Shown one piece after another: positions 1 through 46,631 of a stretch of DNA of 46,631 bases. Position numbers and translations under genes: made by a program. The stretch is from contig JAFSJE010000009.1 in the NCBI GenBank assembly GCA_017439425.1, forward strand, positions 1 to 46,631, read 5' to 3'. How positions within the stretch are numbered: the first letter of the stretch is position 1; every line of letters starts with the position of its first letter. This DNA comes from Oscillospiraceae bacterium (GTDB lineage Bacteria; Bacillota; Clostridia; Oscillospirales; Oscillospiraceae). The notes beneath the pieces were generated by a model. That model ran no database searches and had not been told where the DNA came from. It saw nothing but the letters and a program-made list of their open reading frames with translations.

Positions 1-20
1 ACAAAGCTGCGTAAAACAAA

Positions 21-89
21 ACCGCAGACTTTGGCCTGCCGCTAAGCGGCTTGCCAAAATCTGCGGTGCCACAGAGCCTCGGCTCTGTG
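21..89. repeat. Two adjacent hairpins, possible terminator
   Basis: A long inverted repeat (arms 21-28/60-67 and 30-35/53-58, with an inner GCCGC-TAA-GCGGC at 38-50) is followed directly by a second perfect 9-bp-arm hairpin at 70-89. A T-rich run (ACTTTCTTTT) follows. The paired hairpins could terminate a gene to the left of the window or form part of a structured intergenic element. No coding signal is seen here. Confidence 0.5.
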
Positions 90-181
90 AACTTTCTTTT
101 AATTATTTCACTGTCTACTTGACGGGGTGCAGTTCATTTTGCCGGAAAGGGCTCAAAAATATATTCAATTTCTTATCAGCT

Positions 182-424
182 TTATTTTATCTCCTGCTCA
201 AGACCGCAGAACAGATCAGATGCGAAGAAATCCTGTATAGTGATTCCAAGACCGTCGCAAAGCTTTTTGATTGTGGCAACTGTGGCGCTGTTATTTCTTC
301 CGCTTACGATATTGTTTACCGTAGATTGTGTTACGCCGCTCATATCTGAGAGCTTATTGATAGTTATATCGCGCTCACGGCATAGCTCTATAATCCGCTC
401 TCTGACTGCCTGACCTATGTTCAT
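182..424 (-). CDS. Small XRE/Cro-family transcriptional regulator
   Basis: This 80-residue protein is a single helix-turn-helix domain. The recognition region around residues 20-42 (ITINKLSDMSGVTQSTVNNI) is the classic XRE pattern, with a serine/threonine-rich recognition helix. The ATG at 424 is preferred over an in-frame GTG nine bases upstream: AAGGAG lies at a good distance from the ATG, while the GTG overlaps that ribosome site. Single-domain XRE proteins of this size usually act as dimeric repressors of their own or a divergent promoter. A twin palindrome at 475-508, between this gene and the divergent fragment at 526, is the obvious candidate operator. The start codon is also inside an inverted repeat. 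Family call is secure; the regulated target is inferred. Confidence 0.88.
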   Translation of the reverse strand: MNIGQAVRERIIELCRERDITINKLSDMSGVTQSTVNNIVSGRNNSATVATIKKLCDGLGITIQDFFASDLFCGLEQEIK

Positions 425-457
425 GGGTATCACTCCTTATAGGCAAATGATACCCAT
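423..457 (-). promoter_or_regulatory. Inverted repeat enclosing the RBS and start of the XRE gene
   Basis: ATGGGTATCA at 423-432 and TGATACCCAT at 448-457 are perfect 10-bp complements separated by 15 bases. In the mRNA the start AUG lies within one arm and the AAGGAG ribosome site lies in the loop next to it. The stem could limit translation of the repressor, or the DNA palindrome could be a protein-binding site. Both readings are inferred. Confidence 0.5.
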
Positions 458-474
458 TTGCTCTTGAAAAGATT

Positions 475-508
475 AACTCTTTTGAGTTAAAATAAACTCA
501 AAAGAGTT
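475..508. promoter_or_regulatory. Twin palindromic operator in a divergent intergenic region
   Basis: Two 14-bp palindromes, AACTC-TTTT-GAGTT (475-488) and AACTC-AAAA-GAGTT (495-508), are reverse complements of each other with centres exactly 20 bp apart, about two helical turns. They overlap a possible rightward promoter (TTGAGT 482-487, 17 bases, AGTTAT 505-510). The location between an XRE repressor gene and a divergent gene start, and the same-face spacing, fit a two-site repressor operator. Confidence 0.65.
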
Positions 509-525
509 ATTTCTGGAGGCAGCAT

Positions 526-645
526 ATGCAACACAAGATCTGCTTTTTCATCGGACATCACGATGCGCCAGAAACGATATTACCTCTGATTTATGAGGCG
601 GTAGAGCGGCATATTACGGAATACGGAGTCAGCGAATTTATATAA
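526..645 (+). pseudogene. N-terminal stump of a SLOG/DUF1273-like protein
   Basis: A 39-codon reading frame has a good ribosome site (TGGAGG) seven bases before its ATG. The translation has the opening of the SLOG/YpsA-like family: a hydrophobic strand, then FFIGHHDAPETILPLI, then a helix and GVSEFI, where the glycine-rich next strand should begin. It stops there, so nearly all of the usual fold of well over 100 residues is missing. It is probably the surviving 5' end of a gene lost by deletion. The family call rests on motif memory, not a search. Confidence 0.5.
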
Positions 646-722
646 CAACAGTTTGACAAATCAGCGAACAAATCTTCGCCAATTCGAGGAATAATAATAT
701 TTCACCAAATCAAAGAAAACTC

Positions 723-751
723 TTGATAACAGCCGGAAAGTAATATAAAAT
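723..751 (+). promoter_or_regulatory. Sigma-A type promoter before the AAA stump
   Basis: TTGATA (723-728) and TAAAAT (746-751) are separated by 17 bases and lie 20 bases before the ATG at 772, which also has a GAGGA ribosome site. The promoter seems intact although the gene it serves is broken. Confidence 0.5.
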
Positions 752-771
752 AAAATTATGAGGATAACCCG

Positions 772-925
772 ATGTCATACAAAGCAAGAGTTATAGACGA
801 AGCAATCGAGCGCCGATTAAAAAATAAGGGTGCAATTCTTGTCGAAGGTGCAAAGTGGTGCGGCAAAACCACGACATGTGAACAGCATGCTGCGAGCGTG
901 CTTTATATGAGTGACCCGGACCGTG
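772..925 (+). pseudogene. N-terminal stump of an AAA ATPase (AAA_14/DUF4143 type)
   Basis: The first ~50 codons encode a typical AAA_14 opening: an ID-helix, then KGAILVEGAKWCGKTTT with a complete Walker A motif (GAKWCGKT), then ASVLYMSDPDR. These proteins normally continue for about 400 residues with Walker B and a DUF4143 tail. Here the similarity ends abruptly near 925 and the frame runs to a stop at 1128 through sequence that encodes something else in another frame. Start and ribosome site are intact. It is a fusion scar and is unlikely to be functional. Confidence 0.6.
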
Positions 926-928
926 TCA

Positions 929-1036
929 GACAGAGCGGTTGCGCTGGCCGCTGTAATAACGGTGGGCTTTATTGTCGCAATAAACGCCTTCGCGCTCAGA
1001 AATATCAAATATCTCAAGCTGACGGACGTTCAGTGA
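929..1036 (+). pseudogene. C-terminal remnant of an FtsX-type ABC permease
   Basis: In a different frame from the AAA stump, about 34 codons encode a membrane segment (AVALAAVITVGFIVAINAFA) followed by LRNIKYLKLTDVQ and a stop. This is the typical end of FtsX-family permeases: last membrane helix, then a short basic tail. A terminator follows immediately. The rest of the gene is missing. It is not the tail of the intact permease at 1866-4319, which ends differently, so a second exporter gene once lay here. Confidence 0.55.
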
Positions 1037-1037
1037 G

Positions 1038-1068
1038 AAAAGCAGGAGTGACATTCTCCTGCTTTTTT
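1038..1068 (+). terminator. Intrinsic terminator after the permease remnant
   Basis: AGCAGGAG (1041-1048) and CTCCTGCT (1056-1063) form a perfect stem with a 7-base loop. Flanking A and T runs extend the pairing and give the U-tract. Confidence 0.75.
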
Positions 1069-1104
1069 GCCATAATTTTGGCAATGACAAAAGCTTGGCA
1101 AAGG

Positions 1105-1134
1105 TTGAATATAGCATATCCGCTATGATATTAT
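1105..1134 (+). promoter_or_regulatory. Possible promoter of the export operon
   Basis: TTGAAT (1105-1110) and TATTAT (1129-1134) are 18 bases apart, 37 bases before the first gene at 1171. A second TATAAT at 1151-1156 has no good -35 partner. Confidence 0.35.
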
Positions 1135-1170
1135 GATAAAAGAGATTTTGTATAATCGGATGGGAAAGAT

Positions 1171-1872
1171 ATGGCGTTTGTAGAATTTCGTGACGTTAAA
1201 AAGGTTTACGATATGTCGCCCGTGCGTATTGAGGCGCTCAGCGGCGTCAATTTCGTCATCGAAAAGGGCGAAATCTGCGTTATAGTCGGCGCGTCCGGCG
1301 CGGGAAAGACGACGCTTCTCAACATTCTCGGAGGAATGGACTTTCTGACCTCCGGCTCGGTTACACTGGATGGCAAGCGTATATCCGATTACGACAAGCG
1401 ATCCCTTACGGAATACCGCAGACTTGACGTGGGCTTTGTGTTTCAGTTTTATAACCTCATACCGAACCTGACAGCCGTTGAAAACGTGGAGATAGCGGCG
1501 CGGCTGTGCCGCGAGCCGATGGATTCGCACACTGTACTTCAAAAGGTCGGACTCGGGGACAGATGCGATAATTTCCCGGCGCAGCTCTCCGGAGGCGAGC
1601 AGCAGCGGGTCGCCATCGCTCGGGCGATAGTCAAACGCCCGAAGCTTATACTTTGCGACGAGCCCACCGGAGCCCTTGACTACAACACGGGAAAAACCGT
1701 GCTGCAGTTTTTGCAGGATACGGCGAAGCGCGAGGGCATGACGGCGGTCATAATAACCCACAACACCGCGATAACGGCTATGGCGGACAGGGTAATAAGT
1801 CTCAGAAGCGGAAAGGTGGACAGAGTTACCCTTAACGAAAAGCCGGCGCGAGCGGATGAACTGGAATGGTAG
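1171..1872 (+). CDS. ABC transporter ATPase, MacB/LolD type
   Basis: This 233-residue nucleotide-binding protein should energise the FtsX-type permease encoded next. All ABC motifs are intact: Walker A GASGAGKT (40-47), Q-loop FQFYNLIPN (Q92), signature LSGGEQQR (139-146), Walker [13 protein letters not shown] (159-170, catalytic E164) and switch H197. The TAVENV stretch after the Q-loop and the DEPTGALD box are typical of the MacB/LolD/FtsE group, which drives export or mechanotransmission rather than substrate import. The gene overlaps the permease start by seven bases, indicating coupled translation. The ribosome site (GGGAAAG) is only moderate. Substrate is unknown; antimicrobial peptide or lipoprotein-type cargo is common in this group. 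Confidence 0.93.
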
Positions 1873-4319
1873 CCATGCTGAAATTAGCACTGAGAGATAT
1901 TAAGGCGGGCTTCGGCCGGTGGATGTCGATTTTTATAATCACAGCCCTCGGCATGGGCTTTATGGTCGGACTTTCGGAGTGCCAGCCATCAATGCTTCGC
2001 AGCTACGGCGAGTACCTCGAAAAGACCGCCCTTTTCGACTGGCGGGCTATCTCAAACGTCGGGTTTGATGAGAATGACGCCGAGGAAATCGCGTCGGTGC
2101 GCGGCATACGCGCCTGTGAGGGCGCGATTCAGCTCGATGCACTCTGCATCGGCGACGGCGGCAGCGACGAGGTCATGCGCTTTCACTCCTTAACGGAGAA
2201 CGTAAACCGCGTGCATCTGCTTTACGGGCGTATGCCCGCCTCGCCGGATGAGTGCCTTGCGGACTCCAAGCGCTACGGGGAGGCTGACCTCGGCTCAAAA
2301 GTCCGCATTTCCGAATCAAACGAACCCGAGCGCCTCGACAACTTCTTGCGCCGCGAATACACGGTCGTCGGAGTATGTGAAAGCCCGATTTATATCCACT
2401 GGGAGCGCGGGAACACCTCGCTCGGAAGCGGAACCGTAAGAAACTTCATATTCATACCGCGTGAGGGCTTCAAGCTCGAGAGGTTTACGGAGCTGTATAT
2501 CAAGCTTGAAACCGAAGCTGAAATCTACTCCGAGTCCTATGACCGCATATTGCGAATCACCGAGCGCCGCTTCCGCGACTATGCCGATACAATGCTCAGG
2601 GAGAAGTTTGACGAGTACGTTGCTTCCGGCGGCGAAGTACCGGAGGGCGTGGATGGGCCGGAGTTTTATCTTATGAGCCGCAAGCAGAATCTCGGATACG
2701 CGGGCTTTGAAAACGACACCGGCATAGTGACCGGCGTTGCGAAAGTATTTCCCGTTTTCTTCTTCCTCGTTGCCGCGCTTGTGGCGATAACAACGGTTAC
2801 GCGGCTCGTTGAGGAACAGCGCACGGAGCTCGGCATTCTGATGGCGACGGGCTATTCCGGCGCCGCGATAGCATTGAGATTTCTTATCTACACCGCTCTT
2901 GCATCGCTCGGCGGCTGTATAACCGGCTTTATTGCCGGCTCAGCGGCAGTGCCGTGGATAATATGGAAAGTGTACAGCATGGTGTATAAATTCGGCGAAC
3001 TCAGGTACAGTGTGGATTGGACTTTGGGCGGCGCTGTTACGGCTGTGTATGTTCTTATGAGCTGTGCCGCGTCGCTGTGGGCGGTGCGATCGTCGCTTCT
3101 TGCCACTCCCGCCGAGCTTCTCCTGCCGAAGCCGCCGAAGAGCGGAAAGCGGGTTGCACTGGAACGCGCGGCATGGCTTTGGAATAGACTTGACCCTTCA
3201 AAAAGAGCCTCTGTGCGAAATCTGTTTCTCTATAAACAGCGCCTGTTTATGATGGTGCTCGGAATATCGGGATGCGTTGCGCTTATGGTTGCGGGCGGAG
3301 GCATCAGCGATACGATCCGTGGCATCGCAGGCGAGCAGTTTGAAAAGGTTTCACTCTATCAGTACGTTATAACGCTCACTAAGCCGGTTGACGGCTCACT
3401 TATAGCCGAGCTTAAAGCCGCAGCGGGCGGCGGGCTTATGCTCTGCGAGCCGGTATATGAGGGCGCGATGGAAATTGAAGTCGGTGAAACAGTAAAAAGC
3501 GTCACTGTCGTTGCGGCTGAGCGCGAGGACAGCCTTGACGGACTTGTGGATTTCCACTCCGGCTCAAGAAAGCTGATGAGTCCGAAGAAGGGCGAAGCGC
3601 TTATCTGCGCAAAGCTCGCTGAATCGCTCTCAATCTCTATCGGGGACACCATCACTCTGTTTGACGGCGACAGAAACGCGCTCACCGTCCGCGTCAGCGG
3701 AATATTTGACAATTACTTCTTCAATTATATCTTTATCTCCGAGTCAACGCTGAAGGACCAGTGGGGCGAGGCGCCGGAGATGAAAACGATCTATGCCCGC
3801 GAAACGCCCGGCTCAGATATCCATGCGGTCGCGGCGAAGCTTCTCGATTGCGGCGGAGTGCTGACGGTCACCGTTTCTGACGATGTGCGCGGCAGGGTGG
3901 ACAGCATGCTCAGAAGCATGGACTATATCGTGTGGTTTACGATTATCTGTTCGGCGGCGCTTTCGTTTACGGTGCTGTATAATCTCACGAACATCAACAT
4001 CCTCGAGCGCATACGCGAGATCGCAACGGTCAAGGTGCTCGGCTTCCGAAAAAACGAGACAAACGCTTTTGTATTTGCCGAGAACCTGGCGCTTACCGCG
4101 CTCGGCACTCTATTCGGACTGCCGCTCGGTACCGTTCTGCACAGCACGGTTATAGATAAAATCAACATCGATCTCATACATTTTGACCTTTATATTGCAC
4201 CGAAAAGCTATATCAGCGCGGTTTTTTTCACTTTTTTGTTCGTAATTGCCGTGGACGCATTTATGGCGCTGCGGCTTGAAAAAATACACATGGCGGAAGC
4301 GCTTAAATCCAAGGAATAA
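1866..4319 (+). CDS. Large FtsX/MacB-like ABC permease
   Basis: This 817-residue membrane protein is the partner of the upstream ATPase. An N-terminal membrane helix (about 18-37) precedes a long extracytoplasmic segment. A first FtsX domain follows (about 294-415, three helices, with TRLVEEQRTELGILMATG as its cytoplasmic hallmark). Another helix at about 458-478 starts a second half with its own outer domain and a C-terminal FtsX domain (about 690-810, ILERIREIATVKVLGF). This duplicated layout with large outer loops is the Gram-positive single-polypeptide permease type. An alternative ATG at 1875 would remove three residues. It acts in the cytoplasmic membrane; cargo unknown. Confidence 0.9.
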   Translation: MVAMLKLALRDIKAGFGRWMSIFIITALGMGFMVGLSECQPSMLRSYGEYLEKTALFDWRAISNVGFDENDAEEIASVRGIRACEGAIQLDALCIGDGGSDEVMRFHSLTENVNRVHLLYGRMPASPDECLADSKRYGEADLGSKVRISESNEPERLDNFLRREYTVVGVCESPIYIHWERGNTSLGSGTVRNFIFIPREGFKLERFTELYIKLETEAEIYSESYDRILRITERRFRDYADTMLREKFDEYVASGGEVPEGVDGPEFYLMSRKQNLGYAGFENDTGIVTGVAKVFPVFFFLVAALVAITTVTRLVEEQRTELGILMATGYSGAAIALRFLIYTALASLGGCITGFIAGSAAVPWIIWKVYSMVYKFGELRYSVDWTLGGAVTAVYVLMSCAASLWAVRSSLLATPAELLLPKPPKSGKRVALERAAWLWNRLDPSKRASVRNLFLYKQRLFMMVLGISGCVALMVAGGGISDTIRGIAGEQFEKVSLYQYVITLTKPVDGSLIAELKAAAGGGLMLCEPVYEGAMEIEVGETVKSVTVVAAEREDSLDGLVDFHSGSRKLMSPKKGEALICAKLAESLSISIGDTITLFDGDRNALTVRVSGIFDNYFFNYIFISESTLKDQWGEAPEMKTIYARETPGSDIHAVAAKLLDCGGVLTVTVSDDVRGRVDSMLRSMDYIVWFTIICSAALSFTVLYNLTNINILERIREIATVKVLGFRKNETNAFVFAENLALTALGTLFGLPLGTVLHSTVIDKINIDLIHFDLYIAPKSYISAVFFTFLFVIAVDAFMALRLEKIHMAEALKSKE

Positions 4320-4335
4320 GGAAAGGGGAATGACT

Positions 4336-6252
4336 ATGTATTGCGGTTATTGCGGATCGAAAATTGATGACGGCGCAAAATTCTGCGTAAACTGCGGCGC
4401 AAAGGTGGAGGAGGAAGCTCCCGCTGCCGAGGAACCGAGGATTACGGTGCCGCAGAACCCGGCGCAGCCTCAGCAGTATAATCCACAGCCTCAGCAGCAG
4501 TATTGGCAGCAGCCACAGGCGCCTCAGATGCCGCCTCAGTGGCAGCCACAGCCTCAGTGGCAGCCACAGCCTCAGTGGCAGCCTCAGCCTGTCCCGGCAA
4601 AGAAAAAGGGCAAGGGCGGTCTTATCGCGGTGATAGCGGCGGTGGCGGCTTTGATAGTGCTCGCTGTGATCTTTGTGCCGAAGCTTTTAGGCGGTGGCTT
4701 GCCGAGCATCGGCGGCCCGGCGGAGATAGACAATACCTCCGCGCTCAAAAAAGCCGAAACACCCGAGGAGTATTATCAGATAGTCGAGCGCTCCGCCGTT
4801 AATTCCCTCTCGGGAACTGTCAGCTCAGCCTATGATAACTTTGTTGACGGCAGCGTTGTGACCGAGGATCAGAGCGTTTCCGGCGAGTTGGAGATTGAGC
4901 TTGGAAACGAAGGCAGAGCGATAATAGTGGATCTGCTCGGTGAGGGAATTGACGAAATCAAGCCCGGCGACGATTTTTCGTGGCTTAAAAACCTTAAGGT
5001 AGCTTATGAAGTCAACCGCAAGGACGGGCGCGGCAGCCTGAGCGCGAAGTTCGGCGTAAACGGCGCCGATATCACCTCGGCTGACGGCATCACCGACTCG
5101 GAGCAGGGGCTGACCTGGCTCAGAATCCCGGATCTAGCCGACAGCTATCTGGAGCTTGACAGCGAGGATATAGACCTTGACAGATTCAATTTCAGTTTTG
5201 CCGATATCATAAGCGGCATTCTGGACGGAGACATGGAGTCTGACGAGATAAATGCCGTTTCCAAGGCTCTGCCGGACTCAGCTACGCTCGATAAGCTCCT
5301 TAAGAAGTACCTCGAGGCCGCGGTTGAGTGCATCGACACCGTCGATAAGAATACAGAATCGCTCTATGCCGGCAGCGTAAGCGAGGAGTATAACGTTCTT
5401 GACATCGTCATAGACAGCGAGGCGGCAAAGAAGCTCTGTGAAAAGCTCATGCCCATGATGAAGGAGGACGAGGACCTCAGAAAAATCATCATAGAAATCG
5501 CGAAAGCGAACGACAAAGACGGAGAAGAGCAGTATGATGAGTTCATTTCCAATCTGGACGATACACTCAACGACCTCGACTCCGTAGATGAAAAGATGGA
5601 GTATGACGTTATGATGACGGTCTACTCCGACGATAAGGGCGTCGTTCACGGCAGAATCGTAGATTTCGGAGACAATCATATCGAGATACTGATGCCGGAG
5701 AACAAGTCGGACGTCGGACTCAGCATCTATATTGTCAAGGACGGAGAGGATGTGCTTCTCATCACCGGTTCCGGCGAGAGAAAGGGCGACAAGCTCACGA
5801 TGGAGCTTGACCTAACCGTTCAGGATAAGTATTTCGGCACCGTTACTCTCGACGGCTTTGACGACAGGCAGTTTAAGGCGGGCAACCTTGTCGGCGGAAT
5901 CGGGTTCAAGCCGTCAAGAGAGCTTTTTGACTTCGATGATGAGGATATGCCGGAGGTGATCAAGAGCCTTCTTGAGGACGTGGAACTCATATTCGACCTC
6001 AACGTCGTTAAGACCAAGACCGATATAAAGCTCACCGTTCTCACCGACGGCAAAACGATTCTTACAGGGAAGCTCACCGCCAACACCGGCGGAGCAAAGA
6101 GCGTCGGCACTGCGAGCGGCATTTCACCTGACGAATGGAAGGACGAGGTTACGCTCGATTCTCTCGAAAAGCTCGTTGCAAAGCTCGAAAAGGCGGGCGT
6201 TCCGACAGAGTACACAGACAGGATCGACGAAGCGCTCGAGGACAGCTTCTGA
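4336..6252 (+). CDS. Zinc-ribbon membrane protein with large outer domain
   Basis: The 638-residue protein begins with a compact zinc ribbon (C3-x2-C6-x10-C17-x2-C20). A Gln/Pro-rich linker (about 35-88) with three QWQPQP repeats follows, then a basic patch and one membrane helix (about 95-118), and roughly 520 residues of acidic, presumably extracytoplasmic sequence. The ATG at 4336 is chosen because AGGGG ends seven bases before it and zinc ribbons of this type start at MxC; another ATG at 4330 is too close. The gene lies 16 bases after the FtsX permease and one base before the next ATPase, so it is part of the operon and may be an accessory or sensing subunit. The outer domain was not recognised. 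Confidence 0.8.
   Translation: MYCGYCGSKIDDGAKFCVNCGAKVEEEAPAAEEPRITVPQNPAQPQQYNPQPQQQYWQQPQAPQMPPQWQPQPQWQPQPQWQPQPVPAKKKGKGGLIAVIAAVAALIVLAVIFVPKLLGGGLPSIGGPAEIDNTSALKKAETPEEYYQIVERSAVNSLSGTVSSAYDNFVDGSVVTEDQSVSGELEIELGNEGRAIIVDLLGEGIDEIKPGDDFSWLKNLKVAYEVNRKDGRGSLSAKFGVNGADITSADGITDSEQGLTWLRIPDLADSYLELDSEDIDLDRFNFSFADIISGILDGDMESDEINAVSKALPDSATLDKLLKKYLEAAVECIDTVDKNTESLYAGSVSEEYNVLDIVIDSEAAKKLCEKLMPMMKEDEDLRKIIIEIAKANDKDGEEQYDEFISNLDDTLNDLDSVDEKMEYDVMMTVYSDDKGVVHGRIVDFGDNHIEILMPENKSDVGLSIYIVKDGEDVLLITGSGERKGDKLTMELDLTVQDKYFGTVTLDGFDDRQFKAGNLVGGIGFKPSRELFDFDDEDMPEVIKSLLEDVELIFDLNVVKTKTDIKLTVLTDGKTILTGKLTANTGGAKSVGTASGISPDEWKDEVTLDSLEKLVAKLEKAGVPTEYTDRIDEALEDSF
4537..4590 (+). repeat. Three 18-bp tandem repeats in the linker
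   Basis: CAGTGGCAGCCACAGCCT occurs at 4537-4554 and 4555-4572, and again with one base change at 4573-4590. It encodes QWQPQP three times in the cytoplasmic Gln/Pro linker between zinc ribbon and membrane helix. Copy number could vary by slippage without breaking the frame. Confidence 0.9.
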
Positions 6253-6253
6253 T

Positions 6254-6928
6254 ATGACGGCCGAGATAAAGGGCATAGAAAAAAGCTACGGCAAAAAAAG
6301 CGTGCTCCGCGGGGTTTCATTCTCCGCGGAGCGCGGCGACGCCGTCGCCATAATCGGGGGAAACGGGAGAGGCAAAAGCACTCTCCTAAAGTGTCTTGCG
6401 GGCATTTTGCGGCCGGATGCGGGCTCGTTTATGTGGGAGGGGGCGGAATTACTGCGCTCCCGGGAGCTTAAGAGCCTCGTTTCCTACGTTCCTCAGGGCA
6501 CTCCTCTTATAGAAGAGCTCTCTGCCCGCGACAATCTCAGACTATGGTACTCGCGCGGGGAGATGGAGCTTTCGCTCGAAAAGGGACTACTGCGCGACCT
6601 CGGAATCGGCGAGTTTCTGAAAACCCGGGCGTCAAGGCTCTCAATCGGGATGCGAAAGCGGCTTACGATCGCCTGCGCGATAGCACGCGATCCGCAGATA
6701 ATACTGCTCGATGAGCCGACCGCGTCGCTCGATATAGCCGCAAGGGAGCGCCTATGGCAGTTTTTTGACGCACATTGTGCCCGCGGCGGCGTCATGATCC
6801 TCGTGACCCACGAGCTGCGCGATATCGAGCGTTCCTCAAAAACCCTTATTCTCAGAAACGGACTTGCTGAGGAATATAACTTCTCAGGCGATTACACGGC
6901 GCTCGCCGAGGCGATGGAATGGTCATGA
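6254..6928 (+). CDS. ABC-2 type transporter ATPase (CcmA-like)
   Basis: This 224-residue ATPase is the nucleotide-binding subunit for the two ABC-2 permeases that follow. Walker A is GGNGRGKST (35-43), the signature is the degenerate LSIGMRKR (129-136), Walker B is IILLDEPTASLD (149-160) and the switch histidine is H186. The LSxGM(R/K) signature is the CcmA/ABC-2 exporter type, distinct from the LSGGEQQR of the operon's first ATPase. The ATG at 6254 lies one base after the zinc-ribbon gene's stop and begins the conserved first strand. The ribosome site is weak, so translation is probably coupled. It overlaps the next gene by ten bases. Confidence 0.92.
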   Translation: MTAEIKGIEKSYGKKSVLRGVSFSAERGDAVAIIGGNGRGKSTLLKCLAGILRPDAGSFMWEGAELLRSRELKSLVSYVPQGTPLIEELSARDNLRLWYSRGEMELSLEKGLLRDLGIGEFLKTRASRLSIGMRKRLTIACAIARDPQIILLDEPTASLDIAARERLWQFFDAHCARGGVMILVTHELRDIERSSKTLILRNGLAEEYNFSGDYTALAEAMEWS

Positions 6929-8124
6929 GAATGCTGCTGATTTACATAATCCTGCAATCAAAGCGCCTGCTGAGTCTTTTGCCGAGGCTTCTTATCGGGA
7001 CGGTTGCGGTAGTTATCGCAGGCGCGCTTGCTGCCGGACTTGTATCCGGCGTGCGTGCGGGCGATGAATCGCGCGTCAAGACCCGCATAGGCGTGGTTTA
7101 TGACGAGGGCGACAGCTATGCGCGGGCGGGCGTCGGCGCGCTCAGGCACTTTGACAGCTCAAGAAACGAGGCTGAGTTCATTGCCATGGACGAGGCTCAG
7201 GCAAAAGCAGGACTGATCGACGGGTCACTGACCGCTTATCTCTATATCCCCGGCGACTTTTTCACAACAATGTATTCGGATGACATTAATCCGATGCGTT
7301 TTGTTACGCTCTCGGGCAGCGCCGGACTCGATACGCGTTTGCTCACGGAGATGGCGGAGAGTATTGTGCGCCTTATGGCTGAAACGCAGGCGGCGGAGTA
7401 TGGCGCCGTGGAATATGCAAGGGAGAACTTTCCCGATTCCAACCCATACGAGGGCTACGACGACCTCATTGACCGCTATTTTGCGGCGGTGCTCGACAGG
7501 GACAAGCTCTATTCCGTCGAAATCATCGGCTACAACGGCAATCTCAGCTTTGCCGGACACTTTTTCGCGGGCATAACCTTTATGCTCAGCGCTTTTTGGG
7601 GAATCGGGCTGAGCCCCTTTTTTTCCCGCCGGAGCAGAGAGCTTGGAAATATGCTCTCAGTGCGCGCACTTCCCGCGCCGCTGCAGGTCGCCGGCGAGGC
7701 GACGGTCATATTCGCGGCGCATTTTATAAACGCGGTTCTTGTTCTCGCCCTCGGCAAAGCGCTGCTTGATTTAGCCGGCGTCACAATACCGGATAAGCTT
7801 AATAATTTCGCAGCTGTCGCCGCTCTTACTGCGCTGTGCCTCAGCTCGACGGAGATGCTAATATTTGAATTAGTTCCGCTGCCTCCTGCAAGCCTGATGG
7901 CCCATTTTATAAACACAGCGGCGCAGTGCTTTACGGCGGGGTGCGTTTACCCGCGCTCGTTCTTTCCTGAGCCGCTTCGCACTATCGGCGCGCTGATGCC
8001 ATTCGGCGCCGCGATTGATTGCTATGGCGGAGGCAGCGCTCTTGCGGTGACGATTTGGGCGATACTGCTTCTTTGCCTGACGGGCGGCATCCGTCTTGCG
8101 CGTCAGAGGGGAGGGGTATCGTGA
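6919..8124 (+). CDS. ABC-2 type permease, YhgE-like, first copy
   Basis: A 401-residue membrane protein with the layout of ABC-2 membrane type-3 permeases: one N-terminal helix (about 24-45), a long outer domain (about 46-205, opening with TRIGVVYDEGD), then a group of about five helices to the C-terminus. It overlaps the ATPase gene by ten bases and the second permease by four (GTGA). It most likely forms a heterodimer with the next protein. The class includes drug, antibiotic and peptide exporters; no substrate can be read from the sequence. Confidence 0.8.
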   Translation: MVMRMLLIYIILQSKRLLSLLPRLLIGTVAVVIAGALAAGLVSGVRAGDESRVKTRIGVVYDEGDSYARAGVGALRHFDSSRNEAEFIAMDEAQAKAGLIDGSLTAYLYIPGDFFTTMYSDDINPMRFVTLSGSAGLDTRLLTEMAESIVRLMAETQAAEYGAVEYARENFPDSNPYEGYDDLIDRYFAAVLDRDKLYSVEIIGYNGNLSFAGHFFAGITFMLSAFWGIGLSPFFSRRSRELGNMLSVRALPAPLQVAGEATVIFAAHFINAVLVLALGKALLDLAGVTIPDKLNNFAAVAALTALCLSSTEMLIFELVPLPPASLMAHFINTAAQCFTAGCVYPRSFFPEPLRTIGALMPFGAAIDCYGGGSALAVTIWAILLLCLTGGIRLARQRGGVS

Positions 8125-9176
8125 AAAAGCTGCTTGTATGGTACGCGCTTTTCACAAAGCGCCTCTTTCGGCGTCCTGTGTTTCCGATACTGCTTCTGTG
8201 CATACCGCTTCTTATAGGCACACTTGCGCTGGCGGCGCAGAATGAGGGCGGAATAAGGGTCGCCGTCGTGCAGGAGAAGGAATTTGATGCGGTCAAAAGG
8301 CTTCTCGATTCTGAGAGCCTGATAAAGTATGAGCTGTATCCTTCGGAGGAGAGTGCGCGCGAAGCAGTCGCTTCCGCGAAGGCAGACACGGCGTGGATAT
8401 TTCGCGCGGGAGCGGAAGCGGAGATACAGAAGCTTGCAACGGGAAAGCACACAAGCGGCGCGGTAACTGTCATAGAGCGCGAGGATACGGTCTTTCTGCA
8501 TATGGCGCGAGAGCAGCTTGCCGCGGCGTTATATCCGGACGTTTCCTTCGCACTTTTCAGCGACCACATAGAAAAACAGTGGGGCGCCGATAAATCGACT
8601 GTCCGCGGTTACTACGCACTTACCGCCTACAAGCCGATAATCGCCTTCGAGAGTCTCGACGGGCAAAAGCCGGAAACAAGCCTGCTCCTTATGCCGGTGC
8701 GCGGTATGCTGACGCTGCTGCTTGCGCTGACGGCTCTTGCCTCGGCAATCTATTGGTATGCTGACGCGGAGAGGGGTGCATTTTCCCGAATCAGCGGCGT
8801 TCAAGGGCAGCTCTTGCCGATTTTCAGCCACTTCTGCACGCTTTTGCCTGCCGCTGTCGTATCAGTTGCTGCACTCGCGTTTACCGGAGGCTTCAGGGGC
8901 TGGCTTACGGAATCGGCGCAACTGATGGCGCTGTGTCTGGCACTGTCTGCATTTTCTGAGCTTATGCGAAAAATCTGCCGCTCGCCGGAGCTCTTGGGGG
9001 CGCTTACTCCGGCGGTGCTCGTCGCACTTCTTGCCCTATCGCCGGTATTTACGGAGCCTCAGGCGCCGAAATGGGTGCTGTACCTCGTTCCGAGCTTTCT
9101 GTATTTGCGAAATGCGGCGCTTCTTGTGCCGTATGCGATTGTTCTGGCGGCAGTTGCGTCAGTAATAAAAGAATAA
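8121..9176 (+). CDS. ABC-2 type permease, second copy
   Basis: A 351-residue partner of the preceding permease with the same plan: an N-terminal helix (about 16-37), an outer domain starting GGIRVAVVQEKEFD, and several C-terminal helices. The GTG at 8121 is chosen because it overlaps the previous stop as GTGA and has a strong GAGGGGAGGGG ribosome site. The upstream in-frame extension would read through the previous gene in another frame. Being shorter and clearly diverged, the pair is probably heterodimeric. This is the last gene of the operon, eight bases before a strong terminator. Confidence 0.8.
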   Translation: MKKLLVWYALFTKRLFRRPVFPILLLCIPLLIGTLALAAQNEGGIRVAVVQEKEFDAVKRLLDSESLIKYELYPSEESAREAVASAKADTAWIFRAGAEAEIQKLATGKHTSGAVTVIEREDTVFLHMAREQLAAALYPDVSFALFSDHIEKQWGADKSTVRGYYALTAYKPIIAFESLDGQKPETSLLLMPVRGMLTLLLALTALASAIYWYADAERGAFSRISGVQGQLLPIFSHFCTLLPAAVVSVAALAFTGGFRGWLTESAQLMALCLALSAFSELMRKICRSPELLGALTPAVLVALLALSPVFTEPQAPKWVLYLVPSFLYLRNAALLVPYAIVLAAVASVIKE

Positions 9177-9183
9177 AAAAACA

Positions 9184-9219
9184 AAAAACCGCTGTTTTCA
9201 CAAGAAAACAGCGGTTTTT
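9184..9219 (+). terminator. Strong intrinsic terminator of the export operon
   Basis: A perfect 16-bp stem (9184-9199 with 9204-9219) encloses the 4-base loop ACAA. It begins with five A and ends with five T, so it can work in both directions. Confidence 0.93.
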
Positions 9220-9220
9220 A

Positions 9221-9255
9221 TGGTCCGAGTGACTGGGATTCGAACCAGCGTCCTC
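9221..9255 (-). pseudogene. Decayed tRNA 3' half
   Basis: Read on the minus strand this ends in GGACCA after an acceptor-like strand. Before that is a T-arm with GGTTCGAATCC. The T-stem has an extra C (GCTGG facing CCCAGT) and no D-arm, anticodon arm or 5' acceptor strand can be found upstream. It is a tRNA fragment, as often left at the edge of an integrated element. It starts directly after the operon terminator and marks the left edge of the foreign patch. Confidence 0.5.
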
Positions 9256-9460
9256 TTGAACCCCATCGGCCCATTCAAAACATTTTAAGGCCAAAATTGG
9301 TCAAAAACACAGTAAACAATGTAAAAGTGATAACTTTTAAGACGTTAATTTGCGTTCAATACATTGTTTTTCGAGCTCATTCCAGTCAAAATTCCAGTCG
9401 GATTGGAAAATTCTTACAAAGTATACAAGAGGCCAAATTGAAGGCATTGGGAGGTAAATA

Positions 9461-9721
9461 ATGGACGCTGCGAAAATCAAGTATCATCAAACGGGAGACT
9501 ATCTTTTGCCGAATCTTAAGGCACCGGATAATCCTAATATAGGCATATGGGGAATGCGCAGAAAGGAGCACCTGCTAAAATTTAAAGATCCAGTCTATAC
9601 AGGTCTCTTTCTCAGCGGAAAGCTCAATTCGCACCTCGTTGAAACCGACACAGCGGCAAGCGTCTTCCCGAAAGAGCGTCAAAAAGCGTTTGAAATGGGC
9701 GCAGCGCTTGCGGTGCGATAG
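9461..9721 (+). pseudogene. Truncated TnpV-type transposon protein
   Basis: The 86-residue frame matches the intact TnpV at 10913-11260 over its first ~68 residues (GDYLLPNL, IGIWGMRRKEHLLK, VYTGLFLSGKLNSHLVETD). It then changes to unrelated sequence and stops about 30 residues early, losing the conserved LEWVQHMNQIRA tail. The ribosome site (GGGAGG) and start are intact. Divergence from the other copy in this window shows it is not a recent duplicate. TnpV is an accessory protein of clostridial Tn4451-like elements; its function is poorly known. Confidence 0.7.
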
Positions 9722-9841
9722 GGGTCAAATCATCAGATACACAAATTCCGGCATTTTCTTGAAATCCTGCCGCAGATCTGTCCACCTGAAGTAAAAATCA
9801 ACTGATTTTTTCAAAAAGTAGAAAAGTTCATATTTTGGGAG

Positions 9842-9987
9842 TATAATGTAATAAAATGAATATCGGTCATCGGAGGACAGTACGCCGTAGCGTAGGGGAT
9901 CGTAAAGCATTAGCTTTGCAGGCCGCCTGTTAGATAAGATGTCGAGTGAGCTCGGAACATTTGGCTTTTGCCTTTTGTTGCCGAGCT
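9842..9987 (+). promoter_or_regulatory. Possible leader of the acetyltransferase gene
   Basis: A TATAAT at 9842-9847 has only a poor -35 partner. An inverted repeat (AGCTCGG 9949-9955 with CCGAGCT 9981-9987) lies between it and the ribosome site at 9998. The stretch could be a leader with an attenuator-like hairpin. A minus-strand frame of 61 codons (9725-9910) has protein-like content but no ribosome site and may be another gene scrap. Confidence 0.25.
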
Positions 9988-10012
9988 ATTTTATTGAAGG
10001 AGGTCTTTTGAT

Positions 10013-10555
10013 ATGGCAAACATCACCCTTACCCCTCTTACAGCCGATGAGCGGGAGCAATTCATCCTCGACAATCAGTACGCTTTCAAGTATGGTGCTA
10101 TGGAGGAATTTGGAGAGCGGGACAATCATTTTGAGGAAGACGGAGAAATCATCTCACGAAAGACGATCGAAAACAGCATTGATCATGGCGTGGCATACTT
10201 TATCCGTGAAGATGGCAGAATCGTCGGTGGCCTTGTGCTGAAGATTGACGAAGGGACCCAACACAACGAATTGGAATTGCTGTTTGTTCATCCAAGAGCA
10301 CATAGCAAAGGCATCGGCTATGCCGCATGGCAGGAGGTTGAACGCTTATATCCGGATACCGTTGCTTGGGAGACCTGTACCCCGTATTTTGAAACAAGGA
10401 ACATCCACTTCTATGTCAACAAGTGCGGGTTCCATATTGTCGAGTTTTTCAACAGCCATCATCCCGATCCGCATGATCCGGAGACCGGCGAAGAGAACAA
10501 CTATGAAGGTGAAGATTTCGACGGCATGTTCCGCTTTGAGAAACAAATGAAATAA
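10013..10555 (+). CDS. GNAT family N-acetyltransferase
   Basis: A 180-residue single-domain acetyltransferase that transfers acetyl groups from acetyl-CoA to an amine. The acetyl-CoA binding strand-loop is LELLFVHPRAHSKGIGYAAW (89-108); the Q/R-x-x-G-x-G/A rule is met as H97-S-K-G100-I-G102, with His in place of the usual first residue. The C-terminal NIHFYVNKCGFHIVEF is the usual last GNAT strand pair. GAAGGAGG lies seven bases before the ATG. The acidic last 25 residues are outside the core. It sits alone between two TnpV genes, like a cargo gene of a small element. The substrate is unknown. Confidence 0.9.
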   Translation: MANITLTPLTADEREQFILDNQYAFKYGAMEEFGERDNHFEEDGEIISRKTIENSIDHGVAYFIREDGRIVGGLVLKIDEGTQHNELELLFVHPRAHSKGIGYAAWQEVERLYPDTVAWETCTPYFETRNIHFYVNKCGFHIVEFFNSHHPDPHDPETGEENNYEGEDFDGMFRFEKQMK

Positions 10556-10560
10556 CGAAA

Positions 10561-10594
10561 AACGCCTCCGAGCCGATTGTGGTTCAGAGGCGTT
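10561..10594 (+). terminator. Hairpin after the acetyltransferase gene
   Basis: AACGCCTC (10561-10568) pairs with GAGGCGTT (10587-10594) just after the stop codon. There is no clear U-tract, so termination is uncertain. Confidence 0.45.
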
Positions 10595-10609
10595 GCCGCT
10601 TCTATGAGT

Positions 10610-10654
10610 TTATGCTTTGATCTCGGTGCCGTCCTTGAAGGTCACCCGGACTGG
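10610..10654 (-). pseudogene. C-terminal tail of an unknown protein
   Basis: The minus strand encodes PVRVTFKDGTEIKA and a stop, a protein-like tail, immediately behind the acetyltransferase hairpin. No start or upstream domain is present. It overlaps the edge of the plus-strand fragment that follows, consistent with a deletion junction near 10655. The parent family was not identified. Confidence 0.3.
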
Positions 10655-10656
10655 CA

Positions 10657-10851
10657 GCGATATATTTCGAAGATTACTTCTTGGCAAAAGATATCTCGAA
10701 TTTCGTTGATTTATCAAAATTAAAAGAAGCTGCAGAGATAACACCTGTTTTGTGGAGCTCCACGCCAATAGTTAGTGCCTGCAATATATCGGAGCAATTC
10801 AGCCTTGCTAATTGGGAAGGAATACCTAATCTTCTTTCTGAAAAGTATTAA
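10657..10851 (+). pseudogene. C-terminal fragment of an unidentified protein
   Basis: An open plus-strand stretch of 64 codons ends at a TAA (10849-10851). Its translation looks protein-like (YFEDYFLAKDISNFVDL, then ITPVLWSSTPIV, then LANWEGIPNLLSEKY) but has no start codon or ribosome site. It appears to be the 3' end of a gene cut by a rearrangement. No family recognised. Confidence 0.3.
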
Positions 10852-10912
10852 TTCAAGCTATCTTTAAGAACTACTGAAACATAAAACCTTAATTGTGTTC
10901 TGGAAAACAAAA

Positions 10913-11260
10913 TTATAAGAAAATCAATTCTTTATTTACAATCTCTTCTACTTCGGCTCGTATTTGATTCATATGTTGCACCCACTCCAGATGATTCTTC
11001 ATTTTCAGTTCTTCGGTAATGCCCTCACGGGCGGCATACTCTTTTATCAGCCGGTCAAACATTTCGTTTGCCTGCCTGTCAACATCTTCGAGGTGAGCGT
11101 TAAGATTGCCGCTGAGAAATAAGCCGGTATAGAGCAGCTCTTTGCTCTTTAGCAGATATTTTCTTCTGCGATAGCCCCAGATACCAATTTCAGGACTCTT
11201 TGGCGCGATTAAATCCGGAATGAGATAATCGCCCTCGCAGTGGTAAGTTATTTCAGACAT
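10913..11260 (-). CDS. tnpV: TnpV-type transposon-encoded protein
   Basis: This complete 115-residue protein has the conserved TnpV blocks in order: MSEITYHCEGDYLIPDL, IGIWGYRRRKYLL, LLYTGLFLSGNLNAHL, and the C-terminal LEWVQHMNQIRAEVEEIV helix. GGAGG lies eight bases before the ATG. TnpV proteins are found in Tn4451/Tn4453-like and other mobilisable elements of Clostridia, often as lone survivors after the recombinase gene is lost; none is visible here. It points toward the other, broken TnpV at 9461. Confidence 0.85.
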   Translation of the reverse strand: MSEITYHCEGDYLIPDLIAPKSPEIGIWGYRRRKYLLKSKELLYTGLFLSGNLNAHLEDVDRQANEMFDRLIKEYAAREGITEELKMKNHLEWVQHMNQIRAEVEEIVNKELIFL

Positions 11261-11465
11261 TATTACACCTCCGATTTTGTGGGAATTCTCGTGGTGCAGA
11301 TCGATAATTTTAGCTTATTTTTTCCCTTACGTGGTTAATTTTGTGCAACATGACTTTGCATAGAATAGACTAAAAAGTTCTGAAAAACAAACATAACAGG
11401 CATAATTGGGGATAAATAGCACGGGATAATCAAAACCCTGCAAATTCGATCCATTCTGCCACTGA
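11261..11465. other. AT-rich intergenic stretch, nothing recognised
   Basis: About 200 bases upstream of the TnpV gene are AT-rich and without an open frame of note. No RNA gene, repeat or convincing promoter for the flanking genes was identified. Confidence 0.5.
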
Positions 11466-11642
11466 CACACAAAAAGTTCCGAAATCATCCGATTTTTATG
11501 CTTTAAATTTCCGCCTGGTGCGGTTAATTCCTATCGTTTTGAACCGCTCCGGCATCAAAAAAGACGGGGTGCAGCAGGATTTTGCGTAATTCCCGCTGCT
11601 GCGCTTTTCTGTTTTCTTTGTCTTATGCGCGGAAGGATTTGC
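11466..11642 (+). repeat. Dispersed intergenic repeat, copy A
   Basis: This shares a perfect 30-base block (11466-11495, starting CACACAAAAAGTTCCG) with 25005-25034. A second, imperfect block (about 11556-11642) shares the GCAGCAG...CCCGCTGCTGC hairpin, the run TTTTCTTTG and TTATGCGCGGAAG with 25060-25145. Copy A has a longer, diverged middle and its hairpins are decayed. It lies directly upstream of the first GH3 promoter, while copy B lies at the other end of that gene cluster in the same orientation. Confidence 0.75.
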
Positions 11643-11656
11643 AAAAACTGTCCGAC

Positions 11657-11726
11657 TATTAAAATAGGAATTCTATTTTTAGGTTATGTAATAACATTTG
11701 TAATAAATTCCCCCTTCAGCTACGAT
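11657..11726 (+). promoter_or_regulatory. LytTR-type operator and promoter of the first GH3 operon
   Basis: TTTTAGGTTATGTAATA (11677-11693) matches the elements upstream of 18932 and 17349. A weaker copy (10 of 17 bases) lies 20 bp earlier at 11657-11673. A TACGAT hexamer (11721-11726) follows after exactly 27 bases, the same distance as at the other two promoters. The gene starts 65 bases beyond the element. Activation by the LytTR regulator encoded at 16639-17349 is inferred. Confidence 0.65.
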
Positions 11727-11757
11727 TTAAGCAGATTAAAAGAAAGGGTGGGTCCGA

Positions 11758-14616
11758 ATGAAAAATAATCTCTGGAAAGCGCTTTCACTGGTTACGATTT
11801 TCTTTTTGGTGATTGCGCTGATAGGTCAGAACCTTGCCGGACAGTATGCCGCAAGAATTAATGACGAGCTCGGCATTGTCACGAGCCGAGTCGTCGGCGG
11901 CGACAGTACGGCGGTGTACTACACCTCAGACTATTCAAGTCTGCAAGAGATGTTCAATGCCAAAACTCAGCTTATGCGGGAAATAGCCAATGAAGGAACT
12001 GTGCTCCTCAAAAATGACGGTATCCTTCCGGTCTCCGGCGGAACTATCGGCGTTTTCGGCGAGGAGAACTTTGTCCTGACGACCTCCAACGGCGGCGCAC
12101 AGATGACTTCTGCGATGACGCAGAATGCGGCGAAGGTCTCCAAAGCGCTGGAGGATTGCGGCCTGACTGTCACAAGCGACAATCCGTCTGTGGCGCTGGC
12201 GATAATCGGCAGAGTTTACGGCGAGGGCAACGACGCTCCCGCAGGCTCTCTCGCACTCTCCGACAAAGACCGGGCTGTTATAGACAAGGCAAAACAGAGC
12301 GGCGGCAAGGTAATCGTTCTTCTTAGCGGCGACCACGTTATTGAGGCGGGGGAGCTTGCCGACGACCCCGATATTCACGCCGTCCTTAAGCTCGGAAACG
12401 CAGGCTTTTCCGGCGCATACGGACTTGCCGATGTTATATCAGGAAGAGTGAGCCCATCCGGTAAGCTTGTAGATACCTATGTCAGGAGCATTGACAGCAT
12501 TCCGGCAACTGTGAACTTCGGTAACTTCGCCTACGCAAACGGTGCAAAAATCAAGGCTTCACAGGCAAAAAACTATGTTGTCTACGCTGAGGGAATATAC
12601 ACGGACTACCGATATTTTGAGACGCGTTACGAGGACAGTGTTCTCGGTCAGGGAAATTCCGGCGCGTGGAGCTATGATGACGAAGTAGTCTGGCCGTTCG
12701 GCTTCGGAATGAGCTATACCTCGTTTGAAAAGAAGATAACCGGCGTGACCTTTGATGAGGTCAATCACACGGCTGCGGTGTCCGTCAAGGTCACGAACAC
12801 CGGCACGACTGCCGGCAAGGAGGTTGTAGAGGTCTATGCGCAATCGCCATATACCGATTACGATAAAGAGAACCTTGTGGAAAAGTCGGCGGTTCAGCTT
12901 ATGGGCTTTGAAAAGACGAAGCTCCTTGCACCGAACGAGTCTGAAACACTCACGGTCACAGTTCATCTTCAGTGGCTCGCGTCATTCGATTACATTAACG
13001 CAAAGACTTACATAATGGATGCAGGAGATTATTACTTCTCCGTCGGGAACGGCGCGCACGAGGCGATAAACAATATCCTTGCCGCAAAGGGCAAGGGCGG
13101 CGGCGACGCCTCTCTCACTTTCAAATGGACGCAGGATGCTCTTGACACGGAAACATACTCGAAAAGCCTTTACACCGGCACCGAGATTACTGCGAGCTTT
13201 TCTGAATCCGATATAAACACATGGATTCCCGGCGCGGTTACTTATATGACTCGCTCAGACTGGCAGGGATCGTATCCGAAGAGCATTGAGCTGACAGCGT
13301 CGGACGAGATGCTCAGCATTCTGAACGACACAAAGCGCTACGAAACCGGAAACGGAAACGATACCAAGGTGAGGGCAAAGTCGGACAGCGTAAAATATGT
13401 GGATCTATCCACTTCAAATGAGGTCAGCGACGCACTCTCAACGATCGGCGCAGAGAACGTCGTTTCACTTCGCGGCCTCAGCTACGATGATCCGGCATGG
13501 GACGCCATGCTCGACAGACTTACCATCTATGAGATGAGCCACCTTGTTGCTAACGGCAACTACTCAATAAAATCCGCTCCGTCGCTTACATTCCCCGAGA
13601 GCAGCTCCAACGATGGCCCGATAGGTATAAGAGGAGCCTATATCTACACGAGAATCGACCCCGCAACAGGGGAAAAGACTGCTGTTCAGGACGGCGATAC
13701 CCTTTCAGATCCGCTCACCGGCAACACGCTCATGCTTGACGGTACTATCCAGGGCGTTATGTACGCTTCTGAGCCGGTTCTCGGTGCAACCTTCAATAAA
13801 GAGCTTGCCGCACGTCAGGGCGAAATGTTCGGCGAGGACGCACTTTATACTAATCTCCCTTGCGCTTATGCTCCCGGCGCAAATATGCACCGAAGCCCGT
13901 ATAACGGAAGAGTCAACGAATATGTCGGTGCAGATCCTGTGCTCACCTCGCTCATACTCGAGCCCATTTGCCGCGAAGCTAAGGAAAAAGGGCTTGTTAC
14001 AACTGTAAAGCACTTCGTCGTCAACGATCAGGAGCAGAATAGAATCGGCGTCGGCACATGGACAAACGAGCAGGCGCTGCGTGAGGTATATATGCGCGCC
14101 TTTGAGGGTGCGATGACCTACGGCGGAGCTAACGGCATGATGACGTCCTACAACCGCCTCGGCATGATTTCCACCGCTGCGGATTACGACCTTGTAAACG
14201 GTGTTGTATTCACGGAGTGGGGCAGTACCGCCTTCGTGATCACCGACCTCGGATCGCCTACGGCAGGTCTTTATGACGGCAACGCGACAATCGCTGCCGG
14301 CGTTTCCACAATGATGAACAATGGCGTCTATGACGATCCTTCTAAGGCTTACGTCAATCAGACGCTGTCTGTGGAGAGTATAAAAAGCGACCCTGTGCTT
14401 CTCTATGCCTCGCGCGAGGCTTGCCACCACATACTTTACAACTTCATTCATTCAAGCGCCGTCAACGGTATAGCCGAGGATGCCCGCATTGAGCTGCTGA
14501 CACCGTGGTGGCAGACGGCTCTGACTGTCGCTAAAATCGGCTTTGGCATTCTCGCCGTTGGTTCAACGATACTCTATCTCATCTCTGCCAATAAAAAAAG
14601 GAGGACTGAACAATGA
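11758..14616 (+). CDS. Membrane-anchored, circularly permuted GH3 glycosidase
   Basis: The 952-residue enzyme should hydrolyse beta-linked glycosides outside the cell. Domain order is reversed relative to standard GH3: N-terminal membrane helix (about 8-27), the alpha/beta sandwich domain (about 75-330, opening MREIANEGTVLLKNDG), an Fn3-like domain (about 335-435), then the TIM-barrel domain (about 550-900). The barrel keeps DGPIGIRG, the VKHFVVNDQE block and the nucleophile motif VITDLGS, with Asp830 as likely nucleophile. A C-terminal helix with a KKRR tail anchors the other end. Both termini should be cytoplasmic and the body outside. Permuted GH3 enzymes are known from ruminal clostridia. 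The next gene overlaps by four bases. Substrate unknown. Confidence 0.88.
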   Translation: MKNNLWKALSLVTIFFLVIALIGQNLAGQYAARINDELGIVTSRVVGGDSTAVYYTSDYSSLQEMFNAKTQLMREIANEGTVLLKNDGILPVSGGTIGVFGEENFVLTTSNGGAQMTSAMTQNAAKVSKALEDCGLTVTSDNPSVALAIIGRVYGEGNDAPAGSLALSDKDRAVIDKAKQSGGKVIVLLSGDHVIEAGELADDPDIHAVLKLGNAGFSGAYGLADVISGRVSPSGKLVDTYVRSIDSIPATVNFGNFAYANGAKIKASQAKNYVVYAEGIYTDYRYFETRYEDSVLGQGNSGAWSYDDEVVWPFGFGMSYTSFEKKITGVTFDEVNHTAAVSVKVTNTGTTAGKEVVEVYAQSPYTDYDKENLVEKSAVQLMGFEKTKLLAPNESETLTVTVHLQWLASFDYINAKTYIMDAGDYYFSVGNGAHEAINNILAAKGKGGGDASLTFKWTQDALDTETYSKSLYTGTEITASFSESDINTWIPGAVTYMTRSDWQGSYPKSIELTASDEMLSILNDTKRYETGNGNDTKVRAKSDSVKYVDLSTSNEVSDALSTIGAENVVSLRGLSYDDPAWDAMLDRLTIYEMSHLVANGNYSIKSAPSLTFPESSSNDGPIGIRGAYIYTRIDPATGEKTAVQDGDTLSDPLTGNTLMLDGTIQGVMYASEPVLGATFNKELAARQGEMFGEDALYTNLPCAYAPGANMHRSPYNGRVNEYVGADPVLTSLILEPICREAKEKGLVTTVKHFVVNDQEQNRIGVGTWTNEQALREVYMRAFEGAMTYGGANGMMTSYNRLGMISTAADYDLVNGVVFTEWGSTAFVITDLGSPTAGLYDGNATIAAGVSTMMNNGVYDDPSKAYVNQTLSVESIKSDPVLLYASREACHHILYNFIHSSAVNGIAEDARIELLTPWWQTALTVAKIGFGILAVGSTILYLISANKKRRTEQ

Positions 14617-16373
14617 AACAGTTTCTGGAAAAAAAGGAAAAAGGCTTTTTCTGCTCTGCGGCAGCGATAGTGCTGTTTTCTGTCGGACTTGTATTTTACC
14701 GTATGCTGACCGCTGTGTCTTTTGAAACCACCGAGCGACCCGTTACTGTAATTCTGTTTTCCTTTGCGGCAATTCTTATGAGCCTCATCGCATCCTATAA
14801 GGATTTCGGAAAGGTGCCGTCAATTGCCGCCTATGCGCTCAGTGTTATTGCGTTCTTTACGCTCCTTGAGGGCAGAACGAGCTATCTTGCCTTCTACTTC
14901 TCGGGCGACGTTATGAATACAGGGCTCTCTCCGTATATGGTGGCTTCCTTTGTGTGCTACCTTCTCGGAATGCTTGCTTCGCTGTTCGCTGTCATATTTG
15001 AGGAGGATAAGGGCGAAAGACCTGCGTTCAAGAAGGACGATCTTAAGGTGATCATACCGATGATCTGCGTTATCGGCGTGCTTGCGCTTTTTGTCGGACT
15101 TAATGCAAATGCAAACAGAGCTGAGCCGGGAGCGGCCTCTGCGCCGGTTCATACCGGCGTCACCGACAAGGGCTCAGCCGAGCCGGAGAAGGCGGCGAAC
15201 TACAAGACCCCGTCTGAGCCGGAGGATAAGTGGCAGGGCTACACCGGCGAGCAGTACTACAATGAGGACAATGACTCCAAGACTATTGCCTATCAGCTTG
15301 TCGGTCACGGTGAGGTCGACGCAGGTCAGCCGGCTGTCTTCGATGCGCTTCTGAACCTCTATGATGACGGCGAGATGGTAATGAGTGTGTTCGGAAGGGG
15401 CAACGCCTATCAGTATTTCGGATATTGGACGAACGTCAATGACGAAAACCTCTGGTTCTGCGTTATGGATTATATGGTCGTCGGAATGGACGAGATATGC
15501 ACCATCGACTATGGCTATGATCTGACCGGACATTTTGATACCTTCACCGTAAACGTTGCTCTCGGGCTTGCAGACGGCGGCGTATTTGTCCGCAACATCC
15601 CGGCGGGCGGCGACGGAAGTGTTCAGTACCCCTCTATAAAGGAATGGTTTGCGTCTTTCGGCTATGATATGCCTGAAAAGAAGGCTATCGGCGAAGCTGA
15701 GGCCGAGGCGGAGATCCTCTTCTCGTTTACGAGCGATTCCGAGAACTATCTCCTTGACATTTACAATGACGGCACATACACCTTCACGTTTAAGACTGCC
15801 GGCCTTGTTGAAACAGGCACATGGGATTATCACAACTGGAGAATGAATCTTACAGACGCCAATGGAAACGTTATGAACGCCGACAAGGAAAACCCGGAGC
15901 ACGAAATGCGCCTGCACTACGTCTCGCCCACCGATGAGCGCGTAAACCGCGACTTCACAGCGCCTTCGAGCGCATGGGGCGTAGCGTTCAAGGGTCAGGG
16001 CGATTATGAGCCGCCGGTGAAGCCCAAGACCGAGGCGAAGGCGGAGGAGACTCCTGCCGAAAAGACCGTTCTTTTCTCCTTCACAAGCGACTCTGAAAAC
16101 TACCTTCTCGATATCAACACGGATAACACTTATACCTTTACCTTCAAAACAGCAGGACTTGTGGAGGAAGGTACATGGGAGTACAAGGATTGGAAGATGA
16201 CTCTTACCGACGCAAACGGCAGGGTCACTGAGGTCGATAAGGAAAACCCGGAGCATGAGATGCGCCTTCACTACGTTTCGCCCACCGATGAGCGTGTAAA
16301 CCGGGATTTCACCGCGCCTTCGAGCGTATGGGGCGTAGCCTTCAAGGGACAGGGCGAATATCCTGCCGCATAA
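14613..16373 (+). CDS. 5-TM membrane protein with duplicated C-terminal domains
   Basis: A 586-residue partner of the GH3 enzyme, translationally coupled by ATGA with AGGAGG inside the GH3 end. Five membrane helices (about 11-31, 44-62, 69-87, 109-131, 146-166) put the rest outside. A linker and one outer domain (about 215-355) are followed by two nearly identical ~95-residue domains (about 370-467 and 487-584), each LFSFTSDSENYLLDI, Y-T-F-T-F-K-T-A-G-L, GTW, then a shared NPEHEMRLHYVSP block. The repeated beta-strand pattern suggests lipocalin-like barrels. The 5-TM unit resembles the N-terminus of the second GH3 enzyme. Function unknown; sugar binding or enzyme positioning is possible. Confidence 0.7.
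   Translation: MKQFLEKKEKGFFCSAAAIVLFSVGLVFYRMLTAVSFETTERPVTVILFSFAAILMSLIASYKDFGKVPSIAAYALSVIAFFTLLEGRTSYLAFYFSGDVMNTGLSPYMVASFVCYLLGMLASLFAVIFEEDKGERPAFKKDDLKVIIPMICVIGVLALFVGLNANANRAEPGAASAPVHTGVTDKGSAEPEKAANYKTPSEPEDKWQGYTGEQYYNEDNDSKTIAYQLVGHGEVDAGQPAVFDALLNLYDDGEMVMSVFGRGNAYQYFGYWTNVNDENLWFCVMDYMVVGMDEICTIDYGYDLTGHFDTFTVNVALGLADGGVFVRNIPAGGDGSVQYPSIKEWFASFGYDMPEKKAIGEAEAEAEILFSFTSDSENYLLDIYNDGTYTFTFKTAGLVETGTWDYHNWRMNLTDANGNVMNADKENPEHEMRLHYVSPTDERVNRDFTAPSSAWGVAFKGQGDYEPPVKPKTEAKAEETPAEKTVLFSFTSDSENYLLDINTDNTYTFTFKTAGLVEEGTWEYKDWKMTLTDANGRVTEVDKENPEHEMRLHYVSPTDERVNRDFTAPSSVWGVAFKGQGEYPAA
15718..16365 (+). repeat. Tandem in-frame duplication, about 95 codons
   Basis: Two copies, about 15718-16010 and 16069-16365, encode nearly the same domain separated by a Lys/Glu/Pro linker. 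The DNA copies differ at many third positions although the proteins match closely, so the duplication is not recent and the protein sequence is under selection. Confidence 0.85.
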
Positions 16374-16392
16374 AATCACATAAGATAATGCA

Positions 16393-16426
16393 GACGCCCC
16401 GCAGAGTTCATTCTCTGCGGGGCGTC
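16393..16426. terminator. Hairpin 1 of an inverted pair
   Basis: A perfect 14-bp stem GACGCCCCGCAGAG/CTCTGCGGGGCGTC has the loop TTCATT, 20 bases after the 5-TM gene's stop. It lacks a U-tract but is very stable. Hairpin 2 at 16589-16622 is its exact reverse complement, loop included. Confidence 0.7.
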
Positions 16427-16588
16427 AGACTGTAGACAAAAAGGAAAAAGCGTTGGATATAGGAGGCGGGGTTCTGTGAAGGGGCCGGCCGAGAGGCCCC
16501 TTCACGTCGCATCACCCGCCCGCAGGCGTCATATTTTGCGTTCAGAGAGTGCAAAATATGTTCGATGCGGAGACTTTGTCGACGCATT
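16427..16588. other. Hairpin-dense spacer, possible structured RNA or mini-element
   Basis: Between the two outer hairpins lie three more: GTGAAGGGGCC/GGCCCCTTCAC (16476-16486 with 16495-16505), enclosed by GGCGGG/CCCGCC (16465-16470 with 16515-16520); CATATTTTGC/GCAAAATATG (16530-16539 with 16551-16560); and ATGCG/CGCAT (16565-16569 with 16583-16587). No open frame is present. It sits between convergent genes. It may be a non-coding RNA or a short non-autonomous repeat element. Confidence 0.5.
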
Positions 16589-16622
16589 GACGCCCCGCAG
16601 AGAATGAACTCTGCGGGGCGTC
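16589..16622. terminator. Hairpin 2 of an inverted pair
   Basis: The same 14-bp stem as hairpin 1 with the complementary loop AATGAA, 17 bases beyond the stop of the response regulator gene on the minus strand. The two hairpins serve the two convergent transcripts. Confidence 0.7.
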
Positions 16623-16638
16623 AGTTTATGGACGATTA

Positions 16639-17349
16639 TCAATCAATATTATAATAATCCTTAACCGCCTGAGAGAAGGCTTTTTTCTTGGGCTGGCTTA
16701 TCTTGAGCTCCGTCCCGTCGTTCAGGAATACGGTGTAGCCCTTTATGCCCTTGACGTAGCTGAGGTTCACGAGAAAACAGCTGTTGCAGCGCACAAAGCC
16801 CTTTTCCTGAAGCTTCTCCTCCTGACTGACGAGCGTTCCGAAGCCGTAATACACCCCGTCGTGGGTGTGGTAGGTGAGCATATGGCCGCGCACCTCAACG
16901 TATTTTATGTCGCGGATGCGTATTCTTGCGGAGGCCGTGTCGGTGGTGACGCGGATCGATTCCTCGTCCTCGCCTCCGAGACGCCATATCGCCTTTGTGA
17001 GCTTCATGGCGAAGGAGTAATATTGCAGCGGCTTGAGGATATAGTCGAGCGCGCGCACCTCGTAGCCCGCGATGGCGTACTGCGCGAGGCTTGTTACGAA
17101 AATAAGTATCACCTTCTCGTCGAGCGCGCGGATGCGCTTTGCCGCCTCCATGCCATTCATATCCGGCATCTGGATGTCCATATAGATTATGTCATAGTCG
17201 GAGTGATACTTCTCAAGAAGCATAACGGGAGAATTGAAGCAGTCTATGCGGAAGGTTATGTCGTTTTCCTTTGAGTATCTCTCGAGAAAGCCCTTCAGCG
17301 TGTCGGTATGGAGCTGTTCGTCCTCGACTATTGCAACGTGTACTGTCAT
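16639..17349 (-). CDS. LytTR-family response regulator (AgrA-like)
   Basis: A 236-residue DNA-binding regulator. The receiver domain (about 3-125) has the acidic pair E9/D10, phospho-acceptor D58 in YMDIQMPDMNG and the conserved lysine in YILKPL. The LytTR domain (about 130-232) shows the typical IRIRDIKYVEV, RCNSCFLVNLSYVKGI and FLNDGTELKIS strands. AGGAGG precedes the ATG. It is the partner of the kinase encoded 92 bases upstream. Its promoter carries two copies of a 17-base repeat that also precede the second GH3 operon, with a good and a poor copy at the first, so it probably activates those genes and itself. No AgrD/AgrB peptide genes are nearby, so the signal is unknown. Confidence 0.93.
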   Translation of the reverse strand: MTVHVAIVEDEQLHTDTLKGFLERYSKENDITFRIDCFNSPVMLLEKYHSDYDIIYMDIQMPDMNGMEAAKRIRALDEKVILIFVTSLAQYAIAGYEVRALDYILKPLQYYSFAMKLTKAIWRLGGEDEESIRVTTDTASARIRIRDIKYVEVRGHMLTYHTHDGVYYGFGTLVSQEEKLQEKGFVRCNSCFLVNLSYVKGIKGYTVFLNDGTELKISQPKKKAFSQAVKDYYNID

Positions 17350-17377
17350 TGAATATCCTCCTGATGCCGTTTTTTAT

Positions 17378-17447
17378 ACTGTAACAAAAAACGGAAAACG
17401 GGGAAAACAATATTGCATAAACTAAAAAGTTATTGCCTAAACTAAAA
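17378..17447 (-). promoter_or_regulatory. LytTR-type operator and promoter of the regulator gene
   Basis: On the plus strand TATTGC-A/C-TAAACTAAAA occurs at 17411-17427 and 17431-17447 (16 of 17 identical, 20-bp period). Read toward the regulator gene this is TTTTAGTTTA-G/T-GCAATA. TACAGT (17383-17378) follows after exactly 27 bases, with TATAAA overlapping just beyond. The outer repeat overlaps the stop codon of the kinase gene. Autoregulation is inferred. Confidence 0.75.
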
Positions 17448-18755
17448 GCCTTCGGGCAGAGGAACAGAGATTTTAAGGCAGTATATCTCTCCCTCGGTGT
17501 TTATGCTGATCGAGCCGCCGTAGCTTTCGGCGATGTATTTCATGCTCATTGTGCCGAAGCCGTGATGGCTCCGGTCTTTTTTTGTGGTCTCTCCGGCGGT
17601 GACGAGCTTGCCGTCATAGAAATTCGTCACCTCAATGACGACATCGCCGCCCTGCCGCTCGACGGTTATGCTTATGACCCGTTTTTCCGGGTCTGAGAGC
17701 TTTTTTACCGCCTCGATGGCATTTCCGATGGCGTTGTTGAAGAGGGAATAGAGATGGCGCGTACGCATGAAGCCCAGCGCCCCGCCGTCGGCAAGGCAGG
17801 TTATCTCGATGCCGTACTCTTTTGCAGTAAGCTTGCTTGTGTGCAGAACGACGTCAAGCACCTCACAGCCGGTCTTGAGGTTGGAGTCATAGAAGTCCAT
17901 GCTCTCGCGCAGAGATTCTATCTCACTGTCGGTGAGCTTGCCGGAGAAATCGTCGAGCTGATGCCGCAGATCGTGGCAGCGCATATTGATTACGTCCATA
18001 TTCTCCTTCATTTTCTCATACTGCTTGCGCTCCTCGCGCAGTACCTGATCCATTATCTCCATATCTGAGCGGTAGCGGCTTTGAAATTCTATGGAGGTGC
18101 AGATTGCAAGAATAAATGCGGCGAGGGCGAGAAGGTATACCTTGTTTACGAGATACATTTCATAGCTGACAGCACGAAATTCTGCGGAAACACAGTCCGG
18201 AACGGTCAAAAAAAGAATACAGACGAGAGAAAGCAGGGTGGTCGATTTTCGGCTCGGACGATCCAGCTCTTCAGGTGTTTTAAGAGCGAGAAAGCGGTAT
18301 GTAAGCAGGTAAACCACAACTCGCACGAGAACGAAAAGGAGCCAGTTGAGCAAAAACATATTTTCACCGAAAACAGCTATGCTCGTTCTCTCGTCTGTGC
18401 CGAGAAGGAAAAGCAGCATTGAATAAATGGATACACCGATCTCCATTGCCGCTATTCCTGCGCACCAGAGGCGCAGCTTTACAAAAAGGCTGCCCTTATA
18501 GCACATAAGCGAGATAACAAGCGGCATTGCAAACTGCATAAGCCGCATTATAAACCGGGTCGGAAGCAGGTTTATGCGAATTCTTAACATTACGGCAAAA
18601 ATAAGTATGACCGCATCTATTATAAACGCCGCAAAAAGCCGCAGCGGATAGAGATCCTTTTTAGGGAGCGGGTGCAGGAAAACGAGCCCGGAAATGACGA
18701 GCTGACCGGCAACCGTAAGATTTATTATGAACTGATATAGTATTTCCTGCGGCAT
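17442..18755 (-). CDS. Membrane sensor histidine kinase, AgrC/GHKL type
   Basis: A 437-residue kinase with about six membrane helices in residues 8-225, a coiled linker (about 228-258), and a GHKL catalytic region. The H-box is CHDLRHQLDDF (H261 likely phosphorylated), the N-box is NNAIGNAIEAV (340-350) and the G-box is HHGFGTMSM (398-405). This is the AgrC family layout, without an obvious extracellular ligand domain, so the ligand is probably sensed through the membrane part, often a peptide. The pair with the downstream LytTR regulator controls, by inference, the flanking glycosidase operons. It has its own promoter and the ribosome site is GAGGG. Confidence 0.92.
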   Translation of the reverse strand: MPQEILYQFIINLTVAGQLVISGLVFLHPLPKKDLYPLRLFAAFIIDAVILIFAVMLRIRINLLPTRFIMRLMQFAMPLVISLMCYKGSLFVKLRLWCAGIAAMEIGVSIYSMLLFLLGTDERTSIAVFGENMFLLNWLLFVLVRVVVYLLTYRFLALKTPEELDRPSRKSTTLLSLVCILFLTVPDCVSAEFRAVSYEMYLVNKVYLLALAAFILAICTSIEFQSRYRSDMEIMDQVLREERKQYEKMKENMDVINMRCHDLRHQLDDFSGKLTDSEIESLRESMDFYDSNLKTGCEVLDVVLHTSKLTAKEYGIEITCLADGGALGFMRTRHLYSLFNNAIGNAIEAVKKLSDPEKRVISITVERQGGDVVIEVTNFYDGKLVTAGETTKKDRSHHGFGTMSMKYIAESYGGSISINTEGEIYCLKISVPLPEGF

Positions 18756-18776
18756 TATTTCACCCTCTTTTAACCG

Positions 18777-18805
18777 ATTATACCATTTTTATCGGCGCTT
18801 TTCAA
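18777..18805 (-). promoter_or_regulatory. Sigma-A promoter of the kinase gene
   Basis: On the minus strand TTGAAA (18805-18800) and TATAAT (18782-18777) are 17 bases apart, with TGG before TATAAT. It lies 22 bases before the kinase ATG and carries no LytTR-type repeats, so the kinase is probably expressed constitutively. Confidence 0.7.
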
Positions 18806-18825
18806 TCGCTGTCAAGCGCATAGGA

Positions 18826-18895
18826 TTTTAGTTTAGGCAATAGTTTTTTAGCTTGTGTAATAGCTGTTGAGGTTTTTTGCGGCGTATTTTATCCT
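18826..18895 (+). promoter_or_regulatory. LytTR-type operator and promoter of the second GH3 operon
   Basis: TTTTAGTTTAGGCAATAG (18826-18843) and TTTTAGCTTGTGTAATAG (18846-18863) form a direct repeat with 20-bp period. The first is identical over 17 bases to the outer repeat at the regulator gene, in the same orientation relative to the gene. TATCCT (18890-18895) follows the core element after 27 bases. The start codon is at 18932. Confidence 0.78.
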
Positions 18896-18931
18896 CGGGT
18901 TGAAAGAAAAAACACAATAGGAGGAAGCAAA

Positions 18932-21900
18932 GTGAAAGAGAAAAAGTCAGTTCTTAGCCTTGTCGGCATAGCGCTCAGCGTTCTGACCGCAGTCATCTAC
19001 GCCGTGCTGTACGGCAACGCCGTAAGCAGTATGAACAATATGTCCTGGCCTGCATTCTGGGTGCTCCTTGCCGGAAGCGCAGTCGCGGCGGCGTTCCTGC
19101 TTATTAAAAAGCCACGCTTCGGCGCATACGTGCTCGCGGCGGCAGACCTTGCGGCGTTCATGCTCGCAATCTACGCCTTCTACCCCTACATCTCCGCCGC
19201 ATTCGTCGGAATCGACTCCACATGGGAGGCGCCTTTCTTTATCGTTATGGCACTGTTCCTTGCCTCGGTCATCGTGAACGCCATCGTAGCGCTCTCGTCG
19301 GTGCCGGCTAAGGCGACGCTCTCCAAGGCGCTCTGCGCTGTTATGGCTTCGCTCTTTGCGGTTACGAGCGTCGGCGGCGTTATCGCAAACGAGAATGCCC
19401 CGCAGATAAACGGCGCGCTCAAGACCGCCTCCTCCGTTGAGGTACACGAGGGCGACCCCAACGAGGACACTCAGTATTATAAATCCGCCTACAAAAATCT
19501 CGCCTCTCTTATGGCGACGGGCAGAGATAAGGCTGAGGAGGCGATGGCTGAGGGCATCGTTCTTCTCCGCAACGAAAACGGCGCTCTGCCTCTTGCCGAG
19601 GGCGAGAGAAAGGTCAGCCTCTTCGGAATGAGCTCCGTCGACCCCGTCTACGGCGGCACCGGAAGCGGCAACGTCGACACCTCCTCCGCGCCGAGCTGGA
19701 AAACCGCTCTCGAGCGCGACGGCGCCTTCAGCGTAAACGGCACACTCTGGGATTGGTACTCCGCCTCCGAGCAGGAGGTATATAAGCGCACGATGGGTCA
19801 GACCGGCCCGGGCGTAACCGGCGCGAAGAGCATCGGCGAGGCGCCCTGGAGCACCATCAAGAGCGCTAACGGCTCCACCTTCTCGCAGTTCGGCGACGCC
19901 GCCATCGTTTTCATCTCCCGCGTCGGCGGCGAGGGCAGCGATATGCCCCGCGGCACTCTTGCGCTCAGCCAGCTCGATGACGCTGACGGCTCTCTCGGCG
20001 ACACCGTCGGCGGCGATTACCTCAAGCTCAGCCCCAAAGAGCAGGATATGCTGAGGGGCCTCAAGGCTGAAAAGGACGCCGGAAGCATCAAGAAGATAAT
20101 CGTTGTACTCAACTTTGCAAATCAGGTCGAGGCGGACTTCATCGACTCCGCCGAATACGGCATCGACGCCGCACTCTGGGTCGGTACTCCCGGTCAGGTC
20201 GGTATGTACGCCGTTGCAGACGTCCTTTCCGGCGCCGTAAACCCCTCCGGTCGACTCTCCGCCACCTTCTGGCGCGACCACTCCAAGAACCCGGCACTCG
20301 CAAACTTCGGCGCGACTGCTTACGCCGGTGCGCCCGACGCAGTCAACTCCGACGGCTCGCCCCAGCAGGACAGATACTACGTCGTCTATCAGGAGGGCAT
20401 CTACGTCGGCTACCGCTACACCGAGAGCCGCTATGAGGACTACGTTATGGGTACCGGAAATGCCGGCGACTATATCTGGTCGGAGGCAGTCAGCTTCCCG
20501 TTCGGCTTCGGCCTCAGCTACACCGAGTTTGAATACTCCGGCTTCTCCGCAGAAAAGGACGGCGAGGACTATATCGTTACAGTAACAGTTACGAATAACG
20601 GCACCGCCGCCGGCAAGGAGACGGTTCAGATCTACCTCCAGAAGCCCTACGGAGATTACAACAAGGCTAACGGCGTCGAGGCCGCCTCCGCTGAGCTCGT
20701 CGGCTTCGACAAGACCGGAGTTCTTGAACCCGGCGAGAGCGAAACGCTCACAATCAGGGTCTACGGCAGACAGCTTGCCGCTTACGATTCAAATAACGCA
20801 AAAACCTATGTCATCGTGGACGGCGACTATTACCTAACCGCCGCGAAGGACGCACACAGCGCCGTAAACAACATCCTCGCAAAGAAGGGCTACACGCCCG
20901 ACTCCACCGAGGGCAGAATGGACGCAGAGGGGGATTCCGAGCTTGTTTCCGACGCGATCACCCTCGCATTCGACAAGGACACCTACTCCAAGTCCTACGC
21001 CACCGGCTATGAGATCACAAACGAGTTTGATTACGCCGACTGGAACAAGTACGAAAACCGCGGTAGCGACACTGTTACATATATGAGCCGCTCCGACTGG
21101 TCTGCCACCACCCCGAAATCCTGGGCGGACACCACCATCCTCCACTGGAGCGACAATATCCAGAAGGACGAGGATAAATACGGCCGCCAGAGCGAGACAA
21201 AGCTCCCGACCGTCACCGACGAGTACCCGAAGTACGATACCTTTGCAAACGGCGAGACGATCTCGCTCATCCAGCTGCGCGCTGACGAGAACGGCAACGA
21301 GAGACCCTACGACGATCCAATGTGGGATACCCTTCTCGACCAGCTCAGCTGGGAGGATTACACAAACGTCATACCCTCCGGTATGCGCCGCAACGGGCAG
21401 GTTGAGGTCATCAGCAAGATGGAGTGCCTTGACCACAACGGCCCGAGCGGCCTTACCCAGCCGTACAGCGCAAATGCCCGCGGTCTCGCTACCTCCACCG
21501 GCGACCCGGACAAGAACGCCAAAGCCATGTGCTATCCGGCGGGCGGAATTCTTGCCGCGACCTTCAACATTGACCTTATGTACGACGTCGGCGATCTTAT
21601 CGGCGAGGACGCCCTCTGGGCGGGCTACAACGGCCTCTACGGCCCCGGCTCCAATATTCAGCGTACACCCTACTCCGGCAGAAACTTTGAGTACTATTCC
21701 GAGGACGGCTACCTCTCCGGCATGGTCTGCGCCTATGAGTGCGCCGCCATGGAGAGCCACGGGCTCTACGTCTACAACAAGCACGTCGGCCTCAACGATC
21801 AGGAGGATCTCCGCCGCGGAATCTGCACATGGGCGCCTGAGCAGGCGATCCGCGAGGTCTATATGAGAGCCTTTGAGCTTCCGATAACCATCGCGGGCAC

Positions 21901-22405
21901 GCAGTATGAGCGAAACGGCGAAACTCTCACTCTCAAGGGAGCCTCCGGTGTTATGCTCGCCTTCAACCGCCTCGGCCTTCACTGGAGCGGAATGCAGAAG
22001 GGCATGGTCACCGAATTCCTCAGAAACGAGTGCGGCATGACCGGTATCGTGGTTACCGATATGTGGTACGGCACCGCCTCGCCCTATATGAACCTCCCCG
22101 CACTGCTGGTCGCCGGAGGCAACCTCGTCGACGGAATGATGAAGGCTGAGGATCTCGACGCCTGCCGCCCGGGCAGCGGTCACGCCGACGTCGCCTGGGG
22201 TATGCGCGAGGCTATGCATCGCATTCTCTACACCGTTGTTCACTCCAACGCAATGAACGGCGTATCCGCAAACACCAAGATCATCGCAGTTACCCCGTGG
22301 TGGCAGACCGCCATCACCGCCGCACAGATCTCCACCGGAGTTCTGACCCTCGCAGCGATTGCGCTTCTTATCATCAAGTCCAGAAAAAACGCCAAAAAGG
22401 CGTAA
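18932..22405 (+). CDS. Polytopic, circularly permuted GH3 glycosidase
   Basis: An 1157-residue surface enzyme starting at GTG with AGGAGG seven bases before. Five N-terminal membrane helices (about 6-26, 39-58, 63-85, 101-122, 127-150) resemble the 5-TM unit of the protein at 14613. The sandwich domain follows (about 200-520, EEAMAEGIVLLRNENG), then an Fn3-like part (about 535-650), then the barrel (about 800-1110) with DHNGPSG, NKHVGLNDQE and GIVVTDMW, where Asp1043 is the likely nucleophile. A C-terminal helix with basic tail closes the protein. KHV replaces the more usual KHF. Codons are strongly biased to C/G endings, suggesting high expression. Compared with the 952-residue paralogue it has longer loops and an extra membrane unit. 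Substrate unknown. Confidence 0.88.
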   Translation: MKEKKSVLSLVGIALSVLTAVIYAVLYGNAVSSMNNMSWPAFWVLLAGSAVAAAFLLIKKPRFGAYVLAAADLAAFMLAIYAFYPYISAAFVGIDSTWEAPFFIVMALFLASVIVNAIVALSSVPAKATLSKALCAVMASLFAVTSVGGVIANENAPQINGALKTASSVEVHEGDPNEDTQYYKSAYKNLASLMATGRDKAEEAMAEGIVLLRNENGALPLAEGERKVSLFGMSSVDPVYGGTGSGNVDTSSAPSWKTALERDGAFSVNGTLWDWYSASEQEVYKRTMGQTGPGVTGAKSIGEAPWSTIKSANGSTFSQFGDAAIVFISRVGGEGSDMPRGTLALSQLDDADGSLGDTVGGDYLKLSPKEQDMLRGLKAEKDAGSIKKIIVVLNFANQVEADFIDSAEYGIDAALWVGTPGQVGMYAVADVLSGAVNPSGRLSATFWRDHSKNPALANFGATAYAGAPDAVNSDGSPQQDRYYVVYQEGIYVGYRYTESRYEDYVMGTGNAGDYIWSEAVSFPFGFGLSYTEFEYSGFSAEKDGEDYIVTVTVTNNGTAAGKETVQIYLQKPYGDYNKANGVEAASAELVGFDKTGVLEPGESETLTIRVYGRQLAAYDSNNAKTYVIVDGDYYLTAAKDAHSAVNNILAKKGYTPDSTEGRMDAEGDSELVSDAITLAFDKDTYSKSYATGYEITNEFDYADWNKYENRGSDTVTYMSRSDWSATTPKSWADTTILHWSDNIQKDEDKYGRQSETKLPTVTDEYPKYDTFANGETISLIQLRADENGNERPYDDPMWDTLLDQLSWEDYTNVIPSGMRRNGQVEVISKMECLDHNGPSGLTQPYSANARGLATSTGDPDKNAKAMCYPAGGILAATFNIDLMYDVGDLIGEDALWAGYNGLYGPGSNIQRTPYSGRNFEYYSEDGYLSGMVCAYECAAMESHGLYVYNKHVGLNDQEDLRRGICTWAPEQAIREVYMRAFELPITIAGTQYERNGETLTLKGASGVMLAFNRLGLHWSGMQKGMVTEFLRNECGMTGIVVTDMWYGTASPYMNLPALLVAGGNLVDGMMKAEDLDACRPGSGHADVAWGMREAMHRILYTVVHSNAMNGVSANTKIIAVTPWWQTAITAAQISTGVLTLAAIALLIIKSRKNAKKA

Positions 22406-22425
22406 ATTATAAGGAGGAAACTAAA

Positions 22426-23076
22426 ATGAAAAAAACTATCGCACTCATTCTCGCAGTAATCTCTGTTGTCGCGCTGCTCGCTTCCTGCGGCGCAAAGGTT
22501 GACGGCACCTACACCGTTTCTCTCGGCTCCAACGATTATTTTGCCGCTCAGGCAGTGAAGAACGACCTCGAGTCCACCGACAAGCGCCCCGACGGCTCTG
22601 ACGCGCAGGTTCCCTTCAGCCGCCTCTTCGGTATGATTGACACCCGCGTTGGCGAAGGCACCAACGTTGCCGATTACTACACCGCAACCCTTACCCTTAA
22701 CGGCGGCACCTACAAGCTTACCAAGAAGATTGCAGTTGACATCGATTATGTCTCTGACGCAGTAAAGGGCATGATGAGCACCGACATCCCCATGCTTGAG
22801 CTCACCTTCACCGGCTCCTACACCGCTGACGGCACCAAGGTAACACTTTCCGTTCCGACCAAGGTCGACGCAAACGTCACTCCCGTTGCAGGTATGGCTG
22901 ACGCCTACACCCGCTTCGGCGGCACCTATGTCGGTGAGAGCGCCACAGAAGCTGATGACACCAATTACCCCGGCAAGTTCTTCTATTACTTCAACACCCT
23001 CTATTTCGTAGAGAACGCCGCAGTAAGCGAGATGACCGTGACCGTTGACTCCGCAAACGGCACCTTCGCTGCGTAA
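22426..23076 (+). CDS. Secreted lipoprotein, unknown function
   Basis: A 216-residue lipoprotein: signal peptide with lipobox LLASC (acylated Cys21), then GAKVDGTYTVSLG. The body alternates short beta-strands (YTATLTLNGGTYKLTKKIAVDI, LTFTGSYTADGTKVTLS) that recall a lipocalin-like barrel and the duplicated domains of the 5-TM protein in the first operon. AAGGAGG precedes the ATG, 20 bases after the GH3 stop. Codon use is strongly biased, like the GH3 gene before it. It is probably held at the outer face of the membrane near the enzyme. No family recognised with certainty. Confidence 0.7.
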   Translation: MKKTIALILAVISVVALLASCGAKVDGTYTVSLGSNDYFAAQAVKNDLESTDKRPDGSDAQVPFSRLFGMIDTRVGEGTNVADYYTATLTLNGGTYKLTKKIAVDIDYVSDAVKGMMSTDIPMLELTFTGSYTADGTKVTLSVPTKVDANVTPVAGMADAYTRFGGTYVGESATEADDTNYPGKFFYYFNTLYFVENAAVSEMTVTVDSANGTFAA

Positions 23077-23091
23077 GTAAACCTAAACAAT

Positions 23092-23120
23092 AACGGTCGC
23101 CCGGAAAGGGCGGCCGTTTT
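23092..23120 (+). terminator. Internal terminator or attenuator
   Basis: AACGGTCGCCC (23092-23102) pairs with GGGCGGCCGTT (23108-23118) with one G-T pair, followed by TT. It lies between the lipoprotein and the first SGNH gene, so it probably lowers expression of the downstream genes relative to the GH3 enzyme and lipoprotein. Confidence 0.7.
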
Positions 23121-23138
23121 GCGTAAAAGGAGCATATT

Positions 23139-24125
23139 ATGAAAAGAATAATATCACTGTTTCTTGCAGCCATCGGCATTTTAGCTCTTCTGACTTCCTG
23201 CGCGAAGGAGGAGCCAACGGTTTCGAGCCTTGTCCTCAGCGTAAAGCCGGATAAAACCGAATACGTAGAGGGCGAAACCTTTGACCCGACGGGAGCGAGA
23301 GTTGACGCAAATATGTCTGACGGAACTGTACGCGAGGGCGTTGAGTACGAGCTTACAAGCCCGAATCCCATCGGCGCGAAGGCATACAAGGTCGTCTTTT
23401 CCTACGGCGGTCAGAGCGTTTCCATTAACCTCGAGGTAAAACGCCGCGGCAATGAGCCGGAGTATTGGCTGGAAAATACGCCGGCTCTTGAGTCGAGTCC
23501 TCTCGAGGGTAAGACCTACTTTTTCCTCGGCTCATCCGTAACACGCGGCGAGCACTCCGAGGGCGAGAGCATGGTGGACTTCATAGCAAAGCGCAACGGC
23601 GCAAACTGCATTAAAGAAGCGGTCAGCGGTACGACGCTTATGGATAACGGAGAAAAGAGCTACGTTTCGCGCTTCAATCGCTACCTTGAGAGCGAGGAGA
23701 AGGCTGATTCTCTTGACGCCTTTATCTGCCAGCTTTCAACGAATGACCTTAAATACTCAGAGTCCTTCGGAGCAATCACGGCGGAGGATAAGCGCGAGAT
23801 CACGGATTTTGATACCGCCACTACCGCAGGCGCGATCGAGTATATCATCGTACGCGCAAGACAGGAGTGGAGATGCCCGGTGGTGTTCTATACGAACTCA
23901 AATTTCCACAACGAGAACTATGAAAAGATGATTGCAATTCTGGACGAGGCTCAGGCAAAGTGGAATATCGAGGTCATCGACCTCTACCGCGATGAGAAGT
24001 TCAATGACGTTACCGAGGAAGAGCTTTCTCTGTATATGTTCGACCTCACTCATCCGACAAGAGCCGGTTACCGCGACTGGTGGACGCCGAAGTTTGAAGA
24101 GAAGCTTGCGGAGATTTCTGCATGA
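23139..24125 (+). CDS. SGNH-hydrolase lipoprotein with Ig-like domain
   Basis: A 328-residue lipoprotein: lipobox LLTSC (Cys21), a bacterial Ig-like domain (about 27-102, LVLSVKPDKTEYVEGETFDPTG is typical of Big_3), then an SGNH/GDSL esterase domain. Block I is FFLGSSVTRG with Ser133 as likely nucleophile, block III is STND (200-203) and block V is D302-L-T-H305. Such enzymes often remove acetyl or acyl esters from glycans, which would fit beside surface glycosidases. A ribosome site (AAAGGAG) precedes the ATG and the next gene overlaps by four bases. Confidence 0.85.
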   Translation: MKRIISLFLAAIGILALLTSCAKEEPTVSSLVLSVKPDKTEYVEGETFDPTGARVDANMSDGTVREGVEYELTSPNPIGAKAYKVVFSYGGQSVSINLEVKRRGNEPEYWLENTPALESSPLEGKTYFFLGSSVTRGEHSEGESMVDFIAKRNGANCIKEAVSGTTLMDNGEKSYVSRFNRYLESEEKADSLDAFICQLSTNDLKYSESFGAITAEDKREITDFDTATTAGAIEYIIVRARQEWRCPVVFYTNSNFHNENYEKMIAILDEAQAKWNIEVIDLYRDEKFNDVTEEELSLYMFDLTHPTRAGYRDWWTPKFEEKLAEISA

Positions 24126-24994
24126 AAAGACTGACTGCTCTGATTCTTATATTGCTCTCGCTCGCCTCCTGCGCCGCGCCCGCCGAGAAGATCGAAACTG
24201 CCGCGCCTGAGATTGAGGGTACGCCGGCTACGGGCTCTATTGAATTCTTGCTTGTCGGAAACGATGGCAACGATAAGTATTACGATAAGTCAAATGCGAC
24301 AAGGATCGATAATTCTCCGCTTTCGGGCAAGAAAATTTACTGGCTCGGCTCCAGTGTGACCTACGGCTCAGGCTCCAACGGACAGAGTCTCGCACATTTT
24401 CTTACCGAGACGGACGGCGCAGTTTGCACGGTTGACGCTGTCAGCGGAACGACTCTCGCCACATATGACGAGGGCGGAGAAAAGAGTTACGTTTCCCGCC
24501 TTGTAAACGGCGAAAAGCTGAAACCGGAGGAGAAAATAGACCTCTTTGTCTGTCAGATCTCCACAAATGACTGTAAGGATGAGAATATGGAGCACTTCGG
24601 CTCTCTCAGCGACGGATTTGACGATTTCGACCTCTCTACAGCCGCCGGAAGCGTAGAGTATGTGATAAAATACGTGACGGAAACGTGGGGTTGCCCCATA
24701 GTTTTCTACTCCGGCTCGTGGTTCGGAGACGATGGCGCCCGTTCAAGTCAGAGTCCGAGCGGAACAAACTATGCAAAGCTTGTAGCGCTGACAAAAGAGG
24801 CGGCTGAAAAGTGGGGTGGTCACGGAGTAAAGGTTTCTGTGATCGACCTTTATAACGATGCCGAGTTCAATGCCCTTGTTTCTGATGATGACTATGCCTA
24901 TCTTATGCGCGACGCAATTCATCCGCGCAAGGCGGGCTACCTTGTGTGGTGGCTGCCAAAGGTGCGTGAGTCGCTCTACGAAGTATTAAGCTGA
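24122..24994 (+). CDS. SGNH-hydrolase lipoprotein, second copy
   Basis: A 290-residue paralogue of the preceding protein, started at ATGA overlapping its stop. Lipobox is LASC (Cys17), followed by a short linker in place of the Ig-like domain. The catalytic blocks are IYWLGSSVTYGSG (Ser78 likely nucleophile), CQISTNDC and MRDAIHPRKAGY (Asp and His of the triad). The shared VSGTTL and KSYVSRL blocks show tandem duplication with divergence. It is likely an extracellular carbohydrate esterase acting on a different position or acyl group than its neighbour; this is inference. Confidence 0.85.
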   Translation: MKRLTALILILLSLASCAAPAEKIETAAPEIEGTPATGSIEFLLVGNDGNDKYYDKSNATRIDNSPLSGKKIYWLGSSVTYGSGSNGQSLAHFLTETDGAVCTVDAVSGTTLATYDEGGEKSYVSRLVNGEKLKPEEKIDLFVCQISTNDCKDENMEHFGSLSDGFDDFDLSTAAGSVEYVIKYVTETWGCPIVFYSGSWFGDDGARSSQSPSGTNYAKLVALTKEAAEKWGGHGVKVSVIDLYNDAEFNALVSDDDYAYLMRDAIHPRKAGYLVWWLPKVRESLYEVLS

Positions 24995-25009
24995 GAAATG
25001 TCGCCACAC

Positions 25010-25045
25010 AAAAAGTTCCGAAATCATCCGATTTCGGAACTTTTT
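25010..25045 (+). terminator. Intrinsic terminator of the second GH3 operon
   Basis: A perfect 16-bp stem (25010-25025 with 25030-25045), loop ATCC, starting in five A and ending in five T. It works for the plus strand and possibly both strands. Confidence 0.92.
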
Positions 25046-25065
25046 GACATATATGGCACAAAAAA

Positions 25066-25109
25066 GCCGGGGCGCAGCAGTGGGATTCATGTAAAATCCC
25101 GCTGCTGCG
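25066..25109 (-). terminator. Terminator of the beta-helix protein gene
   Basis: On the minus strand CGCAGCAGCGGGATT (25109-25095) pairs with AATCCCACTGCTGCG (25087-25073) around a 7-base loop, with one mismatch-tolerant G-T position. CCCCGGC and a run of six T follow. Confidence 0.8.
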
Positions 25110-25150
25110 TTTTCCTTTTCTTTGATTTATGCGCGGAAGATTTTGCCCTT

Positions 25151-27121
25151 TTATCTTCTGAAGCCGCCCGTCTGACCGCCGAAGGAACCCATATTGTCCA
25201 TTCCTCCGGGCATACCGCCCATCATGCCGCCCATCATGTTGTCGGGGCCGGCAACGCCGCTCTGATTATTGAGAACGAAATCGGGGGAGACGTAACAGCT
25301 GCCGTCATAGTCGATGCCGGCTTCGCCGCCGCCGGATGAGCTGCGGATGCTCATAGTGCCGGAAATGAGATTTACGTTTCCGTTGGAGTCCACGCCGTCG
25401 CCGCCGGAGATGATCGTGACGCTGCAGCCCGTAACGTTCACGGAGTAGCCAAGCGTGCCCTCGTAAACTCCGTCGGCGTTCGCCGCGTTGATGGCGTCAT
25501 CAGTGGAATTGATTGTGATTTTGCCGCTTGCGAGATTGACTACGGTTCCCTCAAGACCCTCGGTGCTCTTCTTGACCGTGACGGTGGGATTCGCGCCCTC
25601 AACGCCGATGGTGAGAATGTGGTCTGCGTGGATCGCATCGTCAGAAGCGGAGACTGTGACAGTGCCGCTGAGGATAGCAAGGTCATAGTTTACGTTGATG
25701 CCGTCGTTTGCGGCGGTGATGTTGAGGGTAACGCCGTCAATGACGATGCTGGCATCGTCGCCGCCCTTGATGCCGTTTTTGGCGTTGCCGACGATGTTCA
25801 GAGTGCCGCTGCCGGTGATATACGCTGCGGCATTTGCCTTGACCTTGAGCGCTGCGCCGTCGTAAGCGTCCGCAACGTCTGCGTCAGTGGACTCCTCGTC
25901 GGCGGGGTCTTCGTTGTCGGTGAGAGTTACTGTGCCATCAATAATGACCTTGACCTCGCTCTCCTTGTTGAGAGATACCGCCGCGCCGGTGGATGAGGCG
26001 AGGTTAAGATTCTTCAGAACGAGAACAACGCCGGTCGTGCCCTTTTTGACTGTGATGTTGCCGTCGGCGCAGGAGCCGGTAACGATGTAGGTACCGGACT
26101 CGGTTATTTTGACCTCGTTATTCTCGTCGGTCATGGTGTAGGTGACTGCGTTTGCGTAATCCGCCTCGAGGTTCATCGCGCTGTTAGATGTTACGCCTGC
26201 GACAACCTCACCTGCCTCGGATGCGGAGGACTGCGCCGCGCCGTTCTGCTGACCCGGCATTGCGGGAAGCTGGGCGTTCTGATTGAAGCCGCCATTATCG
26301 CTTGGCATAGCAGGAAGCTGGGCGTTCTGATTGAAGCCGCCGTTATCGCTCGGCATAGCGGGAAGCTGGCTGTTCTGATTGAAGCCACCGTTGTTGCTTG
26401 GCATTGCGGGAAGCTGAGAGTCCTGATTAAAGCCGCCGTTGTCGCCCGGCATAGCGGGGAGCTGGGAGTTCTGATTGAAGCCGCCGTTGTCGCTTGGCAT
26501 AGCGGGAAGCTGGGAGTTCTGATTGAAGTCGCTGTTGTTTTCACCCGGCATAGCGGGAAGCTGGCTGTTCTGATTGAAGCTGCCGTTGTCGCCCGGCATA
26601 GCGGGGAGCTGGCTGTTCTGATTGAAGCCGCCGTTATCGCCCGGCATGGCGGGAAGCTGAGAGTTTTGACCGAAGCCGCCGTTGTCGCCCGGCATGGCGG
26701 GGAGCTGAGAGTTCTGACCGAAGCCGCCGTTGTCGCTTGGCATGGCGGGGAGCTGGGAGTCCTGATTGAAGCTGCCGTTATCGCTCGGCATAGCGGGGAG
26801 CTGGGAGTTCTGACCAAATCCGCCCATCTGCTGATTTGGCATCATGGGCTGCATTCCGAAGCTGCCGCCCTGCTGCATCTGCATTCCGCCGAAGTCCATC
26901 GGCTGACCGCCCGACTGCTGACCCGCGAACTGCATTTGCATACCGCCCGGCTGCTGACTATTAAACTGCATCTCCTGCTGAGGAGCGCCGCCGAGAGCTT
27001 CCGGCTGTTTCTCATTATTTAATGCGCGGCCGAAGCCTGCCGCTCCGGCTGAAACCGCTCCGACTGCGAGCGCGAGGCAAACTCCTACTGCCGCCGCTGA
27101 TTTAATAACTGTTTTTTTCAT
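25151..27121 (-). CDS. Secreted beta-helix carbohydrate-binding-type protein with PAMPSDN repeats
   Basis: A 656-residue secreted protein: signal peptide (about 1-28), a Gln/Met/Gly-rich stretch, twelve 16-residue repeats of the type GGFNQNSQLPAMPSDN (about 100-292), then a repetitive beta-structure (about 325-610). The last part matches the pattern of the Cthe_2159/DUF4353 family: KITESGTYIVTGSCADGNI, then repeated GAALKVKAN, GIKGGDDASI, GINVNYDLAI, DDAIHADHIL and DDAINAANA rungs. Family members are reported to bind acidic or plant polysaccharides with bound calcium. The C-terminus is Gly/Met-rich (MMGGMMGGMPGG). No sortase or SLH anchor is seen. It is divergent from the SigI/RsgI genes and shares their promoter signature, so it is the likely output of that sensor. 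Confidence 0.8.
   Translation of the reverse strand: MKKTVIKSAAAVGVCLALAVGAVSAGAAGFGRALNNEKQPEALGGAPQQEMQFNSQQPGGMQMQFAGQQSGGQPMDFGGMQMQQGGSFGMQPMMPNQQMGGFGQNSQLPAMPSDNGSFNQDSQLPAMPSDNGGFGQNSQLPAMPGDNGGFGQNSQLPAMPGDNGGFNQNSQLPAMPGDNGSFNQNSQLPAMPGENNSDFNQNSQLPAMPSDNGGFNQNSQLPAMPGDNGGFNQDSQLPAMPSNNGGFNQNSQLPAMPSDNGGFNQNAQLPAMPSDNGGFNQNAQLPAMPGQQNGAAQSSASEAGEVVAGVTSNSAMNLEADYANAVTYTMTDENNEVKITESGTYIVTGSCADGNITVKKGTTGVVLVLKNLNLASSTGAAVSLNKESEVKVIIDGTVTLTDNEDPADEESTDADVADAYDGAALKVKANAAAYITGSGTLNIVGNAKNGIKGGDDASIVIDGVTLNITAANDGINVNYDLAILSGTVTVSASDDAIHADHILTIGVEGANPTVTVKKSTEGLEGTVVNLASGKITINSTDDAINAANADGVYEGTLGYSVNVTGCSVTIISGGDGVDSNGNVNLISGTMSIRSSSGGGEAGIDYDGSCYVSPDFVLNNQSGVAGPDNMMGGMMGGMPGGMDNMGSFGGQTGGFRR
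26250..26824 (-). repeat. Twelve 48-bp tandem coding repeats
   Basis: Twelve units of 48 bases (the seventh has one extra codon) encode variants of G-G/S-F-N/G-Q-N/D-S/A-Q-L-P-A-M-P-S/G-D-N. Units differ by silent and a few amino-acid changes (SDN, GDN, GEN, SNN). All keep the frame, so copy number can change by recombination without killing the protein. It forms a flexible stalk between N-terminus and beta-helix. Confidence 0.92.
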
Positions 27122-27198
27122 TTTATTTACCGCCTTTCGTTTGGGAAACTCTGAGCGTTTCCTTTGATTTTCGAGGAATTTTTTCCTTCTGCCAATTG

Positions 27199-27228
27199 AT
27201 TCGCAGAGAGCGGCGGAAAAAATGGGGT
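27199..27228 (-). promoter_or_regulatory. Putative SigI promoter of the beta-helix gene
   Basis: On the minus strand ACCCC (27228-27224, within CGACCCC) and CGAAT (27203-27199) are separated by 20 bases. The arrangement repeats the divergent promoter at 27249-27278. ACCC-type -35 and CGAA-type -10 elements are known for SigI of Bacillus and Acetivibrio (Clostridium) thermocellum; assignment here is by that resemblance. Confidence 0.6.
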
Positions 27229-27253
27229 CGTTCGAAAAGATTTTTTCGACCCC
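27224..27253. repeat. Inverted repeat joining the two -35 elements
   Basis: GGGGTCG (27224-27230) and CGACCCC (27247-27253) are perfect complements around a 16-base centre that itself can pair (CGAAAA with TTTTTTCG). The arms are the -35 boxes of the two divergent promoters. Confidence 0.75.
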
Positions 27254-27278
27254 GAAAATTTTCTCGGCTTTACCGAAT
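27249..27278 (+). promoter_or_regulatory. Putative SigI promoter of the sigI-rsgI operon
   Basis: ACCCC (27249-27253, within CGACCCC) and CGAAT (27274-27278) are 20 bases apart, the same as for the divergent promoter. It lies about 75 bases before the sigma factor start, consistent with autoregulation as known for SigI systems. Confidence 0.6.
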
Positions 27279-27351
27279 TTAATAATAGCAAATTAAGCCC
27301 CGTTTAAGGCACTGACCTTATTATTTACGAAACTGAAAGGCGGTGACGGTA

Positions 27352-28071
27352 ATGGAGCTTGTGCTCGACGCAAAAAACAATGAAATGAGCTTTGAGGAGC
27401 TTGTCCGGGAGAATAAAAGATGGATTCTCGCTCTCGCGTCAAGAACCTGCGGAAGATTTATAACGGAGTCGGACGATGAGTGGTCGATAGCGCTTATGGC
27501 GTTCGATGAGGCGGTCGGCAGCTTCGACGGCGAAAAGGGCTCGCTTCGCTCCATCGCCTCGGTGGTCATTCGCCGCCGCCTCACGGATTATATGAGGAGC
27601 GAGGGACGGCACAGCGCGGAGCTGACCGTCCGGCCCGCCGCCTTTGAGGGCGAGCTTGAGGAGGATGAATCAGGCGCGCTGGAACTCAGCGTTCGCCAAA
27701 GGGTCGCAGAATCGTCAATGGCTGATGACTCCGGCGCCAGAGCCCGTGAGGAGATCGCAGAGATGCAGGAGATTCTTTCGGAGTACGGCTTTTCGTTCTT
27801 CGACCTTGCAGAGGCTTCCCCAAAGGCTGAAAAGACGAAGCAAAGCTGCGGCGCGGCGATAAGAACGCTCGTCGCAAGCGTTATACTGATGGCGGCGATG
27901 AGACTCAGAAGGCTTCTTCCGATCAAGGAACTCAGCGAAAAAAGCGGCGTTGTCCGCAAGATACTCGACCGCCACAGAAAATATATTATCGCCTCGGCGG
28001 AGATACTTGACGGAGATTTTCCGATACTTGCGTCGTACTTATCCTATATTAAAAAGGAGGAAAACGGATGA
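27352..28071 (+). CDS. sigI: RNA polymerase sigma factor SigI
   Basis: A 239-residue alternative sigma factor. The N-terminal half reads like a region 2: FEELVRENKRWILALASRTCGR, DDEWSIALMAFDEAVGSFDGEKGSLRSIASVVIRRRLTDYMR. The C-terminal half (PIKELSEKSGVVRKILDRHRKYIIASAEILDGDFP) is the SigI-type C-terminal DNA-binding domain with its LDRHRKYI helix, in place of a usual region 4. The ATG at 27352 fits the AAAGGCGG site better than a GTG at 27343. The anti-sigma gene overlaps it by four bases, the standard sigI-rsgI arrangement. In cellulolytic Clostridia such pairs switch on surface carbohydrate genes when polysaccharide is sensed outside. Confidence 0.9.
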   Translation: MELVLDAKNNEMSFEELVRENKRWILALASRTCGRFITESDDEWSIALMAFDEAVGSFDGEKGSLRSIASVVIRRRLTDYMRSEGRHSAELTVRPAAFEGELEEDESGALELSVRQRVAESSMADDSGARAREEIAEMQEILSEYGFSFFDLAEASPKAEKTKQSCGAAIRTLVASVILMAAMRLRRLLPIKELSEKSGVVRKILDRHRKYIIASAEILDGDFPILASYLSYIKKEENG

Positions 28072-29021
28072 AAGCGATAGTGCTTGAAAAGCGCGGCGGC
28101 CTTGCCGCAGTCCTGCGTGAGGACGGCGTTTTTGATACCACCACGCTCCCGTGCGAGGTCGGAGATACGATAGAATTTGCAGTCCGTAAGCACAAAAGCC
28201 CCTGGCTTCGCTCTGCCGCGGCGGCGGTTATAGCGCTTGCGCTGCTCGGCGGCTCTTATACCTATCTGAGTGTGGACGCCGCGGAGTACGTCTCCCTCGA
28301 TGTGGGTGAAACGAGCGTTGAGGTATCCGTAAACCACCTCGGCAGAGTAATCGGAGTAAAGCCGATGAACGATAAGTCGGCGGATATAGCGGAGAAGCTT
28401 GAAAAAGATATCCGTGGCAAAAAAATGGACGACGCCGTAAAAGACGCCGTCACGCATATGAAGAAGGACGAGCCGTCTGAGCCGGTCATCGCCGGAGTAA
28501 CCTCGGATAACGGCACGGCGGAGAAAATAGAGAGCGCCGTGCGTGAGGCGGTGGACGAGAGCACCGAGGTCCATACCTTCGAGGTCAGCCGCGATGAGCG
28601 AAGCGAGGCGGAGAAGCTCGAAATGAGCGGCGGCAGGCTCGCATTTGAGCGCTTTAACGAGGAAAACCCGCCGGAAAAGCCGGAGGAAGCAACAGCAGAA
28701 CCGACGTCGGAGCCGCCGGAGAAGCCGGACTTCAATGAGGAAGCGCCAATGGGCGAGAGACCGGAAATGCCGGAGGAGCCGGTAGGCGAAAGACCGGAAA
28801 TGCCGGAGGAGCCAATGGGCGAGAGACCGGAAATGCCGGAGGAACCAATAGGCGAGAGACCGGAAATGCCGGAGCTGGCGAATGAATTTGGTGAAAGACC
28901 GGAGATGCAGGAAGAGCCGGAATTCGGTGAGCCGCCTATGGGCGAAAGGCCCGAAATGCCGCCAATGGAAATGCCCGGCGAGCCTCCCTTAGAGGAGGCA
29001 AACCCGGATAACATAAGATAA
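28068..29021 (+). CDS. rsgI: RsgI-type transmembrane anti-sigma factor
   Basis: A 317-residue membrane protein. The cytoplasmic N-terminus (1-45, MKAIVLEKRGGLAAVLREDGVF) is the RsgI anti-sigma domain that holds SigI. One membrane helix (about 46-66) follows, then the conserved periplasmic-type segment YVSLDVGETSVEVSVNHLGRVIGV. The outer part ends in a Pro/Glu-rich tail (about 205-317) with about six GERPEMPEEP-like repeats. Well-studied RsgI proteins of cellulolytic Clostridia end in a carbohydrate-binding module or enzyme; none is seen here, so sensing must occur through the tail, the conserved segment or a partner. AAGGAGG lies seven bases before the ATG. Confidence 0.88.
   Translation: MKAIVLEKRGGLAAVLREDGVFDTTTLPCEVGDTIEFAVRKHKSPWLRSAAAAVIALALLGGSYTYLSVDAAEYVSLDVGETSVEVSVNHLGRVIGVKPMNDKSADIAEKLEKDIRGKKMDDAVKDAVTHMKKDEPSEPVIAGVTSDNGTAEKIESAVREAVDESTEVHTFEVSRDERSEAEKLEMSGGRLAFERFNEENPPEKPEEATAEPTSEPPEKPDFNEEAPMGERPEMPEEPVGERPEMPEEPMGERPEMPEEPIGERPEMPELANEFGERPEMQEEPEFGEPPMGERPEMPPMEMPGEPPLEEANPDNIR
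28747..28967 (+). repeat. GERPEMPEEP repeats in the anti-sigma tail
   Basis: About six degenerate units of 33-39 bases encode MGERPEMPEEP, VGERPEMPEEP, IGERPEMPEL and similar. They are Met/Pro-rich like the PAMPSDN stalk of the divergent protein, though not homologous by eye. Confidence 0.8.
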
Positions 29022-29034
29022 CAGGAGGAGCAAT

Positions 29035-30915
29035 ATGAAAATCGCAAGGAAAGCAATCAGCATTATATCCGCAATCGCCCTCTGCGCCTCAATGGCGGCT
29101 GGCGCCTTTGCCGCGCCTCCGGGAGGAGGCAGCTCGAGCTCTGTTTCGTGGTCAGGCGCAAATACCATAACCTCATCGACTGCCGAGAGCGGCAAGACCT
29201 ATACCTCGACCTCCGCCGATGAGAACGCGCTTCTTATAAATACTACCGGCACGGTCACGATCACAAACCCGACGGTCACAAAATCCGGCGGAACCTCCGC
29301 TTCGGATAATTACAGCTTCTATGGAATCAACTCCGGCGTTATGGTAAAGGGCGGCGGAACGGCGAATATTTCGGGCGGCACTATCACCACAACTGCCGCA
29401 GGAGCGAACGGCGTATTCTCCTACGGCGCAAACAGCGGCTCAACCAACGCCACGGGTGACGGAACGACGGTAAACATCTCCGACACGGTCATCACCACCA
29501 CCGGAAACGGCTCCGGCGGCATAATGACGACCTACGGCGGCACTACGAATGCGACAAATCTGACAATTACCACCTCCGGCGGCTCGTCTGCACCCATAAG
29601 GACCGACCGGGGCGGCGGATGGGTAACGGTGAACGGCGGAACATACACATCGAATGGTCTCGGCTCGCCGGCAATCTATTCAACGGCAGACGTAAAGGTA
29701 TCGAATGCAGCGCTTGTTTCCAACAAGTCAGAGGGCGTCTGCATCGAAGGCACCGGCTCCATCGAGCTTACAGACTGCGATCTGACCGCCACGAACAACG
29801 CCTTGAACGGCAATGCGACCTTCTATGATACGATCATGATCTATCAGTCGATGTCCGGCGACGCCGACAGCGGCTCATCTCACTTCACCATGACCGGCGG
29901 CACCCTGACAAGCAACAACGGTCACGTTTTCCACGTTACCAACACCAATGCGGTCATCACGCTGTCCGATGTCGCTATTGTAAATAACGATTCTGACAAT
30001 GTGCTTCTCTCGGTCTGCGATGACGGCTGGAGCGGAGGAAGCAATATCGCAGCGCTGAACGCCGACGGTCAGACTCTCGAGGGAACTATCCTCGTCGGAA
30101 GCGATTCCACGCTCACAATGAGCCTTGCTGACGGCTCTGTTTATACCGGCGCAATCAGCGGCAGTATTACTAACGGCAAGGGAGCGAGCGTGTCAAGCTC
30201 CGTCGGAAAGGTCAGCGTAACGCTCGACAGCACTTCAAAATGGGTGCTCACCGCAGATACCTATATCTCCTCCTTCTCCGGCTCCGCAGCGAACGTGATC
30301 TCAAACGGCTATACGCTCTATGTGAACGGCACTGCGCTCTCCGGCACCACCGAGAGCGAAAGCACCGCGGAGGAAACGCCGTCGTCGTGGGCTGTCGAAG
30401 AGGTTTCGGCGGCAATAGAGCTTGGGCTCGTTCCTGAAAATCTCCAAAAGAACTACACGTCTGAGGTAAGCCGAGCGGACGTTGCAGAGCTGTTTATAAA
30501 CCTCATTACCGAGGCAAGCGGCAAGAGCATTTCCGCGCTTCTCAGCGAGAACGGCGCGGAAATTGATCAAAGCGCATTCACAGACACGACGGATTACAAC
30601 GTGTTCGCCGCAAACGCTCTCGGACTTATAAACGGAATCGGAAACAGTAAATTCGGACCCGATTACAGTCTTACCCGCGCCCAGCTTGCGGCAATTCTTA
30701 CGAGATGCGCAAAGCTTCTCGGCACCGACACCTCCGGCTATACGCATTCCTTCACCGACGTGAGCGGCCATTGGGTGGATTCCGAGCTTGGCTGGGCGGC
30801 GACTGTAAACGTGTTCAAGGGAGTTGGCACCGGCGAGTTCAAGCCGGATGACGCGCTGACTGTCGAACAGGCGATAGCCGTAACCTACCGCGCGCTTCAG
30901 GTTCTGAAGGGCTGA
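29035..30915 (+). CDS. Secreted beta-helix protein with SLH anchor
   Basis: A 626-residue surface protein: signal peptide (about 1-27, cleaved near AGAFA), a Gly/Ser-rich linker, and a long Thr/Ser/Gly repeat region (about 45-430) with strand patterns such as GGTANISGGTITTT, VTVNGGTYTS and FTMTGGTLTSNNGH, typical of right-handed beta-helix adhesins. The C-terminus (about 445-622) holds S-layer homology motifs, the clearest being FTDVSGHWVDSELGWAATVNVFKGVGTGEFKPDDALTVEQAIAV. It would be held non-covalently on the cell-wall polymer. It starts 13 bases after rsgI with AGGAGG, so it is probably the third gene of the SigI operon and one of its outputs. Confidence 0.83.
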   Translation: MKIARKAISIISAIALCASMAAGAFAAPPGGGSSSSVSWSGANTITSSTAESGKTYTSTSADENALLINTTGTVTITNPTVTKSGGTSASDNYSFYGINSGVMVKGGGTANISGGTITTTAAGANGVFSYGANSGSTNATGDGTTVNISDTVITTTGNGSGGIMTTYGGTTNATNLTITTSGGSSAPIRTDRGGGWVTVNGGTYTSNGLGSPAIYSTADVKVSNAALVSNKSEGVCIEGTGSIELTDCDLTATNNALNGNATFYDTIMIYQSMSGDADSGSSHFTMTGGTLTSNNGHVFHVTNTNAVITLSDVAIVNNDSDNVLLSVCDDGWSGGSNIAALNADGQTLEGTILVGSDSTLTMSLADGSVYTGAISGSITNGKGASVSSSVGKVSVTLDSTSKWVLTADTYISSFSGSAANVISNGYTLYVNGTALSGTTESESTAEETPSSWAVEEVSAAIELGLVPENLQKNYTSEVSRADVAELFINLITEASGKSISALLSENGAEIDQSAFTDTTDYNVFAANALGLINGIGNSKFGPDYSLTRAQLAAILTRCAKLLGTDTSGYTHSFTDVSGHWVDSELGWAATVNVFKGVGTGEFKPDDALTVEQAIAVTYRALQVLKG

Positions 30916-30929
30916 AAAACAAAATAAAT

Positions 30930-30965
30930 AAGCGGGAGCGGATCAAATGCGATCCGGTCCCGCTT
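30930..30965. terminator. Bidirectional terminator between convergent genes
   Basis: A 15-bp arm hairpin (30930-30944 with 30951-30965) with one mismatch, A-rich on the left and TTT on the right. It serves the SLH protein gene and the kinase gene on the other strand. Confidence 0.85.
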
Positions 30966-30985
30966 TATGTGTATATGGATAAAAC

Positions 30986-32713
30986 TCAGTTATTCTTCGG
31001 CACGAACACGGTGACCACAGTGCCGCCGCTTGCGCGCGGAGCTACGCTCAGCGTTCCGCCGCACATCATCTGAAGGCGCTCACGGATATTCTCAAGACCG
31101 ATATGCACCTTGCCGTCCGGCGCCGGCTCGTACTTCGTTCCGTCGTCCTCCACGATGATCTCCGCTCCGCCCTCCACTGCACGGGAGCAAATAAAGATTT
31201 TTTCTGCACGGTGGGTTTTGCCGATGCCGTGCTTAACGCTGTTTTCCACAATGGGCTGCAGCGTCAGCGGCGGGAGACGGAAGGTTATGTAGTCCGTGTC
31301 ATACTCCACCGAGAGCTTTGAGTCATAGAGCGCCTTTTGCACGTTAAGATAAGCCTTGGTGTGCTCAAGCTCTGACAGAAATGCGATAGGCTCCGTGGCG
31401 GATAGCGCGTTGAAGTTCGATTGCAGGTAGTTATTGAAGTTCCCGACAACCTCGGATGCGCGCTGCGGATCGCTCTCACAGAGCATACTGACCGAGGCGA
31501 GGGTGTTGTAGATGAAGTGGGGGCGGATCTGGCTGATGAGATTCTGGATTTTTGCGCCGCGCAGCTCATAGTCCTTTTCCCGAAGCTCCTGCTCACGGCG
31601 AATGGCAACACGTAGAAAAACGAAGCCGCGAACAAGCAGATTGAGCGCTATCCAGATAAGGAATACGGGCGCAGTGGGGAAGCTGCCGCCGCCCGAGAAC
31701 AGCGCAAGATCAACCGCCAGCGCCGCAAATGAGGGAATAAGCCAAAGGAGCGCCGAGCGTTCCGGCTTTTGACCCAAGAGAGATATGAGATGCAGTCCTG
31801 CCATACCGATGCCGTAGGGGACAAGCACCTCATGCAGCTCGACAACACCGAACACCTGCAGCGCAAGTATCATGAGTGTGCTGAATGCGCCGAAGTAGCA
31901 GCAGAGCTTTCCGACCCGGTCGTTTTCACCCTTGCGCATCAACGTAAGAAGCCGCAGAGAAAGCACAAGCATCATCAGATATGCTGCCGCGCCGATATAC
32001 CATAAAAGCTTTTGCCTTCCGTACCAATCGAAAAGAAGGGGCAGAGAGGAAAGACCGCAGACTTTCCATAAGCCCGCCGTACAAGCGACGGCGCCGAGGT
32101 AGAATATTCGACGGCGATTACCGGGCCTAAGACCAACAAAAAGCGCAAGCAGCATGAGAACAAAGCCCATAATCGCCGTAACGCTGCCGAGAGTGAGCAT
32201 CAGAGCTTCGTCCGGCAGCACCTCCATGTGCAGAAGCGTCTGACGATCCATAACGAGAAACTCCGGCTCAAGGCTGCGAAAGCTCGGGTATACCGGCGTA
32301 AGAGTGATGCGGAGCGTTTTTCCGGCGTCCTCGGGGTAAATCGGAATGGAAAGCCAATAGTTGCCCGGCGTGCGCCCGATGTGCCATGAGTTCGCCTCGC
32401 CGGTGTCGGCGAGTATCATTCCGTCCTTCTCCGCAACTGCGATGGTGTGGCGCAGATGGACAAAGAGCGTTCCGCCGCGCACGCCGGAAGCCTCTGTCAG
32501 GTCAAATTCGTAGACCCTCTGCACGCCGGCATAGTCCGCTATGACCGTTTCCTGCACGTCCTGCGGGCGCAGTATCAGGAAAGGATTTATAGCCGGCGCC
32601 ACGCCCTTCATGCCCGGTCTGAACCAGAGAAATGCCGAGAGCGCTATCACGGCGGCGAGTACCAGTATAACGGCGATGTCAACGGCGCTTTGTTTATTTA
32701 TAAGCTTTTTCAT
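30986..32713 (-). CDS. Sensor histidine kinase, 7TM-DISM type with LytS/YesM-like core
   Basis: A 575-residue membrane kinase. An N-terminal helix (about 11-31) leads to an outer beta-rich domain (about 50-165) of the 7TMR-DISM extracellular type. About seven helices follow (about 170-370), then a coiled linker and the kinase core: QIRPHFIYNTLASV with H399, N-box ENSVKHGI (490-497) and the G-box HIGLENIRERL near 540. The ATG at 32713 is chosen because it overlaps the stop of the regulator gene as ATGA. The DISM outer fold often binds carbohydrate or small organic ligands. It is cotranscribed behind the XRE-receiver gene. Confidence 0.88.
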   Translation of the reverse strand: MKKLINKQSAVDIAVILVLAAVIALSAFLWFRPGMKGVAPAINPFLILRPQDVQETVIADYAGVQRVYEFDLTEASGVRGGTLFVHLRHTIAVAEKDGMILADTGEANSWHIGRTPGNYWLSIPIYPEDAGKTLRITLTPVYPSFRSLEPEFLVMDRQTLLHMEVLPDEALMLTLGSVTAIMGFVLMLLALFVGLRPGNRRRIFYLGAVACTAGLWKVCGLSSLPLLFDWYGRQKLLWYIGAAAYLMMLVLSLRLLTLMRKGENDRVGKLCCYFGAFSTLMILALQVFGVVELHEVLVPYGIGMAGLHLISLLGQKPERSALLWLIPSFAALAVDLALFSGGGSFPTAPVFLIWIALNLLVRGFVFLRVAIRREQELREKDYELRGAKIQNLISQIRPHFIYNTLASVSMLCESDPQRASEVVGNFNNYLQSNFNALSATEPIAFLSELEHTKAYLNVQKALYDSKLSVEYDTDYITFRLPPLTLQPIVENSVKHGIGKTHRAEKIFICSRAVEGGAEIIVEDDGTKYEPAPDGKVHIGLENIRERLQMMCGGTLSVAPRASGGTVVTVFVPKNN

Positions 32714-33315
32714 GATTCCAGCCCCCTGACGGGAAAGCGCAGATTTGCCAGCTCGTGGCGTACTCGCTCCCTGCTCAGCGGCTTGAGAATGTAGCCGCTG
32801 CAATGGTCGTAAATTGCCTGCGTCATATAGTCGGCAAAGTTTGTGAGAAAGATAATATTGGTGTGAGGGTAAATCTCCAGGAGCTTATTCGCCAGCTCCA
32901 GACCGTTCATCTCATCGTCAAGTTCAATGTCAAGAAAAGCGACGGAAACACGGTTGAGCCGAGCATAGTCAAGTGCCTCTGCGCCGCTCTCGAAGCCGGC
33001 TATATTTACCTCCGGAAGCTCGCTTTCGATGAGCCGCACGGCGCTGTGGAGCAGCATGGGGATGTCTTCGACTACGATTATGTTCACGTTCTCCCCGGGG
33101 TCGCTCTGAATAGCGTCGAGAAGAATACGGCGTTCTACGCCGAGACAGTCCGCAAGCCTGCCGAGCATATTTATATCCGGCACCCTCGAGCCAAGCTCCC
33201 ACATGGAAACTGCGCTGCGCGAGACCATCATCTGCTCCGCAAGCTGCTGCTGGGAAAGTCCCTTTTTTATGCGCAGCTCCTTGATTATATTTGCAAATTC
33301 ATCCGGGTTTTGCAC
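32710..33315 (-). CDS. XRE helix-turn-helix/receiver fusion regulator
   Basis: A 201-residue protein with reversed layout for a response regulator. Residues 8-64 are an XRE DNA-binding domain (KGLSQQQLAEQMMVSRSAVSMWELG). Residues 78-192 are a receiver domain with acidic pair E83/D84, phospho-acceptor D129 in FLDIELDDEMNG, T158 and K178 in YILKPLS. The GTG at 33315 is chosen because CGGAGG lies six bases before it and the family opens there; a longer frame to 33345 lacks a ribosome site. It overlaps the kinase gene by four bases. Phosphorylation by that kinase probably controls DNA binding. The palindrome upstream is the likely operator. Confidence 0.88.
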   Translation of the reverse strand: MQNPDEFANIIKELRIKKGLSQQQLAEQMMVSRSAVSMWELGSRVPDINMLGRLADCLGVERRILLDAIQSDPGENVNIIVVEDIPMLLHSAVRLIESELPEVNIAGFESGAEALDYARLNRVSVAFLDIELDDEMNGLELANKLLEIYPHTNIIFLTNFADYMTQAIYDHCSGYILKPLSRERVRHELANLRFPVRGLES

Positions 33316-33359
33316 GTCACGCCTCCGAAACAAAGTTTTATACAATATGATTAATATCT

Positions 33360-33388
33360 ATTATACACAAACAGAAAAAACTGTGCAA
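33360..33388 (-). promoter_or_regulatory. Sigma-A promoter of the XRE-receiver operon
   Basis: On the minus strand TTGCAC (33388-33383) and TATAAT (33365-33360) are 17 bases apart, with TGTG before TATAAT. The first bases of the -35 lie within the palindrome at 33387-33417. Confidence 0.72.
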
Positions 33389-33417
33389 GGGGTTGCCACA
33401 TTCCGTGGCAACCCCTT
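33387..33417. promoter_or_regulatory. Palindromic operator between divergent promoters
   Basis: AAGGGGTTGCCAC (33387-33399) and GTGGCAACCCCTT (33405-33417) are perfect 13-bp complements around ATTCC. The outer two bases of each arm belong to the -35 box of each divergent promoter. One bound dimer would cover both promoters. Confidence 0.72.
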
Positions 33418-33444
33418 GTCCGAGGTGTGACAAAAGGTTAAAAT
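33416..33444 (+). promoter_or_regulatory. Promoter of the protease and giant protein operon
   Basis: TTGTCC (33416-33421) and TAAAAT (33439-33444) are 17 bases apart. The start of transcription would fall near 33451, which makes an ATG at 33448 unusable and supports the TTG start at 33517. Confidence 0.6.
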
Positions 33445-33516
33445 ATTATGATAGAAAATAGGCAAACTATGCTTTCGCCACAGGGCGGAAACCGGAAAAA
33501 GAAGGGAGCTGATTTA

Positions 33517-34194
33517 TTGATTGCAGCAAATAAAAAGCGGATTAGCGCAATTATCCTGTGCCTAGCGCTTGCCGCCGTGTTCCTTATGGGAGCCGTGGCG
33601 GGAAGGGTATCGCTGGACGGCAGGGAGACCTATTCCAATGCCGCTGAAGCGGTGTTCTACATAAGGGCGCTCAATGAGGAGGGCAAGCTCAAAACCTCCG
33701 GCAGCGGCTTTGCCGTTACAAAGAGCGGAATATCCATAACGGCGGCTCACGTTGTAAAGGGCGCGGCGGCGGTACACGCCGTTATGCCAAGCGGCGAGGA
33801 GGTTGCGCTTGAGGTGCTGGAGGTGAACAACCTCACGGATATTGCGGTAGTGAAGCTTCCTGCAAAATCCGGCGGCTACCGCTATATACCGCTTGAAAAA
33901 GACAGCGCCGAGTACGGCGAGAGAGCCTACGCCATTGGCTATCCGCTGAAAACTGCGAAGATAATTTCAGACGGCATCGTATCCTCGCCGGGCGCGGTCA
34001 TAAACGGAGTTGACAGACTGCTCGTTTCCGTGGATTTAGCCAGCGGAATGAGCGGCGGCCCGGTAATCTGCGAGCGAGGCACAGTCATCGGAATGAGCTC
34101 CGCAACGCTCAGAACGATGAACGGAGTCAGCGCATCCCCCACTACCGCTCAACTCAGAGCGGCTGTGGATAGATATACCCTTGGTTCTAAATAA
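33517..34194 (+). CDS. Membrane-anchored trypsin-like (S1C/HtrA-type) serine protease
   Basis: A 225-residue protease with an N-terminal membrane anchor (about 9-29) and a catalytic domain outside the membrane. The triad is complete: H78 in ITAAHVV, D108 in LTDIAVVKL and S179 in GMSGGPV. There is no PDZ domain, so it is a short HtrA-like form. The TTG at 33517 is preferred since AAGGGAG lies eight bases before it; the upstream in-frame ATG at 33448 has no ribosome site and lies at the predicted transcription start. It is the first gene before two giant secreted proteins and may process or quality-check them; this is inferred from position. Confidence 0.8.
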   Translation: MIAANKKRISAIILCLALAAVFLMGAVAGRVSLDGRETYSNAAEAVFYIRALNEEGKLKTSGSGFAVTKSGISITAAHVVKGAAAVHAVMPSGEEVALEVLEVNNLTDIAVVKLPAKSGGYRYIPLEKDSAEYGERAYAIGYPLKTAKIISDGIVSSPGAVINGVDRLLVSVDLASGMSGGPVICERGTVIGMSSATLRTMNGVSASPTTAQLRAAVDRYTLGSK

Positions 34195-34209
34195 GGAAGG
34201 AGCGACAAT

Positions 34210-37200
34210 ATGAAGAAGATGAATCGGTTTTTATGCGCCGTTCTCAGCGCCGTTATGGTGCTGGGGATGATTCCTGCGCTGAGTGCGCCGGCTAAGGCAA
34301 TCAGCTCGGATAAGCCCGACGTTGATACCACCTATGCCGGAAAATATTATGAGGCCGGAATAGGCTCAGGCGGCAGCGCCGCGCTTATCGTAAACGGCGA
34401 ATTCGGCACCGGCGACCTCTCCATCGGCGGAGTCGGCGGCAAGCTCAGCGGCAACGGCAAGCAGGCAGACATCGACGCCTACAACATGATGAACTGCTTC
34501 GGAATCTACAACAACAAGTGGCTTTCCAAGCCTGCTGATGGCTTTACCTACTCCGGCGGACAGAAGATAAACTACGGCTCCGGCCAGTATGTGGATTCGC
34601 TGAATGTCTGCACCTACAACGACAAGGGCGGCAAGACCGGAAGCATGACGATCACGATCAGAAATAACCCGACCCTCAAGGCTCTTGCTGAGTCAGGTAA
34701 GCTCCAGATGTACTTCAAGGGCTACACCTCCGCGGGCAAGGAGGCGCGCAAGGCATGGCCGGACGACCACACCTACGTCTGGGGCTGGGTAAAGATCAAC
34801 GGCTCGACAAAGGGCAGCAGCGGCAAGAGCAAGGCCGAGAAGAAGGAATTCGGCACCGGCGGCTGGGTAACTGTCGGCGCAAGCGACGTCATCACCATCG
34901 AGTGGAAGGTCGACAAGAGCGCGGGAAAGTTCTCAAACGGCTGGGCTGACAAGGACGTCGGTATCGGCAACTGCGTGCTCCTTTTCCGCAAGTGCGAGGA
35001 GCCGAACCTCACGGGCTACACGCTCACAACTAACGGCGACCTCTCCTACGGAGTAAGCGGCAACCCCGAGATACTCCTCGGCAACGACGGAAAGATCTCG
35101 CTCGATTTCATCTTCTCCGAGGCGGTCAAGACCTCGCTCAGCGAGCCGACGAGAAAGAACACCGACCACTATGAGCTCCTCAGCCAGCTCGGAAGCCGCG
35201 TGCTCTTCAATAACACCGAGGGTACGGGCTATTATCGCCAGGGCGACCCGGTGAATATGAACCTCACCGGTACCTATAATACTAATGGCAATCTCGTTTC
35301 TGTTTCCGACAGCGACGATGCGAGGGTCAAGGCTCTTGCCGATTCCCTGAAGGGTATGCATTTCGAGTGGAACGCCGCCTACGGCGACTACTACGGTGAT
35401 AACCCCGTTCCCGGCGAGGGCGACTGGATCGGACTTGTGAGTAGCAACAACACCTTCAGCCTTATCGACAGCATCATTCTCGCCTCCTTCCACGATCTCG
35501 CGGGCAACCCCCTGAAGATCGACGGAAAGCTCGTAGAGTATAATAACGCAAACGGCAGGTACACCACCGAGCTGAGCTATGAGAAGGCAACGAGCGGCTT
35601 TGAATACGGAAAGACGTATTATTACGATGAAGCCTCCAAACAGTACACCCTCGTTGACGAGGGCATGATACCCTATCTCAATGCAAGCTCCCAGGGCTAT
35701 TACAACAAGAGAGAGATCCTCACCGGCACCGTCAGACTTCAGAAGGACGGCGCGGCAGCACCTTTTTACACAAAGAGCGGCGTAATCAACCCCTTTGCCG
35801 TCGACACAACGGATTCGAGCGGCTTTGATTTTGTTATCGACGCCGTTTCGCCCACCTATTCCAAGACCTCCAACGCCGTTCAGCCGGAGACTCTCACAGA
35901 CCTCGTACTCAACAAGGGCGACGGATTTGACATCTATCTCAATTACTCCGAGACAGTAAAGCTCAGAGAGTTCTACGCAGACGGCTCGGCAACGGGCTTT
36001 AACGCCGACAACCTCTGCCTCAAGCTGTCAAACGGACTTATTGCGAAGTATGTGAGCGGCATCGGAACAAAGCAGCTCCGCTTTACAGTAAGCGTTCCCG
36101 CTATGTACACGATGACGGTCGTTCAGCCTGAGGCGTGGAGCGACACCTATGCCAGCTACTATGTCAAGAATAACGACGGCTATACTAAGGTCAGCGAAGG
36201 CTCCAATCCCCAGTGGGCAGAGAACACCTATTACAGCTATGTCGCCGACACAAACACCGATCTCGAAATCGAGAGTATGTACGTTGAGGCGAACGGCAAG
36301 CAGGCAACGCTCACGGGCGAAAATCTCACGAATACCCAGAAGCCGACCGCGAGCACTTATGTTCTCACCGACTATGTCGGCAATCCGCTCTGCGAGCCGA
36401 TAGGCGATGAAACTTACAGAACAACAATGGCGTGGTCAAAGCTCAAGGTGGATAACACCGCGCCGGAAATAGAGATTCAGCAGCTCGACAGCGGTTATTA
36501 TCAGATTAAGGTCACCGAGTCCGGCTCCGGCGTGTTCCGCGCCGCGAACACCACCTCCGGAGCTGATAACGGCGCCGGCATCGTCTACTACGTCTGGGTA
36601 GAGGGCGACGAGCAGGCGGAGAAGGTCAAGGAAGCCTTCGCTGCAAACAACTATGAGAAGGTCAAGACCTACTCCCTCACCGGCGGAAATGACGCCAAGG
36701 TAACCGTTGACGGCAAGACCTACGCGCTCACCGCCGTTACCACCGATAAGCTTATCGCCCCGAAAACCGAGGCGGGCGAATGGCACCTTGTCGTGTTCAC
36801 CGCGGATATGACATGGGATTCAGCGCGCCAGCTCATTCAGTTCGGCTCCAGCAGCTATAAAAACGATCCCTCCGGCTATCTTGCGAAGCTTGCCGAGACT
36901 CTCGGCGTATCCTTCGGAGATGTTTTCACGGCAGTGAAGGCAAAGCCGGACGATTGGGATACGACATACACTAATTACTATTATCAGAACGGCAATACCT
37001 ACTCGAGGTTCAAGGAGGGCGCGATCGCCCCCGTGTTCGAGGCGGGCAAGATCTATAAGGTCGGCTATTCCGTGCTTGAGTCTGAGCCTGCGGGCTGGAA
37101 CCCGTATCACACAGGCAGCGGCACGCCGAAGTACACTCTGAACGCCGACGGCTCATACTCCGAGGACGCAAACGGACAGTATGTCTATGACGAGAGCGGC

Positions 37201-40200
37201 GATTATACTCATTATTATATCAAGAGCGGCGACAGCTACAGAAAGATAGCGCGCCTCACGGGCGTTCCCGCCTTCGAGAGCGGTAAATATTATAATGTAT
37301 ATACCGCAGTTCCGAGCGAGGATCTCGCGACCGCCGACCTCAGCGCGATATTCGTCCGCGACGCCGACGATAACGGCGTTCCGGTCTACGTAAGCGTGCT
37401 TGAGAAGTACGCTCCCGAGTTTGACCCGGAGAACACCTATGACGCAAGCCATAATCAGATTACCTCAAAGCCGGCAGACTGGAATACCGCTTACACCGGT
37501 TATTTCACCAAGGGTACCGAATACAAGGCTCTGACGGGCGACGCAGCTCCGGTATTTGCGGCGAATACCTATTATAAACCGGAATATACCGCGCTTGCCT
37601 CCGGCGATTTCACAACCGACGAGGAGACACAAGGCACAGAGGTCAGGAGCTACTCCGAGAGCGGCGAGCCCGAGGATACGTTCTTCGCATGGGCTGACGT
37701 TTACGGCGATTATTTCGTCAAAAACGGCGATAATTACGTGAAAAACGAGTCGGAGACCTATGATTCCGGAACCGTCTATTATCGCGTGACCTACACAGTT
37801 CTGAGCGCTCAGCCCGACGATTGGGATACGGCCTTTGCGAGCTATTGCGCAAAAGAGGATGTCTACGAGCCCTACACCACCGAGCTGCCCGATGGCGTGA
37901 CCTTCTACAGTGCGAGCTTCGGCGGCGAAGCGATGAGCGTTCAGCCGGAGGACTGGTCGGGTGCGTTCTCCTACTACTCCACAAGCAAAACGGAGTTTGC
38001 GCCGGTCAAGTGGATCTTTGCTCCGGAATTTGAGGCGGGTAAGTATTACAGCTTCACCTACGTTCCCGCCGAGAGCGAGCCCGAGGGCTGGAGCGAGAAC
38101 TACAACCAGTTCTTCGTAAAGAGCGGAGAGAATTACATAAAGCTCGATCTCAGCTCTCCGTCGAAGAGAGAAAGCGTTAAAAATGCGGGCATTACGCTCA
38201 AAAGCGCGGCTCCCGACTTTGCCACATATTCCGTCTATAAGGAGAACGAGAGCGGATTTGTCGACAAGATGAGCGAAAAAATCACCGACAGCGCCCGCAA
38301 AGCTGCGTTCCGCGAGGATATGCTCGCTGCGTACAGCGATTCTCTCAAGGTCGCCGTCGCCCGCAGATACTATGAGTTTGCCGACGCGGTTCACTCTGCC
38401 GATGTTGAGCTTATGGCAAGCGCCGCCAACTATACAAAGTGGGCGCAGGGCAACTTTATGAATGCCGATTCCAACTGGGCGTGGGCGATATCCGGCTACG
38501 TCGACAAGGTCGCTCCTACGGCTGAGTTTGAGACAGTTGAGAATACCGACGGAACAGAGGACGTCAAGGTAAACGTAAAGGCCGCAGATACCACCGGAAT
38601 CAAGACTCTCAAGTATCAGTTTGCCGCCGCAGATGCAGATATCAGCGTTAACACGGTCAACGACTGGACTGAGGTAGAATCCGTCAGCGGCACCGAGATG
38701 AGCTTCACGGCGTCCACTGCCGCCGCGGGAAAGACGAGCGGAGAGTATGCGCTCTTTGTCTACACCGAGGATACTGAGGGCAACAAGCAGGTCGTAAAAA
38801 GTGAGCTTACTGTCACGGTCAACAGCGACGTCAATGTTATCTGCAATATCACAAACCCCGAGGGCAAGGTGCCCTATGAGGCGATAGCAGGCGTTACCGC
38901 AGATATCTACGGCACTGCCTACGGAAAGGACATCTACGCCGAGGGCAAGGAATTCACCGTTTACGCCGTTATCGACGACAGCAACACAAAGTCCGCTGAC
39001 GATACCGACTGGGGAGAGGCGATTACCGGCGAAAAGACCGATGATATAAACGGCAAAACGGCTTATCGCTACGCTATGCCCGAAAAGAAGAACGTAAGCG
39101 GCTACTATTATCTCCACATTCTCTACACGTTCAAAAATTCCAAGGGCGATGTTCAGAAGAATGTTGTAAACAAGGCGTACGCACTTGACGGCGGCGAGGG
39201 CGTTATCACCATCAACCAGACCGGCTCCTCCGACGAGGGCATTATGGTCGAAATAAGCGCCACCAAGGCGACTGAGATAAAGTACGCCGTAACTGCGGCG
39301 GAGGCGGCTGAGCCCACCGCGTGGCAGACGTACACAGCAGAGCTCAATATAAAGAGCGCGGATTATGCGAATATGGACAAGGTCTGGGTATGGGCAAAGT
39401 CCGGCGACAACGTTCAGCATCAGGAATTCAATCTCGACGGAAACAACAAGGTCTCCGGCCCCGTCGCAAAGCCGAGCCTCAGGCTCCTCGATATCATCGA
39501 GGAAAACGGCGCGAGATACGCCGTCATCAGACTTGATGACATCAGCTCCGAGGCGCTCTGCGTCGGCGCTGAGTACTCCGCTGCGGTACAGCGCGGCTCT
39601 GAGACCCCGGTATGGCAGCGCTGGAGCCCGCTTGAGAGCGTTGTAAAGGTTAAAATCGGCGACGGAAGCGTTACAGTTCTTATGAAGTTCCGCAACGGCG
39701 AGAACGAAACAACCGCGGCAAACTACTCAAGGCTCGAGATCGCGGCTGACGCCGTCGGAAGCGGCGAGGACTATACGCTCATCAAGCGCAGCACCCTCCG
39801 CGAGGTCAACGCCACAACGGGCGTAACGCTGACATTTACTGCGAAGAGCAAAACGAGCGAAACAGAGACTATAAAGCTGAACGGAGTATATGAGAAGAAC
39901 GGCACCGAATATGTTGTCAGCAACGTGAACAGCAAGGCGCCGACTTACAGACTCACCTGGAGCGACAAGGGCAATCACATTGCCGGCACAAGCGTTGCCG
40001 CTACCGTTTCCAGCGATGAGAACATCACCGTTACCGACCTTACATTCAAGGGCAAGAGCGTCGGAGCCTCGAGAACCTATGTGTTCAGAGAAAACGGCAC
40101 GGCGGTATTCACAATTATGAACGAAGCGGGAAATACCGCAACTGTCACCGCAAACGTAAGCTGGCTCGTCGCTCCGCTAAATATCGACGTGAGCGAGAAT

Positions 40201-41313
40201 TACGAGGGCTACAGCACCTACGGCGAGGGAGCCGACCGCATCGCAAACGGAGTAAAGCTCGAGCTTACCCCAAACAGGGTCTGCACCGCTATCGAGGTCG
40301 ACGGCAATGACGTCACCGATACGCTGACCTTCGACGTGACGAGAAACGGAACGTATCTCATCACCGCGAGCGACGCCGGCGGAAATCTCACCTCCAAAAA
40401 GGTCACGGTCAGCGGCATCGTTACCGAGGTCGCGGCACCCACGAATATCACCCTTGCGAAGGACGGCGACAAGATGAAGGCGACCGTCACCGGCAAGTAT
40501 AACGAGAAAAATCCCGTATTCGACGGCAAGACCGTGAAAGAAACTCCCGCAGCTCACGAAAACGGCACCTATACCATCGAAAAGACCTTTGAGAATAACG
40601 GCTCCTACAACCAGTACCTCACCGATTCCCTCGGAAATACCGTCCTTTACACGATCAAGGTCACGGGCCTTGACAGAAGCGCCCCGATAGTTAAGTTCCC
40701 CGCAGTCATCTCGAGAGAGGCTGCGTCGAGCGATATGAGTGAAGCCGAGGTCATCGAGTGGATCAGAGGCAGCGCCGAAATCACCGACGATTCCGAAATC
40801 AGCAAGGTCGAGCTTCAGGGCACTGAGATTAAAACCTCCGTTCCCGGAGCATACACCATCGTAGTTGCGGCAACCGACAAGGCGGGCAACACCGGCTACG
40901 GTGCGACAACGGTCTACATCCTGCCCAAGGACGGAATGCTGATCAGAGATGGAAACGGCGTTCTCTTCTGCTCCTCCAGCAAGGATGCGGCGCTTGTAAG
41001 CCGGGGCGGCAATAAGGAAATCGTCCTCGACATCAGCCGCTACGATCTCTTCGATCTTACGGGCTACGGAAAGGTCAGAAACAAAGAGGCGAAGCTCTAC
41101 GTAACCGTAAAGCAGGGCATCTTCCGCGAGGGACAGATGAAGTACTTCGGAGTCCTTGATAACGAGGTCACTGTAAACACCGAGACAAGAACAGCGCGGA
41201 TTACCCTGAACGCAAGCGATCTTCCCGGCACCGGCTGGTACACCATCATCGTTCGCAACGCCGAGCGTGAGAGAGAATTCACCACGTTCTTCATCAATGC
41301 TGATGCAGAATAA
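34210..41313 (+). CDS. Giant secreted protein with P-x-D-W repeats and Ig-like domains
   Basis: A 2367-residue secreted protein with a signal peptide (about 1-30, cleavage near APAKA). The first ~630 residues hold mixed beta-domains. A ~45-50-residue module of the form P-x-D-W...Y-x-x-Y-Y...Y...P-x-F...Y-Y occurs once at about 638-680 and at least six more times at about 914-1345 (KPDDWDTTY, KPADWNTAY, QPDDWDTAF, QPEDWSGAF, EPEGWSENY). The last ~1000 residues read like a string of Ig-like folds (KDGIKTLKYQF-type strands, DRSAPIVKF, ATDKAGNTGYG). No LPXTG, SLH or membrane anchor is visible at the C-terminus. GGAAGGAG precedes the ATG. Possible adhesin or surface scaffold; function unknown. Confidence 0.8.
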   Translation: MKKMNRFLCAVLSAVMVLGMIPALSAPAKAISSDKPDVDTTYAGKYYEAGIGSGGSAALIVNGEFGTGDLSIGGVGGKLSGNGKQADIDAYNMMNCFGIYNNKWLSKPADGFTYSGGQKINYGSGQYVDSLNVCTYNDKGGKTGSMTITIRNNPTLKALAESGKLQMYFKGYTSAGKEARKAWPDDHTYVWGWVKINGSTKGSSGKSKAEKKEFGTGGWVTVGASDVITIEWKVDKSAGKFSNGWADKDVGIGNCVLLFRKCEEPNLTGYTLTTNGDLSYGVSGNPEILLGNDGKISLDFIFSEAVKTSLSEPTRKNTDHYELLSQLGSRVLFNNTEGTGYYRQGDPVNMNLTGTYNTNGNLVSVSDSDDARVKALADSLKGMHFEWNAAYGDYYGDNPVPGEGDWIGLVSSNNTFSLIDSIILASFHDLAGNPLKIDGKLVEYNNANGRYTTELSYEKATSGFEYGKTYYYDEASKQYTLVDEGMIPYLNASSQGYYNKREILTGTVRLQKDGAAAPFYTKSGVINPFAVDTTDSSGFDFVIDAVSPTYSKTSNAVQPETLTDLVLNKGDGFDIYLNYSETVKLREFYADGSATGFNADNLCLKLSNGLIAKYVSGIGTKQLRFTVSVPAMYTMTVVQPEAWSDTYASYYVKNNDGYTKVSEGSNPQWAENTYYSYVADTNTDLEIESMYVEANGKQATLTGENLTNTQKPTASTYVLTDYVGNPLCEPIGDETYRTTMAWSKLKVDNTAPEIEIQQLDSGYYQIKVTESGSGVFRAANTTSGADNGAGIVYYVWVEGDEQAEKVKEAFAANNYEKVKTYSLTGGNDAKVTVDGKTYALTAVTTDKLIAPKTEAGEWHLVVFTADMTWDSARQLIQFGSSSYKNDPSGYLAKLAETLGVSFGDVFTAVKAKPDDWDTTYTNYYYQNGNTYSRFKEGAIAPVFEAGKIYKVGYSVLESEPAGWNPYHTGSGTPKYTLNADGSYSEDANGQYVYDESGDYTHYYIKSGDSYRKIARLTGVPAFESGKYYNVYTAVPSEDLATADLSAIFVRDADDNGVPVYVSVLEKYAPEFDPENTYDASHNQITSKPADWNTAYTGYFTKGTEYKALTGDAAPVFAANTYYKPEYTALASGDFTTDEETQGTEVRSYSESGEPEDTFFAWADVYGDYFVKNGDNYVKNESETYDSGTVYYRVTYTVLSAQPDDWDTAFASYCAKEDVYEPYTTELPDGVTFYSASFGGEAMSVQPEDWSGAFSYYSTSKTEFAPVKWIFAPEFEAGKYYSFTYVPAESEPEGWSENYNQFFVKSGENYIKLDLSSPSKRESVKNAGITLKSAAPDFATYSVYKENESGFVDKMSEKITDSARKAAFREDMLAAYSDSLKVAVARRYYEFADAVHSADVELMASAANYTKWAQGNFMNADSNWAWAISGYVDKVAPTAEFETVENTDGTEDVKVNVKAADTTGIKTLKYQFAAADADISVNTVNDWTEVESVSGTEMSFTASTAAAGKTSGEYALFVYTEDTEGNKQVVKSELTVTVNSDVNVICNITNPEGKVPYEAIAGVTADIYGTAYGKDIYAEGKEFTVYAVIDDSNTKSADDTDWGEAITGEKTDDINGKTAYRYAMPEKKNVSGYYYLHILYTFKNSKGDVQKNVVNKAYALDGGEGVITINQTGSSDEGIMVEISATKATEIKYAVTAAEAAEPTAWQTYTAELNIKSADYANMDKVWVWAKSGDNVQHQEFNLDGNNKVSGPVAKPSLRLLDIIEENGARYAVIRLDDISSEALCVGAEYSAAVQRGSETPVWQRWSPLESVVKVKIGDGSVTVLMKFRNGENETTAANYSRLEIAADAVGSGEDYTLIKRSTLREVNATTGVTLTFTAKSKTSETETIKLNGVYEKNGTEYVVSNVNSKAPTYRLTWSDKGNHIAGTSVAATVSSDENITVTDLTFKGKSVGASRTYVFRENGTAVFTIMNEAGNTATVTANVSWLVAPLNIDVSENYEGYSTYGEGADRIANGVKLELTPNRVCTAIEVDGNDVTDTLTFDVTRNGTYLITASDAGGNLTSKKVTVSGIVTEVAAPTNITLAKDGDKMKATVTGKYNEKNPVFDGKTVKETPAAHENGTYTIEKTFENNGSYNQYLTDSLGNTVLYTIKVTGLDRSAPIVKFPAVISREAASSDMSEAEVIEWIRGSAEITDDSEISKVELQGTEIKTSVPGAYTIVVAATDKAGNTGYGATTVYILPKDGMLIRDGNGVLFCSSSKDAALVSRGGNKEIVLDISRYDLFDLTGYGKVRNKEAKLYVTVKQGIFREGQMKYFGVLDNEVTVNTETRTARITLNASDLPGTGWYTIIVRNAEREREFTTFFINADAE
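36115..38250 (+). repeat. P-x-D-W module array
   Basis: Seven or more degenerate in-frame modules lie here, the first (about 36120-36250) separated from the rest (36946-38250) by a non-repeat stretch. Units are 130-160 bases and have diverged strongly at DNA level, so this is an old array and not a recent expansion. Aromatic residues and the P-x-[DE]-W start are the fixed positions. Confidence 0.75.
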
Positions 41314-41330
41314 CAGGGGGAGGCTAAATA

Positions 41331-44300
41331 ATGAAGGTATTTAAAAGAATAGTATCCGTCATGCTTATCGCGGCCCTTATGCTGACAGTCCTGCCAATGG
41401 GAACATTGGCGGACTCTCTCCGCGAGGGCGCAGAGAACACGGCGGTGATCAAAAACGACTACATAAAAGTTGTAGTAAACAAGTCAAACGGCCGCTTCGC
41501 CGTAAGAACAGTTGACGGTCAGCCGATTCGCAAGAACGACCAGAACCTCAACATGTCCTACGACGAGGACGACACGTCCTTCACAACCTTCCGCATCACA
41601 TCGGGCGGCTACACCGGAGATTACATCTTCGGCAACGGCTATGACCTTGAAGGCGGAAACAACCTGAAAAGCGCTCTTTCCGAGCCGGTCATCACCACCG
41701 ATGAGCAGGGAAATCAGAAGCTCACCACAACATGGACGCTCACGGTTTCCGGCGGAACGATCGCAATCGACCAGATCATCACCCTCAACGCCTCCACCGA
41801 CACCGATAAGGCGGGTATGGTGTTTGTCGACTACAAGGTCAATAATACCACAGGCGCAGATATTCAGGTCGGCACCCGCGTGCTTCTCGATACCATGGTC
41901 GGCGTAAACGACGGCCCGGCGTATCAGAACGGCACAACGCAGGAGAACGTCACCACCGTTGAGCGCACGATGGTAAGAAACGTCGCTGTCGGCGCAGAAG
42001 TTGACGGCGTTACCATCGACAACACAAACAAGAACTATTACGACATCGCAAACTACTTCATGATGCGCGACAGCGGCAGCTATACCGATCCGCTCGCAAC
42101 CAACATCTACGCCTACGGCTTCAACAGCGTAAATATCGAGGTTGACGGCGGCTCCGCCCTCAACACCGCTCTCTGCGACAGGATCGTTGTCGGTCACTGG
42201 GCGCACATGGCAAACTCCAAGTACGATATCGAGGTCGATCCGCACCTCGACTTCACAACCGATACGAATAAGTACGGCACCGCCGACAGCGCAGTTGCCT
42301 ACTTCTGGAATCCCGTAAGCGTTGCAAACAACACCATCCGCTCCTACCGGGTTGTCTACGGTCTCGGCGAGATCACCTATGACAACAGCGAGTTCCAGCT
42401 CACCTTTATCGACCAGAAATTCCAGCTCGAGACAAACGACGCCAAGACCGCCTACCTCGGCGACGGCATCTTCGAGATCGCCGTTCAGGTGCAGTGCAGC
42501 GAGAGCTCCGAGATGCAGCACTCCCAGGTCGAGGCGACCCTCACCCTCGGCAGAGACCTTAAGTTTGTAAAGACCGTCAACGGTCAGGTCGTCTACGAAA
42601 ACGGCAAGCCCGTAACGCTGCCCGGCAGATCTCTCAGCTCCACCTACCAAAAGAGCAAGACGAGCGTAGATCAGGAAGTTAACTACTTCGCCGCCGGCGA
42701 TATGTGCGTATTCCGCTACAAGGTGCTGGCAGAGGGCAGAGCCTGGCCCACCACTCAGGAGTACATGATCCAGGTCACAAGCCCTGAGATGAAGCAGAAG
42801 GCCGCGGCTGAGAACAAGGCGTTCACGGTCGAGGATACCTCCTCCATCCGCTCCGACTTCATCCTTCTCCCTGCAATTGGCGAGATGATGCAGTCAAGAG
42901 CCTATTCCGTCGCCCCTGAGCAGGCGTATTATTCCGATGAGAAGATAATATCCGTCGGCATGACGAACTTCGGCGCCTACACTCTCGGCGAGGCTGGAGA
43001 GAACAAGGATTACCCCAACCGCAACTTCAACGTATATCTTCAGAACGTTCTCACCGGCGACAGATATCTCGTTCATCCGGCGGATATCAGCCTCGTCGAC
43101 AAGGACGGCGCCACCGGCATAATGAACATCGACTACACCGGCGGCAGATTGATTTCTGCATCCGTCGCAAGCCCGTATGAAGTCAAGCCGGACGCGAGCA
43201 CAAACAATCCTCTCGCCTCCGACCCGACTCTCCCCGTCGGCAAGTATGCGATCGAGGTCAAATTCATGGGCGATAACGCCGAGCAGGCGGAGCTTCTGAG
43301 CTTTACCTCGGATGCTCAGATCGACGTCAACACCCTCAAGGAATCCCGCCTTCGCACCGGCGGCTACCTCGTTGTCGCGCGCCGCTACAAGTCGCTTTCC
43401 TCTGCGGACTATGAGAAATACAATAAGATAGTCAACGCGCTCAACAATGCAAGCCTTAAAATCGACAAAAACGGCGCAGTCTACAACACGCAGAAGACCG
43501 GAACTCTCGTTCCCTACTACGACGTACAGGTTTTCGCAAACGAGGCTGACCTCGAGGAATACAAGAACGCCATAAAGCCCTACACCGAGTATAATGACAA
43601 TCTCGGCTGGACGACCGAGATGAACTGGAACAGGGGAGAGGTGCTTCTTGAAATCAAGGGCAAGGTCAAGGCAACAACCGACGGCTACATCGTAGATACC
43701 GCCGTCGAGCCGGCTGTCATCAACCGCACAGTCACCTATCAGGGCGAGACACTTACCCTCTCGAAGGAGATCCTTACCGAGTCCTTCAAGAATAATGCGG
43801 AATTTGCGACCGAATACTGCAAGCTTCTCGGCGCAAATACATATACAAACCTTTCCGAAGCGCAGAAGGGCAAGCTGAACGACAGCTTCCAGCTCTATCA
43901 CTGGACTCTGAACGGCAACGGCAATCTCGCCGTCAGCGGCGCGAAGTACACCTTCTACAATCAGAAGTGGAACATCGACCTCTACGACGGCTTTGCAAAG
44001 ACGCTGTTCCTCAATGACAGAGTCGATGAGTACACCGAGCGCTTCACAGACTCCAACATTTACGATGTATCCACCCTCACGGCGACGACAAAGGGCTATA
44101 AGGATCACCTGAACGGCCTTACCTACGAGCAGGCGAACCCCATGGAGATGATCGCCGAGGGCGACGTCTACTTCAACCAGCTCGGCATCGTTCCGGCTCA
44201 GAACTACAACCCCGGCTCCATGCAGCTCGAGCTTGTGGACTTCCGCCTGAACTCCAACAAGGGCAGCTATCAGCTCAGAATGGGCGGCTTTGTCAATATG

Positions 44301-46631
44301 TCCATCTTCCGCGGCGATATTGACGAGGTTTCCTTCGACTCGAAGGGCTACTACGGCACTGACGCCAACATCGGCTTCGATATCTGGAAGGATATCGGCA
44401 TACTTAAGGCCGCAACCAAGTATTACGGCGGCGGATATGACGATTCTCAGGCAGACACCACAAACCAGATGGCGTCCGGCGGCCGCTTTGCCGAAGCAGG
44501 CGCAGCGCTGCTTGTCAGAAATTACAGAGAGTACACCCGCGAGAGACAGGGACTTATCGCCATGAGCGGAAAGTTCAAGCTTCCGGTGCTGGGCGGCTTC
44601 TACGTCGGCTTTACCTTCAAGGAGGTACCGAGCGGACTTATTCTTCCGGACTGCTTCGCATTCCAGTATTTTGCCAAGTCCGACTCCACTGAGGTCGACG
44701 GTCAGCGCCAGGCTATTCCGGGCATCCAGATCGCGCCAAACACCTACATGACGAGAGTCAGAGTTGCTGTCCGCAACCTCGCTGACACCGTCTATGGAAT
44801 TGCAACCGGCGAGAACGTTGGCTCGATGCCCCTCCAGCTTGCCGGCGGCATAACGGTTTCCATACCGATGGGCCTCGGCTCTGTCGCGAGCCGTATTGCC
44901 CTCATAGGCAATATCGATATGCTCCTCAAGATGACCGGCCTTAAAATCACCGGCAGCCTTGAGCTTGAGCTCTGGCTCGTATCCGTTCCGCTTGTAAACC
45001 TCGCGGAGATCCAGATCCAGTGGCAGAGCCCGGCGTTCCTCTCCGCCAAGATACTCATCGACATAGCCGACCTCGGAGTTCTCGTCGGCAAGGGCGCTCT
45101 CTTCATCGGCGAGCGTGAGAACGGCAAGTTCGACTTTGACGCTTACGCAAACGCAGCGGTCAAGATCCCCAGCAAGGTTCCCGTTGTCGGCGGACTGAGC
45201 CTCGCAAGAGCCTTCTTCGGCATCAATCTTGAGCGCATCACCGGCGGCTTCACCATCATTCCGTTCGTCTCCGTCTGTCTCTCCTACTACTACGGCGGCG
45301 ATATCGACTTCTGGGTCGAGAGCGACGGAACCGCCAAAGAGGACGCACTCGCATACATCATCCACACCGATGAGGATACCGGAACACAGTCCCTTATCAG
45401 CATCGGTCAGAACATAAGCTACGTCGCAACCAGCGACTATGATCCCGAGACCGCGGGTCAGCAGCTTGTCTATCGCAGCCACATCGGCGCAGATGAGATG
45501 CTCATCTACCGCTCCGCGGGTCTCGGCGGCATAACTGTTGACGGCACTACCTACACCATCCCCGTAGGTACGAAGGTTCACGATTCCAATAAGCCTGCTG
45601 ACGCACTTGTTGAGATCGAGTACCTCGACGAGATGCCCACTATCACAAGCGCAAAGATCGACGGCGCTGACCGCGCTGTCGTACCCTACGAGACAAGCGT
45701 TGACGAGCTTGGAAACACCGTCTATAAGGTTCCGGCAAACGCACCTGAAAACGCGCTTTACAGCTACACCCTCGAGCGCGATATGGACGGCACTACTCAG
45801 AAGCTCCTTTACATCACCGTTCCCTATGAGAGATTCAATTCAAGCTCCAACCTGACCCTCACCCTCAGCGAGAATGCCGATATGGCGCTTCTCAAGGTCG
45901 GAAGAACCTCTGAACTGACTGATGTTTCGCTCACTCAGAACGGCAATCAGCTCACGATGACCGCCACCGCAAAGAACGCCAAGGCGGGCGACACAGTCAA
46001 GTTCTTCCTCACACCCGACGGAAACGGGAATAAGCTTACCACCGAGACCATCAACGGCAAGACTGTTCAGGTCGAGGATCAGGGTACGCTCGGTATGCTC
46101 GTCGGCACAGCAAATATTGAGAATACCACGGCAGTTGAGCAGACCGTTACCGCGACAATCAATGACATAACAAACTGCGAGATTCTCGGTAAGTCCGGCG
46201 TAAACCTCAATGAGCTTCTTAACTCCGGCAATTATTACCTCAGAGCCATTCTCGACTCCGGCAATACCCAGTCCGAGAAGCAGACAGCGAATGCAATAGA
46301 GCTTAAAGACCCGAAGGCTCCTCAGCCCGTAACCGACGCAAAGCTCGAAGTCGGCGGCAACGGACAGCTTAAGGTAAGCTTCAAGCCCGGCGATGACAAG
46401 GCTGACTCCTTCGTTCTGAACTTCTACGATGAAAACGGCAACGACTGGAGCTATTACACCGATCTCCTCGTCTCCCGCGATGATCTTACCAAAGAGGCTG
46501 ACGGCTATTACAGCTACACCCTCGGCGCATGGAGCGAGCAGACGATAGAGAAGGTCGACAAGGATAATAAAGTGACCACCGAGGTCACCTACTCCGGCTT
46601 CCAGACCGAAAAAACCTACAAGGCAAAGGTC
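41331..46631 (+). CDS. Giant secreted protein, cut by window end
   Basis: An open frame of 1767 codons runs from the ATG at 41331 (AGGGGGAGG before it, 17 bases after the previous stop) to the window edge without a stop. A signal peptide (about 1-28, ending TLADS) is followed by long beta-rich sequence. The opening NDYIKVVVNKSNGRFAVRTVDGQPIRKNDQ recalls the start of large surface or sugar-binding proteins. The last visible part (APQPVTDAKLEVGGNGQLKVSF) looks like a fibronectin-III-type domain. No P-x-D-W modules are seen. It is probably cotranscribed with the protease and the first giant protein. The C-terminus, and thus any cell-wall anchor, is outside the window. Confidence 0.78.
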   Translation, partial: MKVFKRIVSVMLIAALMLTVLPMGTLADSLREGAENTAVIKNDYIKVVVNKSNGRFAVRTVDGQPIRKNDQNLNMSYDEDDTSFTTFRITSGGYTGDYIFGNGYDLEGGNNLKSALSEPVITTDEQGNQKLTTTWTLTVSGGTIAIDQIITLNASTDTDKAGMVFVDYKVNNTTGADIQVGTRVLLDTMVGVNDGPAYQNGTTQENVTTVERTMVRNVAVGAEVDGVTIDNTNKNYYDIANYFMMRDSGSYTDPLATNIYAYGFNSVNIEVDGGSALNTALCDRIVVGHWAHMANSKYDIEVDPHLDFTTDTNKYGTADSAVAYFWNPVSVANNTIRSYRVVYGLGEITYDNSEFQLTFIDQKFQLETNDAKTAYLGDGIFEIAVQVQCSESSEMQHSQVEATLTLGRDLKFVKTVNGQVVYENGKPVTLPGRSLSSTYQKSKTSVDQEVNYFAAGDMCVFRYKVLAEGRAWPTTQEYMIQVTSPEMKQKAAAENKAFTVEDTSSIRSDFILLPAIGEMMQSRAYSVAPEQAYYSDEKIISVGMTNFGAYTLGEAGENKDYPNRNFNVYLQNVLTGDRYLVHPADISLVDKDGATGIMNIDYTGGRLISASVASPYEVKPDASTNNPLASDPTLPVGKYAIEVKFMGDNAEQAELLSFTSDAQIDVNTLKESRLRTGGYLVVARRYKSLSSADYEKYNKIVNALNNASLKIDKNGAVYNTQKTGTLVPYYDVQVFANEADLEEYKNAIKPYTEYNDNLGWTTEMNWNRGEVLLEIKGKVKATTDGYIVDTAVEPAVINRTVTYQGETLTLSKEILTESFKNNAEFATEYCKLLGANTYTNLSEAQKGKLNDSFQLYHWTLNGNGNLAVSGAKYTFYNQKWNIDLYDGFAKTLFLNDRVDEYTERFTDSNIYDVSTLTATTKGYKDHLNGLTYEQANPMEMIAEGDVYFNQLGIVPAQNYNPGSMQLELVDFRLNSNKGSYQLRMGGFVNMSIFRGDIDEVSFDSKGYYGTDANIGFDIWKDIGILKAATKYYGGGYDDSQADTTNQMASGGRFAEAGAALLVRNYREYTRERQGLIAMSGKFKLPVLGGFYVGFTFKEVPSGLILPDCFAFQYFAKSDSTEVDGQRQAIPGIQIAPNTYMTRVRVAVRNLADTVYGIATGENVGSMPLQLAGGITVSIPMGLGSVASRIALIGNIDMLLKMTGLKITGSLELELWLVSVPLVNLAEIQIQWQSPAFLSAKILIDIADLGVLVGKGALFIGERENGKFDFDAYANAAVKIPSKVPVVGGLSLARAFFGINLERITGGFTIIPFVSVCLSYYYGGDIDFWVESDGTAKEDALAYIIHTDEDTGTQSLISIGQNISYVATSDYDPETAGQQLVYRSHIGADEMLIYRSAGLGGITVDGTTYTIPVGTKVHDSNKPADALVEIEYLDEMPTITSAKIDGADRAVVPYETSVDELGNTVYKVPANAPENALYSYTLERDMDGTTQKLLYITVPYERFNSSSNLTLTLSENADMALLKVGRTSELTDVSLTQNGNQLTMTATAKNAKAGDTVKFFLTPDGNGNKLTTETINGKTVQVEDQGTLGMLVGTANIENTTAVEQTVTATINDITNCEILGKSGVNLNELLNSGNYYLRAILDSGNTQSEKQTANAIELKDPKAPQPVTDAKLEVGGNGQLKVSFKPGDDKADSFVLNFYDENGNDWSYYTDLLVSRDDLTKEADGYYSYTLGAWSEQTIEKVDKDNKVTTEVTYSGFQTEKTYKAKV

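Follow-up and report, generated by a model that had tools for sequence, protein, structure and literature searches.

A set of 17-base direct repeats at three promoters in a glycoside hydrolase family 3 (GH3) gene cluster is best explained as the sites at which a LytTR response regulator (gene at 16639-17349) binds; this protein would activate its own gene and both GH3 operons, and we give this reading a probability of about 0.85. The window, that is, the whole stretch of 46,631 nucleotides analysed here (contig JAFSJE010000009.1, assembly GCA_017439425.1), comes from an Oscillospiraceae bacterium related to gut and rumen species. Judged from sequence, the repeats are a real set of LytTR direct-repeat sites. 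We favour this reading because the regulator carries LytTR and receiver domains, the pairs are spaced by exactly 20 bp and their layout is a published one (PMC6193735); because mismatch-free pairs occur in this genome only at the regulator, at the second GH3 operon and at a paralogous module, and 8 of 11 near-exact pairs in 34 congeneric genomes stand at such modules; and because pairs are kept in three relatives (L073, L090 and L091), the promoter hexamers recur at fixed places (TAnnnT in 10/12 promoters, TTG in 8/12), and repeats spaced by 20-21 bp are enriched upstream of related modules.

The gene cluster and its repeats

The forward strand encodes GH3A (11758..14616, 952 aa), P586 downstream of it (14613..16373) and GH3B (18932..22405, 1157 aa). 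Both GH3 proteins have the inverted domain order (PF01915, PF14310, PF00933), and P586 has no Pfam match, its relatives adjoining GH3A in loci L088 and L090 (by tblastx for L090). On the minus strand lie the regulator (16639..17349, 236 aa, PF00072 and PF04397) and a GHKL histidine kinase (17442..18755, 437 aa, PF14501). The first-pass annotation had called the repeats LytTR-type, a reading borne out by the Response_reg and LytTR domains of the adjacent regulator, whose PF04397 match scores 63.9 bits (cut-off 22.6), and by the fit of the repeats to the published LytTR promoter layout (PMC6193735). No close template for the regulator's DNA-binding domain turned up in sequence searches of the PDB.

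A pattern search of the window with the 17-mer TTTTAGNTTRNGYAATA found five exact matches. They fall where the same annotation had placed a common 17-base element, before the first GH3 operon (11677..11693, +), the regulator gene (17411..17427, -) and the second GH3 operon (18846..18862, +), and at the distal copies of the latter two promoters (17431..17447, - and 18826..18842, +). Full pairs with a spacing of exactly 20 bp are thus present at the regulator promoter (17447-17411, minus strand) and the GH3B promoter (18826-18862). The distal copy at GH3A (11657..11673, +) is degenerate: it matches the consensus at 10/17 positions, the value claimed beforehand, and its own proximal copy at 9/17, and it aligns with the distal copy of the GH3B promoter of L090. 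At up to three mismatches the window holds seven matches against 2.1 expected, a number reached by none of 100 shuffles. The kinase stop codon TAG is itself part of the distal repeat of the regulator promoter, a feature absent from the earlier annotation.

Promoter geometry and comparison with known systems

All three promoters carry a TAnnnT hexamer 27 bases past the end of the proximal element, as claimed beforehand; these putative -10 elements are TACGAT at GH3A (11721..11726, +), TACAGT at the regulator (17378..17383, -) and TATCCT at GH3B (18890..18895, +). A TAnnnT offset common to the three promoters arose in 0.14% of 5000 shuffles. Start codons follow the element by 61, 64 and 69 bases, in agreement with the earlier range of 62-70, which counts from the last base. 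New to this analysis are putative -35 hexamers beginning with TTG, exactly 10 bp past the proximal 9-mer at GH3A (TTGTAA, 11698..11703, +) and GH3B (TTGAGG, 18867..18872, +), giving a layout of 9-mer, 11 bp, 9-mer, 10 bp, -35, 17 bp and -10. At the regulator genes of the window, L073, L090 and C36, the matching place in the promoter has no TTG -35. The kinase gene, described before as having an ordinary promoter without the repeat, does have a canonical one (TTGAAA-17-TATAAT, 18777..18805, -), matching the consensus at 11/12 positions.

In the promoters of the LytTR Regulatory Systems listed in Table 3 of PMC6193735, two 9-bp direct repeats are separated by 11-13 bp and generally precede the -35 by 10 bp. 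The window layout equals this one: the 9-mers are 11 bp apart at the regulator and GH3B, with a degenerate pair at GH3A, and lie exactly 10 bp upstream of the -35 at GH3A and GH3B, the regulator promoter having no TTG -35. Autoregulation is another shared trait, proposed in the case of the window. In contrast, the regulator of those systems is paired with a membrane inhibitor, as described there (PMC6193735), whereas that of the window has a receiver domain and an adjacent GHKL kinase in place of such an inhibitor, and the window core TTAGTTTAG differs from their ACCACTTAC-like core (PMC6193735). AgrA of Staphylococcus aureus, likewise a LytTR response regulator, binds a pair of direct repeats ahead of its promoters (PMC4227749), as is predicted for the window; according to the same source it differs in belonging to an Agr locus with a peptide signal and in its -35/-10 spacers of 18 and 20 (PMC4227749), against 17 at GH3A and GH3B.

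An association between LytTR regulators and GH3 genes was already noted in 2010 in Butyrivibrio proteoclasticus, where each of three LytTR regulators lies near a secreted GH3 with a C-terminal transmembrane helix (PMC2914790); the relevant passages contain no binding sites, promoter geometry or series of paralogues. In the literature searched, mostly open papers by title and abstract, we found no description of binding sites for GH3-linked LytTR regulators. The repeats offer concrete candidate regulator sites for a type of GH3 cluster found repeatedly in Firmicutes and also in some Actinobacteria.

Rarity of the repeats in the genome and genus

The first-pass annotation had named many equally good, unrelated matches elsewhere as the outcome that would speak against its reading. 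In the genome scan (2.30 Mb, 89 contigs) the five exact 17-mers all lie at this cluster, and mismatch-free pairs elsewhere are confined to the GH3 operon of the C59 module. Nine more 17-mers appear at two mismatches, and for none of the nine could a second copy be recognised at a distance of 20 bp. Matches to the reversed pattern at up to two mismatches number 18, so single weak copies are not enriched.

Searching with the paired core pattern, we found three mismatch-free matches in the genome, at the regulator promoter, at the GH3B promoter and at C59:32289, the promoter of the GH3 operon in a paralogous module. Two-mismatch matches are those at GH3A, at C59:30876, upstream of the regulator of the C59 module, and at one place in C60. 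With up to three mismatches allowed, the pattern finds 13 pairs and its reverse 31, which makes the number of weak pairs uninformative; five of the six matches outside modules lie inside an ORF. Across 34 congeneric genomes, 11 pairs were found at up to one mismatch (two for the reversed control), eight of them at LytTR-GHKL-GH3 modules: three in the genome of the window (G000), two in G002, one in G003 and two in G004. One G003 pair and one G004 pair lie just after a GH3 gene and before the next operon, the G004 placement being deduced from near-identity with the G003 stretch. Of the three non-module matches, two overlap each other within tandem TTAGG repeats in G006 and one, in G021, is unexplained.

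Conservation in relatives and the module family

Closest to the module are L073 (regulator 74% identical, GH3B 80%), on the same contig as L089 in an Oscillospiraceae MAG from cattle rumen, L090 (73% and 79%), in a MAG from sheep ileum, and L091 (59% and 75%), from the uncultured Oscillospiraceae isolate Lapin-018. A comparison of the same intergenic regions had been proposed as a check, and it turned out favourably, since in relatives the regulator promoter and the GH3B promoter still have their pairs. Identity between copies is strong in L073 (15/17 and 14/17, respectively) and weaker in L090 (11/17 and 12/17); L091 has a pair at the GH3B promoter (10/17) and, before the regulator, no more than a weak pair.

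In a set of 12 promoters chosen from relatives and the paralogues C36 and C59, leaving aside the near-copies L075, L076 (with its second operon) and L077 and the L091 regulator promoter, TAnnnT occurs at offset 27 in 10, the next best offset scoring 3; none of 5000 shuffles reached 10 at any offset. The TTG at offset 4, exactly 10 bp past the proximal 9-mer, is found in 8/12, namely all seven GH3 promoters and the C59 regulator promoter. With near-copies included, TAnnnT is at 27 in 11/15, missing from the GH3 operon promoters of L060, L075 and L076 and from the second operon of L076.

The genome contains 15 LytTR domain matches, and 12 regulators match that of the window at E values up to 1e-30. 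Eleven of these 12 have a GH3 homologue in the fetched stretch (C67 has none), and the genome holds about a dozen LytTR-GHKL-GH3 modules. We rejected the idea of a clear pair at every related module of this genome: no pair at 9/11 or better was found in seven of its loci (L063, L065, L066, L067, L068, L069 and L072), and L070 has no qualifying gene. For L061, the two pairs from the repeat listing are distinct from its TTAG pairs, the latter having been found by pattern search.

A wider collection was scanned with eight related regulators as queries, and the best 80 of 512 confirmed stretches represent 79 loci, two of them contigs already in the set. Among these best 80, a GH3 gene lies in the stretch of 52/79 loci, 52 of the first 63 listed (L089-L151) against none of the last 16 (L152-L167); some loci lacking GH3 end at contig ends. 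The neighbourhood also occurs in Actinobacteria (L101, L122 and L127; Schaalia, Arcanobacterium and Bifidobacterium).

Direct repeats of at least 10/11 were then counted in 196 non-redundant upstream regions of modules (211 minus 15 near-identical), drawn from loci that have a GH3 and regions whose gap is at least 30, with L089 and L139 left aside because they repeat the contigs of L073 and L088. There are six at 20 bp and 15 at 21 bp, with 0-3 at each other spacing from 12 to 40. On these counts the two-turn repeat looks like a family trait, set at 20 bp in the branch of the window and mostly at 21 bp elsewhere. In 267 control regions, upstream of other genes, one repeat falls at 20 bp and seven at 21 bp, with 0-4 at other spacings; some of the 21-bp repeats may be further targets. 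In L094 and L099 the regulator is preceded by a run of three ACMGCRTAA-like copies instead of two, about 21 bp apart by eye. A tandem 21-bp repeat, GCTCCCGCTCAGGGCGGTGAA, at L081:4256-4325 before a 212-aa ORF is most likely coding and unrelated to the promoter repeats.

Proposed mechanism and alternative explanations

From the observed positions, geometry, rarity, conservation and promoter-like elements we infer a mechanism of read-through, phosphorylation, binding and activation. The GHKL kinase would be made from its ordinary promoter, with read-through supplying some basal regulator, and on a signal the kinase would phosphorylate the regulator. Two regulator molecules would then bind the two 9-bp cores (TTAGNTTRN), which repeat every 20 bp and so lie on about the same helix face, and would help the polymerase onto a promoter whose -35 is 10 bp further on. 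The regulator would in this way switch on both GH3 operons and, by positive feedback, itself; positive autoregulation is the most likely form of control.

The sign of control cannot be read from sequence alone, and the regulator might instead bind the pairs and repress, or block the polymerase, until signalled. We consider this improbable, as the pairs sit upstream of the -35 at a distance of 10 bp, like those of the LytTR-activated promoters tabulated in PMC6193735. Even less credit is due to the idea that the repeats arose by chance in AT-rich DNA or serve an unrelated protein. Single two-mismatch copies elsewhere are indeed no commoner than the reversed pattern, but exact copies occur in this genome at these promoters only, near-exact pairs across the genus stand mostly at module promoters, and the promoter offset is fixed (0/5000 shuffles); a chance origin was rejected on the window shuffles, the rarity of pairs in genome and genus, and this offset. 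Counted against binding by the LytTR regulator are the three-mismatch pairs, no commoner than their reverse, the one weak copy at GH3A, the weak L091 regulator pair, the four regulator promoters lacking a TTG -35 and the small excess of 21-bp repeats in controls.

A different question is whether the sites serve this regulator alone. The first-pass annotation had defined a local three-promoter regulon, which does not hold as worded: in the C59 module, a pair without mismatch stands at the GH3 operon and a two-mismatch pair at the regulator. As this module carries the same sites, the regulon is probably not closed, and at least one further module may belong to the site set or have a share in it. 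The repeats could even be LytTR sites common to several paralogous regulators (window, C59 and perhaps C36), in which case the three promoters would be part of a larger network with cross-talk and not of a private regulon, a possibility to which we give somewhat under even odds. It draws on the C59 pairs, which have the same geometry, and on the DNA-binding hairpins of the window and C59 regulators, both with RCNSC and ISQPKKK; the whole LytTR domains of the two are, however, just 41% identical, and every module has pairs of its own, as private regulation would also predict.

Those hairpin motifs recur, in the alignment, in the regulators of L073 and L090, and all four regulators go with TTAG sites at 20 bp. 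The C36 regulator has RCSNS and ISQPRKR, and its site reads TTAGYTCAC. At a spacing of 21 bp, four regulators with SHPRR or SYPR go with ACMGCRTAA-like sites, and several in which SR precedes basic residues go with ACAGTTCGT-like sites. As a lead only, sites and regulator hairpins thus seem to differ together by branch. The C59 sites match the window pattern better than those of C36, although its regulator is less similar to that of the window (48% identity against 59%), and the shared hairpin motifs fit this better match. We withhold a residue-to-base code because the site frames were set by eye, with a few shifted by one letter, and because the clades do not count as independent. A single genome with so many related regulators and differing sites would allow LytTR recognition rules to be derived by comparison.

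Origin of the GH3A promoter

The GH3A promoter looks like that of an operon that changed regulators. The closest relative of GH3A, in L090 (77%), adjoins a second regulator-kinase pair, and relatives in G012 and G346 (60-62%) adjoin another; the two GH3A-linked regulators share 37% identity, and their identities to the window regulator are 35 and 40%. In the window, GH3A has no such pair of its own. A tblastn search of positions 8000-11757, upstream of GH3A, found no relic of a second regulator or kinase better than E 0.12.

Using the GH3A upstream region without its last 18 bases, we obtained no alignment with the GH3A upstream region of L090 (score 17, shuffles 15.5, p 0.26) or L088 (p 0.75). 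The GH3B promoter of L090, in contrast, aligns over 48 ungapped bases, 36 of them identical, in a stretch that includes the two repeat copies as well as the -35 (score 36, shuffles 16.3, 0/500). That the weak GH3A promoter aligns with this promoter and not with the GH3A promoter of L090 suggests capture of the operon from another regulator. On the simplest reading, GH3A would have joined the neighbouring regulator by gaining a GH3B-like promoter, the distal copy having decayed since; this scenario rests on few lineages, too few to tell the older state, and the likeness of the two promoters could possibly reflect shared constraint rather than common descent.

As a tentative history, to which we lean a little against committing, the dozen modules would descend from one, their regulators and repeats having diverged together into partly separate lines, with GH3A-P586 captured by the neighbour's regulator through a GH3B-like promoter. 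If true, these descendants would form a natural series from which the LytTR recognition code could be read.

Two further observations concern the GH3A-P586 region. A cluster of GH3A, P586, kinase and regulator is 99% identical over 10.6 kb between L088 (G012) and L184 (G346), assigned to different genera; the match ends next to a contig end, and a recent transfer between genera and mis-binned contigs, either of which may be the cause, are indistinguishable. In the window, two perfect 34-base hairpins (16393-16426 and 16589-16622) lie between the convergent P586 and regulator genes; they share the same stem, have reverse-complementary loops and are perhaps paired terminators or a rearrangement scar.
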